A DNA stretch of 64,000 nt, taken from Streptomyces sp. NBC_01717. Lineage in GTDB: Bacteria; Actinomycetota; Actinomycetes; Streptomycetales; Streptomycetaceae. The notes under the pieces are model-generated. The model was not told the DNA's origin. It saw only the letters and a list, made by a program, of their open reading frames with translations, and did no database searches. The position numbers and the translations under genes are program-made. The stretch covers positions 5,890,001 to 5,954,000 of the forward strand of contig NZ_CP109178.1 in NCBI RefSeq assembly GCF_036248255.1. Reading direction: 5' to 3'. This document shows, in pieces, positions 1 to 64,000 of this stretch; the stretch's first letter is position 1; each line of letters opens with the position of its first letter.

Positions 1-271
1 ACGTGTCGGCGCGGCGCTCGTCGGTACGCGGCGGGGCGGTGGACCAGTCGGCCTGTTCCGCCAGGTCCCAGCCGGTCAGCGTGCGGTGCCAGAGTGCGGT
101 GAGTTCGTCGCCGGGGCCCGCGGCGATGATGCGGTCCCGGAAGTGACTCAGCTCCGTGTCGGCGGGTTCGTCGGCCTCGGAGAGGACGAAGGCCAGCTTG
201 GTGAAGTGTTTGGGGCCACGTCGCATCGCGGCCAGGACGTCGCCGTGCAGGTTGAGCAAGTGGTCGGTCAT
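1..271 (-). CDS. Unidentified protein, N-terminal 90 residues (cut by window start)
   Basis: An open frame runs from an ATG at 271 leftwards off the window edge. It begins MTDHLLNLHGDVLAAMRRGP and is rich in charged and aromatic residues, with no signal peptide or membrane segment. A GAGGA ribosome-binding site lies about 10 bases before the ATG. It starts 48 bases after the stop of the GHKL ATPase gene on the same strand, so the two are probably co-transcribed. I do not recognise the family from this fragment. In MutL/MORC-type restriction-like systems the ATPase is usually followed by a Z1-domain, PD-(D/E)XK or methylase gene, and this could be one of them; that is inference from context only. 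Confidence 0.6.
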   Translation of the reverse strand, partial: MTDHLLNLHGDVLAAMRRGPKHFTKLAFVLSEADEPADTELSHFRDRIIAAGPGDELTALWHRTLTGWDLAEQADWSTAPPRTDERRADT

Positions 272-319
272 GGTGGGACGGCTTCCTCGAGAAGGGAGGT
301 GGGCGGGCGACTCGGTGGT

Positions 320-1849
320 TCAGCGCGCGAGTTCGCAGCGGGCGGCGGTCACCAGGACGCTGTTCCACAGCGCCACGTTGTCGGTGTGGACGGCCCGCAC
401 CCGTTCCTTCTGGAAGATCTCGTTGACCATGAGGTAGAGCATGCTCTTCACCACCGGCGCGTCGTTCAGCCCACCGCGGCGACCGACGTTGAAGACCTGC
501 CGGTACTCCTTGTTGAGCTTGACCTCCCGCTCCTCGCGGTCGAGTTCGAAGAACACGTCCGAGGGCAGGCTGTCCCAGCGGAACGTGATCGGGTCCTCGC
601 CCTCCAGCTCCGGAAGTTCGTCACGCAGCTGACGCCTCAGCTTCGGGTCCAGGCCCTTGCCGGCCGGGAGGACGGCCTTGCGCTGCGGCTCGGTGGCGCG
701 CCGGGCCGCCTCCCGGTACGTCGTCTCCGCCTCCTGGAGATAGGCGGCGAACGTCTGGCCCTTGTCGTCCGTGGCCTGTTCGAGGCCGCGGGCGAAGGCG
801 GGGGTGACCGTCACGCCGTCCTTCTTCACCGTGAGGCTGAAGACGTCGTTCGGTTCGGTCGGCAGGTCGACGGCGATGCGGGCCAGCGCGAGGTGTCCCT
901 CGGCGCTGCGGGTGCTGTTCCAGCCGCCTGCCTGGACGAGGCGGTCGTTGCGGTAGATGTAGAAGCCCTGGCGTTCGGCGAGCGGTCCGATGCCACGGAA
1001 GCTGACCAGCGGCGACTTCGGCGGCCAGATGTGAGCGGTGAGAGCCACTTCTCCGACACCCTCCACGGGTGCCGCGTACGTACGCGGGTAGCCGGGCCGG
1101 CCCGGTATGCGGTAGCCGAACGGGTCGATCGGCTCGACGCCGCGGTGGTCCAGCTCCTCTTTCGTCCGTACGTCCTCGACGACGATGTCGATGTTGAAGT
1201 CCTCGCGGGCGAGGAAGCGGTGCAGATACAGACCGAGGTGGGTCTCCAGCTTCTCGATCGCGTCATTGAGGAAGCGGTCGGCCTGCCCCGCCGTCACGGT
1301 GTCGAAGGCCCGCACCCGGTCCCAGCGGACGATCGTGCCGTGCCATTCGACGATTCCGTCGTAGCGGTCGACGAGGTCCTGGCAGTAGCGGGGATCGACG
1401 ACGTCGCACGTGAAGTCGGCCTGAGCGCGCGCCGTCAGCCAGCGGCGGCCGGTGGACGGGCTCTTCTTGGTGCGGCTGATGACGGTCAGCGAATCGGCGT
1501 GTGAGAGGGAGGCGGCCTTGAGACCCGCCCCGAAGTGACCGAGCGCGCTTGCCGCGTATCCCTCACGGCCGCCGACCGTCATCGCGGTGTCCAGGGCCTC
1601 GTCGTTCATGCCGCACCCGTCGTCGACGACAAGAAGGCCGGCAAGGCGGTCATCGTCCCGGAGGAAGCTGACGACGACGTTACGGGCGCCCGCGTCGATG
1701 GAGTTGTCGATGAGGTCGGCGATGGCGGCCTCGAAGCCGTACCCCTGGTGCGTCAGCGATTCGACGTAGCGGGCGGCGGGCGGCAGCCGCTTGCTGCCGG
1801 TCGTCGGGATCTCGTACTGCCAGTCGGCAGAAGGCTGATAAGGCGGCAT
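320..1849 (-). CDS. MORC/MutL-like GHKL ATPase, probable defence-system component
   Basis: Cytoplasmic ATPase of 509 residues. The Bergerat fold is clear: N box ADLIDNSIDAG at about 44-54, G1 box DDGCGM at about 76-81 and G2 box GHFGAGLKAAS at about 104-114. The remaining 380 residues are soluble and lack the kinase dimerisation His, topoisomerase and Hsp90 landmarks. Prokaryotic MutL-like ATPases ancestral to MORC proteins have been described in restriction-modification-like operons (Iyer and Aravind), and this spacing of boxes fits them. The start at 1849 is preferred because GAGGAAG lies 5 bases upstream; an in-frame start six codons earlier has no such site. The next gene on the strand follows after 48 bases. 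The defence role is inferred from family and operon form, not shown here. Confidence 0.8.
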   Translation of the reverse strand: MPPYQPSADWQYEIPTTGSKRLPPAARYVESLTHQGYGFEAAIADLIDNSIDAGARNVVVSFLRDDDRLAGLLVVDDGCGMNDEALDTAMTVGGREGYAASALGHFGAGLKAASLSHADSLTVISRTKKSPSTGRRWLTARAQADFTCDVVDPRYCQDLVDRYDGIVEWHGTIVRWDRVRAFDTVTAGQADRFLNDAIEKLETHLGLYLHRFLAREDFNIDIVVEDVRTKEELDHRGVEPIDPFGYRIPGRPGYPRTYAAPVEGVGEVALTAHIWPPKSPLVSFRGIGPLAERQGFYIYRNDRLVQAGGWNSTRSAEGHLALARIAVDLPTEPNDVFSLTVKKDGVTVTPAFARGLEQATDDKGQTFAAYLQEAETTYREAARRATEPQRKAVLPAGKGLDPKLRRQLRDELPELEGEDPITFRWDSLPSDVFFELDREEREVKLNKEYRQVFNVGRRGGLNDAPVVKSMLYLMVNEIFQKERVRAVHTDNVALWNSVLVTAARCELAR

Positions 1850-1994
1850 GAAGGCTTCCTCGCGCACACAGAGCTGAGACCTGCGTGGGGGAGGTGCGCC
1901 CTGAGATCAGTGGTGGGATGTGATGATATTGCAAAAGTGGGACATCGAGGGAAACTTCATGCAGAAAGAATGCCTCGTTCCGCTTACAAACGTC

Positions 1995-2022
1995 CAAGAG
2001 CCCCGCTGGGGCGGGGCCCTTG
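1995..2022 (-). terminator. Hairpin terminator after the SEC-C gene
   Basis: GCCCCGC, loop TGGG, GCGGGGC at 2000-2017 is extended by CAAG/CTTG arms at 1995-1998 and 2019-2022 with one A/C mismatch. It sits 48 bases beyond the stop of the SEC-C gene and upstream of the GHKL ATPase gene, so it separates the two transcription units. Confidence 0.7.
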
Positions 2023-2069
2023 AGGTTCTCCGGCTACGGCACAGCAGCAGCGCCCTCCCGGTCAGGTGC

Positions 2070-3068
2070 TCATGCCACCCCGTGGCAGTCCCGGTAAGCC
2101 CGCCCCGATCCGCACCAGCAGGCCGCCGTCCGTGCCGGAGGCCAGGGCACCGCGCGGCCGCGGGCTGCCAGCGTCGTCGCGTACTGGGGGAGGAGGTTCG
2201 GGTCGGACGGGGACGCGGCTTCGGAGGCGGCGAAGGCCTCGTACGAGGGGACCGTGCCGGTGACGATGCCCAGGTTCGGGGTGCCCGCGGAGTGGAGGTC
2301 GCGGAGGGCGGCTTCCAGGTCGGCGAGGTGTTCGGCGTGGGAGGGGTACTCGGCGCGCAGGGTGGGGTAGCCGGCGAGGAGCTCGCTCAGTTCGGGCTCC
2401 GGCCAGTGCAGGACCGCCACCGGGAACGGGCGGGAGAGAGCGGTGCGGTAGGTGCCCAGTTCGGCGCGGAGGCGGGTGATCTCGGCCTGGAGTTCGCCCG
2501 GGTCGGACGAGCCGAGTGACCACAGCCGCTTCGGGTCGTGGAGTTCGTCCAGCGGGACCGTGGCGGTGTGGAGCGTGTCGGTCAGGTCGTCCCAGGTGTC
2601 GTGGTCGACGCCCATCAGGCGGCGTACCCGGTGGCGGCCGATCAGCAGCGACTGGGTGGCGTAAGGGACTTCCTCGCCCGGGGCCAGGAGCAGGGTCAGC
2701 GCGGTCGAGAGGAAGTCGTGGGCCGACTCCAGCTCGTCGTGCGATTCCAGGGTCTCGGCTGCGATCTGCCAGGGGCCGGGTTCGAGGGGCCCCGCCGCGC
2801 GGATGCCCTCGATGATGGCGCGGGCCTCGGCCTCGTGGCCGTACTCCCAGAGGTTCGATGCCTTGAGGGCCTTGATCAGGTATGGCTCGGCGGCGTCCAC
2901 GGCGAGGAGCTCGTCGTAGAGGGGAGTGGCGCGGGTGCGCTCGCCGGCGAGTTCCAGGTGGGCGGCGGCCCGGAGGAGCAGCGGCTCCCGGTCGTCGGGG
3001 TACTGCGCCGCCGTGCGCAGCAGGCGCTCGGCTTCGGCAATGTGGTCAGCAGGCGTGTCGGGGCGCAT
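2070..3068 (-). CDS. TPR-like protein with C-terminal SEC-C zinc motif
   Basis: Soluble protein of 332 residues. The first 150 residues are helical and repeat-like (AERLLRTAAQYPDDREPLLL, then ARAIIEGIRAAGPLEPGP), suggesting tetratricopeptide repeats. The last 20 residues contain CWCGSGRAYRDCHG, a SEC-C zinc-binding motif as found at the C terminus of SecA and in many stand-alone proteins. SEC-C proteins are generally thought to bind zinc and protein partners; the role of this one is unknown. The ATG at 3068 has no convincing ribosome-binding site, so the mRNA may be leaderless. A strong hairpin follows the gene. It is divergent from the sortase gene. Confidence 0.8.
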   Translation of the reverse strand: MRPDTPADHIAEAERLLRTAAQYPDDREPLLLRAAAHLELAGERTRATPLYDELLAVDAAEPYLIKALKASNLWEYGHEAEARAIIEGIRAAGPLEPGPWQIAAETLESHDELESAHDFLSTALTLLLAPGEEVPYATQSLLIGRHRVRRLMGVDHDTWDDLTDTLHTATVPLDELHDPKRLWSLGSSDPGELQAEITRLRAELGTYRTALSRPFPVAVLHWPEPELSELLAGYPTLRAEYPSHAEHLADLEAALRDLHSAGTPNLGIVTGTVPSYEAFAASEAASPSDPNLLPQYATTLAARGRAVPWPPARTAACWCGSGRAYRDCHGVA

Positions 3069-3131
3069 GCATCACACCGTACTGCTGTACGGCTGCTGCA
3101 CGGAGGGTTGTTCCGACCCTGGAGAGTTACG

Positions 3132-3947
3132 GTGCCTGCCCTTATCGTGCGGGCCGTGAGGCAGCGGATACCGGTCATGGTGCAGCGGAACCCGCGTGGG
3201 CGGCGCCTCGCCGCGCGCGGGCTGTGGTCGGGTGCCGAGGTGGTCGTGACCCTCGGTGTGGTGCTGCTGCTTCTCGTCGTCCATCAGCTGTGGTGGACCA
3301 ATAGGCAGGCCAGGGCCGATGCCCGGCACAAGGTGCAGTCCCTGGAGCGGGAGTGGGGGCGGCCGGGGAGCGAGGATGCCGGTGTTCCGTCCGCCCCGCC
3401 CGGCGAAGGGGCGGATACGGACACGGATGCGGTGGGGGAGGGCGGGGGCGCGCCGGCGGGTGGCGCGCGTGCGGCAGCGGCTGCCGCGCCCCGCTGGGAT
3501 CAGGCCTACGCCGTCATCCGCATCCCGCGCCTCGGGCTCACCGCCCCCGTCGCCCAGGGCATCAGCAAGAGCGGCGTCCTCGACAAGGGGTATGTCGGGC
3601 ACTACCCGCGCACCGCGCAGCCCGGTGGCGCCGGGAACTTCGCGCTCGCCGGGCACCGCAATACGCACGGTGAGCCGTTCCGCTACATCAATCGGCTGCG
3701 GCGCGGCGACCGGATCACTGTCGAGACCCGGGAGCGCGTGTACACATACGTCGTCGACAAGACGCTGGCGCAGACCGCCGCCCGGGACAGCGGGGTCATC
3801 GCCGCCGTGCCGCGGAGCAATCTGAAGCCTGCTTTCGGGTACAGCGAGCCCGGTTCGTACGTGACGCTGACCACGTGCACGCCTGAATTCACCTCCCGTT
3901 ACCGCCTTGTCGTGTGGGGGAAGCTGGCGGGTGTGCAGGAGCGGTAG
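3132..3947 (+). CDS. Class E sortase
   Basis: Membrane-anchored transpeptidase of 271 residues that cleaves LAXTG-type sorting signals and links surface proteins to peptidoglycan. A single membrane segment near residues 36-55 ends in HQLWWTN, typical of Streptomyces class E enzymes. A Gly/Ala/acidic linker follows, then the catalytic domain. The active-site residues are His175 in LAGHRNTHGEPF, Cys249 in TLTTCTPEF and Arg256 or Arg258 in TSRYRLVVWG. The GTG at 3132 is chosen because GGAGAG lies 5 bases upstream; an ATG at 3177 is a weaker alternative. The DUF3311 gene begins 24 bases downstream. A possible substrate with a LAMTG tail is encoded at 13310-14548. Confidence 0.88.
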   Translation: MPALIVRAVRQRIPVMVQRNPRGRRLAARGLWSGAEVVVTLGVVLLLLVVHQLWWTNRQARADARHKVQSLEREWGRPGSEDAGVPSAPPGEGADTDTDAVGEGGGAPAGGARAAAAAAPRWDQAYAVIRIPRLGLTAPVAQGISKSGVLDKGYVGHYPRTAQPGGAGNFALAGHRNTHGEPFRYINRLRRGDRITVETRERVYTYVVDKTLAQTAARDSGVIAAVPRSNLKPAFGYSEPGSYVTLTTCTPEFTSRYRLVVWGKLAGVQER

Positions 3948-3971
3948 CGGCGGTCACTAAGCTTTTCCGAC

Positions 3972-4160
3972 GTGCTCAGACGACGTCCGCAGTTGTTGTG
4001 GTTGCTGGTTCCCTACGTGCTGTACCTGGGGGCGCTGCCGTTCGTGAACCGGGTCCGCCCCGTCGTGCTCGGACTGCCGTTCCTCTTCGTGTGGCTGCTC
4101 GGGGCGACCCTGCTGACACCCGTGGCGGTCTGGCTGACCCGACGGGGGGACCGCCGGTGA
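3972..4160 (+). CDS. DUF3311 small membrane protein, symporter partner
   Basis: Membrane protein of 62 residues with two hydrophobic helices (about residues 9-27 and 32-54) and an Arg-rich C terminus. DUF3311 proteins are regularly encoded just before sodium:solute symporters of the monocarboxylate (MctP-like) type and are thought to be small accessory subunits. Here the TGA stop overlaps the symporter GTG start (GTGA at 4157-4160), indicating translational coupling. The start is a GTG without a strong ribosome-binding site, 24 bases after the sortase stop. The pairing is certain from the sequence; the function of DUF3311 is not established. Confidence 0.82.
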   Translation: MLRRRPQLLWLLVPYVLYLGALPFVNRVRPVVLGLPFLFVWLLGATLLTPVAVWLTRRGDRR

Positions 4161-5719
4161 ACGCCGCAGTCGCAACCTCCGTCTTCGGGGCCTTCATGGT
4201 GGCCACCGTCGCTCTCGGGCTCCTCGCCGTGCGAGGCCGCGGGAACAGGGGCCGTGACGGGCTTGCCGAGTGGTCCGTCGGCGGACGCAGCCTCGGAACC
4301 GTCTTCATCTGGGTGCTGATGGCCGGTGAGGGCTACACCAGCTTCAGCTATCTCGGCGCCGCGGGATGGGGCTACAACTACGGGGCCCCCGTGCTTTATG
4401 TGGTGGCGTACATGTCCTGCGGCTACGCCGTCGGGTATGTCGTCGGGCCGATGCTCTGGGCGTACGCGCGCCGGCACGGGCTCGTCGGGATCACCGACAT
4501 GGTCGCGCACCGCTTCGGACGGCCCTGGCTCGGCGCCCTCGTCGCCGTCCTCGCGACCGTCTTCCTGCTGCCGTACATCCAGCTGCAGATCACCGGCATG
4601 GGTGTCGTCGTCTCCACCATCTCGTACGGTGCCATCAGCCTGAACTGGGCGTACTTCATAGCCTTCGCCGTCACCACGGGTTTCGTCGTGGTCAGCGGAC
4701 TGCGCGGCAGCGCCTGGGTGTCCGTGCTCAAGGACGTGCTGGTGATCGGCACTCTCGGGTTCCTCGCCTGCTACGTCCCCATGCACTACTTCGACGGGTA
4801 CGGGCCTTTCCTGGACCGGCTCGTCACCGAGAAGAGCGAGTGGCTGACCTTCCCCGGGCACGGCGACAGCGGGCTCGGGCAGGCGTGGTTCATCACCACC
4901 TCGTTCCTCAACTCCCTCACCGTGGTGATCTTCCCGACCACCGTCGCCGGCTACCTCGGCGCGAAGAACGCCGACGTCCTGCGCCGCAACGCGATGTGGC
5001 TGCCCGCCTACAACGTGCTGCTGTTCGTCCCGATGCTGCTCGGCATGGCCGCCCTCTTCGTCGTGCCGGGGCTCGTCGGCGCCGAGTCCAACCTCGCGCT
5101 CTTCAAGCTCGTCGTGGACTCGCTGCCCGCCTGGGCCGTCGGCGTCATCGGGGTGGCGGCCGCGCTGTCGTCGATCGTGCCCATGGCCGTCTTCATGCTC
5201 GTCATCGGCACCATGTGGGGGCGCAGTGTGCTCTCGCTCGTACCGCGCTGGCAGCAGCGGCAGAAGGGCGCCGCGCAGACCGTGGTCGTGGTGGCGGGTG
5301 TCATCGCGCTCGTGCTGACGTACACCGCGCCGAACACGCTGGTGCGGCTCTCCCTCATCTCGTACGAGGGGATGGCGCAACTGCTCCCCATGGTGCTGCT
5401 GGGACTGATGTGGCGGCGGCTGACGCTGCTCGGTGCGATGGCCGGGCTGGTCGTGGGCGTGGGCGTGGTCTGCGGGTTCGTGTTCACCGAGAACGATCCG
5501 GTGTGGGGCGTGAACGCGGGCATCGTCGCCCTCGGCGCCAACCTCGCCGTCGCGCTCGCGGTGACCTACGCGGGCCCGCGCGAGCACGACGACCGGCCGG
5601 ACGGCGACGTGCTCGCGCGGGACGAGCCGGGGGAGAGGCAGGAGACCGTGGAGAGCCGGGAGCCGGAGCTCTCGGGGGTGGGCGTCAGCGAGGCGAGCGA
5701 CGCTCCCGCAGGAGCATGA
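4157..5719 (+). CDS. Sodium:solute symporter, MctP-like (SSS family)
   Basis: Integral membrane transporter of 520 residues with about 13 hydrophobic helices and a charged C-terminal tail of about 50 residues (GPREHDDRPDGDVLARDEPG onward). Early residues WSVGGRSLG and FIWVLMAGEGYTSFSYLG are typical of the sodium:solute symporter family, and the DUF3311 partner points to the MctP-like branch that takes up monocarboxylates or amino acids. The substrate cannot be read from sequence. Translation starts at a GTG overlapping the DUF3311 stop. The 3' end overlaps the convergent MFS gene by 35 bases, so no terminator fits between them. Confidence 0.87.
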   Translation: MNAAVATSVFGAFMVATVALGLLAVRGRGNRGRDGLAEWSVGGRSLGTVFIWVLMAGEGYTSFSYLGAAGWGYNYGAPVLYVVAYMSCGYAVGYVVGPMLWAYARRHGLVGITDMVAHRFGRPWLGALVAVLATVFLLPYIQLQITGMGVVVSTISYGAISLNWAYFIAFAVTTGFVVVSGLRGSAWVSVLKDVLVIGTLGFLACYVPMHYFDGYGPFLDRLVTEKSEWLTFPGHGDSGLGQAWFITTSFLNSLTVVIFPTTVAGYLGAKNADVLRRNAMWLPAYNVLLFVPMLLGMAALFVVPGLVGAESNLALFKLVVDSLPAWAVGVIGVAAALSSIVPMAVFMLVIGTMWGRSVLSLVPRWQQRQKGAAQTVVVVAGVIALVLTYTAPNTLVRLSLISYEGMAQLLPMVLLGLMWRRLTLLGAMAGLVVGVGVVCGFVFTENDPVWGVNAGIVALGANLAVALAVTYAGPREHDDRPDGDVLARDEPGERQETVESREPELSGVGVSEASDAPAGA

Positions 5720-7133
5720 CGCCCACCGTCGCCACCAGAGCCATCGCGACCGAGAGCAGCACCGCCCCGTCCGCACCCGAGCCCGACGTCGCGACCGCGA
5801 TCGTCAGCGCGACCCCCGCCGACGAGCCGAGGTAGCGGGCGGTGTTGTTCGCCCCGGAACCCATCGCCGCCCGCTCCGCGGGCACCGACTCCACCGCGAC
5901 ACGCGGCAGCGCGGCGTTGAGCAGGCCGCTGCCGATGCCGGAGACGACGAGCGCCACGGTGAGCCGCAGCCACACCGACGGGCCCGCCGTTCCTGTGTCC
6001 AGGGTGCCCAGCAGCGCCAGCACCGCCACGGCGTGCAGGGCGAAGCCCGCGGCCAGCTGATGGCGCGCCGAGACCCTGCCTGTCAGCCGCCGTGCCTGCA
6101 GCGCCACCACGAACGACGTACCGGACCAGAGCAGGAACAGCCACGCCGTGCCCATCGCCGACAGGCCGAGTCCCCCCTGCAGCAGTGTCGGCAGATAGCT
6201 GAACAGGCCGATCACGGCGAGACCGGTGAACAGACCGCCCGCCAGTGACGTCAGGAACGGGCGGCTGCGCAGCAGCGTCAGATCGATCAGCGGCGCCGCG
6301 GCCCGGCGCTCCACCACCACGAACACGGCGGTCAGCGCGAGCGCGGCAAGCAGCAGCAGGCCGACACTCGCGCGCAGCCAGCCCTCCCGGCCCAGCGTGA
6401 GCGCCGTCAGCAGCGCGGTCATCGCCAGGCCGAGCGCCGCTGTGCCCGCGAAATCGGGGCGGCCGCCGCGCGGCGAGCGGGACTCGGAGAGCGTGCGGAA
6501 CGCGAAGCCGGCCGTGACGAGTGCGGCGACACCCAGTGCGGCGTACGTCAGCCGCCAGTCGACCGTGCCGAGCGAGCCGGCGAGCAGGGGGCCGAGCGCG
6601 ATCCCGCCACTCACGAACGCGCCCCAGATCCCGGTCGCCCTGATCCTGGCCGTCCCCATGGGGAACGCGCCGACGAGCAGGCCCAGGCTGGTCGCGAGGA
6701 TCGCCGCGGTGGCCGCACCCTGGGCCACGCGGGCCAGCGTGAAGGCGAGCGTGCTGGTCGCGAAGGCGCCGGCGGCGGTGGTGACGCCGAGGCCCAGGGT
6801 GCCGATGAGGAACAGCCTGCGCCGGCCGTAGTCGTCGGCGAGGCTGCCCACGACCAGGAGGAAGGCTGCCAGTCCGAGCGGGGTGCCGTTGATCAGCCAG
6901 GCCTGGCCGGAGGCGGGGGTGGCGAGCGCAGCGGAGATGTCGGGGACGGTCGTCAATGGCGACGTGTAGTTCATCAGCGCCACGGTGGTGGCCAGAGCGG
7001 TGACGGCGAGGGTGGCGGTGGGGCGGGGAGAGGAGGTGGAGAGGGCGGCGGTCGGGCGGGTCGCGGCGGGTCTCGGGGGGTGCGGTGGGGTGTGTGCGAG
7101 CTGCTGAGTGAGGGGACGTGTGGGCTGCGCCAT
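5685..7133 (-). CDS. MFS exporter, 14-TM DHA2-like
   Basis: Drug:proton antiporter-like permease of 482 residues with about 14 membrane helices. The MFS loop motif is visible as GSLADDYGRRRLFLIG, and the motif C-like GIWGAFVSGGIALGPLLAG follows. The first 45 residues are a Pro/Thr-rich cytoplasmic tail. The ATG at 7133 has GGAG 7 bases upstream, better than an in-frame start 36 codons earlier. It is divergent from the HxlR regulator gene across two matching palindromes (7188-7204 and 7235-7251), so it is probably the regulator's target. Export substrate unknown. Its 3' end overlaps the symporter gene by 35 bases on the other strand. Confidence 0.86.
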   Translation of the reverse strand: MAQPTRPLTQQLAHTPPHPPRPAATRPTAALSTSSPRPTATLAVTALATTVALMNYTSPLTTVPDISAALATPASGQAWLINGTPLGLAAFLLVVGSLADDYGRRRLFLIGTLGLGVTTAAGAFATSTLAFTLARVAQGAATAAILATSLGLLVGAFPMGTARIRATGIWGAFVSGGIALGPLLAGSLGTVDWRLTYAALGVAALVTAGFAFRTLSESRSPRGGRPDFAGTAALGLAMTALLTALTLGREGWLRASVGLLLLAALALTAVFVVVERRAAAPLIDLTLLRSRPFLTSLAGGLFTGLAVIGLFSYLPTLLQGGLGLSAMGTAWLFLLWSGTSFVVALQARRLTGRVSARHQLAAGFALHAVAVLALLGTLDTGTAGPSVWLRLTVALVVSGIGSGLLNAALPRVAVESVPAERAAMGSGANNTARYLGSSAGVALTIAVATSGSGADGAVLLSVAMALVATVGVMLLRERRSPR

Positions 7134-7187
7134 GGCTTCGCTCCGGGGCTCGGGTCGTTCGTTCCGGGTCGGCTCTCGGCCGTTGTT

Positions 7188-7204
7188 GGTTCGGTGAATG
7201 AACT
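7188..7204. promoter_or_regulatory. Candidate HxlR operator, site A
   Basis: A 17-bp dyad, GGTTC-N7-GAACT (ggttcggtgaatgaact), upstream of the MFS gene. It matches the reverse complement of site B at 15 of 17 positions. Centre-to-centre distance to site B is 47 bp. A dimeric winged-helix HxlR protein encoded next door is the obvious ligand; the assignment is inferred. Confidence 0.6.
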
Positions 7205-7234
7205 TAGGCTTACAGGTCGACGCTAACACGGGTC

Positions 7235-7251
7235 GGTTCATTCATCGAACC
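7235..7251. promoter_or_regulatory. Candidate HxlR operator, site B
   Basis: A 17-bp dyad, GGTTC-N7-GAACC (ggttcattcatcgaacc), ending 16 bases before the regulator's likely GTG start and thus placed for autoregulation. Together with site A it forms a larger inverted repeat of 15-base arms (7188-7202 and 7237-7251) with one mismatch. Confidence 0.6.
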
Positions 7252-7267
7252 TTGTGGGAGTAAAGTG

Positions 7268-7801
7268 GTGCGCATGGCTCTCGGCAAGGACTACGCGACA
7301 CAGCAGTGCTCGATCGCCCGCGCGCTCGAAGTGATCGGCGAGCGCTGGACCCTCCTGGTGGTGCGCGACGCGTTCTACGGCGTCCGCCGCTACAGCGACT
7401 TCCTCGTCCACCTCGGCATCCCGCGCGCCGTCCTCGCCGCCCGGCTGCAGTCCCTCATCGAGGCCGGAGTGCTGGAGAAGCGCCGCTACCAGCAGTCGCC
7501 GCCGCGCGACGAATACCTCCTCACCGACAGCGGCAAGGCCCTCTGGCCGGTCCTTCGCACCCTCGGTGTGTGGGGGAGCGAGCACATTTCCGGTACGCGT
7601 CCGATGCGGCACTTCGTCCATGCCGCCTGCGGTACGGAGCTGGGGCCGTGGGGCAACTGCCCGGCCTGTGCCCAGGTCGTATCGCTGGAAGATGTCGAGA
7701 TGAGGCCGGGCGACGGACTCGACCCGAACCGCGATCCGGTCAGCCGCGCCCTGTTCGCGCCGCGCCGGCTGCTTCAGCCCCTGGAGGCCGACCCCGTCTG
7801 A
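7268..7801 (+). CDS. HxlR-family winged-helix transcriptional regulator
   Basis: DNA-binding protein of 177 residues. The HxlR core is recognisable near the start: QQCSIARALEVIGERWTLLV, then RYSDFLVHLGIPRAVLAARL as the recognition region and EKRRYQQSPPRDEYLLT as the wing. The C-terminal extension holds a CGTELGPWGNCPAC cysteine cluster that may bind a metal. HxlR proteins often sense electrophiles or aromatic ligands and control a divergent exporter or reductase gene. Start choice is between the GTGs at 7265 and 7268 and the ATG at 7274; 7268 gives the best spacing (7 bases) from GGGAG. Confidence 0.87.
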   Translation: MRMALGKDYATQQCSIARALEVIGERWTLLVVRDAFYGVRRYSDFLVHLGIPRAVLAARLQSLIEAGVLEKRRYQQSPPRDEYLLTDSGKALWPVLRTLGVWGSEHISGTRPMRHFVHAACGTELGPWGNCPACAQVVSLEDVEMRPGDGLDPNRDPVSRALFAPRRLLQPLEADPV

Positions 7802-7887
7802 CGCCGGACACCTGCCACGGCGCCATCGTGTATAACGGCTGGAGGGCCGAATGGACGAGCCCGGCGGGCCGAGCAGGAGAGGGATCG

Positions 7888-8223
7888 ATGAGCGGCAGCA
7901 TCAGCAACCGTCTGCGCGCCGGTGTCGCCCGCCTGCCCCGACCCGTCGGAATCCTGCTCTTCCTCCTCACCGAGGTCCTCCTCGCCGAGGGCGGCAGCCT
8001 GTCCGCCGCGGTCGCGCTCGCCGCCACCGCCGCCGCCGGTTCTGCGCTCGTCGCCTGCTCGGTGATCAGCGCCCGCTGCGCCGCCCCGGTGCCCCGCACC
8101 CGGGTCCGTACCGCCATGCGCGACCGCGAGAAACGCACCGCGTTCCTGCCGCAGCGCGACCCCGACGCCAAGGGGCGTCGGCGGCCCCGAGCCCCCGGTC
8201 ATGCCCTCCTGACGGCCGCGTAG
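7888..8223 (+). CDS. Small membrane protein next to YidC (DUF6412-like)
   Basis: Protein of 111 residues with two adjacent hydrophobic segments (about 19-34 and 38-60) and a strongly basic C terminus (RTRVRTAMRDREKRTAFLPQ). The ATG at 7888 follows AGGAGAGGG. From memory, Streptomyces genomes place a DUF6412 protein immediately before a second, stand-alone YidC paralogue, and that arrangement is seen here with 127 bases between the genes. A role as a partner of the insertase is possible but unproven. Confidence 0.7.
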   Translation: MSGSISNRLRAGVARLPRPVGILLFLLTEVLLAEGGSLSAAVALAATAAAGSALVACSVISARCAAPVPRTRVRTAMRDREKRTAFLPQRDPDAKGRRRPRAPGHALLTAA

Positions 8224-8350
8224 GGACTTCGCCCACCTTCTTGCCTGTGTACGTACGCATACGCGTACCCGGGCGCACCCCCACGCGGGTCGTCATGCCG
8301 AGCCAGATCTTCTCTCCCCCGGCACGACGAGACCCCCGGAGGGCTCACCC

Positions 8351-9121
8351 ATGTCCGTCTTCATGTCCGCTTTCGCCGGCCTGGTCGGCTCCTTCGCCGA
8401 CCTCCTCCAGCCGCTCTTCCAGGGCGCCGCGACCGCCGCCGCGATCGTCCTCTTCACAGCGCTGGTGCGGCTCGCCGTGCACCCCCTGTCGCGGGCCGCG
8501 GCGCGCGGGCAGAAGGCCCGGACCAAACTCCAACCGCAGATCGCCGAATTGCGCAAGAAGCACGGCAAGAACCCCGAGCGCATGCAGAAGGCGCTCATGG
8601 AACTGCACAAGGAGGAGAAGGTCTCGCCGCTGTCCGGCTGCCTGCCCAGCCTCCTCCAGATGCCCGCCTTCTTCCTGCTCTACCACCTCTTCTCCAGCCA
8701 GAAGATCGGCGGCGACCCCAACGCGCTGCTCGGCCACGAGCTCTTCGGCGCCCCGCTCGGCGAGCGCTGGCACGACGCGCTCGCACACGGCGGGCTGCTC
8801 GGCGCGCAGAGCGTCGTCTATCTCGGCCTCTTCGCGATCGTCGCCACCGTCGCCACGTTCAACTACCGGCGTACGAAGCGTCAGCTCGCCGCAGCCCCGG
8901 CCACTCCCGCCACCGGGCCCGACGGGCAGCCGATGCCGGGCATGGGCGCGATGACGAAGCTGATGCCGCTGATGTCCTTCTTCACGCTCGTCTCGGTCGC
9001 GTACGTGCCGCTCGCCGCCGCGCTCTACATCGTCACCAGCACCACCTGGACCGCGGTCGAGCGGACCGTCCTCTACCGCGACATGCCGGCCGCGGGCGCC
9101 GCCATGGCCACCGCGGCGTAA
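8351..9121 (+). CDS. YidC/Oxa1-family membrane insertase, paralogue
   Basis: Membrane insertase-like protein of 256 residues. Family features are the Arg/Lys-rich helical hairpin after the first segment (QKARTKLQPQIAELRKKHGK, then KALMELHKEEKVSPLSGCLP), the segment LLQMPAFFLLYHLFSSQKIG, and a C-terminal membrane bundle (MTKLMPLMSFFTLVSVAYVP). Oxa1 family proteins insert membrane proteins with or without SecYEG. The main yidC lies near dnaA, rpmH and rnpA, and none of those are here, so this is the second copy. The ATG has GGAGG 8-9 bases upstream. The 8224-8350 gap contains the alternating run tgtacgtacgcatacgcgta, which could be a regulatory site. Confidence 0.85.
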   Translation: MSVFMSAFAGLVGSFADLLQPLFQGAATAAAIVLFTALVRLAVHPLSRAAARGQKARTKLQPQIAELRKKHGKNPERMQKALMELHKEEKVSPLSGCLPSLLQMPAFFLLYHLFSSQKIGGDPNALLGHELFGAPLGERWHDALAHGGLLGAQSVVYLGLFAIVATVATFNYRRTKRQLAAAPATPATGPDGQPMPGMGAMTKLMPLMSFFTLVSVAYVPLAAALYIVTSTTWTAVERTVLYRDMPAAGAAMATAA

Positions 9122-9279
9122 GGATCGTGGCCAGTGCGGCGCAGTTGCCACAGCGAGTGCGCCGGTCCAGTGTGTGAACAGGGTCTTGCGGAGTGATCCG
9201 ATGTCTTGGAGGATCGGCCAAGCCTGCGATGGCCGCCACCCATCCGACGGGCCCGATCTCGACCAAGGGGAGACAGACC

Positions 9280-10140
9280 GTGAAGCTGCTTCGCGTGGGT
9301 ACGGCAGGTGCGGAACGACCGGCTCTGCTGGACCAGGACGGGACGCTGCGTGACCTGTCCGGAGTCGTCACCGACATCGACAGCGAACTGCTCGCCGACG
9401 AGTCCGCGCTGGCCCGCGTAAGGGCTGCCGCGGCCACGCCCGGCGAGCTGCCTGTACTCGACGCCGACGGGCTCCGGGTCGGGCCGCCGCTCGCCCGGAT
9501 CGGCAAGATCGTGTGCATCGGGCTGAACTACCACGACCACGCCACCGAGACCGGTGCGGCGATCCCGACCGAGCCGATCCTGTTCTTCAAGGCGCCGGAC
9601 ACCGTCGTCGGACCCGAGGACACCGTGCTGGTGCCGCGCGGCAGCCGCAAGACCGACTGGGAGGTCGAGCTCGCCGTCGTCATCGGCCGCACCGCCCGGT
9701 ACCTGGACTCCGCCGAGGAGGCCCTCGGGCATGTCGCCGGTTACGCGGTCGCGCACGACGTCTCCGAGCGCGAGTTCCAGATCGAGCGGGGCGGCACCTG
9801 GGACAAGGGAAAGAACTGCGAGACGTTCAACCCGCTGGGGCCGTGGCTGGTCACGGCGGACGAGGTGCCCGACCCGCAGGCGCTCGCGCTGAAGCTGTGG
9901 GTCAACGGCGAGCTGAAGCAGGACGGCACGACCGCCGACCAGATCTTCCCGGTGGGCGAGGTCGTCCGCTACCTCAGCCAGTTCATGACGCTGTACCCGG
10001 GCGATGTCATCAACACCGGTACGCCGGCCGGGGTGGCCATGGGGCAGCCGGAGCCCAAGCCGTATCTGAGGGCGGGCGATGTCGTCGAGCTGGAGGTCGC
10101 GGGGCTGGGACGGCAGCGGCAGGAGCTCAAGGACGCCTAA
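9280..10140 (+). CDS. Fumarylacetoacetate hydrolase (FAH) family protein
   Basis: Enzyme of 286 residues. The FAH-fold metal site is visible: CIGLNYHDHATETG near residue 75, then FFKAPDTVVGP, the WEVELAVVIGRTAR metal-binding Glu-x-Glu, and TGTPAGVAMGQPEPKPYLRAGDVVELEV at the C terminus. Members hydrolyse C-C bonds in beta-diketo acids, decarboxylate oxaloacetate, or act in homoprotocatechuate and ureidoglycolate pathways. Specificity cannot be assigned because neighbours do not define a pathway. The GTG at 9280 has AAGGGGAGA upstream. It converges on the UPF0303/Gfo operon with a strong hairpin between. Confidence 0.85.
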   Translation: MKLLRVGTAGAERPALLDQDGTLRDLSGVVTDIDSELLADESALARVRAAAATPGELPVLDADGLRVGPPLARIGKIVCIGLNYHDHATETGAAIPTEPILFFKAPDTVVGPEDTVLVPRGSRKTDWEVELAVVIGRTARYLDSAEEALGHVAGYAVAHDVSEREFQIERGGTWDKGKNCETFNPLGPWLVTADEVPDPQALALKLWVNGELKQDGTTADQIFPVGEVVRYLSQFMTLYPGDVINTGTPAGVAMGQPEPKPYLRAGDVVELEVAGLGRQRQELKDA

Positions 10141-10165
10141 GGGCTGTCGTAGCCGGTCAGAGATC

Positions 10166-10204
10166 GGAGGGGTGGGCGCTGCTCGTGCAGCGGCCCACCC
10201 CTCC
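10166..10204. terminator. Bidirectional hairpin between convergent genes
   Basis: Arms GGAGGGGTGGGC (10166-10177) and GCCCACCCCTCC (10193-10204) pair perfectly over 12 bp, with an inner GCTGC-tcgt-GCAGC stem. It separates the FAH gene from the convergent UPF0303 gene and is symmetrical enough to act on both strands. Confidence 0.8.
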
Positions 10205-10210
10205 GGTGCG

Positions 10211-10690
10211 TCATCCGGCGATCGTGGTGGCGAACTGTTCCAGCGCCTCGACGACCAGCGCGTGGTCGTCCGCCTGCGGGAGACCCGAGACCGTGACCGA
10301 GCCGATCACGCCTGCTCCCTCGACCGCGATCGGGAACGAACCGCCGTGTGCGGCGTACAGGTCCGGGTCCAGCCGCGAGGAGTCCTCGAACGTCGTCCCC
10401 TTCGCCCGGAACCGGGTCCCGACCAGGTACGAGCTCTCGCCGTACCGCTCGACCACTCTGCGCTTGCGGTCGATCCAGGCGTCGTTGTCCGCGCTCGAAC
10501 CGGGCAGCGCGGCATGGAACAGCTGCTGGGTGCCGCGCCGGATGTCGATCGCGACCGGAGCGTGCCGCCTCCGGGCCAGGGAGACGAGCAGGCCGCCGAG
10601 GGCGTACGCGTCGTCGTAGCCGAAATGCGGCAGAGTCAGTCGGCGCTCCTGCGCGATGAGCTCGGAGATGGTCGGAGCGGTGGGGTTCAT
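10211..10690 (-). CDS. UPF0303 / heme-degrading-domain family protein
   Basis: Soluble protein of 159 residues, the usual length of the UPF0303 family. Conserved stretches include ALGGLLVSLARRRHAPVAID, the RKRRVVERYGESSYLVG segment and AAHGGSFPIAVEGAGVIGSV, which also characterise GlcG/HbpS-like folds. The biochemical role is poorly defined; sugar and cofactor-related contexts are common. Its ATG overlaps the TGA of the upstream Gfo/Idh/MocA gene (ATGA at 10687-10690), so the two are one translationally coupled unit that is probably controlled by the divergent ROK repressor. Confidence 0.82.
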   Translation of the reverse strand: MNPTAPTISELIAQERRLTLPHFGYDDAYALGGLLVSLARRRHAPVAIDIRRGTQQLFHAALPGSSADNDAWIDRKRRVVERYGESSYLVGTRFRAKGTTFEDSSRLDPDLYAAHGGSFPIAVEGAGVIGSVTVSGLPQADDHALVVEALEQFATTIAG

Positions 10691-11841
10691 GCGGTCTGCT
10701 CCTCGGAAGCAGTGGGCAGGGTCACGGTGACGCCTTCGCGGGCCGAGCGTCGGGCGGCCTCGAGGACGTCCAGGGCAGCGGCGGCCTGCAGGGCCGTCAC
10801 CGGATTGTCGCCCTTGCCGCGCACCGCGTCGGCGACCGCCGCGTAGTACGCCGGGTAGTCGCCCGGCAGCGTACGGACCGGGACGCCGCCACCGGTCAGC
10901 GGCGACTCGCCCGCACCGATCCGGCCCCACAGTGCCTCGGGCTCCTCGCCCCAGCCGGGAGCGGCGGCGGACGGGCGGTGGCCCTCGCGCAGGTCGGCCT
11001 CCTGCGGGTCCAGCCCGTACTTCACGTAACCGGCCTTCGAACCGAGCACCCGGAAGCGCGGGCCGAGCTGCGCTGTCGTTGCGCTGACGTACAGATGCGA
11101 GCGGACCCCGTTCGCATGGGTGATCGCCAGGAACGTGTCGTCGTCGGTGACGGCGCCGGGGCGGCGCGCGTCGGACTCGGCGTACACCTGGACGGCCGGG
11201 CCGAACAGCACGAGCGCCTGGTCGACGACATGGCTGCCCAGGTCGTACAGCAGTCCGCCGATCTCCTGCGGATCGCCCGACTCGCGCCAGCCGCCCTTCA
11301 GCTGCGGGCGCCACCGCTCGAAACGGGACTCGAAGCGCTGTACGTCGCCGAGCTCGCCGTCCTCGATCAACTGGGCAAGCGTCAGGAAGTCGTTGTCCCA
11401 GCGGCGGTTCTGGAAGACCGAGAGCAGCAGTCCGCGCTCCTCGGCCAGCGCGGCGAGCGCGCGCGCCTTGGCGGCCGTACCGGCGATCGGCTTGTCCACG
11501 ACGACCGGCAGACCGGCGTCGAGCGCGGCGGTCGCGATCGGGACGTGGGTCTTGTTGGGGGAGGCGATCACGATCAGGTCGAGCGCGTCCGGGCCGCCCG
11601 CGCGGGCCCACAGCTCGTCGGGCGACGCGGCGAACGAGACGTCGGGGAACTCGGCGCGGGCCTGCGCCCGCCGCTCCTCGTTCGACGTGACGATCGTGTC
11701 GAGGACGAGGCCTTCGGTCGCGGCGATCAGCGGGGCGTGGAAGACGGAGCCCGCCAGGCCGTAGCCGACGAGTCCGACGCGGAGGGGGGTCTCGTGCGAG
11801 GGCGTCTGCTGGTGCGTCTCGGGAGTCGTGATGCCAGTCAT
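10687..11841 (-). CDS. Gfo/Idh/MocA-family oxidoreductase
   Basis: NAD(P)-dependent sugar or inositol-type dehydrogenase of 384 residues. The N-terminal Rossmann motif is VGLVGYGLAGSVFHAPLIAA, followed by DLIVIASPNKTHVPIATAAL and the consensus VVVDKPIAGTAAKARALAAL (the EKP-like motif with VDKP). The C-terminal alpha/beta domain contains LYDLGSHVVDQALVLFG, with the His of the active site. The carbohydrate substrate is not predictable. The ATG at 11841 is preferred to a GTG three codons earlier; no ribosome-binding site is obvious. The promoter region holds a 27-bp palindrome shared with the divergent ROK gene, pointing to sugar-responsive control. Confidence 0.85.
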   Translation of the reverse strand: MTGITTPETHQQTPSHETPLRVGLVGYGLAGSVFHAPLIAATEGLVLDTIVTSNEERRAQARAEFPDVSFAASPDELWARAGGPDALDLIVIASPNKTHVPIATAALDAGLPVVVDKPIAGTAAKARALAALAEERGLLLSVFQNRRWDNDFLTLAQLIEDGELGDVQRFESRFERWRPQLKGGWRESGDPQEIGGLLYDLGSHVVDQALVLFGPAVQVYAESDARRPGAVTDDDTFLAITHANGVRSHLYVSATTAQLGPRFRVLGSKAGYVKYGLDPQEADLREGHRPSAAAPGWGEEPEALWGRIGAGESPLTGGGVPVRTLPGDYPAYYAAVADAVRGKGDNPVTALQAAAALDVLEAARRSAREGVTVTLPTASEEQTA

Positions 11842-11847
11842 GCAATC

Positions 11848-11874
11848 CACTTAAGCAACGCTGTTGCCAAAGTG
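11848..11874. promoter_or_regulatory. 27-bp palindrome, candidate ROK repressor operator
   Basis: CACTT (11848-11852) and AAGTG (11870-11874) flank GCAAC (11855-11859) and GTTGC (11863-11867), all centred on 11861. Ten of twelve base pairs match. It lies immediately upstream of the Gfo/Idh/MocA start and 24 bases before the ROK start, as expected for a shared operator. Confidence 0.65.
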
Positions 11875-11897
11875 CAAGCGAGAGGGACAATGGGGCC

Positions 11898-13130
11898 GTG
11901 AACAGGAGTAATGCGGGGGCCAATCTGCCGACACTGCGCAGCCACAACGCGGCGCTCGTGCTGGACCTGCTGCGTGTCGCGGGCGAGCGCGGGATCAGCC
12001 GTCTGGAGCTGGCGGAGCGGACGGGGCTCACGCCGCAGGCCGTCAGCAAGATCACCGCCCGGCTGCGGGCGGAGGGCCTGGCGACGGAGGCCGGCCACCG
12101 CGCGTCCACAGGCGGCAAGCCGCGGACGGTGCTGCGGCTGGTCCCGGACGCGGGGCACGCGGTGGGGCTGCACCTGGACCGCGACGAACTGACGGTGGTC
12201 CTGGTCGACCTGGCCGGGACGGTCGTCGCGAGCCGCAGGACGCCGCTGGACTTCGGCGCGCCGGCGGGGGAGGTCGTCGCGGTGGCCGCGGGCGAGGTGG
12301 GGGCGGTGCTGGGCGGACCGGTGGGGGCGGATGCCGAGGCGGAATCTCCCCAGCCGCACCCGTTCCCGGAACCGGGGGCGGGCCCCTGGGCTCCCGCGGC
12401 GTCCACCCCCGGTGACGGGGGCGCGGGCGGGACCGCTCCCGTGGGGGGCGCGCGGACCGTCCTCGGGATCGGTGTGGCCGTGCCCGGGCCCTTGGACCAT
12501 CGCGGGGGCGTGCTCCATCGCGTCACCGGATTTCCGCAGTGGGACGGCTATCCGCTCCAGGACGCCCTCGCCGCTCGTACCGGGTTGCCCGTCGTCGTCG
12601 ACAAGGACACCAACGCAGCCGCCCTCGGGCTCGCCCTGCGGGCCGACGGTCCGGGCGACTTCGCGTATCTGCATCTCGGGACCGGGCTCGGTGCCGGGCT
12701 GTTTCTCGGCGGGGCGTTGCACCGCGGGGCCCGCACCGGGGCCGGGGAGTTCGGGCATCAGACCGTGGCGCTGGACGGGCCGCCGTGCGGTTGCGGCGGG
12801 CGCGGCTGTATCGAGGCGCTCTGTCTCGCCGCCGTCGCAGAAGGCGATGTCGCGGAGGCCGCGCGCGTGCTCGGGACCGGTGCCGCCAACCTCGTGGGGC
12901 TGCTCGACATCGACCGGGTGGTGCTGGGCGGCCGTACCGTCGGCGCGGATCCGGATGCGTACGTACGAGGGGTCCGCGCCGTGATCGAAGAGCGCGCACG
13001 GCGTGACGGCACAGGTGCGGCGGTGCCGCTCGTCACCACCGCCGGGGCCGGCCGGCCCGTCGCCGAGGGGGCCGCGCAGCTGGTCCTCGCCGCGTTGTTC
13101 GGCCGTGTCGGCAGCGGTGGTGGCGTATAG
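11898..13130 (+). CDS. ROK-family transcriptional repressor
   Basis: Sugar-responsive repressor of 410 residues. The N-terminal winged helix is ERGISRLELAERTGLTPQAV plus KITARLRAEGLATEAG. The ROK ATP/sugar-binding domain follows after an unusually long Pro/Gly/Ala-rich insertion at about residues 135-185. Further landmarks are VVVDKDTNAAALG, YLHLGTGLGAG and the zinc motif CGCGGRGCIEALC. Most ROK repressors of this type bind a phosphorylated or free sugar and release an operator controlling sugar metabolism genes. The divergent Gfo/Idh/MocA and UPF0303 genes and the palindrome between them suggest they are its targets. The GTG start has only a weak ribosome-binding site. Confidence 0.87.
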   Translation: MNRSNAGANLPTLRSHNAALVLDLLRVAGERGISRLELAERTGLTPQAVSKITARLRAEGLATEAGHRASTGGKPRTVLRLVPDAGHAVGLHLDRDELTVVLVDLAGTVVASRRTPLDFGAPAGEVVAVAAGEVGAVLGGPVGADAEAESPQPHPFPEPGAGPWAPAASTPGDGGAGGTAPVGGARTVLGIGVAVPGPLDHRGGVLHRVTGFPQWDGYPLQDALAARTGLPVVVDKDTNAAALGLALRADGPGDFAYLHLGTGLGAGLFLGGALHRGARTGAGEFGHQTVALDGPPCGCGGRGCIEALCLAAVAEGDVAEAARVLGTGAANLVGLLDIDRVVLGGRTVGADPDAYVRGVRAVIEERARRDGTGAAVPLVTTAGAGRPVAEGAAQLVLAALFGRVGSGGGV

Positions 13131-13309
13131 CGCCGTTGGAGCGGCAGGGCTGTGGGCCGGTCGAGCGGTTGAGGGCGGCCGACCGGGTGGCCCTTCGGCA
13201 TGGCGACACCCGGCGGGTCGCGCGCGCGTGACAGCGTCGCCGCCTACAGCCGGTGAACTCCGGGCACGGGGCGATCCGGCCGTTTCGCAAGCAGCGAAGG
13301 GTGTCCCCC

Positions 13310-14548
13310 ATGTCCCCCCAACCGCCCCCGGAACCGACCCCTGAACCGTCTCCGGAGCCGTCCCCGCTCCTGCCGTCCTCACCGCTTCCTCCCGCCGCAC
13401 GGTCACGTCATGGACTCGCCCTCGGACTGGCCGCGGCGAGCGTGGTCCCCGCCGTCGTCCTCGGCGGCCCGTCCGCCGCCGCCACCCCGGTCCCGGCGCT
13501 CTCCGTCACCGCCGACCAGCAGCCCACCTGCGGCACACCGACGGCAGGCGACTTCCCGATCACGACCCGGATCCACGGCGGCCCGGCGAGGTATGCCTCC
13601 GGCGGCGGTTACGGCACCTGGTTCCTGGATCTGACCAATACGACCTCCGAGTCCTGCCGGTCCATCCACCCGGTCCTGGTCCTCACCGACGAGGACCGGA
13701 AGCTGACCTCCGACCAGATCCAGCTGGAGTTCTCCGATCAGGCCCAGCCCGATGTCGAGCACCGCGTCGCCTGGGAGACGACCGACCGCGACGAGCACAT
13801 CGGTGTCTTCGGCGGTGACGGCGCCGACGACTTCGACGGCTTCACGGTCCCTGCGGGCCGCACCGTCACCGTCGAGGTCCGGATGGCGTTCACCTCCGAC
13901 ACCGGCCCCGGCCGGATCACCGTCAACGCCGCGATCGTCCAGCGGCAGCGTGGCGCGAGCGCCGACAGCGGCAGGATGCAGCCGAAGGACGACGGGGACT
14001 GGGTCGGTGAGTCCGACGACTATCTCTTCAGCGTCGTCGAGGACAGTGGCGACAGCGACACCGGCGAGGTCGGTGAGACCGACGAGTACGGAGACATCGA
14101 CGAGTACGGCGGCACCGACGAGTACGGGGGGACCGATGATTTCGGCGGGAGCAGTGATTTCGGTGAGACCGGTGACGCCTCCGGTATCGGCGGGACCGGT
14201 GATGCCGGAGACGTCGGCGATGTGGCGGGAAGTGGAGACCCCGGCCGGGACACCGCTCGCGACGGAACCGGAACCGGAACCGGCCCCCGGGACAACACCA
14301 CCGGAGCAGTCGGCGGCACCGGTGACACCGCTGCCATCGGCGGCGTCGACGGCGGAGGCGACGGTGATGCGTCGGCCTCCGGGCGCGTCCCGGACTCCGG
14401 GCAGGCCCCGCAGGACAGTCCCGAGCTCGCCATGACCGGCCAGGCGTCGACCGTCCCCTGGTTCTCGCTCCTCACCGCCGGGTCCCTGCTGCTCAGCGGC
14501 GCCGCCGTCCTCGCGTGGTCCCGGCGGCTGCGCCACGCCCGTCGTTGA
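13310..14548 (+). CDS. Secreted cell-wall protein with LAMTG sorting signal
   Basis: Surface protein of 412 residues. A Pro/Glu/Ser-rich N terminus precedes a signal sequence (HGLALGLAAASVVPAVVLGG, cleavage near PSAAA). The mature part has a beta-rich domain with two cysteines (QQPTCGTP and SESCRSIHP), then an acidic Gly/Asp/Ser/Thr spacer with DEYGGTDEYGG-type repeats at about 250-350. The C terminus is a sorting signal: LAMTG, a hydrophobic stretch (WFSLLTAGSLLLSGAAVLAW) and the basic tail SRRLRHARR. LAXTG is the recognised motif of Streptomyces class E sortases, such as the one at 3132-3947. The ATG at 13310 is preferred over upstream in-frame starts because the signal sequence is already far from the terminus. 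Confidence 0.8.
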   Translation: MSPQPPPEPTPEPSPEPSPLLPSSPLPPAARSRHGLALGLAAASVVPAVVLGGPSAAATPVPALSVTADQQPTCGTPTAGDFPITTRIHGGPARYASGGGYGTWFLDLTNTTSESCRSIHPVLVLTDEDRKLTSDQIQLEFSDQAQPDVEHRVAWETTDRDEHIGVFGGDGADDFDGFTVPAGRTVTVEVRMAFTSDTGPGRITVNAAIVQRQRGASADSGRMQPKDDGDWVGESDDYLFSVVEDSGDSDTGEVGETDEYGDIDEYGGTDEYGGTDDFGGSSDFGETGDASGIGGTGDAGDVGDVAGSGDPGRDTARDGTGTGTGPRDNTTGAVGGTGDTAAIGGVDGGGDGDASASGRVPDSGQAPQDSPELAMTGQASTVPWFSLLTAGSLLLSGAAVLAWSRRLRHARR

Positions 14549-14581
14549 CCTGCGGCGACGCACCGTTCACCGGTGTTCATG
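14544..14581 (+). promoter_or_regulatory. Possible PHO box (direct GTTCACC-like repeats)
   Basis: GTTGACC (14544-14550), GTTCACC (14565-14571) and GTTCATG (14575-14581) lie on the same strand with spacings of 21 and 10 bases. The Streptomyces PHO box is built of 11-base units beginning GTTCACC. The location, ahead of a phosphonate operon, is sensible, but the spacing is off by one and the unit at 14554 is missing. Confidence 0.35.
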
Positions 14582-14602
14582 TCCGTCTGCCACCATCGAG
14601 GC

Positions 14603-15367
14603 GTGGACTACCTGCTCGACCAGGCACCTGGCGCACCGATCCGCTCCGGCATTCCGGAGCACGGCCGTATCCCCAAGTACTACGCCGTGAAGGCCCATGT
14701 CTCGCTCCTCATCGAGGAGTTGGGCGAGGGCGGCATGCTGCCCACCGAGCGTGACCTCGCCGTCCGCTACGAAGTCTCGCGCGAGACCGTGCGTCAGGCG
14801 CTGCGTGAACTCCTGCTGGAGGGCCGGCTCGCCCGTCAGGGCCGCGGCACCGTCGTCGCGGGTCCCAAGCTGGAGCAGCCGCTCTCCCTCGCCAGCTATA
14901 CGGAGGGTGTGCGCCGCCAGGGGCGGACCCCGGGCCGCCACCTCATCGGTCTGGAAAAGTTCCCCTGCCCCGCCGCACTCGCCGCCGAGACCGGCGTCGA
15001 GCAGGGCGAACCGGTCTGGCACCTGGAGCGCGTCCTGCTCGCCGACGACGACCGGGTCGGCCTGGAGAGCACCTACGTCTCCGTCGCCCGCGTACCGGAT
15101 CTGGACACCGAGTTCGACCCCGACTCCTCCTTCTACGCCTATCTCCACGACCGGCTCGGCATCGCGTTCGGTGATGCGGACGAGCGGATCGAGACGGTGC
15201 TGGCCACCCCGCGCGAAGCTCTGCTGATCGGTACGCCGCCCGCGCTGCCCATGTTGCTGCTCCACCGGATCTCGCGGGACGCGAGCGGGCGGCCACTGGA
15301 GCGCGTGCGCACCCTCTTCCGCGGCGACCGGTTCTCCTTCACCGCTCACCTGGGCGCGCGGGGCTGA
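14603..15367 (+). CDS. GntR/HutC-family regulator of the phosphonate operon
   Basis: Repressor or activator of 254 residues. The N-terminal winged helix reads GGMLPTERDLAVRYEVSRET then VRQALRELLLEGRLARQGRG, the GntR signature. The C-terminal UTRA ligand domain is typical of the HutC subfamily (LERVLLADDDRVGLESTYVS and LLLHRISRDASGRPLERVRT). It lies 132 bases upstream of, and on the same strand as, a phosphonate uptake and degradation operon, whose promoter contains a GGTCTAGGCC palindrome. The ligand is probably 2-aminoethylphosphonate or a relative (inference). The start at 14603 is uncertain: GAGG is very close to it, and an ATG at 14579 is possible. Confidence 0.85.
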   Translation: MDYLLDQAPGAPIRSGIPEHGRIPKYYAVKAHVSLLIEELGEGGMLPTERDLAVRYEVSRETVRQALRELLLEGRLARQGRGTVVAGPKLEQPLSLASYTEGVRRQGRTPGRHLIGLEKFPCPAALAAETGVEQGEPVWHLERVLLADDDRVGLESTYVSVARVPDLDTEFDPDSSFYAYLHDRLGIAFGDADERIETVLATPREALLIGTPPALPMLLLHRISRDASGRPLERVRTLFRGDRFSFTAHLGARG

Positions 15368-15413
15368 CGCCGCGGACCGGCAATCGACTTGCATCGATAA
15401 CGGGAATGTAACG

Positions 15414-15423
15414 GGTCTAGGCC
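15414..15423. promoter_or_regulatory. GGTCTAGGCC, candidate GntR operator
   Basis: A 10-bp near-palindrome, one base from the perfect GGTCTAGACC bound by HutC-type GntR regulators such as DasR. It lies 77 bases upstream of the first catabolic gene and just downstream of the GntR gene, so the local regulator is the likely ligand. Confidence 0.5.
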
Positions 15424-15437
15424 AACCTTGAGGCCCA

Positions 15438-15455
15438 GTTCACCCTCCCGTTGCC
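15438..15455 (+). promoter_or_regulatory. Possible PHO box before the oxidase gene
   Basis: GTTCACC at 15438-15444 is followed after 5 bases by GTTGCC at 15450-15455. The first unit matches the PHO-box heptamer exactly and the second is degenerate. It lies 45-62 bases before the GTG of the oxidase gene. Confidence 0.35.
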
Positions 15456-15499
15456 GTACCGATCCGGACGGGCCACCCACCCCGAGGAGCGTTGCCGCC

Positions 15500-16624
15500 G
15501 TGAGAGTCATCGTCGTAGGAGCCGGCGTGGTGGGAACCATGCACGCCTGGCACGCAGTGAACCGCGGCCACGAGGTCGTACAGATCGAGCGCGAGAGCGA
15601 GGCACGCGGAGCATCGCTCCGCAATTTCGGACAGATCTGGGTCAGCGGCCGGGCCGGTGGCGAGGAGCTGGAGACCGCCCTTCGTGCCCGTGAGTTGTGG
15701 GAGGGCATCGGGGAACAGGTCCCCGGCCTGGGCTTCCGGCCCTGCGGCTCGCTCACCCCGCTCCGCACCGAGCTGGAGATCGCCGTCGCCGAGGCGGCCG
15801 TGGCCCGCCCCGACGCTGCGGCCCGCGGCTACAAGCTGCTCACGGCCGACGAAGCCCGCGCCGTCAACCCCGCGCTCCGCGGCGACTTCGTCGCCGCGCT
15901 GTGGTGCGAGCGGGACGCCGCCGTCGAGCCGCGCACAGCCCAACTTGCTTTGAAGCAGCAGCTGCTGGCGTCGGGCCGGTACACCTTCCTCGGCGGCCGC
16001 GAGGTCCGCGAGGTGGTCGGTGCGGCCTCCGTGCGCGACGACCACGGTGACGTGCACACCGGCGACGCCGTCGTCCTGTGCACGGGCGCCTGGCTCGGCG
16101 GCCTCGTCCGCGAGCTGGCCGGCCCCGATCTGCCGGTGCGCCGCGTCCGCCTCCAGATGATGCAGACCGACCCGCTCGGCGAAACACTCACCACCTCCGT
16201 CGCCGACGCCGACAGCTTCCGCTACTACCCGGCCTACCGGAGCGAGGCGCTCGACGCCCTCAACGCCGGGCAGGCGCAGGCGCCGACCGCAGCCGAGCAC
16301 AGGATGCAGCTGCTGATGGTCCAGCGCCGGGACGGCGGACTGACCATCGGCGACACCCACGAGTACGAGCACCCGTTCTCCTTCGACGTCGTCGAGGAGC
16401 CGTACGAGCACCTCACCCGGGTCGTCGAGTCCTTCCTCGGCCGCCCGCTGCCGAGGATCCGGCACCGCTGGGCCGGGGTCTACGCCCAGTGCACCGACAC
16501 CGGCCGCGTCGTCCACCGCCAGCAGGTGAGGGACGGCGTCTGGCTGGTCACCGGGCCGGGCGGCCGCGGCATGACCTGCTCGCCCGCCATCGCCGAAACG
16601 ACCGCCGACGAACTGGGCTGGTGA
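15500..16624 (+). CDS. TIGR03364-type FAD-dependent oxidase (phosphonate-associated)
   Basis: Glycine-oxidase-like flavoprotein of 374 residues. The FAD-binding Rossmann motif starts at residue 2 (VIVVGAGVVGTMHAWHAVNR), and the second nucleotide region contains ERESEARGASLRNFGQIWVS. The C-terminal GAGG-like loop is VWLVTGPGGRGMTCSPAIAE. This subfamily is recurrently encoded beside phosphonatase-like hydrolases and phosphonate transporters. Some members are reported to oxidise aminoethylphosphonate or N-methylated forms to phosphonoacetaldehyde. That reaction fits here because the next gene encodes a phosphonatase-like enzyme and no transaminase gene is present. The GTG start has GAGGAG upstream, and the TGA overlaps a possible GTG of the next gene. 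Confidence 0.85.
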   Translation: MRVIVVGAGVVGTMHAWHAVNRGHEVVQIERESEARGASLRNFGQIWVSGRAGGEELETALRARELWEGIGEQVPGLGFRPCGSLTPLRTELEIAVAEAAVARPDAAARGYKLLTADEARAVNPALRGDFVAALWCERDAAVEPRTAQLALKQQLLASGRYTFLGGREVREVVGAASVRDDHGDVHTGDAVVLCTGAWLGGLVRELAGPDLPVRRVRLQMMQTDPLGETLTTSVADADSFRYYPAYRSEALDALNAGQAQAPTAAEHRMQLLMVQRRDGGLTIGDTHEYEHPFSFDVVEEPYEHLTRVVESFLGRPLPRIRHRWAGVYAQCTDTGRVVHRQQVRDGVWLVTGPGGRGMTCSPAIAETTADELGW

Positions 16625-16680
16625 AGAAGTTGAGCAACTCGCAGAGGAACGACCGGAAGAACGACCGAGAGAGCGACCGG

Positions 16681-17382
16681 ATGAACGAGCAGAGGAACAG
16701 CCTGAATCTGATCGTCCTCGACATGGCCGGTACCACCGTCGCCGACGGCGGCCTCGTCGAGCAGGCCTTCAGCGCCGCCGCACAGCGCCTGGGCGTGGAA
16801 CCCGGCTCCGCCGACCACGCGGAGAAGCTCGACTATGTGCGCGCCACCATGGGCGAGTCCAAGATCTCCGTCTTCCGCCACCTCTTCGGCGACGAGGACC
16901 GGGCCCAGCAGGCCAACCTCGCGTTCGAGGAGGCGTACGGGGAACTGGTCGCCGACGGCCGTATCGCGCCGCTTCCCGGCGCCCGCGAAGCCATCGAGCG
17001 GCTCACCGAAGAGGGCCGGACCGTGGTCCTCTCCACCGGCTTCGCCCGCACCACCCAGGACGCGATCCTCGCCGCGCTCGGCTGGCAGGACCTGGTCGCG
17101 CTGACGCTCTGCCCCGCCGACGCGGGCGGCCGCGGCCGCCCCTACCCGGACATGGTCCTCGCCGCGTTCCTGCGCACCGGGGCGGTGGACGGCGTCCAGC
17201 AGATCGTGGTCGCGGGGGACACCTCGTACGACATGCTCAGCGGCGTACGCTCCGGGGCCGGGATCGTCGCCGGGGTGCTGACCGGCGCACACGACAAGGA
17301 CCAGCTGGAACGCAACGGGGCCACGCACGTACTGGGTTCGGTCGCCGAACTGCCGGACCTGATCGCCCGGGCGGAAGCATGA
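16681..17382 (+). CDS. Phosphonatase-like HAD hydrolase
   Basis: HAD-superfamily hydrolase of 233 residues. The nucleophile motif is LIVLDMAGTTVADGG, with the DMAGTT form used by phosphonoacetaldehyde hydrolases. Motif II is in TVVLSTGFARTTQD and the acidic motif in VVAGDTSYDMLSGVRSGAG. It probably cleaves the C-P bond of phosphonoacetaldehyde made by the preceding oxidase, giving acetaldehyde and phosphate. The phosphonatase-like subfamily can lack the Schiff-base Lys of true PhnX, so a related substrate is possible. The ATG at 16681 has GAGAG 7 bases upstream. A GTG at 16621 overlapping the previous stop would add 20 hydrophilic, repetitive residues. Confidence 0.82.
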   Translation: MNEQRNSLNLIVLDMAGTTVADGGLVEQAFSAAAQRLGVEPGSADHAEKLDYVRATMGESKISVFRHLFGDEDRAQQANLAFEEAYGELVADGRIAPLPGAREAIERLTEEGRTVVLSTGFARTTQDAILAALGWQDLVALTLCPADAGGRGRPYPDMVLAAFLRTGAVDGVQQIVVAGDTSYDMLSGVRSGAGIVAGVLTGAHDKDQLERNGATHVLGSVAELPDLIARAEA

Positions 17383-18494
17383 CCGGCGCATCCGCATCCG
17401 CACCCGCGGCAGACGGCCGGACCGCGCAGGGCGGCGGGATCCGGTTCGACGGGGTCAGCGTCGCGTACGGCAAGAACACCGTCCTCGACCGGCTCGATCT
17501 GACCGTCGAACCCGGCGAGGTCATGGCGCTGCTCGGGCCCTCCGGATCCGGCAAGACCACCGCCCTGCGCGCCGTCGCCGGCTTCGTCCGGCCCGCCTCC
17601 GGGCGGGTCTGGCTCGGCGACCGCGATGTCACCGGACTGCCACCGCACAAGCGCGGCATCGGCATGGTCGTCCAGCAGTACGCGCTCTTCCCGCACATGC
17701 GGGTCCAGGACAACGTCGCCTTCGGCCTCAAGGCCCGCAAGGTCGCGAAGGCCGAGATCCCCGCACGGGTCGCCGAAGCCCTCGAACTCGTCGGCATGGC
17801 CGCGTACGCCAAGCGCTACCCGCGCGAGCTCTCCGGCGGCCAGCAGCAGCGCGTCGCCATCGCCCGTGCGCTCGCCGTCCGCCCAGGGGTACTGCTGCTC
17901 GACGAACCGCTCTCCGCGCTCGACGCCCGGCTGCGCTCCGGGATGCTCGCCGAACTGGCCCGGCTGCACCGCGAGTTGCCGGACGTCTCCATCCTGTACG
18001 TCACCCATGACCAGGTCGAGGCGCTGACCCTCGCCGACCGGATCGCGGTCATGGACAAGGCGCGGCTGCAGGACTGCGGCACCCCGCAGGAGCTGTACCG
18101 CCGCCCGCGTACGGAGTTCACCGCGTCGTTCGTCGGCAACGCCAACCTGCTGCCGGTCACCGTCGCCGGGACCGCGGGCACCGTGGAGTTCGCCGGGCGC
18201 AGGCTCGACGTACCGACCGGCGAAGCGGCCGGCGGCGTCACCGCCACCCTCTGCGTCCGGCCCCACCTGGTCGGACTCGGCGACGGTCCCAACGCGCTGA
18301 CCGGCGCCCTCGCCGAGGTCCAGTGGCGCGGCTCCACACATCGGCTGTACGTCGACGTCGAAGGCCACCGGATCAAGGCCGACCTCCGCGAACTGCGCGA
18401 CACCCCGGCGCTCGGCGACCAGATCACCCTGCACTTCGCCGCCGAGGACGCGGTGCTACTGCCCGCGGGGGCGACGGTGGTGAACGATGGGTAG
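17379..18494 (+). CDS. ABC transporter ATPase, 2-aminoethylphosphonate type
   Basis: Cytoplasmic ATPase of 371 residues. Walker A is GPSGSGKTT, the Q-loop lies in VVQQYALFPHM, the signature is LSGGQQQRVAIARAL, Walker B is VLLLDEPLSALD and the switch His is in YVTHDQ. A C-terminal TOBE-like domain of about 120 residues follows (VTATLCVRPHLVGLGDGPNA), as in PotA/PhnT-type importers. Its ATG overlaps the hydrolase TGA (ATGA), so it is translationally coupled to the catabolic gene. It energises the two permeases and the lipoprotein encoded downstream. Phosphonate specificity is inferred from the catabolic neighbours. Confidence 0.88.
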   Translation: MTGASASAPAADGRTAQGGGIRFDGVSVAYGKNTVLDRLDLTVEPGEVMALLGPSGSGKTTALRAVAGFVRPASGRVWLGDRDVTGLPPHKRGIGMVVQQYALFPHMRVQDNVAFGLKARKVAKAEIPARVAEALELVGMAAYAKRYPRELSGGQQQRVAIARALAVRPGVLLLDEPLSALDARLRSGMLAELARLHRELPDVSILYVTHDQVEALTLADRIAVMDKARLQDCGTPQELYRRPRTEFTASFVGNANLLPVTVAGTAGTVEFAGRRLDVPTGEAAGGVTATLCVRPHLVGLGDGPNALTGALAEVQWRGSTHRLYVDVEGHRIKADLRELRDTPALGDQITLHFAAEDAVLLPAGATVVNDG

Positions 18495-19440
18495 CACCGG
18501 TGCCCGCCTCAAGCCTGCTGATCCCGCACCGGAGTCGGTGCCCACCCATCCCCAAGGTCTCGACTCCGCTCGACCAGGGGAGGCCCCACTCGCCCCTGCG
18601 GAACGCACGCCCACCAAGGTGCGCACCCCCCGGTTCGTGTGGGTCGTGCCACCTGTTGCCGTTCTTGCTCTTGTCTTCCTCTACCCGCTGGTCCTCGTCG
18701 TCCAGCAGTCCGTCAGCCCCGACGAGGGCGGCACCTCGCTCGCCCCGTACGGCGACGTCTTCGCCTCCGCGTCGTTCCGCTCGGCGCTGACCACCACCGT
18801 CTGGCTCGCCGTCGGCTCCACCGCCGGCTGTCTGGTGCTGGGCCTCGTCCTCGCCCTGGTGATCGCCTTCGTGCCGTTCCCCGGCGGCAGGGCGGTCTCG
18901 AGGTTCATCGACGTCTTCCTCTCCTTCCCGTCCTTCCTGATCACCCTCGCCCTGCTGTTCATCTACGGCACCGTGGGCATGGCCAACGGCGTCTGGACGG
19001 ATGTCACCGGCGCGGCGGACGGGCCCTTCCACTTCCTCACCACCCCGTGGGGCGTCCTCCTCGCGGAGATCACGTACTTCACCCCGTTCGTGATGCGGCC
19101 ACTGCTCGCCGCGTTCTCGCAGCTCGACACCGCGCAGCTGGAGGTCGCCTCCTCGCTGGGCGCGAAGCCCGCCCGGATCGTGCGACGGGTGATCCTCCCC
19201 GAGGCGCTGCCGGCACTCGCCGCGGGCGGCTCCCTCGTCCTCGTGATGTGCCTCAACGAGTTCGGGATCGTGCTGTTCACCGGGGCGAAAGGGGTCACGA
19301 CCCTGCCGATGCTCGTCTACAGCAAGGCGATCCTGGAGTCCGACTACCCGGCCGCCTGTGCCGTCGCCGTCGTCAACATCGCGATCTCCGTGGGTCTCTA
19401 CAGCCTGTATCGGATGGTGAGCCGCCGTGTTGGTGCATAG
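18487..19440 (+). CDS. ABC permease 1 of the phosphonate importer
   Basis: Inner-membrane permease of 317 residues with about six helices after a 50-residue Pro-rich cytoplasmic tail. The coupling (EAA) loop reads EVASSLGAKPARIVRRVILP EALP-like around residues 220-245. It overlaps the ATPase gene by 8 bases and the second permease by 14 bases, so subunit production is tightly linked. The helices VWVVPPVAVLALVFLYPLVL and FIDVFLSFPSFLITLALLF are diagnostic of the binding-protein-dependent permease fold. Confidence 0.87.
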   Translation: MGSTGARLKPADPAPESVPTHPQGLDSARPGEAPLAPAERTPTKVRTPRFVWVVPPVAVLALVFLYPLVLVVQQSVSPDEGGTSLAPYGDVFASASFRSALTTTVWLAVGSTAGCLVLGLVLALVIAFVPFPGGRAVSRFIDVFLSFPSFLITLALLFIYGTVGMANGVWTDVTGAADGPFHFLTTPWGVLLAEITYFTPFVMRPLLAAFSQLDTAQLEVASSLGAKPARIVRRVILPEALPALAAGGSLVLVMCLNEFGIVLFTGAKGVTTLPMLVYSKAILESDYPAACAVAVVNIAISVGLYSLYRMVSRRVGA

Positions 19441-20224
19441 CCGAACCGGGAAGTGGGCCACCTGGGCCGTCTTCCTCCTGCTCTTCGTCCCACTCTTCGC
19501 GCTCCCCCTGCTGGTGATCGTCGCCGCGTCGTTCACCACCAACTGGTCCGGCGCCTTCCCCTCGGGCCCGACCACCGAGCACTACCGGGCCGCCACCAGT
19601 GGCGACTCCCTCCAGGCCCTCACCACCAGCCTGATCACCGCCGTCGGCGCCAGCCTGCTCGCCCTCACCATCGGCTCCTGGGCCGCGCTCGCCGCCGCCA
19701 CGCTGCGGCGGCGGGGCAAGAGGTTCCTGGACGGGCTGTTCATGCTCCCGGTCGCCGTGCCGTCCGTCGTCGTCGGCCTCGCCGTGCTCGTCGCGTTCAG
19801 CAAGCCGCCGATGCTGCTCAACGGCACGCGCTGGATCGTGATCCTGGCGCACACCATTCTTGTCACGGCGTTCGCCTACCAGTCGGTCTCGGCCGCGACA
19901 CTGCGTCTCGACCCGATGTACGAGCAGGCGGCGGCCAGTCTCGGCGCCCGCCCCTCCTACGTCCTGTGGCGGATCAAGCTGCCGCTCCTGCTGCCTTCCC
20001 TCACGGCGGCCGCAGGGCTCTGCTTCGCCCTGTCCATGGGCGAGTTGAGCGCCACGATGATGCTCTACCCGCCCGACTGGACACCGCTCCCGGTGCAGAT
20101 CTTCGCGGCCACCGACCGTGGCTCGCTCTTCACCGGCGCCGCCGTGGCCGTGGTCCTCATGGGCACGACGCTGCTGGTCCTGCTCGCGGTCTCCCGCATC
20201 CGCACCAAAGCCTCGTACCGCTGA
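19427..20224 (+). CDS. ABC permease 2 of the phosphonate importer
   Basis: Inner-membrane permease of 265 residues with six predicted helices, beginning TGKWATWAVFLLLFVPLFAL. The EAA loop is QAAASLGARPSYVLWRIKLP, followed by LLLPSLTAAAGLCFALSMGE. It starts at a GTG inside the first permease gene and ends 39 bases before the binding-protein gene. It would pair with permease 1 as the membrane channel. Confidence 0.87.
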   Translation: MLVHSRTGKWATWAVFLLLFVPLFALPLLVIVAASFTTNWSGAFPSGPTTEHYRAATSGDSLQALTTSLITAVGASLLALTIGSWAALAAATLRRRGKRFLDGLFMLPVAVPSVVVGLAVLVAFSKPPMLLNGTRWIVILAHTILVTAFAYQSVSAATLRLDPMYEQAAASLGARPSYVLWRIKLPLLLPSLTAAAGLCFALSMGELSATMMLYPPDWTPLPVQIFAATDRGSLFTGAAVAVVLMGTTLLVLLAVSRIRTKASYR

Positions 20225-20263
20225 CACCCCGTACCGAACCCACTTCCAGGAGATACGACTCCC

Positions 20264-21325
20264 ATGCGCAAGAGCCACCTCAAGCCGCTGGCCGCCGTCA
20301 CCGGCGCGCTCGCCCTCGCCGCCACCCTCTCCGCCTGCGGCGGCTCCTCCGCCGCCTCCGACGAGAAGATCGTCACCGTCTACAGCGCGGACGGGCTCAA
20401 GGGCGAGAACGGCGACGGCTGGTACGACAAGGTCTTCAAGGACTTCGAGAAGAAGACCGGCATCAAGGTCGAGTACGTGGAGGGCGGCTCCGGCGAGATG
20501 GTGCAGCGCGCCCTCCGCGAGAAGTCCAACACCCAGGCCGATGTGCTGGTCACGCTCCCGCCGTTCATCCAGCAGGCCGACACCAAGGGCCTCCTGACGG
20601 CGTACGAACCGGCCGGCTCCGACCAGGTCGACGGCGCCGACAAGGCGTCCGACTCCAAGTGGACCTCGGTCGTCAACAACTACTTCGGCTTCGTCTACAA
20701 CAAGAAGGAACTGAAGACCGCGCCCACCACCTGGGACGAACTCACCGACGGGAAGTACAAGGAGAAGATCCAGTACTCCACCCCCGGAGTCGCCGGTGAC
20801 GGCACGGCCGTACTCATCAAGGCCATGCACGACTTCGGCGGCAAGGAGCCGGCGATGGAGTACCTGAAGAAGCTCCAGGCCAACAACGTCGGGCCGTCCG
20901 CCTCCACCGGCAAGCTCGCCCCCAAGGTCGACAAGGGCGAACTGCTCGTCGCCAACGGCGACGTCCAGATGAACTTCGCGCAGTCCAAGGACATGCCGAA
21001 CCTCAGCATCTGGTTCCCGGCGAAGGCCGGCTCCAAGCCCACCACGTTCGCCCTGCCCTACGCGGCCGGACTGGTCAACAAGGCCCCGCACAGCGCCAAC
21101 GGCAAGAAGCTGCTCGACTTCATGCTCTCCGAGCAGGCCCAGAAGGACGTCAGCGAGGTCGGCGGCGGCTTCTCCGCCCGCAAGGACGTCGAGGCCACCG
21201 ACGCGAACGCCATCGCGCTCAGCAAGCTGATGAACGGGGTGGAGGTCTTCGAGCCGGACTGGTCGGAGATAGGCGCCAACCTGGACGGCTACGTGGACGC
21301 CTGGAAGACGGCCACCGGAAGCTGA
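20264..21325 (+). CDS. Phosphonate ABC importer substrate-binding lipoprotein
   Basis: Extracellular lipoprotein of 353 residues, class II periplasmic-binding fold of the iron(III)/2-aminoethylphosphonate type. A lipoprotein signal ends in LAATLSACGG, with lipidation at the Cys near residue 25. The mature start KIVTVYSADGLKGENGDGWY and the later YNKKELKTAPTTWDELTDGK are typical of this family. The start has an AGGAGA site at 20249-20254. It is the last gene of the operon and is followed by a hairpin. It supplies ligand to the two permeases. Confidence 0.88.
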   Translation: MRKSHLKPLAAVTGALALAATLSACGGSSAASDEKIVTVYSADGLKGENGDGWYDKVFKDFEKKTGIKVEYVEGGSGEMVQRALREKSNTQADVLVTLPPFIQQADTKGLLTAYEPAGSDQVDGADKASDSKWTSVVNNYFGFVYNKKELKTAPTTWDELTDGKYKEKIQYSTPGVAGDGTAVLIKAMHDFGGKEPAMEYLKKLQANNVGPSASTGKLAPKVDKGELLVANGDVQMNFAQSKDMPNLSIWFPAKAGSKPTTFALPYAAGLVNKAPHSANGKKLLDFMLSEQAQKDVSEVGGGFSARKDVEATDANAIALSKLMNGVEVFEPDWSEIGANLDGYVDAWKTATGS

Positions 21326-21334
21326 CTGCGGGGA

Positions 21335-21360
21335 CCGGCACGGGCCCACCGGCCCGGCAC
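21335..21360 (+). terminator. Hairpin after the phosphonate operon
   Basis: CGGGCC-cacc-GGCCCG at 21341-21356 with GC-rich flanks, 9 bases after the binding-protein stop. There is no U-tract, as is usual in Streptomyces. A further dyad, GGCCCTGA (21443-21450) and TCAGGGCC (21469-21476), lies downstream in otherwise empty sequence. Confidence 0.5.
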
Positions 21361-21497
21361 CCTGAAATCGGGGATGTCGGCGCTGCACAACGCGGTGCCG
21401 CCGGCGTCCCCGCACACGGGCCAGGAACGCGCAAAGAACGTTGGCCCTGACCTGCGGAAACACGCTTTTCAGGGCCTCTTGACGTCTCACTCCGGCT

Positions 21498-21530
21498 GTC
21501 TGACACTCCGCTGCGGGGGGAGTGCCAGAC
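21498..21530 (-). terminator. Hairpin after the HAD gene
   Basis: Arms GTCTGACACTCC (21498-21509) and GGAGTGCCAGAC (21519-21530) pair at 11 of 12 positions. It begins 7 bases beyond the HAD stop codon on the minus strand. Confidence 0.75.
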
Positions 21531-21536
21531 CACCAC

Positions 21537-22315
21537 TCAGACGAGGTCGACGAGGTCCGCGATCGAGTCCACAACCTTGGTCGGCCGGTACGGGTAGCGC
21601 TCGATCTCGTCCCTGTTCGTCAGCCCGGTGAGAACCAGGAACGTTTCCATCCCGGCCTCCAGCCCGGCCAGCACATCCGTGTCCATCCGGTCGCCGATCA
21701 TCGCGGAGGTCTCGGAGTGGGCACCCAAAGTGTTCAGCGCACTGCGCATCATGAGCGGGTTGGGCTTGCCGACGAAGTACGGCTCCTTGCCGGTCGCCTT
21801 CGTGATCAACGCAGCGACGGAACCGGTGGCGGGCAGCGCCCCCTCGGGTGAAGGCCCGGTGTTGTCGGGGTTGGTGGCGATGAAGCGGCACCGTTGTTTA
21901 TCAACCGGATGGCCTTCGTCAGCGCCTCGAACGAATAAGTCCGCGTCTCACCCAAGATCACGAAATCGGGCTCGGTGTCGGTGAGCACGTACCCGGCTTC
22001 ATGCAAGGCGGTGGTCAGCCCCGCCTCACCGATGACGTAGGCAGTGCCGCCAGGGTGCTGGTTGTCCAAGAACTTGGCGGTAGCCAGGGCCGAGGTCCAG
22101 ATGTTCTCGACCGGCACTTCGAGGCCGATGCGGTTGAGCCGCATATGCAGGTCTCGGGCTGTGTAGATCGAGTTGTTCGTCAGAACGAGGAACGGCTTGC
22201 CCGAATCACGGAGCTTCTTGATGAAGGCGTCCGCGCCGGGGATCGGCACGCCTTCGTGCATCAGCACCCCGTCCATGTCGGTGAGCCACGATTCGATGGG
22301 CTTGTGATCTGTCAT
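21537..22315 (-). pseudogene. HAD-IIA (NagD-like) hydrolase gene with a one-base frameshift
   Basis: The first 142 codons from the ATG at 22315 encode a HAD-IIA phosphatase: ESWLTDMDGVLMHEGVPIPG holds the nucleophile Asp and FLVLTNNSIYTARDL is motif II. After RLINNG the frame fails. The continuation is found one frame over as [20 protein letters not shown], followed by [20 protein letters not shown] and the acidic motif [18 protein letters not shown]. Restoring a single C near 21887 (GCCGCTTC to GCCCGCTTC) would rebuild a protein of about 259 residues. The ATG has GGAG 8 bases upstream. Either the gene is freshly inactivated or the base was lost in assembly. The break lies in the same codons that are duplicated as a decayed fragment at 24320. 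Confidence 0.85.
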
Positions 22316-22742
22316 GGGTGCGGCTCCTGCCATACGACGACTCACGGGATGACCATGCTATTCACTCCTCGCATTCAGAGCCTGAACGTCTCGTAGCCCG
22401 GACCGGTCGCAGGGGGAAACGTCACCTTTGTTCGTAGAGTTCCCTACGCTCCAGTAAGCAGCGATCCATCCAGAGATCACCTACAACGCGGGTTTGGTCA
22501 TACGGAGTCACCCGCTCCGCCTCGCAGGGGAAACTTCTTCCCGGAAGCCGGCTCGGCCAACAGGGCCGCCGAGCCGAACGCGGGCGAGTGCTCGAACACC
22601 GAGCCGCGGATGGTCCCGTTCCGGCCGGAGTGCAGTACACAGTGACGGCCGATACGAGATCTACGACGGCGGCAGTGAGGGGACGCACTCCTGACTGCCG
22701 AACTCCAGCCTCAGATCCGGTGGATGCCCGCTGGCACACGGG
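22316..22742. other. Gene-free gap between the HAD gene and the recombinase
   Basis: About 427 bases with lower coding regularity than the flanks. Open frames exist on both strands (for example 22422-22739 minus), but none has a convincing start site, codon pattern or recognisable motif. It may be residue of the mobile element. I see no tRNA or clear repeat in it. Confidence 0.5.
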
Positions 22743-24248
22743 CTACTTCCACACGATCTCAAGGAGCTCCGGGCGGAACACTCCGCGCTGTGCGCCGCCC
22801 TTACCTGCTCCGCTGATCATCACGGATTCGATAGTCCTCATGATCTCCTGCCGCTTCATGTCCACGGTGTAGCCCTCCCACTCGCGGACGATGCGACCGG
22901 CCGCGGAGCCTGCCTGGGCGGGTGTCTCCGGAAGCGTCGAGACCTTCTCTTTCGTCTCCCGCTCCTTGTCCTCCAGGCGGCGGATCTCGCGGGCGAACTC
23001 GCCGAGAGAGAGCAGGTCGTCAGCCCGAAGCTGTCGAGCCTCGGCCTTGTCCGCCTCGACCTGCTCCAGCGCCTTCTTGGCCTTGGTCAGCTCGGGGTCT
23101 TCCTCTTCAGCGGGCTGCACAGTGCGAGCCCGCTTCTTGAGGCTGCCGAGAAGGACCTTCTCGACGTAGTCGTCGACCGGGGGGCCGCTGCGGGACAGCT
23201 TTCCGCACCCGCCGCCCGCCTTCCTGCACAGGTAGTAGTACCCGTACTTCTCGTAGCTGGGAGTGCCTTTCTGGTACATGGCGGATTGCAGGCCGGTTCC
23301 GCACTTCGCGCAACGTGCGATGCCGGTCAGTAGCCGCTTCGTGACCGTGGTCCCGGTCTTGCGTCCCTTACCGGTGTTCTTCCGGGCGTCCAGTACATCG
23401 ATCAGTTCCCGCCATTCCGCAGGCGTGAAGATCGTCTCCCACTGCCCAATGACCGGTGTGCCGTCCGTGCGCTCGACCAGATATTCGGTGGGGTCCACGC
23501 GGCCGGACCTCTCGCGAACTTCCTGCGGGATGTAGGCGCGGTAGCCGCACAGGCGAGGGTTCCTCAGCACGTACTTCACGCTCGTGTACCCGATCGTCTT
23601 GCCAGGAGGTGTCTGGGGGCTGCACACACCCAGCTCTGTCCACTCCTCGTGGAGAGTGGCGATCGTCTTGCCCCTGATGACGTCCCTGCGGGCCTTCCGA
23701 AGAAGCTCGGCTTCCCTCTCGTCGACGTGCTCGACGTCCTTCCAGCCGAAAGCCCGCTGCCCCTTGTGCGGCTTTCCTTCGGTGGCCTCGGCCAGCTTCT
23801 GACGGGCGACTCGGCGGGCGGCATCTGCGGAGAACTTGTTGGCGATGGTCACGTAGATACGTGCCTGAAAGCGTCCGTCTTCGGTTGTCAGGTCGAAGTC
23901 ACCTGCGGTGGTGCCGAAGACCATCGGGCGGCGGGCCTGCTCGTAGATGTCGATGAGATGTTCAAGGTCGCGCGGCTGGCGGGCGATGCGGTCGATGTTG
24001 TAGGCCAGGATGCCGCTGATCACGCCGTTGTGAAGGTCGAGGACCATCTCCTCGAAGTCCTTGCGCTTCACACGGCGCTTGTAGGCGGAGGTGTCGTTGT
24101 CCTCGTAGACGCGGTGCACGTTGACGCGCTTGAGCTGAGCCAAGTCGTACACGTCTTCGCGTTGGCGGACGACCCCCTCTCGGCCGTCGCGCCCGTCACC
24201 TATTTGCCCGATGTCGGAGATCCGGACGTATCCACCAACTGTGAGCAT
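22743..24248 (-). CDS. Large serine recombinase (site-specific integrase)
   Basis: Phage-type integrase of 501 residues. The resolvase catalytic domain begins GGYVRISDIGQIGDGRDG with the nucleophile Ser11, then VVRQREDVYDLAQ and ILAYNIDRIARQPRDLEHLI. The recombinase domain follows (KGQRAFGWKDVEHVDEREAE, VKYVLRNPRLCGYRAYIPQE), then a zinc ribbon with CAKCG and a later C-x6-C pair, and a coiled-coil region around 400-450. The ATG at 24248 has AGGGA upstream. The G+C content falls just upstream of the gene (tatatgttttatg), unlike the chromosome, suggesting acquisition. No excisionase, replication or capsid genes accompany it, so the element is minimal or a remnant. Confidence 0.9.
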   Translation of the reverse strand: MLTVGGYVRISDIGQIGDGRDGREGVVRQREDVYDLAQLKRVNVHRVYEDNDTSAYKRRVKRKDFEEMVLDLHNGVISGILAYNIDRIARQPRDLEHLIDIYEQARRPMVFGTTAGDFDLTTEDGRFQARIYVTIANKFSADAARRVARQKLAEATEGKPHKGQRAFGWKDVEHVDEREAELLRKARRDVIRGKTIATLHEEWTELGVCSPQTPPGKTIGYTSVKYVLRNPRLCGYRAYIPQEVRERSGRVDPTEYLVERTDGTPVIGQWETIFTPAEWRELIDVLDARKNTGKGRKTGTTVTKRLLTGIARCAKCGTGLQSAMYQKGTPSYEKYGYYYLCRKAGGGCGKLSRSGPPVDDYVEKVLLGSLKKRARTVQPAEEEDPELTKAKKALEQVEADKAEARQLRADDLLSLGEFAREIRRLEDKERETKEKVSTLPETPAQAGSAAGRIVREWEGYTVDMKRQEIMRTIESVMISGAGKGGAQRGVFRPELLEIVWK

Positions 24249-24319
24249 GTCTGTCCCTGTGCCCGTCCTCGCCAGCACTGCCTTCAAGGTCGTCCACAGT
24301 ATATGTTTTATGTCTACGT

Positions 24320-24403
24320 GGTGAGACCCGAACGTACAGTTTCGAGCGCTCAAGGCGATCCGCCTGATCAGCGGCGGGGCCCGCTTCATCCGGACCAACC
24401 CAG
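24320..24403 (+). pseudogene. Decayed HAD-IIA gene fragment, possible attachment-site scar
   Basis: With one small gap near 24345, this stretch translates as GETRTYSFE then KAIRLISGGARFIRTNPG. It aligns with residues 122-147 of the HAD gene at 21537-22315 ([20 protein letters not shown], then GARFIATNP). Weaker similarity may continue to about 24440. Nucleotide identity is only about 70-75%, so this is not a recent copy. It lies 72 bases upstream of the recombinase start and is in the opposite orientation to the HAD gene on the other side. I infer it is a relic of the integration target; the alignment was made by eye. Confidence 0.6.
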
Positions 24404-24472
24404 GACGGGACCAGCCCCTCCGTCGAGGGCCGCTGCGCGTGGCCTGAGCCCCGTCGGCACCGGCACAGGCGG

Positions 24473-24508
24473 GTGCGGGGAGGGGTTTCTGCGAGCCGTT
24501 CCCCGCAC
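24473..24508. repeat. 9-bp inverted repeat before the membrane-protein gene
   Basis: GTGCGGGGA (24473-24481) and TCCCCGCAC (24500-24508) are perfect complements with an 18-base loop. It lies about 75 bases upstream of the next gene and could be a terminator for reading from the left or an operator. Confidence 0.45.
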
Positions 24509-24585
24509 TCCCACGGACCAGCCCCGACGCCCCAGCGGATGCGAAAACCCGCCGGACGCGTGAACCTGCCTTTAGGAGGTTCACG

Positions 24586-25161
24586 ATGCGTTCCATACCC
24601 CTCACGTTCTGTGGAGCCGCAGTGGTTGCGGCGACACTGATGCCCGCTTCCGTCGCACTGGCCGACACCGGCTCCAGCCAGGAAAAGGAAACTCAGACCC
24701 GCGCCACCCTCTCGGTGGACCCGGCATCCATCGCCCCGGGGGGTGAGGTGGACCTGCAGGTCGACGGTTGCAAGGGCGGGAAGGCCAAAGGGATCTCCGA
24801 TGCCTTCGACTCCGACGCCGGCTTCTCGGCCGCCGACGACAGCGGGCTCTCCGCCAAGGGAAGGATCCGCTCGGACGCCGCGGCCGGCGACTACGACATC
24901 TGGGTGACGTGTGACGACGACAAGGACACCCGGGTGTCCGGCACCGTCACCGTCGTCGACCGCGAGGGTGCCGCACCCATCGCCCCGATCGCCCCGGTCC
25001 AGGCCGGAGGCGGCGGCACCGCGACGCTCCTTGCCGGCGAGGCGGCCCAGCAGGACGGCCCCGGCATCGCACACACCGTGACCGGGCTGGTCCTGGCCGC
25101 CGTCGCCTCCGTCGCCGTCGCCTTCCGCAGCTCCCGCCGTCGCCACCCGTCCACGGACTGA
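24586..25161 (+). CDS. Secreted, C-terminally membrane-anchored small protein
   Basis: Protein of 191 residues with a signal peptide (LTFCGAAVVAATLMPASVAL, cleavage near ALA-DT). The extracellular domain carries two cysteines (VDGCKGGKAKG and WVTCDDDKDT), suggesting a disulphide-linked Ig-like fold. A C-terminal membrane helix (GLVLAAVASVAVAFRS) and basic tail RRRHPSTD follow. There is no clear LPXTG or LAXTG motif. It has a strong TTTAGGAGG ribosome-binding site and ends 5 bases before the class F sortase gene. That pairing is frequent in actinomycetes, and the protein is probably a partner or substrate of the sortase. Confidence 0.8.
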   Translation: MRSIPLTFCGAAVVAATLMPASVALADTGSSQEKETQTRATLSVDPASIAPGGEVDLQVDGCKGGKAKGISDAFDSDAGFSAADDSGLSAKGRIRSDAAAGDYDIWVTCDDDKDTRVSGTVTVVDREGAAPIAPIAPVQAGGGGTATLLAGEAAQQDGPGIAHTVTGLVLAAVASVAVAFRSSRRRHPSTD

Positions 25162-25166
25162 ACGAG

Positions 25167-25907
25167 ATGTCCGCCTCGGACCGCCCCACAGGCACCGGCC
25201 GGCTGCTGACCGGCGTGGCCTGGGCCGTCGTGTTGCTGGGCCTGTGGCTCTGGGGCCGCGGCATCACCGACGGCTCCGGCGCCAGCTCTGCCCCGACCAC
25301 CGGCGATGTCGCCGCGGTCGGCCGCCCCCTCGGCGTACCGCTGCCCGCCGCGCACGCCCCGATCAAGGGTGCGGCGCCCGAGCGGGTCGAGATCCCCTCG
25401 ATCGGCATCAAGGCCCCCGTCGTTTCCCGCGGCCTGGACGCGGCGGGAGCGATCGACCCGCCGTCCTTCGCGACCCCGCACACGGTCGGCTGGTACGGCA
25501 GCGGCACCCGGCCCGGCGCGGCGGGCGCCGCACTCTTCGTCGGCCATGTCGACACCGAGACCAAACCGGCCGTCTTCTACGGGCTGAGCGCGGCCCGCCC
25601 CGGCGCCAAGATCCGGGTGGTCCGTACGGACGGCACGGTCGCCGAATTCACCATCGACGATGTCCAGGTCTTCACCCGGGACCGCTTCAACGCCCACAAG
25701 GCGTACGGTCCCCGCAAGGACGGCCGGGCGGAGCTGAGGCTGATCACCTGCGGCGGTACGTTCGACCGGGCGTCGCACGAGTACAACGCCAATGTGGTCG
25801 TCTCCGCCTATCTGACCGGCGAGAAGAAGAGCGCGGCCAAGGCGACCGAGGCCGTGGACAAGTCCGCCAAGTCCGCCGGGTCCGCCAAGTCCGCCGACTC
25901 CGCGTAG
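25167..25907 (+). CDS. Class F sortase
   Basis: Transpeptidase of 246 residues with an N-terminal membrane helix (LLTGVAWAVVLLGLWLWGRG). The catalytic domain has RVEIPSIGIKAPVV, the His in FVGHVDTETKPAVF, the Cys in LRLITCGGTFDR and a downstream Asn/Val strand. These are the class F landmarks. The C terminus is a Lys/Ser/Ala repeat (KSAAKATEAVDKSAKSAGSA). It is co-transcribed with the anchored protein before it. Class F sortases are widespread in actinobacteria and their natural substrates are largely unknown. Confidence 0.87.
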   Translation: MSASDRPTGTGRLLTGVAWAVVLLGLWLWGRGITDGSGASSAPTTGDVAAVGRPLGVPLPAAHAPIKGAAPERVEIPSIGIKAPVVSRGLDAAGAIDPPSFATPHTVGWYGSGTRPGAAGAALFVGHVDTETKPAVFYGLSAARPGAKIRVVRTDGTVAEFTIDDVQVFTRDRFNAHKAYGPRKDGRAELRLITCGGTFDRASHEYNANVVVSAYLTGEKKSAAKATEAVDKSAKSAGSAKSADSA

Positions 25908-26227
25908 GTCGTCCCGGGCGGAAGAGGGATACCTGGCCCGGCCGGCCGCCCGTTCTCCCCCGGGGCGCCGGCCGGGCCGGTCCTCGACCGCGGTGCGCGG
26001 GCTGCGGGAGAAGCCCGGCGCCGACACGGGAGGGCAAGGGGGCGTATGGGCCACTCCTGAACACTGTAGGCCGGTGAACGGTCATGGCCCAGTCGTTTTT
26101 TGACGGTACGTCCAGAACCGGTCACTGTCTGTCGTTCATGAACGTCCTCGTATGTACGGGCAAGCCGGACACCCGGGTGTGCCAGGATGGATTCGCCCGG
26201 TCTTGTCCGGCACCCGAGGGGGAGTGG
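25908..26227 (+). promoter_or_regulatory. Intergenic region with two 12-bp palindromes before the GH6 gene
   Basis: This gap of about 320 bases has no gene. It contains CGTTCATGAACG (26133-26144) and ACACCCGGGTGT (26169-26180), both perfect 12-bp palindromes, 84-95 and 48-59 bases before the start of the glucanase gene. Neither matches the CebR operator. They are candidate regulator sites for the GH6 promoter. Confidence 0.4.
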
Positions 26228-27241
26228 ATGTACGGCAATCACACCGGCCGGTTCCGCGCGGGGGCGGTGGCCGCGGCCGGCGCGATGGTGCTGCTCGCGG
26301 GATGTTCCTCGGCCGGCGGCGACGGGGACGAGAGCCCCGCCGCGATCGGCCGGCAGCCCTCGGGCAGCGGCCCGTACTGGGTCAACCCCGACGGGAACGC
26401 GGCCCGGCAGGTCGCCGCCTACACCAAGGACGGCAACGACAGGAACGCCGACCTGATCAGGAAGATCGCCCGGCAGCCGGTCGGCGAGTGGATCGGCCCG
26501 GACAACCCCGAGGCCGAGACCAAGGGCTTCACCGAGGCGGCCGCGAAGGCGGGCCGGGAGGCGCTGCTGGTCCTCTACAACATCCCGCACCGCGACTGCG
26601 ACCAGTTCTCGAAGGGCGGCGCCGCCGACGGCAACGCGTACCGCGACTGGCTGGAGAAGGTCGCCGAGGGCATCGGTGACCGCCGCGCCACGGTGATCCT
26701 GGAGCCGGACGCAGTGCTGCACCTGGTCGACGGCTGCACCCCGCAGGAGTTCCACGAGGAGCGGTACGACCTCCTCGAGGGCGCCGTCCAGCGGCTGAGG
26801 CAACTGCCGCACACCCGTGTCTACATGGACGCGGGCAACGCCGGCTGGCACACGCCCGACGCGCTCTTCCAGCCGATCCGGCGGGCAGGCATCGCCGACG
26901 CGGACGGCTTCGCGGTCAATGTCTCCAACTTCCAGACCACGGCGGCCAGTACGGACTTCGGCAAGCAGCTGTCGGCGAAGGTCGGCGGCAAGCCGTTCGT
27001 GATCGACACCAGCCGCAACGGCAACGGCCCCTACGACGGCGGCGACCCGAAGGAGAGCTGGTGCAACCCTCCGGGCCGCGCACTCGGTGAACCGCCGACG
27101 ACGGACACGGGTGAGGAGCTGGTCGACGCGTATCTGTGGGTCAAGCGGCCGGGAGAGTCGGACGGTTCCTGCAAGGGGGGTCCGAAGGCCGGGGCGTGGT
27201 GGCCGGAGTACGCACTGGGTCTGGCCCGCAACACGAAGTAG
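26228..27241 (+). CDS. GH6 endoglucanase lipoprotein (CslZ-like)
   Basis: Glycoside hydrolase family 6 enzyme of 337 residues that cleaves beta-1,4-glucan. A lipoprotein signal ends in MVLLAGCSS, with the lipid-carrying Cys at residue 26. Catalytic regions are LVLYNIPHRDCDQFS (Asp125 region), VILEPDAVLHLVDGC (acid Asp161) and KPFVIDTSRNGNGPY (Asp260 region). Disulphide cysteines at 124, 170, 279 and 315 fit the family. It lies tail to tail with glxA. In S. coelicolor a glucanase gene, cslZ, is described beside cslA-glxA, and the polymer made by CslA is the probable substrate. Start choice is ATG 26228, immediately after GGGGGAG. Confidence 0.85.
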   Translation: MYGNHTGRFRAGAVAAAGAMVLLAGCSSAGGDGDESPAAIGRQPSGSGPYWVNPDGNAARQVAAYTKDGNDRNADLIRKIARQPVGEWIGPDNPEAETKGFTEAAAKAGREALLVLYNIPHRDCDQFSKGGAADGNAYRDWLEKVAEGIGDRRATVILEPDAVLHLVDGCTPQEFHEERYDLLEGAVQRLRQLPHTRVYMDAGNAGWHTPDALFQPIRRAGIADADGFAVNVSNFQTTAASTDFGKQLSAKVGGKPFVIDTSRNGNGPYDGGDPKESWCNPPGRALGEPPTTDTGEELVDAYLWVKRPGESDGSCKGGPKAGAWWPEYALGLARNTK

Positions 27242-27292
27242 TACCCGGGGGCGTCCGGTGACCGGTTCTCCGTCCTCGAACGCCCCCTTGGT

Positions 27293-29227
27293 CTACGGGA
27301 TCTCCACCCACGTCCCCTCCGACGGTGTCCCCTTCGCGTCCGTCACGAACAGCATGTACCACCCCGACGGCACCAGTGCCCGGTTCTTCGGCACCGTCAC
27401 CGAGATGCCCTCTGCCGTCCTCACCAGCCCCAGCTCCACCGACCGCTGGTCCGTGTCCGTCACATGCGTCACCGCGCTCGGCCGCATCAGCTTCGCCGAC
27501 GTGATCGTCGACCCCTGCGAGGTCGTGAACATCCCCGTACCGCCCCGCCGCATCCTCTTCGGCCCCGCGGTCAGCTCCGGGCGCGAGTCGCGGTACAGGT
27601 AGGGCGGGGTGTAGATCTCGATGCGCTGCTCGAAGACGCCGGGGCGGGAGTTCGCCCTGTCGGCGTAGAGCGAGTCCGAGCCGAAGATCACGACGCGGCC
27701 GTCGGGGAGCAGTACGGACCCCGAGTGGTAGTTGCGGCCCACTGCTGGGTCCGCAACCCGCTTGTACCTGTCCGTCTTCGCGTCGTACAGCCGCGCCTGG
27801 AGGATGTTCGAGCCGCCGCGCCCCCGGTAGTCGTCGGAGCCGCCGGTGACCAGCACCGAGTCGTCCGGTAGCAGTGCCGCGCTCGGGTAGCGGGTGCCCT
27901 CGTCGAGCGACGGGCCGTCCTTGAATTCGGGGTCGGGGTCCTTGAGGTCGACCAGCCGGGACTTCTCGCTGGACCTCTCCGACTCACCGACCCCGCCGCC
28001 GCCGATGACCATGAACTTCTCGTCCTGGGCGGGAGGCAGCCGTACCGTTGCCGATGTCTCCATCTCGTCGGCGTCGCTCAGTCCGGGGATCTTCTTGAAC
28101 CTGTTGGTCGCGAGGTCCCAGATGCCGGGGTCGCGGCCGATGTCGGCGGGTCCGTACCCGGCGTTCGAGCCGGAGTAGAAGAGCTTGCCGTCGTTCAGGA
28201 GGAAGACCGCGGGGTATGTGGGGAACTTCCGGACGATGCCGGTGTACGCCCACTTCCTGGTCTTCGGGTCGTAGATCTCGTCCTTGCCGGGCACGATCTG
28301 CCCGATCTCGTCCAGCCCGGAGAGGGCGAGGACCTTGCCGTCCTGCAGTGTGGTCAGCGTCGGGTACCAGCGTGCCTCGTTCATCGGGTCGACGGTGATG
28401 TACTTCTCCGCCACCGGGTCGAATTCGTACGCCTCCCGGATGCCCTGGAAATCCTTCTTGTCGAGGGCGAGCTTCTGGGCGATCCCGTACACGTTCCGGG
28501 TGTCGGAGCCGGAGAGACCGGAGACCCGGTAGTTGTCCTGGGTGCCGGTCCCGTACTCCGTGCCGGCCTGCTGGGCCTCGACATAGATCCGGCCGAGCCC
28601 GGGTTCGTTGCGCAGGAACGCGCCGGTCCGCTTGTCGAAGACCTTGGTGGCCTTCTCCACCAGTACCGGGTCCTTGGAGACGAACGTCTTCCCGTTCCCC
28701 TTGCCGGTGAACCGGGTGCCCGCGGGCAGAGTGATCGGCTTGTCCGGGTTCTCGTTGTGGACGATCATCAGGCCGCCGGCCTTGGTGACGTCGCCCTCGA
28801 GCTTCTCGTACCGCTTCGTGCCGCCGGCTATCAGCAGCTTGCCGTCGGGCAGCTGGGTGTGACCGGAGCAGAACATGTCCTTGGGCGTGGGAATGTTCTT
28901 GAACGTGCCGGCCCCCGGGTCCCACAGCACGGACCGGAAACTCTTGGCGTCGAAGTTCTTCTGGTTGTTGCCGGAGCCCGCGACGAGCAGCACCTTGCCG
29001 GTGTGCAGCAGGGCGGCATGGATCGTGTTGATCCGGAACTCGGACGGCACGTCCAGGAAGTCCCAGTGTCCGTTGGCGGCCTTGTACTCCGGTTTGTCGA
29101 TCGTGTACGCGTGGTAGCGCTCGCTGCCGAAGCGGTACAGCCACGGCCCGTTCGCTCCCGAGAGCGCCAGAACCACCGCCGTACTGATCGCCATGCGGCG
29201 GGTACGGCGGCTCGGGCGGTACTTCAT
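27293..29227 (-). CDS. glxA: GlxA radical copper oxidase
   Basis: Galactose-oxidase-like enzyme of 644 residues, membrane-tethered and exported by an N-terminal helix (RMAISTAVVLALSGANGPWL). It has Kelch repeats such as TLTTLQDGKVLALSGLD, and a C-terminal DUF1929/Ig-like domain (STITSAKLMRPSAVTHVTDT). Cys120 in DMFCSGHTQLP is at the place expected for the Cys-Tyr radical cofactor. GlxA is known in S. lividans and S. coelicolor to act with CslA to produce a cell-surface glucan needed for hyphal tip integrity and aggregation. Its ATG overlaps the cslA stop (ATGA at 29224-29227), so the pair is coupled. It converges on the GH6 gene. Confidence 0.93.
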   Translation of the reverse strand: MKYRPSRRTRRMAISTAVVLALSGANGPWLYRFGSERYHAYTIDKPEYKAANGHWDFLDVPSEFRINTIHAALLHTGKVLLVAGSGNNQKNFDAKSFRSVLWDPGAGTFKNIPTPKDMFCSGHTQLPDGKLLIAGGTKRYEKLEGDVTKAGGLMIVHNENPDKPITLPAGTRFTGKGNGKTFVSKDPVLVEKATKVFDKRTGAFLRNEPGLGRIYVEAQQAGTEYGTGTQDNYRVSGLSGSDTRNVYGIAQKLALDKKDFQGIREAYEFDPVAEKYITVDPMNEARWYPTLTTLQDGKVLALSGLDEIGQIVPGKDEIYDPKTRKWAYTGIVRKFPTYPAVFLLNDGKLFYSGSNAGYGPADIGRDPGIWDLATNRFKKIPGLSDADEMETSATVRLPPAQDEKFMVIGGGGVGESERSSEKSRLVDLKDPDPEFKDGPSLDEGTRYPSAALLPDDSVLVTGGSDDYRGRGGSNILQARLYDAKTDRYKRVADPAVGRNYHSGSVLLPDGRVVIFGSDSLYADRANSRPGVFEQRIEIYTPPYLYRDSRPELTAGPKRMRRGGTGMFTTSQGSTITSAKLMRPSAVTHVTDTDQRSVELGLVRTAEGISVTVPKNRALVPSGWYMLFVTDAKGTPSEGTWVEIP

Positions 29228-31155
29228 CGTTCACGTCCCCCAAGGGCGATCGGCATGGTCTGGTCGTCGGCGAGCCGGCCGGGCCGCTCGTGCGGGGGGT
29301 GGGCCGGATGCGGGGCTGGTGCGCCGCCCTGTGGCGGTGGTGGCCCGCCGCGCCGCTTCTTCTTCTCCGCGCGGACGGTGTACCGCCAGCCGGCGATCGG
29401 CGCCGCCGTGATCAGCAGGGCCAGCGCGGCCCAGGTGAGCATCGCCGGATGGCTGTGGCCGAGGACGAAGGACGCGGTGAGGGAACCGCCGAAGACCAGG
29501 ATGAAGAAGAGGTGGATGCGGAAGGTGCCGAACAGCGTGTCCGGGCTGGACGAGTCGCCCTTGGGCGTCACCACGAACGAGCTCTTGCGGCGCAGCACGG
29601 CATCCATCAGGGAACGTGCGTAGATCGGGGCGGAGAGTGCGGACATCATCATGCCCGCCAGACCGCCCGAGCCCTCGGGCTCGTGCGGCGAGACGTTGTG
29701 CCGCCGGTTCCAGATGTACAGACCGATCTGGAGCGCCGAGGCGTTGCCGTACAGCATCATCCAGACGACCGGGTCGATCTGCACACCCGAGGCGCCCATG
29801 CCCAGGAACAGCGTGCAACTGAGCGCCGCCAGGATCCAGTTCAGGGCAGACATCGGGTAGAAAATGATCATCATCGTGTAGTTGAAGAGCCTGCCGAAGG
29901 GGAGCGTCCCGATCCCTCTCCAGTACTGCTTGAGGATCGTTTCGTACGTCCCTCGTGACCAGCGCAGCTGCTGGGTGAAGAAGTCCGTCCACGCGGTCGG
30001 GCCCTCGCCGACGGCCAGCACGTCCGGGGTGTACACCGAGCGCCAGTTCCGGCCGGTGCGTGGGTTGCGGGCGCGGTGCATCTCGAAGCCGGTCGCCATG
30101 TCCTCGGTGATCGAGTCGTACAGGCCGCCGATCTGCTGGAGGGCCGATATCCGCACGGCGTTGCTGGTTCCGACGAACATCGGGGCGCCGTAGCGGTTGC
30201 CCGCGCGCTGGATCAGCGCGTGGAAGAGGAACTGCTGGGACTCGGCGGCCTTCGTGACGAATGTGTCGTAGTTGCCGTAGACCTGCGGGCCGATGACGAA
30301 GCCGACGTCCGGGTCGCGGAAGTAGCCGAGCATCCGCTCCAGGTAGTTGGGCAGCGGTACGTGATCGGTGTCGACCGAGGCGAAGAAGTCGTAGGAGCCG
30401 CCGTGCGCGTCGAGCCAGGCGTTGTAGTTGCCGTGCTTGGTCCTCGCGCGGTGCGCGCCCTTGGCCCGGTTCCAGTGCGGGACGCCCTTGCGGGAGAAGT
30501 GGTGCACCCCGAGGCGGGCACAGACCTCCTTCACCGCGGGGTCGTCGCCCTCGTCGAGCAGCCAGACGTGCAGCAGCCCGCGGTGCCGGATGCGGACCGC
30601 CGCCTCGAGGGTCTTCGTCACCATCTCCAGGGGCTCCTTGCCCGGGACGAAGGAGGTGAGGAAGGCGACCCTGCTGCCGGACTCCGGTACGACCGGGACC
30701 GGATCGCGCGCGACCAGCGTCGCGTGCGCGTTCGACAGGACATTCATCGTGCGGAAGAGCTCGATCAGACCGATCGAGACGAGCATGACGATGTCGAGGA
30801 TCAGCAGCGTGTCGTTCTTGACGTTCGGGTCGCGCTGGGTCCAGTGCTCGGGCTGCATCAGCCAGGCGAACAGGCCGAGCGAGACGAGTGGTGCGGCGCC
30901 GAGCAGGAGCGCGGCGCGGATTCTGTGCGGCTCCTGCGAGAGCAGCGAGCGGTACCGCACGGTGTAGGGCTTGTCCGGATCGGGCTGGGTCAGTGGCCCG
31001 GCGAGCCGGCTGTAGTGCTCGTAGTCGTAACGCGGCAGCGCCTTCTTCGGGTGGTGCCGCTGTACCCCGGTCCGGAGTTGCGGGGGTATCCGCAACTGCG
31101 TGGTCCGGGAGGAGTGGTCGTTGTTCTGCCCGGCGCCGGTCGGCGTCGACGTCAT
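29224..31155 (-). CDS. cslA: CslA cellulose-synthase-like glycosyltransferase
   Basis: Processive GT2 membrane glycosyltransferase of 643 residues. Two helices (about 75-135) precede the catalytic domain, which has WLLDEGDDP, the DxD-type SVDTDH, the acceptor motif SITEDMA and QQLRWSRG. Several C-terminal helices follow. CslA assembles a beta-glucan at hyphal tips in Streptomyces, modified by GlxA. The ATG at 31155 follows GGGGGA. It heads the cslA-glxA operon and has a long leader with hairpins. A tRNA-Lys gene and terminator lie upstream. The PilZ domain of typical BcsA is not evident, so direct c-di-GMP binding is doubtful. Confidence 0.93.
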   Translation of the reverse strand: MTSTPTGAGQNNDHSSRTTQLRIPPQLRTGVQRHHPKKALPRYDYEHYSRLAGPLTQPDPDKPYTVRYRSLLSQEPHRIRAALLLGAAPLVSLGLFAWLMQPEHWTQRDPNVKNDTLLILDIVMLVSIGLIELFRTMNVLSNAHATLVARDPVPVVPESGSRVAFLTSFVPGKEPLEMVTKTLEAAVRIRHRGLLHVWLLDEGDDPAVKEVCARLGVHHFSRKGVPHWNRAKGAHRARTKHGNYNAWLDAHGGSYDFFASVDTDHVPLPNYLERMLGYFRDPDVGFVIGPQVYGNYDTFVTKAAESQQFLFHALIQRAGNRYGAPMFVGTSNAVRISALQQIGGLYDSITEDMATGFEMHRARNPRTGRNWRSVYTPDVLAVGEGPTAWTDFFTQQLRWSRGTYETILKQYWRGIGTLPFGRLFNYTMMIIFYPMSALNWILAALSCTLFLGMGASGVQIDPVVWMMLYGNASALQIGLYIWNRRHNVSPHEPEGSGGLAGMMMSALSAPIYARSLMDAVLRRKSSFVVTPKGDSSSPDTLFGTFRIHLFFILVFGGSLTASFVLGHSHPAMLTWAALALLITAAPIAGWRYTVRAEKKKRRGGPPPPQGGAPAPHPAHPPHERPGRLADDQTMPIALGGRER

Positions 31156-31538
31156 GGATCGTCCCCCTGCACGCACTGGTCACTGCGTGATCGGTCGGTC
31201 GTCTCGTCCGCGGCGAATCCCCTCGACCGCCGCGGGCGACATCGCTGGCGGGCCACCTTTCCCCGAGTCGCGGGATGGCGCCCTTCCGGCTGCAGGATGC
31301 CTCTCGGCATCCGTCCATGAGCGGGGCCCCCACCCCGCGGTACCGCAACCGGAATTTCCCCCGTGCTGCCCCAACTGCGCGTGTCATCGGCCCGGTTGAA
31401 GCCGATGACCCCATGACAGGTTGTATGACCCGGGTCGTTATCGCAAGGGTGAAACAGGCGGTTAACCGGCTATATGTGCGATTTGAGTGACTCTTGCGGA
31501 GGGGCGCACGGAGGTGTACGGGCTGCGCGTACACGAAC
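31156..31538 (-). promoter_or_regulatory. cslA promoter/leader region with hairpins
   Basis: A 383-base gene-free region. Visible elements are GGATGCC/GGCATCC (31295-31301 and 31306-31312), GTCATCGGC/GCCGATGAC (31383-31391 and 31401-31409, 9 bp perfect, 9-base loop) and the palindrome CGGTTAACCG (31459-31468). If transcription starts near the AT-rich segment at 31465-31480, the first two hairpins would be in a leader of about 300 bases. I could not match them to a known riboswitch. Confidence 0.5.
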
Positions 31539-31569
31539 AAGGCCCCCTCACGCTCGGTGAGGGGGCCTT
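31539..31569 (-). terminator. Terminator after tRNA-Lys copy 1
   Basis: A perfect 13-bp stem: AAGGCCCCCTCAC (31539-31551) and GTGAGGGGGCCTT (31557-31569). It lies 9 bases beyond the 3' end of the tRNA on the minus strand. Confidence 0.85.
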
Positions 31570-31578
31570 GATTCTGCG

Positions 31579-31652
31579 TGCGCCGCCAGGGACTCGAACC
31601 CCGGACCCGCTGATTAAGAGTCAGCTGCTCTAACCAACTGAGCTAGCGGCGC
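31579..31652 (-). tRNA. tRNA-Lys(CTT), copy 1
   Basis: A 74-base tRNA with acceptor GCGCCGC/GCGGCGC and discriminator A, D arm GCTC/GAGC, anticodon stem GCTGA/TCAGC around loop CTCTTAA (anticodon CTT), and T loop TTCGAGT. CCA is not encoded. The sequence is identical to copies at 39670 and 51072. A -10-like TAGAGT lies about 20 bases upstream on the minus strand. Confidence 0.97.
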
Positions 31653-31835
31653 CTGCTGACCTGGAGAACTCTACCCGACCTCCAGGGGTGCTTCTGACCA
31701 TTTCCTGTCGATCACGGCCTGTCGGATGGTCGTTTTTTAACTTCTATCCGTCAAAATGCAATATGTCAGGTGAGTTGCAACGCTGACGCCTGTGCAGGTG
31801 CGCCCAAAGATCTTGAGAGTGCGGAGGGGATTCGC

Positions 31836-33269
31836 ATGACTGTGCCGGCCTTCGAGGAGTACGTTCCTGCCGTCGACTGCACCTGCGCGGGGTGTGCCGC
31901 GCAGCGCCGCGCCGCCGCCAGGGCCCTGCCGAGGCGGTACGGAGGACACCCTGCCGCGCATGGGACGCGGCGCGCGCTGGTCATGGTCACGGCGGCCGGC
32001 GTGGTGCTCGGCACCGGCGGGGCCGAGGCGGCGAGCGCGGCGACCGGGCACGCCGCCGAAGGCGCCGGGGCCGCCGGAACCGCCGGGTCTGCCCGGGCGG
32101 ACCCGGCGCCGATCCCGGCCGACCCGGAACCGGCCGACCCGAGTGACCCGGGCGATCCGGATCCGGCCGACGTGGCCGACCCGGGCGATCCGGATTCGGA
32201 CGACTCGGAATCGGGCAGTCCGCAGGGTCTCCCCGGTCCACTGCGGGGGGGCGGGACCCCGGGGCCGCCATCGTCCACGGGCTCGGCACCGCAGACGCCG
32301 AAGACCACACGGACGGACATCATCAACCGGGCGAAGAAGTGGGTCGGCGAGCAGGTCCCGTACAGCATGGCGAAGTACTGGTCCGACGGCTACCGGCAGG
32401 ACTGCTCCGGCTATGTGTCGATGGCCTGGAAGCTGAGGGGCAACGAGTGGACCGGCAGTCTCGCCAAATTCGGGACCAAGATCGCCCGCGAGGAGCTGAA
32501 GCCCGGCGACATCCTGCTCTTCCACAACAAGGCCAACCCGACGAACGGCTCGCACGTCACGATCTTCGGCGGCTGGACCGACTACACGCACAGCCATTAC
32601 TCGGCGTACGAGCAGACGCCCTCGCACACGCGTAAGCAGACGACGCCCATGGCGTACTGGACCCACTCCGGCAGCTATGTCCCGTACCGCTACAAGGGGC
32701 TGTCCACCACTACCGGTAGCAGCACTTCGAAGGCGCTGCCGGCGTTCCCGGGCGCCGCGAAGTTCGGTCCCGGCGCCAGCAGCACGTACGTCACCCGGCT
32801 CGGCCGCATGCTCGTGGACCGCGGTGGCAAGCGCTTCTACAAGGTGGGCCCGGGACCGGACTGGAGCGATGCGGACCGGCGCGCGACCCAGAAGTTCCAG
32901 AAGGCCCAGGGCTGGTCAGGCAAGGAAGCGAACGGCATCCCCGGCCCGGACACCTGGCGCCTGCTGGTGAACGGAACGGGCCGGGACATCCCCGCGAGCG
33001 GAAGCGGGGACAGGGGCGGTTCAACCGCGGCTCCGGCGTTCCCGGGCCGGGATTATTTCCGGCCGGGTCAGTCCAACAGCCATGTCGACACGCTCGGCAG
33101 ACAGTTGATGAGGAAGGGATACGGCAAGCACTACGCAAAGGGCCCCGGCCCCCGATGGACCGAGGAGGACCGGCGCAATGTCGAGGCCTTCCAGCGGGCC
33201 CAGGGCTGGCGGGGCGCAGAGGCCGACGGCTACCCCGGCCCAGAGACCTGGCAACGACTTTTCGCGTGA
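31836..33269 (+). CDS. NlpC/P60-like cell-wall hydrolase with two peptidoglycan-binding repeats
   Basis: Secreted protein of 477 residues (similar in position to SCO2835). A signal segment near residue 48 (RRALVMVTAAGVVLGTGGAE) precedes a Pro/Asp/Gly linker (DPADPSDPGD-type). The peptidase domain has the nucleophile Cys in RQDCSGYVSMAW and His in NGSHVTIFGGW. Two C-terminal repeats of about 80 residues follow, each FPG-x-KF/YF-GPG and W-x-F-QKAQGW/QRAQGW-x-G-PGP-TW, peptidoglycan-binding type. It probably cleaves stem peptides at hyphal tips alongside CslA-GlxA. The ATG at 31836 has GGAGGGGA. It is divergent from the tRNA-cslA side and 25 bases from the SPFH gene. Confidence 0.85.
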   Translation: MTVPAFEEYVPAVDCTCAGCAAQRRAAARALPRRYGGHPAAHGTRRALVMVTAAGVVLGTGGAEAASAATGHAAEGAGAAGTAGSARADPAPIPADPEPADPSDPGDPDPADVADPGDPDSDDSESGSPQGLPGPLRGGGTPGPPSSTGSAPQTPKTTRTDIINRAKKWVGEQVPYSMAKYWSDGYRQDCSGYVSMAWKLRGNEWTGSLAKFGTKIAREELKPGDILLFHNKANPTNGSHVTIFGGWTDYTHSHYSAYEQTPSHTRKQTTPMAYWTHSGSYVPYRYKGLSTTTGSSTSKALPAFPGAAKFGPGASSTYVTRLGRMLVDRGGKRFYKVGPGPDWSDADRRATQKFQKAQGWSGKEANGIPGPDTWRLLVNGTGRDIPASGSGDRGGSTAAPAFPGRDYFRPGQSNSHVDTLGRQLMRKGYGKHYAKGPGPRWTEEDRRNVEAFQRAQGWRGAEADGYPGPETWQRLFA

Positions 33270-33294
33270 CAGAACGGACATGACGGAGGCGGGA

Positions 33295-35484
33295 ATGAAA
33301 TCCACGGTGTCGGACAGCTCCGGAGGTCCGGAGAAGGAGAACAGGATGGAAGGTGAGCCGGTGAACGGCGGCGAGGAAACGAGGGCCGGATGGGGCCCGG
33401 GCGTGGGTGCCGACGCAGAGTCCCGTACGGGTGCCGAGCCGGGCGACAGGAAGGACTCCGTCCTCGACCTGGTGCTCGACCTGGTGCCCGGCGAAGCCAA
33501 GGACTCCACTCTCGGCGCGGCCTCGGCGTCGGTATCCGTCCCGGCTGCGGACCCGGTACCGGCTTCGGTGTCTGCCCCGGTCTCGGACCCCGTACCGGCC
33601 GTCGAGGTCAGGGCCGTACGGCCGCCCGAGTCCGTCGGAGCCGGGCCGGTGCCCGGCACCGCACCCGACGCCGCACTCGGTCCCGTGGTCGCAGGCTTGG
33701 TGTCGGTCGAGGACGAGGGGGGAGCCGCGCCTGCTTCGGTGTCCGCCCCGGTTTCGGACCCCGCGCCGGCTGCCGGGGCCAGTGCCGCATGGCCGCCGCC
33801 CGGACCCGTCGGAACCGAGCCGGTGCCCGACGCCGTACTCGATGCCTTGCTCGATGCCGCACCCGGCCACGCGCCGGCTTCGGCTTTTGCCCCGGTTCCG
33901 GACCACCACGTGCCGGTTCCGGACCCCGTGCCGGTTTCGGTGTCCGCCACGGTTTCGGACCCCGTGCCGGGTGTCGAGGTCAGGGCCGTATGGCCGCCCG
34001 AATCCGTCGGAGTCCAGCCGGCACCAGGCACCGGGCGCGATGCCACGCCCGACGCCGCATCCGGCTCCGGGGCCGCCGACCTGGTGTCGGTCGGGGCCAA
34101 GGGTGGAGCCGTGCCGGCTTCGGTGTCCGCCCCGGCTTCGGATCCCGTGCCGGTTCTCGGGGCCGGGGCCGCATGGTCGCCGCCCGGATCCGTCGGAGCC
34201 GAGCCGGTGCCCGACCCCGCACCCGCTGCCCTGCTCGATACCGCGCCGTACGTCGTGCCCGACGCCGTGCCCGACGTCATGCTCGATGCCGTGCCCGACA
34301 CCGTGCCCGAGACAGTGTCCGACGCCTTGCTCGATGCCGCGCCCGGCCGCGGACCCGCCGCCCCGACGTCCGTCGGAGCGGAGGCCGGGCGGCAGCAGGC
34401 CGCCGGCGCCAAGGAGCACACCGCTGTCGCCCCCGCGCCCACCCTCTTCCGTGACGACTCCGCCGAGCCCCCCGCCGGTCCGGCGCGGCAGGGCGGCGGG
34501 GAGAAGGCGACGGGCGTGCGGCGGGCACCCGTCGCCCGCAGGGGACAGGTGCAGGCACCCATCCGGCCCGCTCCGACCTCGGATCCGTACCTGACAGAGA
34601 AGCCGGGGCCCGCACTGCCCGGATGGATCGCGGTGCTCACCGGGCTGGCCGGCGTCGTCGCCGGTGGCGCCGTGCTGTGGTGGGCCGGTGCAGTGCCGCA
34701 TGGCCTGCTCGCGCGGGCCGGGATCGGTGGGCGCCCGTACGGCGGGATCGGGATCGGGGCCTTGGCGGAGCTCTTCCTGCTGGTGATCCTGATGCTCGTC
34801 GCGCTCGGTGGTCTGGGCCGTGGGCGGGTCGGGAGCGCGTGGGTGCTGACGCTCTTCGGAGAGTACCGGGGCACCGTGCGCCGGACCGGGCTCGTCTGGA
34901 TCAGCCCGCTGCTGGCGCGCCGCCGTGTCGATGTACGGCTTCGGCACTGGCGGAGCGAACCTCTGCCCGCTGTGGACGCGAACGGTACGGCGCTGCGCGT
35001 CGTCGTCCTCGTCGTGTGGCGGATCAAGGACACGGTGCGGGCGACGTTCGGGGTGACGGACCACGAGGACTATCTGCGCGAGCAGGTCGAGTCGGCGATC
35101 GCGAGGGTCCTCTCGCAGCTGCCCGCCGACGCCTTCCACGAGGACGCGCACACCCTGCGCAACGCGGAGGCGGTCGGTGACGCGCTGACCCTGACGCTGA
35201 AGGGGGAATGCGAGCCGGTGGGCATCGAGGTGTACTCCGCGCAGCCGACCGGTATCGAGTACGCGCCGGAGGTCGCCGCTTCCATGCAGCGCCGACGGAT
35301 CGCCGCCATCGACGCCCAGCACCGCGACAGCGTGCTGACCTCCGTGGTCGACGCGGTGGACGACACGGTCAGCCGGCTGACCGTGCGAGGCCTCGTGACG
35401 CTCGACGACTACGAACGGAAGGCGCTGGTCAAGGACCTGACGGTGGCCTTCTACACCGGACGCACCAGTGGGGAGCGCTCCTGA
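33295..35484 (+). CDS. SPFH/band-7 membrane protein with long repetitive N terminus
   Basis: Protein of 729 residues. The first 420 residues are low-complexity Pro/Ala/Val/Asp/Ser sequence with a long A-B-A-B repeat (33565-34290). Two membrane helices follow (LPGWIAVLTGLAGVVAGGAV and ALAELFLLVILMLVALGGLG), then an SPFH domain: VWISPLLARRRVDVRL, ALRVVVLVVWRIKDTVRATF, and LREQVESAIARVLSQLPADA. SPFH proteins oligomerise in membranes and organise microdomains or chaperone proteases. Its place between the hydrolase and the LPMO matches SCO2834. The ATG at 33295 has GGAGG 5 bases upstream. The function in the csl locus is not known. Confidence 0.82.
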   Translation: MKSTVSDSSGGPEKENRMEGEPVNGGEETRAGWGPGVGADAESRTGAEPGDRKDSVLDLVLDLVPGEAKDSTLGAASASVSVPAADPVPASVSAPVSDPVPAVEVRAVRPPESVGAGPVPGTAPDAALGPVVAGLVSVEDEGGAAPASVSAPVSDPAPAAGASAAWPPPGPVGTEPVPDAVLDALLDAAPGHAPASAFAPVPDHHVPVPDPVPVSVSATVSDPVPGVEVRAVWPPESVGVQPAPGTGRDATPDAASGSGAADLVSVGAKGGAVPASVSAPASDPVPVLGAGAAWSPPGSVGAEPVPDPAPAALLDTAPYVVPDAVPDVMLDAVPDTVPETVSDALLDAAPGRGPAAPTSVGAEAGRQQAAGAKEHTAVAPAPTLFRDDSAEPPAGPARQGGGEKATGVRRAPVARRGQVQAPIRPAPTSDPYLTEKPGPALPGWIAVLTGLAGVVAGGAVLWWAGAVPHGLLARAGIGGRPYGGIGIGALAELFLLVILMLVALGGLGRGRVGSAWVLTLFGEYRGTVRRTGLVWISPLLARRRVDVRLRHWRSEPLPAVDANGTALRVVVLVVWRIKDTVRATFGVTDHEDYLREQVESAIARVLSQLPADAFHEDAHTLRNAEAVGDALTLTLKGECEPVGIEVYSAQPTGIEYAPEVAASMQRRRIAAIDAQHRDSVLTSVVDAVDDTVSRLTVRGLVTLDDYERKALVKDLTVAFYTGRTSGERS
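33565..34290 (+). repeat. A-B-A-B coding repeat in the SPFH protein
   Basis: Two repeat types alternate, about 165-185 bases each. Unit A (about 33565-33735 and 33935-34120) encodes SVSAPVSDPVPAVEVRAV and then PPESVG-type sequence ending DLVSVGAKGGAVPA or GLVSVEDEGGAAPA. Unit B (about 33738-33920 and 34120-34290) encodes SVSAP-SDPAP and then AAWPPPGPVGTEPVPDA-like sequence. The A1-B1 and A2-B2 pairs are similar enough to suggest a tandem duplication of a block of about 370 bases. Confidence 0.75.
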
Positions 35485-35530
35485 TCGCGCCGTCGTACCG
35501 CACCGTGGGGAACCGGAATCCCACTCCCAT

Positions 35531-35581
35531 TGGTCTGGACATGTTCATGCCCTGTCAATAATCTAAGGCTTGGTCTAGACC
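35531..35581 (+). promoter_or_regulatory. LPMO promoter with two DasR-type (dre) sites
   Basis: -35 TGGACA (35536-35541) and -10 TAATCT (35559-35564) are separated by 17 bases. TGGTCTAGACC (35571-35581), a near-exact core of the DasR consensus TGGTCTAGACCA, begins at the predicted transcription start. A degenerate second copy, TGGTCTGGAC (35531-35540), overlaps the -35 element exactly 40 bases upstream, on a similar helix face. This predicts repression by DasR, relieved by glucosamine-6-phosphate. Confidence 0.78.
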
Positions 35582-35643
35582 GCACCATCACGCGCGAAGC
35601 AGTGCTCATGGAACCTCCCCCACGTTCTTGAGGAGCGACAGCA

Positions 35644-36234
35644 ATGCGTAAACGGGCAAGCGCGGCCGTCATAGGTCTCGCCATCGCGGGCGTCTCGATG
35701 TTCGCGACGAGCAGCGCCGGCAGTCACGGCTACACCGACAACCCCATCAGCCGCCAGAAGCTCTGCGCCAATGGCACCGTCACCAACTGCGGTGCCATCC
35801 AGTACGAGCCGCAGAGCGTCGAGGCTCCCAAGGGCTTCCCGGCGGCTGGTCCGGCCGATGGCAAGATCTGCTCCGGCGCCCACGACAACTTCGCCGCACT
35901 GGACGACCCGCGCGGCGGCAACTGGCCCACCACCAAGGTCACCGCGGGTCAGGGCTTCAGCTTCCGCTGGCAGTTCACCGCCCGCCACGCCACAACGGAC
36001 TTCCGGTACTACATCACCAAGAACGGCTGGGACCCCACCAAGCCACTCACCAGGGCGGCGCTCGAGTCCCAGCCGTTCATGACCGTGCCGTACGGCGGTC
36101 AGCAGCCCCCGGCCACCCTGACCCAGCAGGGCACCATCCCGACCCAGAAGACCGGGCGGCACATCATCCTGAGTGTCTGGAACATAGCGGACACCGGGAA
36201 CGCGTTCTACGCGTGCTCCGATGTTCAGTTCTGA
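35644..36234 (+). CDS. lpmP: AA10 lytic polysaccharide monooxygenase (LpmP-like)
   Basis: Secreted copper enzyme of 196 residues. The signal peptide (AAVIGLAIAGVSMFATSSAG) is removed before HGYTDNPISRQKLCANG, leaving His as mature residue 1 of the histidine brace. The second brace His is in FTARHATTDFRYY. AA10 enzymes oxidatively cleave chitin or cellulose. In S. coelicolor the LPMO beside the csl locus (SCO2833, LpmP) is reported to act with CslA-GlxA products during wall remodelling; identity here is by synteny. The ATG follows GAGGAG. Transcription is probably under DasR, from the promoter just upstream. The copper-coordinating Phe/Tyr is likely in the C-terminal YACSDVQF stretch. Confidence 0.9.
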   Translation: MRKRASAAVIGLAIAGVSMFATSSAGSHGYTDNPISRQKLCANGTVTNCGAIQYEPQSVEAPKGFPAAGPADGKICSGAHDNFAALDDPRGGNWPTTKVTAGQGFSFRWQFTARHATTDFRYYITKNGWDPTKPLTRAALESQPFMTVPYGGQQPPATLTQQGTIPTQKTGRHIILSVWNIADTGNAFYACSDVQF

Positions 36235-36260
36235 CGCCTAGTCAGCTACCGTGCGGCTCC

Positions 36261-37940
36261 ATGGGGAGTGCAGGCACCGTCGCGGAGCTCGTACAGCGCC
36301 AATGGGGCGACCACCGGCCCGGGTTGAGACACGAGGACACCGTCCTCAGTCACCATCAGGTCGCCGCCGGCGCTGCCGCACGGGCGGCGCTCCTGGTGGA
36401 TCTGCTGTCGGCGGGCAGCGAACCGCACCTCGGGGTGCTGCTCGACAACACCCCAGAATTTCCCCTGTGGTTGAGCGCGGCGGCCCTGGCCGGGGCCGCC
36501 GTTGCGGGTATCAACCCGACCCGGCGCGGCGCCGAGCTGGCCCGCGACATCATGCACACCGACTGCAGGGTCCTGGTCACCGAACGCGCGCATCTGCCGT
36601 TGCTCGACGGGCTCGATCTGCCGGGCGTACGGGTGCTGGTCACCGACACCGACGCGTACGCCGAGCTGCTCGCCGGCTACGCGGGGGCCGAGCCGGGCGA
36701 CGCGGTGCTCGGGGAGGTCCGGGCCGCCACCCGCATACTGCTCTACTTCACCTCCGGGTCGACCGGTGCACCCAAGGCCGCGATCTGCACCCAGGGGCGG
36801 CTGGCTGCGGCCGGGCAGTCGCTGGTCGACCACTTCGGGGTCCGGCGCGACGACGTCCACTACGTCTGCATGCCGATGTTCCACGGCAACGCAGTGATCG
36901 CCGACTGGGCCCCCGCACTGGCCGGCGGCGCCGCGGTCGCCCTGCGCCGCCGCTTCTCGGCCTCCGGCTTTCTCGACGACGTACGGGCGTACGGCGCCAC
37001 GTACTTCACCTATGTCGGCCGCGCCGTGCAGTACCTGCTGGCGACCCCCGAGCGCCCCGACGACCGTGACCATCCGCTGCGATTCGGCTTCGGCACCGAG
37101 GCGGGCGCGGTGGACGCGGCCAGGTTCCGGGAGCGGTTCGGGGTGCGGCTGGTGGAGGGGTACGGATCCTCCGAGGGCGGCGCCGCGATCCAGCGGACCC
37201 CGGACACCCCGGCGGGCGCCATCGGCCGGGCCTCCGCCCGGGACGATCTCGCCGTCGTCGACCCGGAGACCGGTGAGGAGCGCGCCGCCGCGGTCTTCGA
37301 CGAGGGCGGACGACTGGCCAACGGAGCCAAAGCGATAGGGGAGTTGGTCAACCGGGGCCATACACCCTTCGAGGGCTACTGGCGCAACGCGGAGGCGGAC
37401 GCGGCGCGGGTGCGCGGCGGCTGGTACTGGACCGGGGACCTGTTCTTCCGTGACCTCGACGGCTTCCTGTACTTCGCGGGCCGTACGGACGACCGGCTGC
37501 GCGTCGACAGCGAGAACCTGGCGGCCACGATGATCGAGAACATTCTGGCCCGCTGGGGGGACGCGGCGGCCGTCGCGGTGTACGCGGTGCCGGACCCGGT
37601 GGCCGGCGACCAGGTGATGGCGGCGCTGGCGCTGCGTGAGGGGGCGGTGTTCGAGCCGGCCGCCTTCGCCGCGTTCCTGGCGGCCCAGCCGGATCTGGGG
37701 ACGAAGATGGCGCCCCGCTTCGTGCGGATCGTCCGGGCGATGCCGGTCACGGCGACGAACAAGGTGCACCGGGTCGTGCTCCGCCGCGAGGGCTTCCGGA
37801 GCACGGACCCGGTGTGGTGGAACGGGGCGGACGGTGCTGCCTACGGCCCGTTGGGGGGTGAGGAACTGGCCGGCCTGCTCGCCGAGTACGAGGCGCATGG
37901 ACGAACAGCCCTCTTGTCCTCGATCTCTCCCATGGCCTGA
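36261..37940 (+). CDS. AMP-binding acyl-CoA synthetase-like enzyme
   Basis: ANL-superfamily enzyme of 559 residues. The adenylation P-loop is LLYFTSGSTGAPKAAIC, followed by YGSSEGG (A5), YWTGDLFFRD (A7), the hinge GRTDDRLRVDSENLAA (A8) and a C-terminal VTATNKVHR in which Lys is the likely catalytic residue (A10). It activates a carboxylic acid with ATP and probably transfers it to CoA. The acid is unknown; fatty acids are common for this branch. The start at ATG 36261 lacks a ribosome-binding site, 26 bases after the LPMO stop. No pathway partner is adjacent. It converges on the DHA2 exporter gene. Confidence 0.83.
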   Translation: MGSAGTVAELVQRQWGDHRPGLRHEDTVLSHHQVAAGAAARAALLVDLLSAGSEPHLGVLLDNTPEFPLWLSAAALAGAAVAGINPTRRGAELARDIMHTDCRVLVTERAHLPLLDGLDLPGVRVLVTDTDAYAELLAGYAGAEPGDAVLGEVRAATRILLYFTSGSTGAPKAAICTQGRLAAAGQSLVDHFGVRRDDVHYVCMPMFHGNAVIADWAPALAGGAAVALRRRFSASGFLDDVRAYGATYFTYVGRAVQYLLATPERPDDRDHPLRFGFGTEAGAVDAARFRERFGVRLVEGYGSSEGGAAIQRTPDTPAGAIGRASARDDLAVVDPETGEERAAAVFDEGGRLANGAKAIGELVNRGHTPFEGYWRNAEADAARVRGGWYWTGDLFFRDLDGFLYFAGRTDDRLRVDSENLAATMIENILARWGDAAAVAVYAVPDPVAGDQVMAALALREGAVFEPAAFAAFLAAQPDLGTKMAPRFVRIVRAMPVTATNKVHRVVLRREGFRSTDPVWWNGADGAAYGPLGGEELAGLLAEYEAHGRTALLSSISPMA

Positions 37941-38024
37941 AGGGCAGGGGAGGGGCCCATCGACGGGCTTGGAACTCACCCCCGTCCGGCGAACGAGGGC
38001 GGACAGGGTGACGTCGGCGGCCCC

Positions 38025-39536
38025 TCAGTGCGTCGGGGCCAGCTGCTTGCGGGCCCCACTGCCGCGCCTCAGAAGTGCCACCGCAAGCACCGCTCCCGCC
38101 AGCAGAATCAGCGATCCCGCCACCGACGCGTACTGCATGCTGTGCACGAACGCCTCCCGGCCCGCGGAGATCAGCGACGCGTCGCCCGTGGCCAGTGCCC
38201 CGGGCAGCGTCTTGCGGGCGGCCTCCGGTGCGGAGTCCGGCAGGTCCGCTCCGTACACCGCGGTGGCGACCGCGCCCAGCAGCGCCATGCCCATCGCGCC
38301 GCCGAACTCCTGACCGGTCTCCAGCAGTGACGCGGCCGAACCGGCCTTCTCCGGCGGGGCGGTCGCCAGCGCCAGGTCCGAGACGAGCGCCATGACGGTG
38401 ACGATGCCCGAGCTCATCACGGCCGAGCCGATGAGCAGCAGCCACAGCGAGTCCGTATCGGACAGGGTCAGCAGAGCGAACCCGGCGGCGGCGATGACGA
38501 ATCCGGCGGAGATGACATACGTACGGTCGATCCGCTGGGCGATCGCCGTGGCCGTCGGTGCCGCGGCTCCCACCGCCAGCGACGGGGCCAGGCTCCACAG
38601 GGCGGCTTCCATCGTGGACATGCCGAGCACCGACTGGAGGTACTGGGTGGTGAAGAAGGCGGAACCCATCATCGCGAAGGCGGCGAGGGAGTTCAGGCCG
38701 ATCCCGGCGGCGAAGCCCTCACCGCGGAACAGCTCCCGGCTGATCATCGCATCGTCACGGACGCGCTGGCGGCGGACGAAGACCCAGCCGACGAGCAGGC
38801 CGACGGCGATGAGCAGGGCGTTACGCGCGTCGAGACCGTGGGCGGCGCTCTCCTTGACGCCGTAGATGACGGGGAGCACGGCGCCCATCGACAGCGGCAC
38901 GCTCCACAGGTCGAACCGCCCCGGATTGGGGTCCTTGAACTCCGGGACCAGCACCGGCACCAGAACCAGCAGCAGCACCATCGCCGGCACATTGAGCAGG
39001 AAGACCGAGCCCCACCAGAAGTGCTGCAGCATGACCCCGCTGAGCACCGAGCCGAGTGCGATACCGCCCGCCATGGCGCCGGACCAGATGCCGACCGCGG
39101 TGCTGCGCTGCTGCTCGTTGCGGAACATGTTCCGTACGAGCCCCATCGTCGACGGCATCAGCGTCGCTCCGCCGATCCCGAGCAGCGCGCGCGCCGCGAT
39201 CAGCATCTCGGGGCTGGTGGCGTATGCGGCGCCGACGGACGCGGTGCCGAAGGCGGCCGCCCCGAGGAGCAGCAGCTTGCGGCGGCCGATCCGGTCGCCG
39301 AGCGAGCCCATCGTGATGAGCAGGCCGGACAGGGCGAAGCCGTACACATCGAAGATCCAGAGCTGCTGGGTGGCACTCGGGGCGAGGTCCCGGTCGATGG
39401 ACGGGATCGCGAAGAAGAGGACGGAGACGTCCATCGAGACAAGGAGGAGGGGGAGCAGGAGGACCACGAAGGCGGTCCATTCCTTGCGGCCGGCGAGGTC
39501 ACTGCGATCAGTGGTGGTGCTCGTCGCGTTCGTCAT
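38025..39536 (-). CDS. DHA2-family MFS drug exporter (14 TM)
   Basis: Proton-coupled exporter of 503 residues with 14 helices. It begins RKEWTAFVVLLLPLLLVSMD. Motif A is GSLGDRIGRRKLLLLG, and motif C is GIWSGAMAGGIALGSVLSG. Drugs or metabolites exported are not predictable; SmvA/QacA-like homologues resist cationic antiseptics. Its promoter (TAGACA-17-TATATT) places the start of transcription at the ATG, so the mRNA is probably leaderless. A TetR-type operator is suggested by a GTGTAACAC palindrome but no regulator gene is adjacent. Confidence 0.87.
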   Translation of the reverse strand: MTNATSTTTDRSDLAGRKEWTAFVVLLLPLLLVSMDVSVLFFAIPSIDRDLAPSATQQLWIFDVYGFALSGLLITMGSLGDRIGRRKLLLLGAAAFGTASVGAAYATSPEMLIAARALLGIGGATLMPSTMGLVRNMFRNEQQRSTAVGIWSGAMAGGIALGSVLSGVMLQHFWWGSVFLLNVPAMVLLLVLVPVLVPEFKDPNPGRFDLWSVPLSMGAVLPVIYGVKESAAHGLDARNALLIAVGLLVGWVFVRRQRVRDDAMISRELFRGEGFAAGIGLNSLAAFAMMGSAFFTTQYLQSVLGMSTMEAALWSLAPSLAVGAAAPTATAIAQRIDRTYVISAGFVIAAAGFALLTLSDTDSLWLLLIGSAVMSSGIVTVMALVSDLALATAPPEKAGSAASLLETGQEFGGAMGMALLGAVATAVYGADLPDSAPEAARKTLPGALATGDASLISAGREAFVHSMQYASVAGSLILLAGAVLAVALLRRGSGARKQLAPTH

Positions 39537-39543
39537 GCCAGGG

Positions 39544-39572
39544 AATATACGAGCGTTTAAAACAAGTGTCTA
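39544..39572 (-). promoter_or_regulatory. Leaderless promoter of the DHA2 exporter
   Basis: On the minus strand, -35 TAGACA (39572-39567) and -10 TATATT (39549-39544) are 17 bases apart. Only 7 bases (CCCTGGC) separate the -10 from the ATG at 39536. GTGTAACAC at 39581-39589 lies just upstream of the -35 element. Confidence 0.7.
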
Positions 39573-39617
39573 GTACGCCTGTGTAACACGTTTGTATGGA
39601 ACGGCGGGCAGTAAAAA

Positions 39618-39663
39618 ACGCAGTGGGCGGTCTACGTAAACCTACGTAGACCGCCCACTGCGT
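39618..39663 (-). terminator. Terminator after tRNA-Lys copy 2
   Basis: A 20-bp perfect stem, arms 39618-39637 and 39644-39663 (ACGCAGTGGGCGGTCTACGT and its complement), loop AAACCT. On the minus strand it is followed by TTTTTTAC, a classic intrinsic terminator, unusual for this genome in having a T-run. Confidence 0.9.
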
Positions 39664-39669
39664 TGTCTG

Positions 39670-39743
39670 TGCGCCGCCAGGGACTCGAACCCCGGACCCG
39701 CTGATTAAGAGTCAGCTGCTCTAACCAACTGAGCTAGCGGCGC
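39670..39743 (-). tRNA. tRNA-Lys(CTT), copy 2
   Basis: Identical in sequence to the copies at 31579 and 51072, including 8 bases of 5' flank. A -10 box TATTAT on the minus strand (39763-39758) lies 15 bases upstream of the 5' end. The terminator is at 39618-39663. Confidence 0.97.
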
Positions 39744-39847
39744 CTGCTGACTCGAAAATAATACCTGGTCCCGAGAGGTGCTGATGACACCTGCCCACGG
39801 CGGGGCCACGGGGACATCCGGCCTGACCGGACGGCCCCTGGGGCCTC

Positions 39848-39894
39848 TCGTTTGGATCATGCTGGGCTCGCGGGGTCCAGCATGATCCAAACGA
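39848..39894 (-). terminator. 18-bp perfect hairpin after the IclR gene
   Basis: Arms TCGTTTGGATCATGCTGG (39848-39865) and CCAGCATGATCCAAACGA (39877-39894) are perfect complements with an 11-base loop. It lies 7 bases after the IclR stop on the minus strand. The length and lack of GC bias are unusual for a terminator; RNA processing is possible. Confidence 0.8.
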
Positions 39895-39900
39895 AAGACC

Positions 39901-40659
39901 CTAGAGCGCCAGTGACAGCAGGACCGGCGCGGCCCGCCGGTTCAGTGTGTCCGCCGCCGAGCGCAGCCGGTGCGCGTCCTCGACCGGCAGCGAGAGTGCC
40001 AGGCAGCCGGCCGAGGAGCCCGCCGTCAGCGGGACGGCCGCGCAGACCGTCCCCACCGCGTACTCCTGGAGGTCGAGCACCGGGACCGTCGCCGGCTGGC
40101 TGTCCAGTTTGGAGAAGAGGACCTTCTCGCTGGTGATGGTCCGCGAGGTGAGCCGGGCGATCTTGTGGCGCGAGATGTGGTCGCGGCGGCCGTTCTGGTC
40201 GAGCTGGGTCAGCAGGCACTTGCCGATCGCGCTGGCGTGCGCGGCGGACCGGAAGTCGACCCACTCGTTGACCGCGGGCGTGCGCGGACCATCGGCGTAC
40301 TGGGTGACCCGGATCTCGCCGTCGACGTACCGGCTGATGTAGACCGCGGCGCCGACCGAGTCGCGGAGCTGGTCCAGGGTCTGCTGGAGCTTCGTCTCCA
40401 GGGCCTGCCTGCGGCTGGCGCCGGAGCCGAGCAGCAGGAGCGAGGCGCCGATCACATAGGCGCCGTCGGTGACCTGCTCGACATAGCCCTCACGGCGCAG
40501 CATCAGCAGGAGCGGGGCGAGATGCCCGGTCGGCAGCCCCGTCTCGCGGGAGATCTGGGCGTCCAGAACGCCGTTGCCGTGCTTGGAGACCGTTTCGAGA
40601 ACGCGAAGGGCGTACTGCACCGAGTGGAACGGTGCGGTCGGTTCGGGCTTCAACGCCAC
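39901..40659 (-). CDS. IclR-family transcriptional regulator
   Basis: DNA-binding protein of 252 residues. The N-terminal winged helix reads QYALRVLETVSKHGNGVLDA, then QISRETGLPTGHLAPLLLML. The C-terminal effector domain begins around residue 90 with AAVYISRYVDGEIRVTQYAD and includes AAHASAIGKCLLTQL and the cysteine VCAAVPLTAGS. It is on the same strand and immediately downstream of ehuBCDA, and probably regulates that operon or itself. The GTG start has AGGGGGA upstream. Two tandem 19-bp repeats lie in its promoter. The ligand is unknown; in the neighbourhood an ectoine derivative is plausible. Confidence 0.85.
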   Translation of the reverse strand: MALKPEPTAPFHSVQYALRVLETVSKHGNGVLDAQISRETGLPTGHLAPLLLMLRREGYVEQVTDGAYVIGASLLLLGSGASRRQALETKLQQTLDQLRDSVGAAVYISRYVDGEIRVTQYADGPRTPAVNEWVDFRSAAHASAIGKCLLTQLDQNGRRDHISRHKIARLTSRTITSEKVLFSKLDSQPATVPVLDLQEYAVGTVCAAVPLTAGSSAGCLALSLPVEDAHRLRSAADTLNRRAAPVLLSLAL

Positions 40660-40672
40660 GGTTTCCCCCTAC

Positions 40673-40710
40673 CAGGTTGTGACCGCAAGACCAGGTTGTA
40701 ACCGCAAGCT
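40673..40710. promoter_or_regulatory. Tandem 19-bp repeats, candidate IclR operators
   Basis: ACCAGGTTGTGACCGCAAG (40673-40691) and ACCAGGTTGTAACCGCAAG (40692-40710) are head-to-tail and differ by one base. Each holds the dyad GGTTGTRACC. They start 14 bases upstream of the IclR GTG and fit autoregulation by two protein dimers. Confidence 0.65.
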
Positions 40711-40844
40711 TCCGCACCACGATAGCCGCCAAATGGCGTTTGAGGGGGGCCTGTTGACGACTTGACGAGGCGCCCCGGCGCTGTCATCTGGGGCGCACCC
40801 GTCTGGCATATGCCAAAGTCATTAGCGGCCGATGGAGGGCGAGG

Positions 40845-41696
40845 TCACAGCACCGCGTCGAGGAATTCGCGCGTTCGTTCATGCGTGGGATCGGTGAAGA
40901 TTTTTTCTGGCGAACCTGCCTCCACGACCCGCCCTGCGTCGAACATCAGCACCTTCTCCGAGACGTCACGGGCGAAATTCATCTCGTGGGTCACGCAGAG
41001 CATCGTGATGTCGGTGTTCCGTGCGATGTCGCCCAGCAGGTCGAGCACGCCCGCCACCAGCTCCGGGTCGAGTGCGGACGTCACCTCGTCCAGGAGCAGG
41101 ATCTCCGGTTGCATCGCCAGCGCGCGGGCGATCGCCACCCGTTGCTGCTGGCCGCCGGAGAGCTGGGAAGGGTGTGCGTCGACCTTTTCCGAGAGACCCA
41201 CCAGGTCGAGCAGCTCACGGGCGTGGGTCTCCGCCTCGTCCCGGTCCATGCCCAGCACGCTGACCGGTGCCTCGGTGATGTTCTGCAGCACCTTCATATG
41301 GGGAAAGAGATTGAACTGCTGGAAGACCATGCCGATCTTCCTCCGGGCATCGCGCAGATGCTTCTCGGTCGCCGGCCTCAGCGAGCCGTCGGTGGCTCTG
41401 ACGTGGGACAGCGGGTCGCCGTCCACCCAGATCACCCCGTCGCTGACCTTCTCGAGCGTCATCAGCAACCGCAGGATGGTGGTCTTGCCCGAGCCGCTGG
41501 GACCGATCAGTGTGACGTGTTCGCCGCGCTGCACCGAGAAGTCCAGCCCGTCGAGGACGACATGGTCGCCGTACCGCTTCACGACGTTGTCGAAGCGGAC
41601 CAGCGGATGGCCGGTCTGTGACGTGGCAGGTTCCGGGGCGATGTCCACGGGGGCCGCGGCCGCCGCCTTCTGCAGGGGGAGAGGTTCAGTGGCCAA
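40845..41696 (-). CDS. ehuA: Ectoine/hydroxyectoine ABC importer ATPase EhuA
   Basis: ATPase of 283 residues. Walker A GPSGSGKTT, the Q-loop in GMVFQQFNLFPHM, signature LSGGQQQRVAIARAL, Walker B ILLLDEVTSALD and CVTHEM match the polar amino-acid (HisP/GlnQ) branch. The N-terminal 35 residues are an Ala/Pro-rich extension. The last gene of ehuBCDA; it overlaps ehuD by 11 bases. EhuABCD imports ectoine or hydroxyectoine, characterised in Sinorhizobium. Assignment of ectoine rests on the gene order and subunit resemblance. No ectoine catabolic genes are nearby, so another amino acid-like osmolyte cannot be excluded. Confidence 0.82.
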   Translation of the reverse strand: MATEPLPLQKAAAAAPVDIAPEPATSQTGHPLVRFDNVVKRYGDHVVLDGLDFSVQRGEHVTLIGPSGSGKTTILRLLMTLEKVSDGVIWVDGDPLSHVRATDGSLRPATEKHLRDARRKIGMVFQQFNLFPHMKVLQNITEAPVSVLGMDRDEAETHARELLDLVGLSEKVDAHPSQLSGGQQQRVAIARALAMQPEILLLDEVTSALDPELVAGVLDLLGDIARNTDITMLCVTHEMNFARDVSEKVLMFDAGRVVEAGSPEKIFTDPTHERTREFLDAVL

Positions 41697-42327
41697 GGCG
41701 CTTCTCCAGCTTTCTCATCAGCAGCGAGGTGGGGTAGCTCGCGACCAGGAAGACCAGTCCGGCGAGCGTGAACGCCTCGGTGTAGGCGAAGTGATCGGCG
41801 CCGTACTTACGGGCCTCGAAGACCATTTCCTGCACCGTGATCACGGCGAGGAACGGGGTCTCCTTGAACATCGAGATCGCGTAGTTGCCGAGGGCGGGCA
41901 GCACATTGCGCACCGCCTGCGGCAGGATCACGGCCTGCCAGGTCCGCCGCGGGGTGAGCGAGAGCGCCCGGCAGGCCTCCCACTGGCCCTTCGGCACACC
42001 GTCGATCCCGGCGCGATACACCTCGGAGGTGTACGCGGCGTAGTGGACGCCCAGCACCACGATGCCGATCGTCAGCGGCTCCACCGCGGTGAACAGGGCT
42101 GCTGCGCCGACCAGTTGGACGAGCAACGGGGTGGACCGGATGAATTCCATCACGGCCCGAACCGGCACGGTCACGAACCTGCTCGGGGCCCGTCCGGCGA
42201 CCGCGATGGCGAGCCCGAGGACCGCGGCGACGAGCGTGCCGAGCGCGGTCGCGAGCAGCGTGACCCGGAAACCTTCGAGCACCAGGGGAAGTGCGTCCCG
42301 GGCGGCGTTCCAGTCGAAGCCGTTCAC
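41686..42327 (-). CDS. ehuD: Ehu-type ABC importer permease EhuD
   Basis: Membrane permease of 213 residues with five helices and the amino-acid-permease loop EACRALSLTPRRTWQAVILP followed by QAVRNVLPALGNYAISMFKE. The GTG start overlaps the ehuC TGA (GTGA at 42324-42327). It forms the channel together with EhuC. Confidence 0.82.
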   Translation of the reverse strand: MNGFDWNAARDALPLVLEGFRVTLLATALGTLVAAVLGLAIAVAGRAPSRFVTVPVRAVMEFIRSTPLLVQLVGAAALFTAVEPLTIGIVVLGVHYAAYTSEVYRAGIDGVPKGQWEACRALSLTPRRTWQAVILPQAVRNVLPALGNYAISMFKETPFLAVITVQEMVFEARKYGADHFAYTEAFTLAGLVFLVASYPTSLLMRKLEKRLGH

Positions 42328-43064
42328 CGGGCACCTCCGGTCGCGGAGGCGACGGCCTCCGTGGCGCTGCGGCTGTGCAACAGCGAGCCCGCACCGGTCG
42401 GCAGACCCAGCCGTCGCTTGGCGCTCCGTTCCAGCAGGTTCATCAGCAGAGTCAGCGCGTAGGCCAGGACGAAGTAGGCGACCAGCAGAGTCAGGTACGC
42501 CGTGAGCGTCTCACCGGTTCGGTCGCGCAACTGCTGGATCACGGTCATCAGGTCGGCCGCGGAGATCAGCCACAGCAGCGGGGTGCACTTCAGCAGCTGG
42601 ATCAGCAGATTGGTGAAGGACGGGATCATCTGCACCCAGGCCTGCGGAATGATCACCTTCCGCATCCGGTGCAGCGGCGTCATGTTCAGCGCGACGGCCG
42701 CCTCGTACTGGGCACGGGGTACGGAGCTGATCGCGCCGCGCACCACCTCGGAGCCGTACGCGCCGTAATTGAGGCCGAAGGCGACGACGCCGCAGAGCAG
42801 CGGCGTCAGTTCGTACCCCGTCAGCGGCGGCATCGCGTAGTAGAGCCAGAACAGCTGGATGTAGAGCGAGGTACCGCGGAAGAACTCCACGACCACGCGT
42901 GACACGCCGCGCGTCACCAGCATCCGGCTGACCGACATCAGACCGAGGACGAAGGACAGGAGCAGGGCGAGCAGCGCTCCCAGGACGGTCGCCTGGAGGG
43001 TCACCCACAGCCCCGAGCGCAGCTGCGGCAGATCGTCGACGAAGGCGGAGAAGAAATCACTCAT
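42324..43064 (-). CDS. ehuC: Ehu-type ABC importer permease EhuC
   Basis: Membrane permease of 246 residues with five helices. The family loop is AAVALNMTPLHRMRKVIIP followed by QAWVQMIPSFTNLLIQLLK. A charged C-terminal tail of about 30 residues is longer than in EhuD. It starts 19 bases after the ehuB stop and overlaps ehuD. Confidence 0.82.
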   Translation of the reverse strand: MSDFFSAFVDDLPQLRSGLWVTLQATVLGALLALLLSFVLGLMSVSRMLVTRGVSRVVVEFFRGTSLYIQLFWLYYAMPPLTGYELTPLLCGVVAFGLNYGAYGSEVVRGAISSVPRAQYEAAVALNMTPLHRMRKVIIPQAWVQMIPSFTNLLIQLLKCTPLLWLISAADLMTVIQQLRDRTGETLTAYLTLLVAYFVLAYALTLLMNLLERSAKRRLGLPTGAGSLLHSRSATEAVASATGGAR

Positions 43065-43083
43065 GCGGTGGGGTCCGTCCCTG

Positions 43084-43986
43084 TCAGCCCTTGCACAGAT
43101 CGGCCGTCTTCAGGGTCGTCGGTGGCAGCTCGGTGGCTCCGAAGCCGTACTCCTGGAGCAGGCCGACATAGCGCGACCTGTCCGAGACGATCTTCTTCAG
43201 CTCGCGGTTGAAGGCGTCCCGCAGGTCCTCGTTGCCCTTGCGGAAGACGGCGCCGCCGGGGCTGTACTGCCGCTTGCCGTCGAGCTCCGGCAGGAAGGCC
43301 TCGGTGACCTCGGTGCCGGGGTTGGTCTTCGCCAGCCAGCGCAGCGAGATTCCGGTGAGCAGGAACGCGTCGATCCGGCCGCCCTTGACCGCGTCGGCGC
43401 CGTCCTGCGGCTTCTGCAGCGACTTGATCCTGTCCTTGGAGATGCCGGCGCCCTCGGCGTACGAACCCTCGACGGCACCCGACATCACACCGACGACGAT
43501 CCCCGCGGCCTTCGCCGACGCCAGGTCGGTGACCTTCTTCGGGTTGCCCTTCTTCACCATCAGTGCGGTGGGCGAGATGAACTCGGGCTCGGAGAAGATG
43601 GCGTTGGCGCAGCGTTCGGGCGTGATCGCCATGCCGGCGCTGACCACGTCGTACTTGCCCGCCTGCAACCCGGGGATCAGGCCGTCCCACTCGGAGAGGG
43701 TGGGCTTCAGTTCGTCGACGCCGAGCGCCTTGAAAATTTCCCGATGCAGGGTGGGCGCCTCGCCCTTGAGCTGCTTGCCCTCCATGTAGCCGTACGGCGC
43801 CTCATTGGCGTACGCGACCCGGACGAACCCCTGCTTGCGGAGCGCCTCGAGCGCCCCCGCACCGTCCGCGGAACCGGCGTCGGTCTTGCTGCACGCGGAG
43901 AGCAGACCGGGCACGACGAGCAGACCACCTACGGCCGCCGATCGGTTGAGAAAGCCCCGACGGGACAGGTTCGGGAAGTCAGCCAT
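43084..43986 (-). CDS. ehuB: Ehu-type substrate-binding lipoprotein EhuB
   Basis: Extracellular binding lipoprotein of 300 residues. A twin-arginine type signal (LSRRGFLNRSAAVGGLLVVP) ends in the lipobox LLSACS, so it is probably exported folded and lipidated. The mature protein has the amino-acid-binding fold: YANEAPYGYMEGKQLKGEAP, DGLIPGLQAGKYDVVSAGMA, then ITPERCANAIFSEPEFIS. The ligand-binding aromatics resemble EhuB, supporting ectoine or hydroxyectoine. ATG at 43986 has AGGAGA 9 bases upstream. It heads the operon, and the ATGCA/TGCAT dyad 70 bases upstream may be an operator. Confidence 0.83.
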   Translation of the reverse strand: MADFPNLSRRGFLNRSAAVGGLLVVPGLLSACSKTDAGSADGAGALEALRKQGFVRVAYANEAPYGYMEGKQLKGEAPTLHREIFKALGVDELKPTLSEWDGLIPGLQAGKYDVVSAGMAITPERCANAIFSEPEFISPTALMVKKGNPKKVTDLASAKAAGIVVGVMSGAVEGSYAEGAGISKDRIKSLQKPQDGADAVKGGRIDAFLLTGISLRWLAKTNPGTEVTEAFLPELDGKRQYSPGGAVFRKGNEDLRDAFNRELKKIVSDRSRYVGLLQEYGFGATELPPTTLKTADLCKG

Positions 43987-44054
43987 GGTTCGCAGTCTCC
44001 TGGAGGGGTCGAACAGTCCGGACAGGTTCAGCGCCTGCCCGATCCCGTGTGCCT

Positions 44055-44073
44055 ATGCAGGAAGAGGTTGCAT
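44055..44073. promoter_or_regulatory. ATGCA-N9-TGCAT dyad in the ehuB promoter
   Basis: Inverted repeat atgca (44055-44059) and tgcat (44069-44073), 69 bases upstream of the ehuB ATG. A candidate regulatory site only; no regulator is known to bind it. Confidence 0.35.
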
Positions 44074-44242
44074 GTAATCGAACAGTGACTGGGACGTGAC
44101 CCTTCCGTGTCTCCATGTGGGCGGAGTGCGACGGCCGGTGTGCAGCGCGTATTCCCTTGAGGGGAAAGGCCCATGATCCGCCGTCATGTGACGATGTCCG
44201 TCATGGGTGGCTGAAATGGTCATCGGGCCCGGCCGGTTGGGA

Positions 44243-45202
44243 TCACTCGCTCCGGTCCCGGACGGGGACGTACCCGAGCCGCTTGTCGACCGCGTTCGGC
44301 AAGGGCTTCCCGGCCGCCCAGAGTTCGTACATCTCCACGAACTGCTCACCCAGCCGGTCCCGCCAGCCGACGGTGTCGCCGCTCATGTGCGGGGACACGA
44401 TCAGCCCCGGCACGTCCCACAGCGCGCTCCCCGGATCCAGCGGTTCGTGCGCGAACACATCGAGCGCCGCGCCCGCGATCCACCGTCTGCGCAGCGCGTC
44501 GGCCAGATCGTCCTCGACGACCATCGGCCCGCGCCCGACATTGATGAAGCGGGCCGACGGCTGCATCAGCCCGAAGAACCGCGCGTCGAACATCCCGCGC
44601 GTGCGCTCCGTCAGCGGCGCCGCGCAGATCACCCAGTCGGCGAGCGCCGCCAGCCGGTCCAGATCCTCGGTGCCGTGGATGCTGCGGCGCGCGGTACGCC
44701 CGACGAGCGCCACCTGGACCCCCAGCGCCATCAGCAGCCGGGTGATCTCCCGGCCGATCGGCCCGGCTCCGACCACCACCGCGCGGGCGCCCGCGACCTG
44801 CTGCGATTCACGGTGACGCCACCGCCGCTGCCGCTGCAGCTCCAGCGTGCCGGGGACGTCCTTGGCGAACGCCAGCACCAGGCCCAGGACGTACTCGGCG
44901 ATCGGCCGCTCGAAGACACCCCGCGCATTGGTCAGTACGGTGTCGGACGCGACCAGCTCCGGGCAGAGCAGCCGGTCCACGCCCGCGCTCGCCGTATGCA
45001 CCCAGCGGGGCCGCGGCCCGTCGCCCGGCCAGGCGGCGCGTACCGCGTCGGACGTGAAGTCCCACACCAGCAGAGCATCGGCGTAAGGCAGTTGCCCGGC
45101 GAGGCCGGCCTCGTCCGTGTACCGGATCCGGACCCGTCCGGTCAGCCGGCCGAGACGCGGCGAAGGGTCGGTGTCCAGGACGAGCAGGGTGGGCTCTGGC
45201 AT
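44243..45202 (-). CDS. D-2-hydroxyacid dehydrogenase family protein
   Basis: NAD-dependent dehydrogenase of 319 residues. The dinucleotide motif is AVVVGAGPIGREITRLLMAL. The catalytic Arg is in INVGRGPMVVEDDLADAL, the Glu in VFAHEPLDPGSALW and the His in IVSPHMSGDT. Substrates are 2-hydroxy or 2-oxo acids such as glyoxylate, hydroxypyruvate or phenylpyruvate. The neighbouring EhuABCD operon raises a link to ectoine degradation but the substrate is undefined. The ATG at 45202 is preceded by GGAG at 12 bases, slightly far. It is divergent from the maleate-isomerase-like gene. Confidence 0.82.
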   Translation of the reverse strand: MPEPTLLVLDTDPSPRLGRLTGRVRIRYTDEAGLAGQLPYADALLVWDFTSDAVRAAWPGDGPRPRWVHTASAGVDRLLCPELVASDTVLTNARGVFERPIAEYVLGLVLAFAKDVPGTLELQRQRRWRHRESQQVAGARAVVVGAGPIGREITRLLMALGVQVALVGRTARRSIHGTEDLDRLAALADWVICAAPLTERTRGMFDARFFGLMQPSARFINVGRGPMVVEDDLADALRRRWIAGAALDVFAHEPLDPGSALWDVPGLIVSPHMSGDTVGWRDRLGEQFVEMYELWAAGKPLPNAVDKRLGYVPVRDRSE

Positions 45203-45365
45203 GAGAGACGGTGGCTCCGCTGTGTCTGAGATGTGCGGATTGACCACGCTCGCACCCCCGCCCCGCTCCGTCAACGGGAATGTGGGTGGCGGCTGCCGAG
45301 GGGAATACTGGGCAGGGAGAGGCAGCAGTGGCAGTACACCGGTCCAGCAGCGCAGGAGGGTGGAC

Positions 45366-46106
45366 ATGACGACCGTCGGATTCCTCTACCCGGGCCACTT
45401 CGCGGAGGACGAGTTCCCACGGATGGAGGTCATCCTCGACACCACCATCAGACTGGTCGTGAACCGTACCGAACCCGGCGAGGACGACCGGCGCCCCGAC
45501 ACCCTGCGAAAGCTGGGAGAGCCCGAACGCCTCGCCGCCGGTATCGAGGAGCTGCGGCGCGCCGGCGTCGAGTCGGTGGTCTGGGCCAGCACCGGCGGGA
45601 GCTTCGTGTACGGCTGGGAGGGAGCCCATGGGCAGACCACCGCCCTGGCCCGGGCGGCGGGACTGCCCGCCTCCAGTGCGTCGCTCGGCTTCGTCCAGGC
45701 GGTACGGGCGCTGGGCGCCGCCCGCGTCGCGGTCGCCGCGACCTACCCCGAGGAGATCGCCCGGCTCTTCAGCGAGTTCCTGGCCGCCGCGGGCATCGAC
45801 GTGGTCGCCACACACAGCGGCGGCGTCACCACCGCCGCCGAGGCCGCCGAGTGGGGTCCGGACCGGCTGAAGGAGCTCGCCGTCGCCGCGGACCGCCCGG
45901 AGGCGGACGCCGTACTGCTGCCGGACACCGCCCTGCACACCGCCGCGCACATCTGTGACCTGGAAGAACTTCTCGCGAAGCCGGTTCTCACCGCGAATCA
46001 GGTGGCGGTGTTCGAGGCGCTGAGGCTGGCCCGCCGCCGGACCTGGGCGCCGCAGTTGGGCACGCTCTTCGCCGCCCGGGAAGCGCCGCCGGCCCCGGTG
46101 GGGTAG
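45366..46106 (+). CDS. Maleate isomerase/arylmalonate decarboxylase-like protein lacking both catalytic Cys
   Basis: Protein of 246 residues with the two-domain Asp/Glu racemase fold (VGFLYPGHFAEDEFPRMEVI, ARVAVAATYPEEIARLFSEF and PVLTANQVAVFEALRL). Maleate isomerases use a Cys in a CTSGS-type motif and a second Cys in a CT-type motif. Here the equivalent positions read WASTGGSF (Ser75) and LLPDTALHT (Asp187). The only Cys left (HICDLEEL) is not a catalytic one. It may therefore have another chemistry or a binding role. AGGAGG lies 5 bases before the ATG. EutA of ectoine utilisation belongs to this fold, so its presence near ehu is suggestive. Confidence 0.75.
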   Translation: MTTVGFLYPGHFAEDEFPRMEVILDTTIRLVVNRTEPGEDDRRPDTLRKLGEPERLAAGIEELRRAGVESVVWASTGGSFVYGWEGAHGQTTALARAAGLPASSASLGFVQAVRALGAARVAVAATYPEEIARLFSEFLAAAGIDVVATHSGGVTTAAEAAEWGPDRLKELAVAADRPEADAVLLPDTALHTAAHICDLEELLAKPVLTANQVAVFEALRLARRRTWAPQLGTLFAAREAPPAPVG

Positions 46107-46196
46107 CGACGCCGGGGAATAAACGGAGACAACCTCCTGTTAGTCGTCTCGGACGTACGCGTCCAGACGTCAGCGCATCACCGGAGAGGCCTTCAC

Positions 46197-47270
46197 GTGG
46201 ACAACAACCGAGGCGACGACATTCGCGGCCGGGCCGAGGGGACGGCCCCCGTGCCGCTCTCGGTGCTCGACCTGGTGAGCGTGGGCCAGGGCCGCACCGC
46301 GACCCAGGCGCTCCGCACCAGCGTGGACATCGCGCAACTCGCCGAACGCCGCGGCTTCCACCGCCTCTGGGTCGCCGAACACCACTCCATGCCCGGCGTC
46401 GCCTCGTCGTCCCCGGCCGTGATCCTCGCCCATCTCGCCGCCCACACCGATCGGCTCCGGCTCGGCTCCGGCGGGGTGATGCTGCCCAACCACGCCCCGC
46501 TCGTCATCGCCGAACAGTTCGGCACCCTGGAGGCCATGGCTCCCGGCCGCATCGACCTTGGCCTCGGCCGCGCGCCCGGCACGGACGGCGCGACCGCCGC
46601 CGCCCTGCGCCGCACCGACCGGCTGAACGAGGGCGCCGACGACTTCCCGCAGCAGCTCGCCGAGCTGACCCGGTTCCTGGACGACGACTTCCCCGACGGC
46701 CACCCGTACGCCCGTATCCACGCGGTCCCGGGCCCGGTGCAGGGCCCCACCGGCCGCCCGCCGATCTGGCTGCTCGGCTCCTCCGGCTTCAGCGCGAGGC
46801 TGGCCGGCGTCCTCGGCCTGCCGTTCGCCTTCGCCCACCACTTCTCGGCGCAGAACACGATTCCGGCGCTCGACCTGTACCGGGAGTCGTTCAAGCCTTC
46901 CGCGGTGCTCGACGCCCCGTACGCCCTGATCGGCGTCTCGGCGCTGGCCGCCGACGAGGAGCGCGAGGCCCGGCGCCAGGTGCTGACCGGTGCGCTGTCG
47001 ATGGTCCGCCTGCGCACCGGCCGGCCCGGTCTCATCCCGACCCCCGAGGAGGCGGAGGCGTACGCCTTCACCCCCATGGAGCGTGAGTTCGTCGACAGCT
47101 GGCTCGGCAATGTCATCCACGGAACGGCGGACGAGGTCCGCTCCGGGCTGGACGACCTGGCCAAGCGGACCGGTGCGGATGAGTTGATGATCACTGCCAA
47201 TGCGCATGGGGGTGAGGCGCGGGTGCGGAGTTATGAGCTGATCGCGGATGCGTATGGGTTGCGTGGCTGA
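46197..47270 (+). CDS. LLM-class flavin-dependent oxidoreductase
   Basis: Luciferase-like monooxygenase of 357 residues. Family landmarks are LAERRGFHRLWVAEHHSMPG, LRLGSGGVMLPNHAPLVIAE, QFGTLEAMAPGRIDLGLGRA and PIWLLGSSGFSARLAGVLGL. It uses FMNH2 or F420H2; the MsnO8-type subgroup is common in Streptomyces. Substrate unknown. The GTG start has GGAG upstream. The final third, after position 290, contains SWLGNVIHGTADEVRSGLDD, the usual C terminus for this family. Confidence 0.86.
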   Translation: MDNNRGDDIRGRAEGTAPVPLSVLDLVSVGQGRTATQALRTSVDIAQLAERRGFHRLWVAEHHSMPGVASSSPAVILAHLAAHTDRLRLGSGGVMLPNHAPLVIAEQFGTLEAMAPGRIDLGLGRAPGTDGATAAALRRTDRLNEGADDFPQQLAELTRFLDDDFPDGHPYARIHAVPGPVQGPTGRPPIWLLGSSGFSARLAGVLGLPFAFAHHFSAQNTIPALDLYRESFKPSAVLDAPYALIGVSALAADEEREARRQVLTGALSMVRLRTGRPGLIPTPEEAEAYAFTPMEREFVDSWLGNVIHGTADEVRSGLDDLAKRTGADELMITANAHGGEARVRSYELIADAYGLRG

Positions 47271-47314
47271 GGGTTGTGCGGGTTCGTCCGCCTGACGGTT
47301 CTGTCCTCAAGCGC

Positions 47315-47410
47315 CGGGCGGGCTGACAGGTGCCCTCGATCGCGGGGCGGGCTTGGTTTTGGCGGGCGGGCTGACAGCTGCCCTCGATCGCCGGGCGGGC
47401 TTGGTTTGCA
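47315..47410. repeat. Two 48-bp tandem units of a Streptomyces-type intergenic repeat
   Basis: CGGGCGGGCTGACAG recurs at 47315 and 47363, and CCTCGATCG followed by GGGGCGGGCTTGG or CCGGGCGGGCTTGG recurs in each unit. A third relative, CCTCAAGCGCCGGGCGGGCTG, begins at 47305. Such CCTCAA-CGCCGG-CGGGCTG motifs are widespread between Streptomyces genes. Here they lie between the convergent flavin oxidoreductase and GGDEF-EAL genes and may end transcription. Confidence 0.7.
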
Positions 47411-47416
47411 GGGTGC

Positions 47417-49360
47417 TCAGTGGTGCAGGGATCTGGCGCCGATCAGTTCCGCGATGCGTTCCGGGGCCACCGCTCGTGAGTAGAGCCAGCCCTGGCCCGT
47501 GTCGCAGCCGATCCGGCGCAGTCGCTCCGCCTGGCCCGCGGTCTCCACGCACTCCGCGGTGACCGTCAGGCCCAGCCGGTGCGCCAGTTGCACCATCGCC
47601 TCGACGATCGTCTCGTCGGCGGGGCTGGGGTGCGCGCCGTCGTCGTAACGGAAGCCACGTACGAACGAGCCGTCCAGCTTCAGTACCGACACCGGCAGCC
47701 GGCTCAGATAGGCGAGGTTCGAGTAGCCGGTCCCGAAGTCGTCGATGGCGATCCGGACGCCCATGTCGCTGAGCGCCTGGAGCGCCTCCAGGGGGCGGCC
47801 CGCCGAGCCCATCACCGCGGACTCGGTCAGTTCGAGCTGGAGCAGTCCGGGTGCCAGGCCGGTCTCGGCGAGGATCTCCGCGACATCGGTCACCAGGTCC
47901 GAGTCCCAGACCTGCCGTACGGCGACATTGACGCTGATGAACAGCGGCGGCTCGGTCGGATGGTCCAGCTGCCACCGCCGGGCCTGGCGGCACGCCGACT
48001 GCAGCACCCACCGGCCGAGCTGGACGATCGAACCGTCCTCCTCGGCGATCGCGACGAACCGATTCGGCGAGAGCATGCCGAACTGCGGGTGGTTCCAGCG
48101 GACCAGGGCCTCCACCCCGCGTACGACTCCGTCGGCCATCCCGACCAGCGGCTGGTACTCGATGGTGAACTCGCCGCGCTCGACCGCAGGCCGCAGCGTG
48201 GACGAGAGCGCCTGCCGCGTCATCCGGTGAGCGTTGCGCTCGGGGTCGAAGAGTGTCCAGCGGGCTTTCCCGTCCGCCTTCGCCCAGTACAGCGTGGTGT
48301 CGGCGGCCTGCATCAGACCGGTCGCCGAGGTGCCGGCCACGGCCCGCTCCACCACGCCGATCGACGCAGATACGGCCAGCCGCTGGCCGGCCAGGTCGAA
48401 CGGTTTCTGCAGGGCGGTGAGCACCACGCGGGCGAGATCGGTGAGCTGCTGCGTACCGGCGGACTCCTCGACGAGGATCGCGAACTCGTCGCCACCGAGG
48501 CGCGCCACGAGTGAGGCGCCGGTGCGGTGCTGGTTCTCCCGTTCGGCGCAGTCGGTGAGTCTGGCGGCGACGGCGGCGAGCAGCCGGTCGCCGACCCGAT
48601 GGCCCATCGTGTCGTTGACGGCCTTGAACCCGTCCAGGTCGAGGTAGCAGAGCCCGATCCGGCCGTGCCGCCGGGGACCGTCCTGGTCCGGCGGGGTCTC
48701 CAGGGCGGCCGAGAGGCGTTCGAAGAACAGCGTCCGGTTGGGCAGCCGGGTCACCGGGTCGTGCATCTGGAGGTGGCGCAGCCGCTTCTGCAGCTCGCGC
48801 CGGTCGCTGATGTCGGCGACGGAGAGCAGTACGGGACAGGAACCGGCGGAGGAACCGGGCGGCGTCTGCGGCATCGGTGCGACGGTGATCTCGGCCCACA
48901 GCGAGCGCCCGTCGGGGTGCTTGAGCCTGCGCGTGCAGCGGAACCGGGAGCGCCTGCCGCGCAGCACCTCGCGGTACGCATGCCAGGTGCGGCCGTCCGA
49001 CGAGACGTCGAGCAGATCGGACGCGGACTGCGCGGTCAGCGCCGCGGGGGCGGCGCCGAGCAGCGTGCCGAGGGCGTCGTTGGCGGTGAGGATCAGGCCT
49101 TCGTGGTCGACGACGGCCATCGGAAGGGCGGCGGCCCGGAAGGCGGCCCGGTAGTCGGTGCCACGGCCGACCGGCCCGGACTCGCCGATGCCGTCGGCCG
49201 TTCCGTCTGCGAGGCCGTCTCCGGCCTCCGCGATCCCGTCCGCGGCCTCGTTTCCGGCCCGCGCCGACGCGGGATCCGTATGACGCTCCGTGACCGGCGG
49301 TCGCGCGGTAGGGGGTGCTGTGCCTGCCGGGGGCCTCGGCCCTTCGGAGGTTTCGCTCAC
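47417..49360 (-). CDS. PAS-GGDEF-EAL c-di-GMP enzyme (CdgA-like)
   Basis: Composite diguanylate cyclase/phosphodiesterase of 647 residues. A disordered N terminus of about 65 residues leads to a PAS domain (LPMAVVDHEGLILTANDALG). The GGDEF domain has an intact signature ARLGGDEFAILVEE and LYWAKADGKARW. The EAL domain has an intact VEALVRWNHP and IAIDDFGTGYSNLAYL, so both activities are possible. The gene organisation and location fit CdgA of Streptomyces, a known BldD target that influences development. The GTG at 49360 has GGGAG 6 bases upstream. It converges on the flavin oxidoreductase gene. Confidence 0.87.
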   Translation of the reverse strand: MSETSEGPRPPAGTAPPTARPPVTERHTDPASARAGNEAADGIAEAGDGLADGTADGIGESGPVGRGTDYRAAFRAAALPMAVVDHEGLILTANDALGTLLGAAPAALTAQSASDLLDVSSDGRTWHAYREVLRGRRSRFRCTRRLKHPDGRSLWAEITVAPMPQTPPGSSAGSCPVLLSVADISDRRELQKRLRHLQMHDPVTRLPNRTLFFERLSAALETPPDQDGPRRHGRIGLCYLDLDGFKAVNDTMGHRVGDRLLAAVAARLTDCAERENQHRTGASLVARLGGDEFAILVEESAGTQQLTDLARVVLTALQKPFDLAGQRLAVSASIGVVERAVAGTSATGLMQAADTTLYWAKADGKARWTLFDPERNAHRMTRQALSSTLRPAVERGEFTIEYQPLVGMADGVVRGVEALVRWNHPQFGMLSPNRFVAIAEEDGSIVQLGRWVLQSACRQARRWQLDHPTEPPLFISVNVAVRQVWDSDLVTDVAEILAETGLAPGLLQLELTESAVMGSAGRPLEALQALSDMGVRIAIDDFGTGYSNLAYLSRLPVSVLKLDGSFVRGFRYDDGAHPSPADETIVEAMVQLAHRLGLTVTAECVETAGQAERLRRIGCDTGQGWLYSRAVAPERIAELIGARSLHH

Positions 49361-49767
49361 CGCTCGCTCCCGCCGTGCAGTTCTGTCCTGAACAGATGTG
49401 GTCGGACTGGGCCCGCCGCGTGGAGTGCCGCTGTCGGGGCGGAAACCACGCAGGAAAGCGTGGTGAAGCATAGAGGTTGTCGTCCGGCCCGTTCCAGCTC
49501 CGCTCCCGATCCGGGCCCGCCGATCACCCCGCATGGACCATTTGCGCGCCGATCCGGTTTGCCCAGGACTGATTGTTTCTGTGCGGCTCTGTTCTTTCCA
49601 GTCGATCTTGAGTCTGTCTTGCGCAGTTGCGGTGATCGATTATGACTGTCCGTGAAAAGGCATCGGGTGCGGTCTGTTTACCCGAGTGGGGCAGCACAAC
49701 AGGGCGTACACCACCAAACCGGAACAGGCTGGGTTGCGAGTCCCGCATCCCGCACCCGGAGGTCGAT
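49361..49767. promoter_or_regulatory. Divergent promoter region between cdgA-like and M6 protease genes
   Basis: A 407-base gap with no gene I can support. CCACGC-aggaaa-GCGTGG at 49446-49463 is a perfect 6-bp hairpin in the putative leader of the GGDEF-EAL gene. I found no convincing BldD box, although the region is the expected place for one. Confidence 0.5.
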
Positions 49768-51009
49768 GTGCCGCATAAGCGCAGACTCGCGGGAGTGGAG
49801 AGGCCGAGTCCGCGTGGCGTGCTGGCAGGGCTGATCGCGCTTCTGGCGCTCGCCGCCATCTCTCTTGTCGCCGGTCCGGCCGTGGCCGCCACCGGAGCGG
49901 CCGGCCCGTGCGCCCTGCCCCGGACCGAGGTGCACCACTCGCTGGGAGTGGGTGACTGGAACGACGCCTACCCGCGCCCCGACCACGCGCTCGACGCGGT
50001 CATGATCTTCCTCTCCTTCACGGACGCCCGCCCCATCACCACCCCCGCCGAGCTGACCGCCGACTACTTCCCCGCCACCACCCAGTTCTTCCAGCGCGCC
50101 TCGTACGGGAAGTTCACTCTGCGCACGCACCCGCAGCGGCACTGGATCCAGATGCCCCGGAGCTCCACCGCGTACGGGATAAAGCGTGACTGGGACGACG
50201 GTCGGCGCAGCGAGTATCTGCGTGACGCGATTGCCGCAGCCGACGACCAGGTCGACTTCTCGAAGTACGACATCGTCTATCTGGTCGCCGACCCGGACGC
50301 TCCCGGCGTCGACTCCGATGCCACCAAGGTCGTCAACTTCGACCAGCCGCTGCACGCCGACGGCGCGGACATCAGACGTGTCGTCACCGTTTTCGAACAG
50401 CATCCGCCGGACCGGAACGTGCTGGCCCATGAGACCGGGCACGTCTTCGACCTGCCGGACCTCTACCACCGGCCGACGGACGGCAAGGGCGACTGGGACA
50501 CGTACGTCGGCGACTGGGACGTGATGGGCAGCCAGTTCGGCCTCGCGCCGGATCTGTTCGGCTGGCAGAAGTGGAAGGTGGGCTGGCTGGACCGCGGGCA
50601 GGTGGTGTGCATCCAGCGCACGCAGGACATCACCCTGGAGTCGATGGCCGCCGCACCGGCGCGTGGCGCGTCCCTCGGGACGCGGCTCGCGGTGATCAGG
50701 ACCGGGGTGGGCGGCGTGGTGGCGATGGAGGCCCGCAGCGCCACCGGCAACGACCGGTCGACCTGCAGCGAAGGGGTGCTGATCTACCGGGTCCGCAACG
50801 GGACGTCGTCCGGTGGCGGGCCCATCCAGGTCATCGACACCCACCCCCACACCGACGCCTGCTGGGACCTGTCGGTCTACCCGCCGCTCGCGGACGCCCC
50901 GCTGCGGGTCGGGGAGACGTACACCATTCCCGGTGAGCACACCAGGGTCGAGGTCGCGGACCGGACGCCGTCGGGTGCGTGGACGGTCAGGATCACCACC
51001 GGCACGTGA
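49768..51009 (+). CDS. Secreted M6-family metalloprotease
   Basis: Extracellular zinc protease of 413 residues. The signal peptide (LAGLIALLALAAISLVAGPA) is cleaved near AVAATGAAG. The zinc motif is HETGHVFDLPDLYH, followed by WDVMGSQFG, a Met-turn-like segment. The conserved N-terminal KFTLRTHPQRHW region and the C-terminal ELQ-free beta domain fit immune-inhibitor-A-like proteases. The GTG at 49768 has GGAGG 5 bases upstream. It ends 23 bases before a hairpin shared with the tRNA-Lys gene. It may degrade host or competitor proteins, but no target can be inferred. Confidence 0.85.
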   Translation: MPHKRRLAGVERPSPRGVLAGLIALLALAAISLVAGPAVAATGAAGPCALPRTEVHHSLGVGDWNDAYPRPDHALDAVMIFLSFTDARPITTPAELTADYFPATTQFFQRASYGKFTLRTHPQRHWIQMPRSSTAYGIKRDWDDGRRSEYLRDAIAAADDQVDFSKYDIVYLVADPDAPGVDSDATKVVNFDQPLHADGADIRRVVTVFEQHPPDRNVLAHETGHVFDLPDLYHRPTDGKGDWDTYVGDWDVMGSQFGLAPDLFGWQKWKVGWLDRGQVVCIQRTQDITLESMAAAPARGASLGTRLAVIRTGVGGVVAMEARSATGNDRSTCSEGVLIYRVRNGTSSGGGPIQVIDTHPHTDACWDLSVYPPLADAPLRVGETYTIPGEHTRVEVADRTPSGAWTVRITTGT

Positions 51010-51031
51010 GCAACCGGTCCGGCGGTGAAAC

Positions 51032-51065
51032 GAAGAAGCCCCCCGCTTGCGCGAGGGGCCTCTTC
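51032..51065. terminator. Shared terminator of M6 protease and tRNA-Lys copy 3
   Basis: GAAGAAGCCCCCCGC (51032-51046), loop TTGC, GCGAGGGGCCTCTTC (51051-51065); 13 of 15 base pairs match. It lies between the protease stop (plus) and the tRNA 3' end (minus), so it can serve both. Confidence 0.8.
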
Positions 51066-51071
51066 CGTCTG

Positions 51072-51145
51072 TGCGCCGCCAGGGACTCGAACCCCGGACC
51101 CGCTGATTAAGAGTCAGCTGCTCTAACCAACTGAGCTAGCGGCGC
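51072..51145 (-). tRNA. tRNA-Lys(CTT), copy 3
   Basis: Identical to the copies at 31579 and 39670. Its 5' ten bases (51136-51145) overlap the 3' end of the upstream primase-like gene, whose TAG stop lies in the acceptor/D-arm junction. The promoter must lie inside that gene; a -10-like TAAGGT lies about 22 bases upstream. Confidence 0.97.
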
Positions 51146-51900
51146 CTGCTGACGTCGTAGACCTTAGCATCCTGATCGGCGGGAGGAAAAATCGAATTCC
51201 TGGCCGTCGACGCGGGCGCCGAGCGGGTCACGCGTACACAGGCCCAGAGAAGTACGTCGGGGCCCGGCAGCCACGGGTGACGAGTGTCGGGGGCGACCAC
51301 CCACCGGGGCCCGGGAGAGGTGGAACCGCAGGCCAGGGGCGGGACGGTCACCGCGTCGCCGGTGCCGTGACAGAGCAGCGGCGGGAACCTGTTCGCCTGG
51401 TCGTCCGGCCCTCCGGGCGCCTGCGGGTCGTGTTCCGTCACCGGCTCGGGGCGACTGCCCCACTCCTCCCAGTCGAGCAGCGACGGCAGCCGCTGGGCGG
51501 TCCCGGGAGCGGCGAACAGCAGCATCCGCCCGCGGTGTGAGGCGACCGGGCCCGAGCCGGGCCCGTCGGCCCACAGGTGCTCCAGCATGCGCCGCCCGAA
51601 GAGCGCGGGGACATTGACCACGTCGAACGCGGAGCCGCACGGCAGCACGCCGGGGGAGCCGGGGTGGGCCTGCCACTGGGTGAGCGTGGAGCGCGGATAG
51701 GCCGTGGCGCCGGCGAGCCAGGCGGCGCCCGCCGCGGTGACCTGCGCGGTCTGATGCCCGGCTGGATTCCCGGGCTGGGACCCGGCCTGGGTTCCGGTCC
51801 GGTCCCCGGTCTGGTCCCGCAGGGCGGCGAAGATGTCGACGCTGTGGTGGGACCCGGTGCCGGGGTACAGGGTCGATTGGTCTGGCAGCCATGCACTCAT
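51136..51900 (-). CDS. Primase/polymerase-like Streptomyces protein (weak)
   Basis: Protein of 254 residues without signal or membrane segments. AAGAAWLAGATAYPRSTLTQ, FDVVNVPALFGRRMLEHLWA and WVVAPDTRHPWLPGPDVLLW resemble the short proteins annotated as bifunctional DNA primase/polymerase in Streptomyces. The primase metal motif DxD is not clearly visible, so activity is doubtful. A Gln/Gly/Thr/Asn-rich segment lies at about 35-55. The frame ends inside the tRNA-Lys gene, reading RRR then TAG from the tRNA acceptor stem. The start is ATG 51900 or GTG 51906; no strong ribosome-binding site. Confidence 0.55.
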   Translation of the reverse strand: MSAWLPDQSTLYPGTGSHHSVDIFAALRDQTGDRTGTQAGSQPGNPAGHQTAQVTAAGAAWLAGATAYPRSTLTQWQAHPGSPGVLPCGSAFDVVNVPALFGRRMLEHLWADGPGSGPVASHRGRMLLFAAPGTAQRLPSLLDWEEWGSRPEPVTEHDPQAPGGPDDQANRFPPLLCHGTGDAVTVPPLACGSTSPGPRWVVAPDTRHPWLPGPDVLLWACVRVTRSAPASTARNSIFPPADQDAKVYDVSRRR

Positions 51901-52049
51901 GTGCACTGGTCTACCGGGAGTGACGGTCCGGATTCCAAGAGTTGCCGGAAATCGGGACAGGGTGGTGGGGGGAGGAGTATCTTGCCCGCGGGCATATGCC
52001 AGCGGCTGTACCCGGAGTCAGCTCCCGGCAAGGGCAGGACGCTCCGGCG

Positions 52050-52391
52050 TCACGGTCTGGCGCCGCCCAGCAGGCTCCGGCCGAATTCGACCATCTTCTT
52101 CGCGTAGTCCTCGGTCCACTCCGCGCGCTCCGCGATGTCCGCGGTGGTCAGCCGGTCGAACCGGCGCGGGTCGGCCAGCTGGGCAGCGGCGATCGCCTGG
52201 AACTCGACCGCGCGGTCGGTCGCGGCGCGGAATGCCAGGGTCAGCTCGGTGGCGCGGTCCAGCATCTCCTTCGGGTCGTCCATCGACTCCAGGTCGAAGA
52301 AGTGCTCGGGATCGGCGACCGCCGCCGACGGCTCGAAGAGCAGGGGCGCGGGGCGCAGCCGCTGCCGCTCGTTCCGCTCGGGTTGTGCCAT
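52050..52391 (-). CDS. Conserved hypothetical Streptomyces protein
   Basis: Soluble, acidic protein of 113 residues. The sequence LFEPSAAVADPEHFFDLESM followed by DPKEMLDRATELTLAFRAAT is predicted to be mainly helical. The C terminus RFDRLTTADIAERAEWTEDY has HTH-like spacing but no strong signature. AAGGAGG lies 7 bases before the ATG at 52391, so it is a real gene. I do not recognise a family with a known function. Confidence 0.7.
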   Translation of the reverse strand: MAQPERNERQRLRPAPLLFEPSAAVADPEHFFDLESMDDPKEMLDRATELTLAFRAATDRAVEFQAIAAAQLADPRRFDRLTTADIAERAEWTEDYAKKMVEFGRSLLGGARP

Positions 52392-52631
52392 GTGGTGTTC
52401 CTCCTTCGGTGGGCCCGACGGCCACCCTCTATTGTCCAACCCGCCGCAAGTGCGCTTCGGGAAGGTGCACGGGGCCGGTGCGCGGGGGTGCGCACCAACA
52501 CACCGGGCGCGACGCGCGCCCCACGGTGGCCCATCGCCCACGGCCCGACGACGTTACGGACGCCATCGCACCGGCGCCGTGACGGATGCCACAGCACCGG
52601 CGACGCTACGGCGCCCTCCGCACCGGCGGCG

Positions 52632-53966
52632 TCACGGCGCCCACCGCACCCGGTGTTCCGCGAGATGCGCCAGGACCGCGTGGTTCGCCTCCCAGCCGTC
52701 GGGGAACTTCACCGTGACACCCAGCTGGACCGGTTCCGTCGACGGATGTTCGTCCAGCAGGTCGGAGACGCCCTCGCGGCAGACCACGACGCAGGCATGG
52801 CGGTGCCGCGAGGCCAGGACGCACAGTCGGCCCGTCTCCAGGTGGAACGCCGTGGCGTCCGGGCGGCCGGACAGCGGGTGCAGGACCACCGTCACATCGA
52901 ATTCGCGGCCCTGGAGCCGGTTCGCCGTGTCCACCGCCACACCCGTCACACCGAGCTCCGCGAGCGCGGCCCGTACCGCCGCGGCCTGGTCCCGATGGGC
53001 GGTGCCGACCGCGACCCGGTCCGCCGTCACCGCAGCGGGCTCGGGGGAGCGCTCGCTCGTCGCCGCGCCGCCCCGGTCCAGCAGACGGCGCACCACCAGA
53101 GCCACCGCCCGCACCGCCTCCGGATCCGTACGCGGGGTGTGCCGGGCCGGAAGTTCGAGCAGGCCCCAGCCGGACTCCGCGGCCTCGTCCAGCACCCGGT
53201 CCGGGGCGGAGCCGTCCGACGCGACACCGAACGACAGCCGCCGGTCGCCGTGGTCCGTGCCGCTGCGGAACGGGGTGTACGGGTAGAACGCGTCCGAGAC
53301 CAGCGGAGCCGCCGACGCGGGCAGCCGCCACGACACCGGCAGCCGGTGCTGCGGCAACTCCGGGTTGTGCGCCAGCAGGGTGGAGACCGCGCTCGCCGAC
53401 GGGTCGTACGACAACCCCGCCCACTGGTCCGCGCCGACGATCGAGAACGGGTCCAGCTGGCCGGGATCGCCGACGAACAGCGCCCGTTCGAAGAGCCCGG
53501 CGACGGCCAGCAGCGCGTCCGAGCGCATCTGGTACGCCTCGTCGACGATCGCGTGCCCCCACGGCTCGACGTTCTTCACATGCGCCCACTTGGCGGCCGT
53601 CGAGATGACGACGTCAAGTCCGGCGAGGTCCGCCGCCTTTGCCGATTTCCGTACGTTGGCCAGGCCGTCCAGCACCTTGTCGTACGGGTCCGAGTCATTG
53701 CTGTGCAGCCGCCCGACCGGCAGCCCCGGGTCCTTCTCGGCCAGTCGCACCACCAGGTCGTCGACCTGGGCGTTGGTCTGCGCGACCACCATCAACGGGC
53801 GCCCGGCGGCCGCCAGTTCGAGTGCGGCGCGCACCACGAGCGTCGACTTGCCCGCGCCCGGCGGGGAGTCCACCACGATGCCGCGTGCCGTGCCGTGCAG
53901 CGTGTCGTCCAGGATCGCGGTGGTTGCCCGTCCCGCCGCCGCGCCCGGGTCGAATACGGCTGTCAC
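52632..53966 (-). CDS. SF1B (UPF1/Dna2-like) helicase of a split-Dna2 module
   Basis: ATPase of 444 residues. Walker A is DSPPGAGKST (about 33-42), Walker B AIVDEAYQM (about 139-147), motif III FVGDPGQLDP (164-173), then VSWRLPASAAPLVSDAFYPY, motif V VDTANRLQGREFDVTVVLHP and motif VI CVLASRHRHACVVV. This order is typical of UPF1-like SF1B helicases, which travel 5' to 3'. There is no nuclease domain in this polypeptide; a Cas4-like nuclease is encoded two genes upstream. Its GTG overlaps the stop of the middle gene (GTGA at 53963-53966), so it is translationally coupled. Confidence 0.85.
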   Translation of the reverse strand: MTAVFDPGAAAGRATTAILDDTLHGTARGIVVDSPPGAGKSTLVVRAALELAAAGRPLMVVAQTNAQVDDLVVRLAEKDPGLPVGRLHSNDSDPYDKVLDGLANVRKSAKAADLAGLDVVISTAAKWAHVKNVEPWGHAIVDEAYQMRSDALLAVAGLFERALFVGDPGQLDPFSIVGADQWAGLSYDPSASAVSTLLAHNPELPQHRLPVSWRLPASAAPLVSDAFYPYTPFRSGTDHGDRRLSFGVASDGSAPDRVLDEAAESGWGLLELPARHTPRTDPEAVRAVALVVRRLLDRGGAATSERSPEPAAVTADRVAVGTAHRDQAAAVRAALAELGVTGVAVDTANRLQGREFDVTVVLHPLSGRPDATAFHLETGRLCVLASRHRHACVVVCREGVSDLLDEHPSTEPVQLGVTVKFPDGWEANHAVLAHLAEHRVRWAP

Positions 53967-55570
53967 AGAAGGTCCTCCGCGGTCACGAGGTCGGGGTTCT
54001 CGGCGGCGGCGCCCGGCGGACCGCCGTGCGTCCAGGGGGTGTCCTCCGGGTCCGGCAGCTTCGGGCCGCCGCGCTGATCGTGCTCGAACAGCGTCCACGC
54101 GATCCGGTCGCCGGGCTCCGGCAGCGAACCCGGGGCCGGCTCCTTGCTCCGGCCCATCCGGTCGGTGATCCGCAGCACGAGCAGGGCCTCATCCGGTCCG
54201 GCGGCGTCCTCGGAGGCGTACTCCACGAACTCGGCGGTCTGCGGCCTGCCGTCCAGCGAGCGGTACACCTTCGTCCGCTCACCGAGATGTGGGCGCTCGT
54301 CCGTCCGGACCGTGACCAGCGGACGCGGCGATGGCCGCTTCGACTCGCTGTACGCCATCACCACCTCCGTCACCTCCCCGACGAACGCCTCGCCGGCCAG
54401 TCGCCGCCCCGCCAGCACCAGCGGATCGTCCAGCGCCTCCTGGGCCTCCAGCTGCGTCTGCGCCGTCTCCCGGGACGCCAGCTTCTGGGCTGCCGTCACC
54501 GCGTCGTCCCGCCGCGGCTGCGGCGGCTCCCCGGACCGCACCCGGTCCCGGTGGCCGGTGAACGACCAGCGGTCCCGGGTCCAGCGGTCCTCGGACCTGG
54601 ACCCGGGCGGCAGCTGCATCATCAGGTCCAGCCCCCGCCACACCGCATCCCAGGTGGGCCGCAGCACCCCGGCGAGCAGCGAACCGATCTCCCGTTCGGC
54701 CGCTGTCAGTTCGGCGAGCCGGGCGTCGGCCGCGAGCCCGTCCTCGGCCGCCGCGAGTGCCGTGCGCGCCCGGTCGTACTTCTCGATCGCTGGTGCGAGC
54801 AGCCGGTTGTCGAACGCCGGGTCCGTGGCCGGACCGGCCGGCGGGCACACCAGCTGGCCGCCGCCGTCCCGCTCCAGCTCGGCCCGGAGCGCGGCCTCCG
54901 CCCCGGACTCGCCCGCAGGAGGGTCGATCCAGGCGAGCAGGGCCCCCAGATGCTGGTCCTCCAGCGTGGACTGTCCGGTCGCCCAGTGCCGGTTCAGCAG
55001 GTCGGTCGCGGCGAGGAGCAGCGAGGAGCCCGGCACCCGGGCCCGCTCCCCGTAGTGCGTCAGCCAGCGGCCGAGCAGCGGGACACGGGCCGGGGCAGGG
55101 TACGGGGTGTCCGGATCGTCCTCGGCGGTGCGCCGGAACCGCATGGAACGGCCCAGCAGCCGTACGAAGTCGATACCTGCCCGGCTCGGCACGATCAACT
55201 GCGGCGCGTCCGTGCACAGTTCGACCTCGACCTTGACCTTCTTGCCGGTCTCGGGATCGGTCTCGTTGCGCTCGGCCGGCTCGACCACGTCCGCGTACGA
55301 CTCGATGTGCGGCAGGACCGCCTCGGCCAGGTCGGCGAGGAACGCGAACCGCAGGTCACGGTCGCGCGGCTGGGCCACGGTCAGCAGCCGCGGCGCGTCC
55401 CGGTCGGTTCCCACGAGCGCGCCGAGCGGGGCGCCCGCCTCACCGGCGGTGGTCAGCGGCACGAGGACGAGCGGCCGGCCGGTGAGATGGCGGTGCAGAA
55501 CGGTGGCCATCGGCTGCGCCCGCCCGCTCTCCACGGCCTCGAGCCGGGCCAGGGTGCTGATCAGCGACAT
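53963..55570 (-). CDS. Unknown 535-residue protein between nuclease and helicase
   Basis: Large soluble protein with no motif I can name. It begins MSLISTLARLEAVESGRAQP, has several acidic and Arg-rich stretches, and a helical central region (LAADARLAELTAAEREIGSL) that could form a coiled coil. A small hydrophobic, Cys-poor C-terminal half contains TVRTDERPHLGERTKVYRSL. No Walker, zinc or nuclease signature is visible. Its ends overlap both neighbours (10 bases with the nuclease gene and 4 with the helicase gene), so it is an integral component of the operon and probably bridges the two enzymes (inference). Confidence 0.8.
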   Translation of the reverse strand: MSLISTLARLEAVESGRAQPMATVLHRHLTGRPLVLVPLTTAGEAGAPLGALVGTDRDAPRLLTVAQPRDRDLRFAFLADLAEAVLPHIESYADVVEPAERNETDPETGKKVKVEVELCTDAPQLIVPSRAGIDFVRLLGRSMRFRRTAEDDPDTPYPAPARVPLLGRWLTHYGERARVPGSSLLLAATDLLNRHWATGQSTLEDQHLGALLAWIDPPAGESGAEAALRAELERDGGGQLVCPPAGPATDPAFDNRLLAPAIEKYDRARTALAAAEDGLAADARLAELTAAEREIGSLLAGVLRPTWDAVWRGLDLMMQLPPGSRSEDRWTRDRWSFTGHRDRVRSGEPPQPRRDDAVTAAQKLASRETAQTQLEAQEALDDPLVLAGRRLAGEAFVGEVTEVVMAYSESKRPSPRPLVTVRTDERPHLGERTKVYRSLDGRPQTAEFVEYASEDAAGPDEALLVLRITDRMGRSKEPAPGSLPEPGDRIAWTLFEHDQRGGPKLPDPEDTPWTHGGPPGAAAENPDLVTAEDLL

Positions 55571-56715
55571 ACCGTTGCGCCCTCCGGAGCCGCCGGGCCG
55601 GTCGGTCTTTCCAGCGCCTCCGCACGCAGCGCCGCCGCGCGGCGCAGGGCAGCGACCGCCGGATCCGCCGGGTCGCCCTCCTTGCCCGCAGCCGCGGCCA
55701 GCACCTCGGAGACCGTCGTCAGACCTCCGAGCTCGCCCCGGACGCTCCGGCCCAGGGCCTGCACCGCACCGGCCGAGCGTGCCTTGGCCCGGCAGTGGAA
55801 GGCCAGTTCGCAGGCGGCCAGGCACTCCGGTGCGTACGCCGCCGTGACCGATTCGACCGCGGCCGTCAGCTGCTGCGGCGAACACTCCGGGTCGAAGGTG
55901 GTGCCCTCGGGCAGGGCGGCCGCGATCTCCTCGATCCGGGTCAGCCGGGTCAGCTGACGGCGGGTGACCGCGCGCTGCTTGCGCACATCCACCACCGACG
56001 CCGTCGGCAGGTTGGAGAAGTCCTTCGGGCAGACCAGCAGCACCCGGTGGCCGACCTCTGCACCCTGTGTGACCGCCGCGATCCGCTCCAGCGCCAGGAC
56101 GTACACCGCGGACTGCCGGGCCGCCGCGCCGACCTTCGCCGCGTCCGCGGAACTGTCGATCATGGGGAACGACTTGATCTCCACAACCGTCCAGCGGCCG
56201 TCGGGGTGCACGACCACCGCGTCCGGCTCCAGATAGGCGGGCGAGCCCGCCACCTCCAGGGCCAGCATCGGATGGTCGAGCAGCGCCCAGCCGCCCGCCC
56301 CCGTCGCCTCCCGCAGCGCCAGCGCGGTACGGGCCGCGCGCCCCTCGGGACCGGCCGCCGTCAGATCCGGTACCAGGACCTCGCGCGGCGCCCCGCTGCC
56401 GCCGCCGAGCCGCTCGTACAGCAGCCGCATCAGCTCCGTACCGCCGTCGGCCTTGACCTTCGCCTCGAAGGCGTTGCCCCGCATGAACGCGAACTGCGAC
56501 TGGCCGAACGCGGCGGGGGAGCCGAGCGCTGTCGCCAGCGCGGCCTTGTCCACCCCGGCACCGTCCAGCAGGGCGCGCCGCTTGCAGCCGGGGTTCGCGG
56601 CGAGGGCGGCCAGCGCGCGGGCATCGAGCGGATGCGGGGCGACGGCCGGACCGCGCAGCTCAGCGAGCCGCTGCCGGAGCGCCGTCGTCTGCGGCGTCGC
56701 CCGATGCTGCGTCAT
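55561..56715 (-). CDS. PD-(D/E)XK nuclease with a Cas4/AddB-type [4Fe-4S] cysteine set
   Basis: Protein of 384 residues. The catalytic core reads YLEPDAVVVHPDGRWTVVEIKS: Asp165, Glu179, Lys181. Upstream GNAFEAKV (Glu84) is motif I, and downstream QSAVY (Gln201, Tyr205) is the RecB-family QhxxY motif. Cys44 in NPGCKRRAL plus Cys298, Cys302 and Cys308 in ECLAACELAFHC have the one-plus-three layout of Cas4, AddB and Dna2 iron-sulfur nucleases. The start at 56715 is uncertain: a GTG at 56760 or a TTG at 56790 would increase the overlap with the PAP2 gene. The downstream helicase supports a Dna2-like resection role. Confidence 0.85.
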   Translation of the reverse strand: MTQHRATPQTTALRQRLAELRGPAVAPHPLDARALAALAANPGCKRRALLDGAGVDKAALATALGSPAAFGQSQFAFMRGNAFEAKVKADGGTELMRLLYERLGGGSGAPREVLVPDLTAAGPEGRAARTALALREATGAGGWALLDHPMLALEVAGSPAYLEPDAVVVHPDGRWTVVEIKSFPMIDSSADAAKVGAAARQSAVYVLALERIAAVTQGAEVGHRVLLVCPKDFSNLPTASVVDVRKQRAVTRRQLTRLTRIEEIAAALPEGTTFDPECSPQQLTAAVESVTAAYAPECLAACELAFHCRAKARSAGAVQALGRSVRGELGGLTTVSEVLAAAAGKEGDPADPAVAALRRAAALRAEALERPTGPAAPEGATVCR

Positions 56716-57607
56716 CGGTGGAGTCTGCGGAGGAGGTCCGCTGGCCGGGGATTCGCTCACCCGCGGAAGTCTTGCATCCGGCACTGACAATCGGGGACCT
56801 CGTGGCCGGATCGACCGGTGCGAACCGGGCCCGTACCGCGGCCTTCACCCGGTCGGCGAGCCGTATGACCGATCCGGTCAGCAGCGCTCCGAGGCTCATC
56901 ACGGCAGCGCCCGCGACCGCGTCGAGGAAGTAGTGGTTGGCCGTGCCCATCACGACGATCGTGGTGACCAGCGGGTACATGACGCCCGCGGCGCGTACCA
57001 GCGGGTGCCGCGCGTGACGCCAGAGCAGGACGCCGCACCACAGCGCCCAGCCGACGTGCAGGCTCGGCATCGCGGCGTACTGGTTGGTCATCCAGCCCAG
57101 CCCGCGCGGCGCGCTCGCCTCGGTTCCCCACCAGCCGTACGAGCTGTACTGGGCCATCGTGTCGACGAAGCCGTGAGTGGCCTGCAGCAGCCGCGGTGGG
57201 CAGGTCGGCAGCAGCGCGAAGCCGACCAGGCCGAGCAGTGTGGAGGTCATCAACCAGGTGCGGGCGGTGCGGTACACGGCGGCGCGGCGCCGGTAGATCC
57301 AGATCAGGACCGCCGGGGTGACCAGGTAGTGCAGTGAGGCGTACGCGAAGTCGGCGGGTATGCCGATGGACGGGTGGGCGGTCATCAGCCGGTTGAGCGG
57401 GTGCTCGGCGTTGAGGAAGAGGGTCTTCTCCAGATGCAGTATCCGCAGCCCGTGGTCCACAGCGGTCGACACGTCGCTGCGGACCAGCAGCCGGCCCACC
57501 GAGTAGACCGCGTACACGACCGCGATCAGCGGCAGCTCGGCCCACCAGCGAGGCCGGTGGCTCGGCGCGGGCGCGGTGGCAAGCGGCATTCGGAAGCTCT
57601 CCATCAT
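56660..57607 (-). CDS. PAP2-family membrane phosphatase
   Basis: Integral membrane phosphatase of 315 residues with about six helices. The PAP2 signature is divided: KTLFLNAEHPL is a degenerate motif 1 region, MPSLHVGWALWCGV contains motif 2 (PSLH), and GTANHYFLDAVAGA is motif 3 with the His-x(4)-Asp pair. Streptomyces members of this subgroup (inositol phosphorylceramide synthase-like) often have this architecture, with a long soluble C-terminal tail of about 50 residues here. Start choice: ATG 57607, 57604 or 57589; the last has GGAG 9 bases upstream. The C-terminal tail overlaps the nuclease gene by 56 bases. Confidence 0.83.
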   Translation of the reverse strand: MMESFRMPLATAPAPSHRPRWWAELPLIAVVYAVYSVGRLLVRSDVSTAVDHGLRILHLEKTLFLNAEHPLNRLMTAHPSIGIPADFAYASLHYLVTPAVLIWIYRRRAAVYRTARTWLMTSTLLGLVGFALLPTCPPRLLQATHGFVDTMAQYSSYGWWGTEASAPRGLGWMTNQYAAMPSLHVGWALWCGVLLWRHARHPLVRAAGVMYPLVTTIVVMGTANHYFLDAVAGAAVMSLGALLTGSVIRLADRVKAAVRARFAPVDPATRSPIVSAGCKTSAGERIPGQRTSSADSTDDAASGDAADDGAPAAAR

Positions 57608-57835
57608 GTGTTCATGCGACCGAGGGCGGCCGTTCAACCGTAAGGCGCAGATCGGCCGCGTTTTCCCCGGGGTACCCCTGCGGATGCCCCGGTTCGTACG
57701 GAGATCTCTCCGCGGGGAAGGGGACGCCTGTTCGGCCCCGGAGGTTGCCTGCCGGACACGTGAGCGATGATGGAAAAGGCGGATCACCCGTCCCTGTTGT
57801 CGTTTTCTCCGAACCAAGATTCAGGGAGAGCCGTC

Positions 57836-58432
57836 ATGGCACCGCGTATCCTGCTCGCCCGGCACGGCCAGACGGAATGGTCCGTCAAGGGCAATCACAC
57901 CGGCAGGACCGACATTCCTCTGCTCGACGCCGGCCGCGCGGGCGCCAAGTTGCTGGGCGAGCGGCTGCACCGCGGTGCGTGGGCGGACCTGCCGGGCCTG
58001 GAGGTCCGCACCAGCCCGCTCGTCCGCGCCAGGGAGACCTGCGACATAGCGGGCTTCGCGGACCGGGCGCAGCCGTGGGACGCGCTCATGGAGTGGGACT
58101 ACGGGGCGTACGAGGGCATGACACCGGCCGAGATCCAGGCGATCCGGCCGGGCTGGTTCATCTGGCGCGACGGGGTACCGGACGGCGAGACCCTGTCCGA
58201 GCTGTCCGCTCGTGCGGACGAGATCGTCGACTGGGCGCGCTCGGCCGACCGCGACGTGCTGGTCTTCGCGCACGGTCACATCCTGCGGGCGCTGGGGGCG
58301 CGCTGGCTGGGCGAGGACGTGTCGTTCGCGTCCCGCATCCGCCTGGACCCGACGTCGCTCTCGGTGCTCGGGTGGGCATACGGGGCACCGGCCCTCGAAC
58401 GCTGGAACGACACGGGCCACCTGGACCGGTGA
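57836..58432 (+). CDS. Histidine phosphatase family protein (PhoE/GpmB-like)
   Basis: Phosphohistidine-type phosphatase of 198 residues. The active-site motif [20 protein letters not shown] is at the start, with the second Arg and Glu in [15 protein letters not shown] and [10 protein letters not shown], and the second His in [16 protein letters not shown]. It hydrolyses phosphate monoesters; sugar phosphates or 3-phosphoglycerate are possible substrates. ATG 57836 follows GGGAGAG. It is divergent from the PAP2 gene, and converges on the HTH regulator gene with 42 bases between. Confidence 0.88.
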
Positions 58433-58474
58433 GGTCTGCCCTCACCCGGCCGCGTGGTGCCCCGGCACCCCGCC

Positions 58475-59854
58475 CTACACCTGCGCCCCTGCATCTCCGT
58501 ACCGCTCCAGGAACTCCGTCACCTCAGGTGACCCCCGCTGCGCCCGCAGCACCTGCACCGCCGCTGCCAGCATCGCCCGGATACGGGAGGACTGGACCTG
58601 GGCCAGCAGGTCCAGCACCTGCTGTCCCGCCGTGGCCGCCTCCGCCGCGGCCCCGGCCCGGGCCAGGTCCGTCGTCAACTCGGCGCGGTACAGCGCCAGG
58701 TTCCGGGTGAAGTGCGGATCCTGGAGCTGCGTGGCCCGCCGTGCATGGCGGGCCGCCCGCGGCCAGTCGCCCAGCGCCGACCAGCACTGCGCCTCCAGCA
58801 TCTCCAGTTCCGCCTCCCGGAAGAACGTCATCCACTCCGGGTCGGCATCGGACGCCCCATGGCCGAACGCCGTGTGTGCCCGCCCCAGCGCCCGTTCGCA
58901 ACCGCTCCGGTCGCCGAGCCCGGCCCGGCCCCCTGCCTCCCGCAGCGCGAGCAGCGCCAGCAGTCGCGGTGAACCCAGTGGTCCCGCCGCCCGCTGCCCG
59001 GCCTCTGCCGCGCGTACCGCCTCACGGGGCCTCCCCGTGTCCCTCGCCAGGAACGACGCGTTGCAGAACGCATGCGCCTCCAGCGCCGGGTCCCCGGCCA
59101 CCCGAGCCGTGGCCAGTGCCTCCGCGTAGTGCGAGCGGGCGTCATCGAAGCGTCCTGAGTCATGCGCCAGCCACCCCACCGAGATGGCCAGTTCACCGGC
59201 CCCGGCGTGCAGCCGGTCGGAGGTGGACCGGCGGGTGATGGTCCCCTGGTCCAGCAGGGCGTATGCGGCCCGCAGCGGTTGCGCGGCCCGCCGGTAGAGG
59301 CCGCCGCCCCCGTGCCGGTCGTCCAGCAGCCGGATCTGCCGTACCGCCTTCTCGACGGCCGTCACCTCGGCCTCGCCGACTCGCCTTTGGGCGGGCAGGG
59401 CAGCGGCGGCGATGGTCGTGGTGCCGAGGCCGAGGCCCAGGGATGCGGCCGCCATCGCGGTGGTGCCGCTCGTCATGAATACGCGACGCAGCACGTCGCT
59501 CTCCTCGTCGGTGTCGCTCTGGAGCGTGGGGGGTGGTGGGGTATCAGGAGCGTCAGGGCAGTCGGGGGCGTTGCCGGTGGTTCTCGCCGCCCGGCCACGT
59601 ACGGACTCGCGCGCCGAGAAGCCCAGATCCGCCAGGGTCGCCCCGGGGAACATGTGGAGGAAGACCCGTTCGTACGCGTAGTTGGGACAGCGGATCTCGC
59701 CGGACTCCACGCGTCCGATGTACCGGGCGTCGCACGCGACCTGCTCGCCGATCTCGCGGGCGGACCTGCGTACCGCGGCAGCAAACTCCCCGGCGGAGCG
59801 CGGTCCGCGCAGCCGCCGGAAGGCGAGGTTGGGAACTGCCCCTGTCGACACCAT
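58475..59854 (-). CDS. HTH regulator with TPR-like C-terminal domain
   Basis: Protein of 459 residues. The N-terminal HTH region includes SAGEFAAAVRRSAREIGEQV then ACDARYIGRVESGEIRCPNY, an XRE-like helix-turn-helix. Around residue 120 a stretch of small hydrophobic residues (MTSGTTAMAAASLGLGLGTT) resembles a twin-arginine-like signal or transmembrane helix, as in several Streptomyces regulators of this type. The C-terminal two-thirds has repeats like WLAHDSGRFDDARSHYAEAL typical of TPR. It may sense a peptide or protein signal. The ATG has GAGAGGG 7 bases upstream. Confidence 0.8.
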   Translation of the reverse strand: MVSTGAVPNLAFRRLRGPRSAGEFAAAVRRSAREIGEQVACDARYIGRVESGEIRCPNYAYERVFLHMFPGATLADLGFSARESVRGRAARTTGNAPDCPDAPDTPPPPTLQSDTDEESDVLRRVFMTSGTTAMAAASLGLGLGTTTIAAAALPAQRRVGEAEVTAVEKAVRQIRLLDDRHGGGGLYRRAAQPLRAAYALLDQGTITRRSTSDRLHAGAGELAISVGWLAHDSGRFDDARSHYAEALATARVAGDPALEAHAFCNASFLARDTGRPREAVRAAEAGQRAAGPLGSPRLLALLALREAGGRAGLGDRSGCERALGRAHTAFGHGASDADPEWMTFFREAELEMLEAQCWSALGDWPRAARHARRATQLQDPHFTRNLALYRAELTTDLARAGAAAEAATAGQQVLDLLAQVQSSRIRAMLAAAVQVLRAQRGSPEVTEFLERYGDAGAQV

Positions 59855-60094
59855 GGCTGGGCCCTCTCTGGTGCAAGCCGGGCGCCTGATTCCGGTGTCC
59901 GGCGGGGCAAGAACGTACCCGCTGTGACAGCTCGCACACACAGCGTTTGCCTACAAAACGGATATCTCACCCACGATCCGCCATGAACTGCCACCCTTTG
60001 CGGCGGTGCCGCACCGTAGCCCTTGACGTAGTCGACGCGTTGGTCCATGCGGAGACGGAGTCTGGCTCCGCCCGGCGATGAGAGGAGAGGTCCC

Positions 60095-60571
60095 TTGTTG
60101 CATCTCGGCACGGAGGCCGGCTCGCGGACGACTTCGGCGTCCCGAACGGCGACGACCAGTACTGCCACCACCCATACGGCGAAGGCCGATCCCGGAACGA
60201 CGGAGTGCGACACCCCCGTCGGCAGCCCCTGTGATCTGGTGACCGTTCCGGCCCGCCAGGGGCTGGAGGCCGTGGACATCCTGCGCCGCGGCGCCGATCA
60301 GGAGGCCGTCGGCCCGGTCCTGCACGACGGCACCTGCGACACCCTCGGTTTCCTGGTGCCGCCGGGCACCGCCGAGGCCTGGGACGTACCGGGCAGCGCC
60401 TGTACGCAGACGAACGGCCGCGGGCTGCGCGTCCCCGCCGAGCCGCCGGTCTCCGGCAGCGGCTGGCTGCTGCCGCCCGCCGCCGACGCCCGGGTCACCG
60501 ACCCGGCCGCGCTGCGCGCCGCACTCGACCAGGCGGCCCGGCTGATCGAGGCGGCCGACAACTGCTGCTGA
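60095..60571 (+). CDS. Small unknown protein, TTG start
   Basis: Protein of 158 residues, not recognised. It is rich in Thr, Ser, Ala and Asp and has five cysteines, including PCDLVTVPARQGLEAVDILR and NGRGLRVPAEPPVSGSGWLL. No signal peptide or membrane segment is visible. The TTG at 60095 is chosen because GGAGAGG lies 4 bases upstream; an ATG at 60047 has none. It is read in the same direction as, and 88 bases before, the spermidine-synthase-like gene. Confidence 0.62.
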   Translation: MLHLGTEAGSRTTSASRTATTSTATTHTAKADPGTTECDTPVGSPCDLVTVPARQGLEAVDILRRGADQEAVGPVLHDGTCDTLGFLVPPGTAEAWDVPGSACTQTNGRGLRVPAEPPVSGSGWLLPPAADARVTDPAALRAALDQAARLIEAADNCC

Positions 60572-60659
60572 GCTCATAATGGCCAGGTGGGCGGGTTTCC
60601 CCGCCGCTGCCGGTCCTGCACCGGCCCGGGCGATGAGCAGTGAGTAGGGACGAGCGTCA

Positions 60660-61562
60660 GTGGCACGTCGAGGTGCGTCGAGCGGTGGCGCGGGCGCCCG
60701 GAAACGAGCGGACCGCAAATCCGACCGCAGGCCGGAGACCCTCTCCGAGACCGTCGACGGCGGTCTCGCCGAGCTGATCCCCGACCGGGAGCGGCCGCAC
60801 GCCTGGACGCTGACCCTCGACGGCGCCCCGCAGTCCCATGTCGATCTCGACGACCCCTCGTATCTTTCCTTCGCCTACCAACGCCGGATCGGCCACATAG
60901 CCGATCTGACCGCCCCCGCGGGGCAGCCCCTGCACGTCGTGCACCTGGGCGGCGGCGCCTTCACCCTCGCCCGGTACGTCGCAGCGACCCGGCCGCGCTC
61001 CACCCAGCAGATCGTCGAACTGGACGCGGCGCTCGTCCAACTGGTCCGCAGGGAGCTGCCGTTGGACCCGCAGGCCCGGATCAGGGTCCGCTCAACCGAC
61101 GCCCGCGCCGGGCTCGGGAAGATCCCGGACGACTGGGCGGATCTCGTCATCGCCGATGTCTTCAGCGGAGCCCGTACGCCCGCCCACCTCACCAGCGCCG
61201 AGTTCCTCAACGACGTACGCCGGGTACTGAAGCCCGCAGGGCAGTATGTGGCCAACCTCGCCGACGGTCCGCCGCTGGCCCACCTGCGCGGCCAGATCGC
61301 CACCGCCGCCACCGTCTTCCCCGAGCTGGCACTCGCCGCCGATCCGGCCGTGCTGCGCGGCCGCCGCTTCGGCAACGCCGTGCTGCTCGCCTCGGAGCTC
61401 CCGCTCAAGGTCGCCGAACTGACCCGCCGGGTCGCCACCGACCCGCACCCCGGACGCGTCGAACACGGCAAGGAGCTCGCCGACTTCACCGGCGGCGCGG
61501 CGGCGGTGGGCGACGCGGACGCCCGTCCGTCACCCGCGCCTCCGCCCTCCGCCTTCGAGTGA
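60660..61562 (+). CDS. Spermidine-synthase-fold methyltransferase-like protein
   Basis: Class I methyltransferase-fold protein of 300 residues. The nucleotide site is VVHLGGGAFTLARYV, followed by IVELDAALVQLVRRELPLDP, DARAGLGKIPDDWADLVIAD and VFSGARTPAHLTSAEFLNDV. It resembles the spermidine-synthase branch, but lacks several putrescine-binding acidic residues, so the amino donor and acceptor are uncertain. The N-terminal 40 residues are Arg/Ser-rich and unlike synthases. The GTG has no strong ribosome-binding site. It converges with the next gene on the minus strand. Confidence 0.78.
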   Translation: MARRGASSGGAGARKRADRKSDRRPETLSETVDGGLAELIPDRERPHAWTLTLDGAPQSHVDLDDPSYLSFAYQRRIGHIADLTAPAGQPLHVVHLGGGAFTLARYVAATRPRSTQQIVELDAALVQLVRRELPLDPQARIRVRSTDARAGLGKIPDDWADLVIADVFSGARTPAHLTSAEFLNDVRRVLKPAGQYVANLADGPPLAHLRGQIATAATVFPELALAADPAVLRGRRFGNAVLLASELPLKVAELTRRVATDPHPGRVEHGKELADFTGGAAAVGDADARPSPAPPPSAFE

Positions 61563-61573
61563 GCGGCCGGTGA

Positions 61574-62113
61574 TCAGACGATCTCGACCATCGGCGGATG
61601 GTCGTTCCAGGTGCAGAAGACCGACACCGTCGTCCCGTCATCGGTGGTGAAGTTCACCCGGATCCAGGTCGTGTTCGTCCAGACCCGCATCGACCAGCCC
61701 GGATCCGGGGTGGCCGAGACGAGCTTCGCCCAGTCGGCGCCGAGCTCGAAGACGACCCGTCCGCCGTCCGTCGGGTAGCTCTTGACCGTGCCGGAAGGCT
61801 TGGGCGTGCGCGGTGGCGAAGGGCTGCTCGACGGGGTGCGGGACGGTTGCCGGGGCGGGGTCGCGGACGGCTTCGGAGCGGTACGAGGGCTGCTGCTCGG
61901 CGTCGGTGCCGGCGTCGACTCCGGGCGCCTCGTCGAGGACGACAACGCGTCCGCCCCGCTGCGGCCGTCACGGGCGCTCGCGGAGATCGGCACCGCGCGC
62001 GGCGGGTCGTACGCCGTCCCCGCCATCACCGTGTGCACCCCCCACCACGACAGCGTGACCGCAGCGCCGGTGGCGAGCGACCACGCGAGTGCGTGTACGA
62101 GTCCTCGTTGCAT
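61574..62113 (-). CDS. Membrane-anchored Pro/Ser-rich protein
   Basis: Protein of 179 residues with an N-terminal membrane helix (LVHALAWSLATGAAVTLSWW), a Pro/Ser/Thr-rich linker of about 60 residues, and a C-terminal domain (VKSYPTDGGRVVFELGADWA then WSMRVWTNTTWIRVNFTTDD). It is divergent from the two-component system, 90 bases away, so it may be a target or accessory of that system. Start ATG 62113 or 62122. Confidence 0.72.
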   Translation of the reverse strand: MQRGLVHALAWSLATGAAVTLSWWGVHTVMAGTAYDPPRAVPISASARDGRSGADALSSSTRRPESTPAPTPSSSPRTAPKPSATPPRQPSRTPSSSPSPPRTPKPSGTVKSYPTDGGRVVFELGADWAKLVSATPDPGWSMRVWTNTTWIRVNFTTDDGTTVSVFCTWNDHPPMVEIV

Positions 62114-62202
62114 CCGGCACATCCTGCACCACAGGGGTCCCTGCTGTCCCCATACCCCCACGGACAGGACCGCGGGCCGGTCAATGGCGTACGGTGCCGC
62201 CC

Positions 62203-62922
62203 ATGCCAAGTGTGCTCGTGGTCGAGGACGACCAGTTCGTACGTTCCGCCCTCATCCGGCACCTGACCGACGCCTCCCATACGGTACGGAGTGTCGGCAC
62301 GGCGCTGGAAGCGCTGCGCGAAGTCGCACACTTCCGATTCGATGTGGTCATCCTCGATCTCGGGCTGCCCGACCTCGACGGATCCGAGGCGCTGAAGATG
62401 CTCCGCGGCATCACCGACGTACCCGTGATCATCGCGACCGCGCGGGACGACGAGAGCGAGATCGTCCGGCTGCTGAACGACGGCGCCGACGACTACCTGA
62501 TCAAGCCGTTCTCGGTGGAACACCTGTCGGCGCGGATGGCCGCCGTACTGCGCCGTTCGCGCGCCGCCGGGGGTGAGGCGCCGCCGCCGAGTGTCATCCA
62601 GGTCGGCGGACTCTCCATCGATCCGCTGCGCCGCCAGGCAGAACTGGACGGCACCGCGCTCGACCTCACCCGCCGCGAGTTCGACCTGCTGACCTTTCTC
62701 GCCGGGCGTCCCGGGGTCGTCGTCCCGCGCAAGGAACTCCTGGCCGAGGTCTGGCAGCAGTCGTACGGCGACGACCAGACCATCGACGTCCATCTCTCCT
62801 GGCTGCGACGGAAGCTGGGGGAGACGGCGGCCAGGCCGCGCTATCTGCACACCCTGCGCGGCGTCGGAGTGAAACTCCAGCCGCCCGCGGTGCAACGACC
62901 CGACCCGGAGCGGCCCGTATGA
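62203..62922 (+). CDS. OmpR-family response regulator
   Basis: DNA-binding response regulator of 239 residues. The receiver domain has Asp9-Asp10 in VVEDD, phosphoacceptor Asp52 in VVILDLGLPDLDG, Thr79 region in IIATARDDE, and Lys101 in LIKPF. The C-terminal winged helix reads LTRREFDLLTFLAGRPGVVV then VDVHLSWLRRKLGE-like sequence and LHTLRGVGVKL. It is co-transcribed with the sensor kinase through an ATGA overlap (62919-62922). Divergent from a membrane-anchored protein. The signal is unknown. Confidence 0.93.
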   Translation: MPSVLVVEDDQFVRSALIRHLTDASHTVRSVGTALEALREVAHFRFDVVILDLGLPDLDGSEALKMLRGITDVPVIIATARDDESEIVRLLNDGADDYLIKPFSVEHLSARMAAVLRRSRAAGGEAPPPSVIQVGGLSIDPLRRQAELDGTALDLTRREFDLLTFLAGRPGVVVPRKELLAEVWQQSYGDDQTIDVHLSWLRRKLGETAARPRYLHTLRGVGVKLQPPAVQRPDPERPV

Positions 62923-64000
62923 GATGGGCCCTGGTCAAGGTCTGCCTGGCCGTCACCGCGATGGTCGTCATCGCCTTCGCCGTACCGCTCGGCCTCGTCA
63001 TCAAGGAGATGGCCCGCGACCGGGCCTTCTCCGACGCCGAGCGGCAGGCCGCCACGATCGGCCCGACCCTGTCCATCACCACCGACCGCGCCGAACTGGA
63101 GACGGCCGTCCTCACCACCGAGCCGGGCGGCGAGGGCCGGATGGCCGTCCACGTCCCCGCCTCCGAGGAGTCGGACAGCCGGCCGGTGGAGATCGGCACC
63201 CGGCGCGCCACCCGCAAGGACGTGGAGACCGTACGCACCTCGGGGCGCGCCTCGATCAGCGAGGTCACCGGCGGTTCCGCACTGCTCCAGCCGACCGCGC
63301 TGGGATCCGGGGGCATCGCCGTCGTCGAGGTGTTCGTACCCGAGGGCGAGGAGTCCAACGGGGTCGCCACCGCCTGGCTGATGCTGGCGGGCGTCGGCAT
63401 CGCGCTGATCGTCGGCTCGGTCGCGGTCGCCGACCGGCTCGGCGTACGGATGGTGAAGCCCGCCCAGCGGCTCGCGGGCGCCGCCCACGACCTGGGGGAG
63501 GGCCGGCTGGGGACCAGGGTCCGCGAGGAGGGGCCGACGGAACTGCGGTCCGCCGCCGTCGCGTTCAACTCCATGGCCGACCAGGTCGTCCAGCTCCTCG
63601 CCAACGAACGGGAACTGGCCGCCGACCTCTCGCACCGGCTGCGCACCCCGCTCACCGTCCTGCGCCTCAACGCCGCCTCGCTCGGCGAGGGCCCGGCCGC
63701 CGAGCAGACCCGGACCGCCGTCGAGCAGCTGGAGCACGAGGTCGACACGATCATCCGCACCGCCCGCGAACAGCGCCCGCAGACCCAGGGACTGAACAGT
63801 GGGCCCGGGGCCGGCTGCGATGCCTCCGAGGTGATTCGCGAGCGGATGGACTTCTGGTCGGCGCTCGCCGAGGACGAGGGGCGCGAGGTGCGCCTCGCGG
63901 GAGTGGACCGTACGGTACGCATCCCTGTCGCCCGGCCCGAACTCGTCGCCGCACTCGATGCGTTGCTCGGCAACGTCTTCCGGCACACCCCGGAGGGCAC
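62919..64000 (+). CDS. Sensor histidine kinase (cut by window end)
   Basis: First 360 residues of a membrane kinase. Two transmembrane segments (ALVKVCLAVTAMVVIAFAVP near 4-25 and WLMLAGVGIALIVGSVAVAD near 155-175) enclose an extracytoplasmic sensor of about 120 residues. A HAMP-like region follows, then the DHp helix ELAADLSHRLRTPLTVLRLN with the phosphoacceptor His239. The window ends inside the CA domain: the N box is LLGNVFRHTPEG. It starts at an ATG overlapping the regulator TGA (ATGA). The cognate regulator is the preceding gene. Confidence 0.92.
   Translation, partial: MRWALVKVCLAVTAMVVIAFAVPLGLVIKEMARDRAFSDAERQAATIGPTLSITTDRAELETAVLTTEPGGEGRMAVHVPASEESDSRPVEIGTRRATRKDVETVRTSGRASISEVTGGSALLQPTALGSGGIAVVEVFVPEGEESNGVATAWLMLAGVGIALIVGSVAVADRLGVRMVKPAQRLAGAAHDLGEGRLGTRVREEGPTELRSAAVAFNSMADQVVQLLANERELAADLSHRLRTPLTVLRLNAASLGEGPAAEQTRTAVEQLEHEVDTIIRTAREQRPQTQGLNSGPGAGCDASEVIRERMDFWSALAEDEGREVRLAGVDRTVRIPVARPELVAALDALLGNVFRHTPEG

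Follow-up and report, generated by a model that had tools for sequence, protein, structure and literature searches.

A conserved nuclease-bridge-helicase operon of Streptomyces, a candidate DNA-end processing complex with relatives beside defence and DNA-break genes

Introduction

In eukaryotic Dna2 a single chain carries an Fe-S PD-(D/E)XK nuclease and an SF1B helicase, and a 1B domain precedes the motor. AddAB and AdnAB are helicase-nucleases for DNA ends that are driven by UvrD-type motors, and the AddB nuclease is linked to an Fe-S cluster. The Fe-S PD-(D/E)XK families AddB, Dna2 and Cas4 act on DNA, while the helicases SMUBP-2 and UPF1 act on RNA or DNA. Archaeal HerA-NurA is presented, in excerpts of PMC5715905 and PMC4351679, as a motor-nuclease pair that acts with Mre11-Rad50, the counterpart of SbcCD. 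Part of the text of PMC5704561 likewise describes the defence pairs UvrD-Cas4 and COG1205-Cas4, in which a Cas4-like nuclease is associated with a helicase and with defence genes.

Here we analyse an operon in a 64,000-nucleotide stretch (positions 5,890,001-5,954,000; hereafter, the window) of the chromosome of Streptomyces sp. NBC_01717. An earlier note on this DNA had read three overlapping genes as a split Dna2-like operon, encoding a nuclease (N), a bridge protein (B) and a UPF1-like helicase (H), and had suggested a DNA-end or flap processing complex, a recombination mediator or an antiphage system not described under a familiar name. In searches of the open-access literature we found no title or abstract start describing such an operon. 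The consulted part of a review of SMC immunity (PMC10586767) mentions no such partner, and the main text of PMC5704561 lacks the words Streptomyces, actinobacteria and TM0106.

Results

The three minus-strand genes lie where the earlier note had placed them, with overlaps of 10 nt (N/B) and 4 nt (B/H; Table 1). Among the loci called, which include some genomes twice, the N-B junction is again -10 in 75/118 pairs and -4 in 27/118, and the B-H junction is -4 in 66/107. N may begin earlier, at a GTG at position 56760, 15 codons upstream, giving 399 aa, since the closest homologue in the database starts at that GTG and also measures 399 aa. For comparison between genomes we used a set of core loci, defined as the best 80 of 527 confirmed relatives and taken from named genomes. 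The upstream PAP2_3 gene, whose last 55 or so nucleotides overlap the beginning of N, is present in 75/80 of these. The small gene S113, which is preceded by a ribosome-binding-site-like AAGGAGG before its ATG and has no Pfam match, was seen in 70/80, some loci ending before it. Downstream of H the window holds this 113-aa protein, a 256-aa ORF and a tRNA-Lys; the host chromosome measures 10.2 Mb.

Table 1. Features of the N-B-H operon and its immediate neighbours (positions in the window; conservation in the alignment of 162 N rows)
Feature	Position	Strand	Remarks
N, PD-(D/E)XK-type nuclease	55561..56715	-	384 aa
Cys44 codon of N, first Fe-S-type cysteine	56584..56586	-	C 161/162, one gap
Asp165 codon of N, PD of active site	56221..56223	-	D 160/162
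Glu179-Ile180-Lys181 codons of N, ExK of active site	56173..56181	-	E 157/162, K 159/162
Cys298-Cys302-Cys308 of N (Cx3Cx5C)	55792..55824	-	161, 162 and 162 of 162
B, bridge protein without known domain	53963..55570	-	535 aa
H, UPF1-like SF1 helicase	52632..53966	-	444 aa, GTG start
H motif I (VDSPPGAGK)	53847..53873	-
H motif II (DEAYQM)	53526..53543	-
H motif VI (LASRHRHAC)	52791..52817	-
PAP2_3 phosphatase gene	56660..57604	-	upstream neighbour, membership unproven
S113, small protein	52050..52391	-	113 aa, downstream neighbour, membership unproven

Comparison with 11 other Streptomyces loci gave pN/pS values of 0.19-0.36 for N, 0.16-0.36 for B and 0.08-0.24 for H. All three genes are thus under purifying selection, strongest on H, and are not chance ORFs. 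A simple scan found no promoter- or terminator-like site. SOS-box-like motifs matched 49 times in the window with up to 3 mismatches, against 28 expected, and these matches are uninformative because the stretches immediately before PAP2 and N contain none of them.

N had been described as a Cas4/AddB-type nuclease. All of the residues named (C44, D165, E179, K181, Q201/Y205, C298, C302 and C308) are in place, and in the alignment of 162 rows, in which some genomes were taken twice by two routes, E84 (158/162) and Y205 (161/162) are also conserved. The two rows without D165 are one protein, from genome G291, taken twice, and probably represent an alignment slip. A few copies have a broken active site, with E to L and K to R in two near-identical second copies and E to A in one, whilst all four cysteines are kept; cutting is therefore not needed everywhere, and judging from these substitutions N can also serve without it in a few copies.

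The family assignment of N is less clear-cut than its motifs. Pfam PDDEXK_1 scores the window's N at E = 0.013, below the cut-off, and reaches 3/18 N sequences weakly (best E = 0.009). Neither Pfam Cas4 (PF01930) nor any NCBIfam model, TIGR03491 included, matched N, and a search of PDB sequences returned nothing relevant and no match to the Dna2 nuclease. Profile comparison with Cas4 gave marginal, row-dependent scores (P = 4e-4 to 6e-3), in which D165, the ExK and the cysteines fall in register. Against TM0106-type (TIGR03491) proteins, P ranged from 2.4e-6 to 0.23 depending on rows: the best value came from a profile enriched with the fusion proteins described below, and the highest from window-type and G291 rows. 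Solo actinobacterial PDDEXK_1 proteins gave P = 0.06-0.1. Shuffled, reversed and B-profile controls were run alongside, the best of 12 shuffles reaching 0.021 for TM0106, 0.17 for Cas4 and 0.009 for solo PDDEXK_1. The textbook spacing of Fe-S cysteines is CxxC, from which the Cx3C of the window's N differs by one residue. On motif evidence, we take N to be a nuclease of the PD-(D/E)XK kind that probably holds an Fe-S cluster; that part of the description stands, whereas membership in Cas4, AddB or Dna2 is not demonstrable by sequence.

H fits the SF1 helicase that had been claimed. Of the 37 aligned rows, at least 95% retain motifs I, Ia, II, III, V and VI, and H exceeds the Pfam cut-offs of AAA_11 (42.5 bits, cut-off 27) and AAA_12 (30 bits, cut-off 27). 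Its PDB neighbours are SMUBP-2 and DNA2 chains (DNA2 at E = 4.5e-6), it also resembles UPF1, and its core aligns with the helicase end of TM0106-type proteins (P = 1.8e-26), which it also matches by blastp. Among PADLOC models, H weakly matches the helicase parts of MkoA/MkoC and others. H begins about 30 residues before motif I, leaving no room in front for a 1B domain of the UPF1 type.

B is, as the earlier note had it, without known motifs: no Pfam model reaches its cut-off, no model of NCBIfam (TIGR03491 included) or PADLOC matches, and searches of these collections and of PDB sequences yielded no relative beyond its own orthologues. The alignment holds 33 members, including two very distant ones at 19-21%, and its well conserved stretches include WATGQSxxED and PPAGPxTDPxFD. 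A match to GPAT_C was judged to be chance (E = 0.002, under the cut-off, in 9/33 members). We considered whether B supplies the 1B/stalk half that the helicase lacks, and likewise whether it is the RNase_H_2 part of TM0106-type proteins. Neither is supported by sequence, given the lack of Pfam or PDB matches and of any relation to the single-chain TM0106-type proteins (P about 0.2); at the level of fold, the former may yet hold.

The operon is a near-universal feature of the genus. N was found in 27/28 Streptomyces genomes of the class sample and in 24/25 of the set of relatives, as well as in 31/41 relatives overall. The one miss among the 25 (G010) is not a true absence: the assembly carries a run of 1546 Ns and B and H are still detected. 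One 5.8-Mb Streptomyces genome (G542) truly lacks N, and the operon is therefore dispensable at least once. In the wider class N occurs in 50/296 genomes, one of them (G348) with a 45-residue match only, and B occurs in 12/296 genomes of the phylum, including all 9 Streptomyces genomes listed. N is present in 80/80 core loci, B in 78/80 and H in 76/80; the two without B and the four without H all end at a contig edge, and every core locus whose contig reaches far enough has all three. Conservation of the three genes together, on which the earlier reading depended, is supported.

A quick tree built from 39 loci places the Streptomyces core in one fully supported clade, outside which lie the five second copies fetched and two copies on Streptomyces plasmids. 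Five of these seven share a clade with loci of three other families, in a part of the tree where the program warns of long branches. This topology suggests vertical inheritance of the core operon and greater mobility of the other copies. B was found in 3/72,556 plasmid records (one being an 11.9-Mb record labelled plasmid) and the fusion in 2 plasmid records, while B matched 0/50,697 phage records and no relatives were found in viral contigs.

Beyond these loci, the order N-B-H is kept in the far lineage of G291, where B is about 24% identical. Profile comparison without shared rows gave P = 7e-27 for N, 2.5e-57 for H and, over its whole length, 4.5e-15 for B. In genomes G243 and G504, H is retained at a distance, about 36 and 49 kb from N-B. 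A second lineage carries N as the first half of a protein of ~890 aa, with H as the next gene (N part P = 5e-8, H 9e-25). Matches to this fusion number 707, of which the best 120 are 729-925 aa long and bear names including Nocardioides, Actinoplanes, Micromonospora and Pseudonocardia; PADLOC assigned 0 families to the fusion P0244. The fusion lineage keeps D146, D168, K170 and a CxxCx5C in 119/119 rows, and the first cysteine in all 106 rows that reach its position. Scores of P = 5e-37 for N and 2e-21 for B against the fusions were inflated because both profiles already contained one of the fusions (L151). After removal of the L151 and L112 rows, N was still related to the fusions (P = 2e-7 and 5e-8) and B showed no relation to their second half (P = 0.07-0.13); profiles of the G291 lineage alone, with 3-4 rows, did not reach the fusions (N 0.07, B 0.62). 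The second half of the fusion is therefore only positionally equivalent to B.

We next consider the neighbours of the non-core relatives, for which 37 loci were collected and 35 retained after removal of a core copy (L119) and a fragment of N (L306). A gene, X, directly precedes N in 16/35 of these, and could be missed at two more that end close to N (L157 and L305); among the relatives it occurs in 5/41, each time adjoining an N. Beside X-N-B-H, a divergent SbcD-like gene is found at 8 of the 16 loci with X, and 7 of these 8 have SbcC-like sequence, partly as fragments. The five second copies and the two plasmid copies all carry X, with SbcCD-like genes beside 5/7 and pPIWI-RE genes beside 2/7. 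Wadjet jetABCD follows H in 2 loci, both on Streptomyces plasmids and probably one event, and was not found at the other 6 SbcD-like loci. PDDEXK_1 and pPIWI-RE genes adjoin two near-identical loci (L110 and L113). A DNA methyltransferase follows H in 6 loci, namely 3/4 of the G291 lineage and 3/5 of the fusion lineage, the latter three also carrying a DEAD/DEAH (ResIII) helicase. L151 adjoins a Type ISP restriction enzyme, besides which few single genes could be named among the remaining flanks. In the 80 core loci, covering up to 17 kb each, there was no homologue of X, SbcCD, Jet or methyltransferases of the kinds tested. The distribution is thus that of a core operon in Streptomyces, and elsewhere of relatives adjoining SbcCD-like, Wadjet, pPIWI-RE or methyltransferase genes.

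TIGR03491 is over cut-off in 30/118 genomes of the class and in 5/56 of those with N or its relatives. In four families (f1, f9, f86 and f87) it reaches the cut-off in 0/46 N-bearing genomes; three of these 46 show short sub-threshold matches. In f86 and f87 six genomes were seen to be positive for TIGR03491, and these are without N except for one 45-residue match; outside the four families 5/10 genomes carry both. The window's own genome has no TIGR03491 match. This complementarity is confounded by ancestry, yet it fits overlapping jobs. A helicase-less relative (L112) carries an RNase_H_2 domain.

Discussion

Since relatives of the operon so often stand beside DNA-break or defence genes, the trio is probably a machine that processes or destroys DNA ends. 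The explanation we favour, with a probability of about 0.6, is that N, B and H assemble into a single complex for DNA-end processing, which is housekeeping in Streptomyces and has elsewhere been taken into defence and DNA-break neighbourhoods. Given the SbcCD, Wadjet and methyltransferase-plus-helicase neighbours, the substrate is likely to be DNA ends or foreign DNA. We infer a physical complex in which H, as a UPF1/Dna2-like SF1 motor, would pull single-stranded DNA, 5'->3' by family analogy, and N would cut the strand thus delivered, its putative Fe-S cluster holding either the fold of N or its grip on DNA. B would link N with H and probably provides DNA-holding elements that are missing from H and that Dna2 and UPF1 carry before the motor. 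In Streptomyces, such a complex could serve as a vertically inherited housekeeping device that trims or degrades broken DNA or DNA entering the cell; in the other copies the module would have been recruited to the vicinity of defence or DNA-break genes, frequently together with X and SbcCD-like genes. Of the roles that the earlier note had listed, DNA-end processing and an antiphage system each now find support, for different copies, whilst a patchy defence island in Streptomyces does not.

A more specific version, which we put forward tentatively, is that X-N-B-H with SbcCD is a bacterial counterpart of Mre11-Rad50/Dna2 resection that works as an actinobacterial immune effector, and that N-B-H stripped of these partners is the Streptomyces housekeeping form. 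Here SbcCD would open or trim a DNA end and the split nuclease-helicase would chew it back, and X-N-B-H might at times act downstream of Wadjet cleavage or of DNA methylation marks. To go further and regard the operon as mainly an immune system against plasmids and phages, in Streptomyces too, with the core copy as a very successful defence system, seems to us unlikely. Such a role would account for relatives beside Wadjet on two Streptomyces plasmids, beside pPIWI-RE island genes (L110, L113) and the Type ISP enzyme (L151), for the methyltransferases at 6 loci, 3 of them with a ResIII helicase, and for second copies outside the core clade. However, the clade of the window's copy is syntenic, occurs in nearly all Streptomyces and looks vertically inherited, none of the tested neighbour kinds (X, SbcCD, Jet, methyltransferase) has a homologue in the 80 core loci, no PADLOC defence model fits N or B (0 families for each), and relatives are absent from the 50,697 phage records (for B) and from the viral contigs.

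Two further alternatives concern what N and H do. The genes could be merely co-transcribed, with N a non-cutting, cysteine-held structural sensor of DNA ends for the helicase, as would suit the copies that have lost E179 or K181 and kept every cysteine. This is improbable, as Glu179 is kept in 157 and Lys181 in 159 of the 162 N rows, and the fusion lineage retains its D146, D168 and K170 without exception (119/119). Very improbable, in our estimation, is action on RNA or RNA-DNA hybrids, as in R-loop removal or RNA decay: the resemblance of H to SMUBP-2 and UPF1, with their RNA or DNA substrates, would allow it, but DNA enzymes make up most of the neighbours that can be named (SbcCD, DNA methyltransferases, Wadjet, restriction enzymes), and AddB, Dna2 and Cas4, the nuclease families that fit, are DNA-acting.

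If a DNA-end processing complex is indeed encoded here, nearly all Streptomyces hold an uncharacterised helicase-nuclease besides their presumed AdnAB, which is of relevance given that the linear chromosomes of these bacteria break and rearrange often. Moreover, its mobile relatives suggest that there is an unnamed effector module common to SbcCD-, Wadjet- and methyltransferase-linked loci, making N-B-H a testable candidate for the fate of DNA after such systems have cut. B represents a family without a known fold.

Among described systems, TM0106-type proteins come close in plan, having a nuclease in front and a UPF1-like helicase at the end, as in N and H. They are, however, single chains, of about 1130-1435 aa in the actinobacterial examples fetched, whereas N, B and H are separate; N is marginally similar to them and B has no detectable counterpart. 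In AddAB and AdnAB the motor is UvrD-type and not UPF1-type as in H, and the window's genome encodes two large, adjacent PDDEXK_1 proteins, which we take to be AdnAB. The HerA motor and the NurA nuclease come from families other than those of H and N; what they share with N-B-H is the pairing of a motor and a nuclease, in their case acting with Mre11-Rad50, the counterpart of SbcCD. The UvrD-Cas4 and COG1205-Cas4 pairs use other helicase families, and the consulted part of PMC5704561 describes no B-like third partner for them. Dna2 has its activities in one chain, while here they are divided over two or three, with H reduced to a short leader before motif I; H matches DNA2 chains in the PDB and N has no sequence match to the Dna2 nuclease. 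Dna2-like activities on separate chains is nonetheless a sound working model for the operon. The enzyme classes are known, and what is new is their three-chain make-up with a subunit, B, of no known domain.

Relatives of the operon and their neighbours

In the second copies of the operon (nuclease N, partner B, helicase H) at L110 and L113, the active site of N carries the changes E to L and K to R. Both copies have pPIWI-RE island genes and a gene for a PDDEXK_1 protein as neighbours. The type III-like N6/N4 methyltransferase of the large L303 protein forms its last third, and the first ~890 residues carry no domain assignment. The L112 protein combines RNase_H_2 with a weak PDDEXK_1 match. 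L308, also a Streptomyces plasmid, has the same single SbcC-to-JetD stretch as L309; its SbcCD part is annotated as small pieces only. In the window itself, minus-strand tRNA-Lys(CTT) genes occur three times within 20 kb, and one of the three lies a short way downstream of the neighbourhood of the operon.

Features of the window and of loci with relatives of the operon (X, extra gene directly before N; locus coordinates local)
Feature	Location	Remark
Second-copy N-B-H, degenerate N active site	L110:8226-10875	
Second-copy N-B-H, degenerate N active site	L113:4133-6785	
1528-aa protein after N-B-H	L303:11830-16416	
TIGR03491-type protein without helicase	L112:3059-4753	Directly downstream of H in genome G291
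SbcC, SbcD, X, N, B, H, JetA, JetB, JetC, JetD	L309:3343-19676	Streptomyces plasmid
N-type fusion, helicase H, DNA methyltransferase, DEAD/DEAH helicase	L307:11935-20905	Rhodococcus plasmid pDF02
Type ISP restriction enzyme	L151:7950-10787	Opposite orientation to adjoining fusion operon
tRNA-Lys(CTT)	Window 31578-31652	Minus
tRNA-Lys(CTT)	Window 39669-39743	Minus
tRNA-Lys(CTT)	Window 51071-51145	Minus

The fusion lineage

The four-gene run of pDF02 recurs in L301 and L302, and looks like a restriction-modification-like operon without a name. Fusion-lineage proteins, whose first half is N, end in a C-x11-H-x2-CC-x2-H set (residues 812-831 of P0248, the same protein as P0244) that is kept in 118-119 of 119 rows and is possibly a second metal site. 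In contrast, B of the window does not carry this set.
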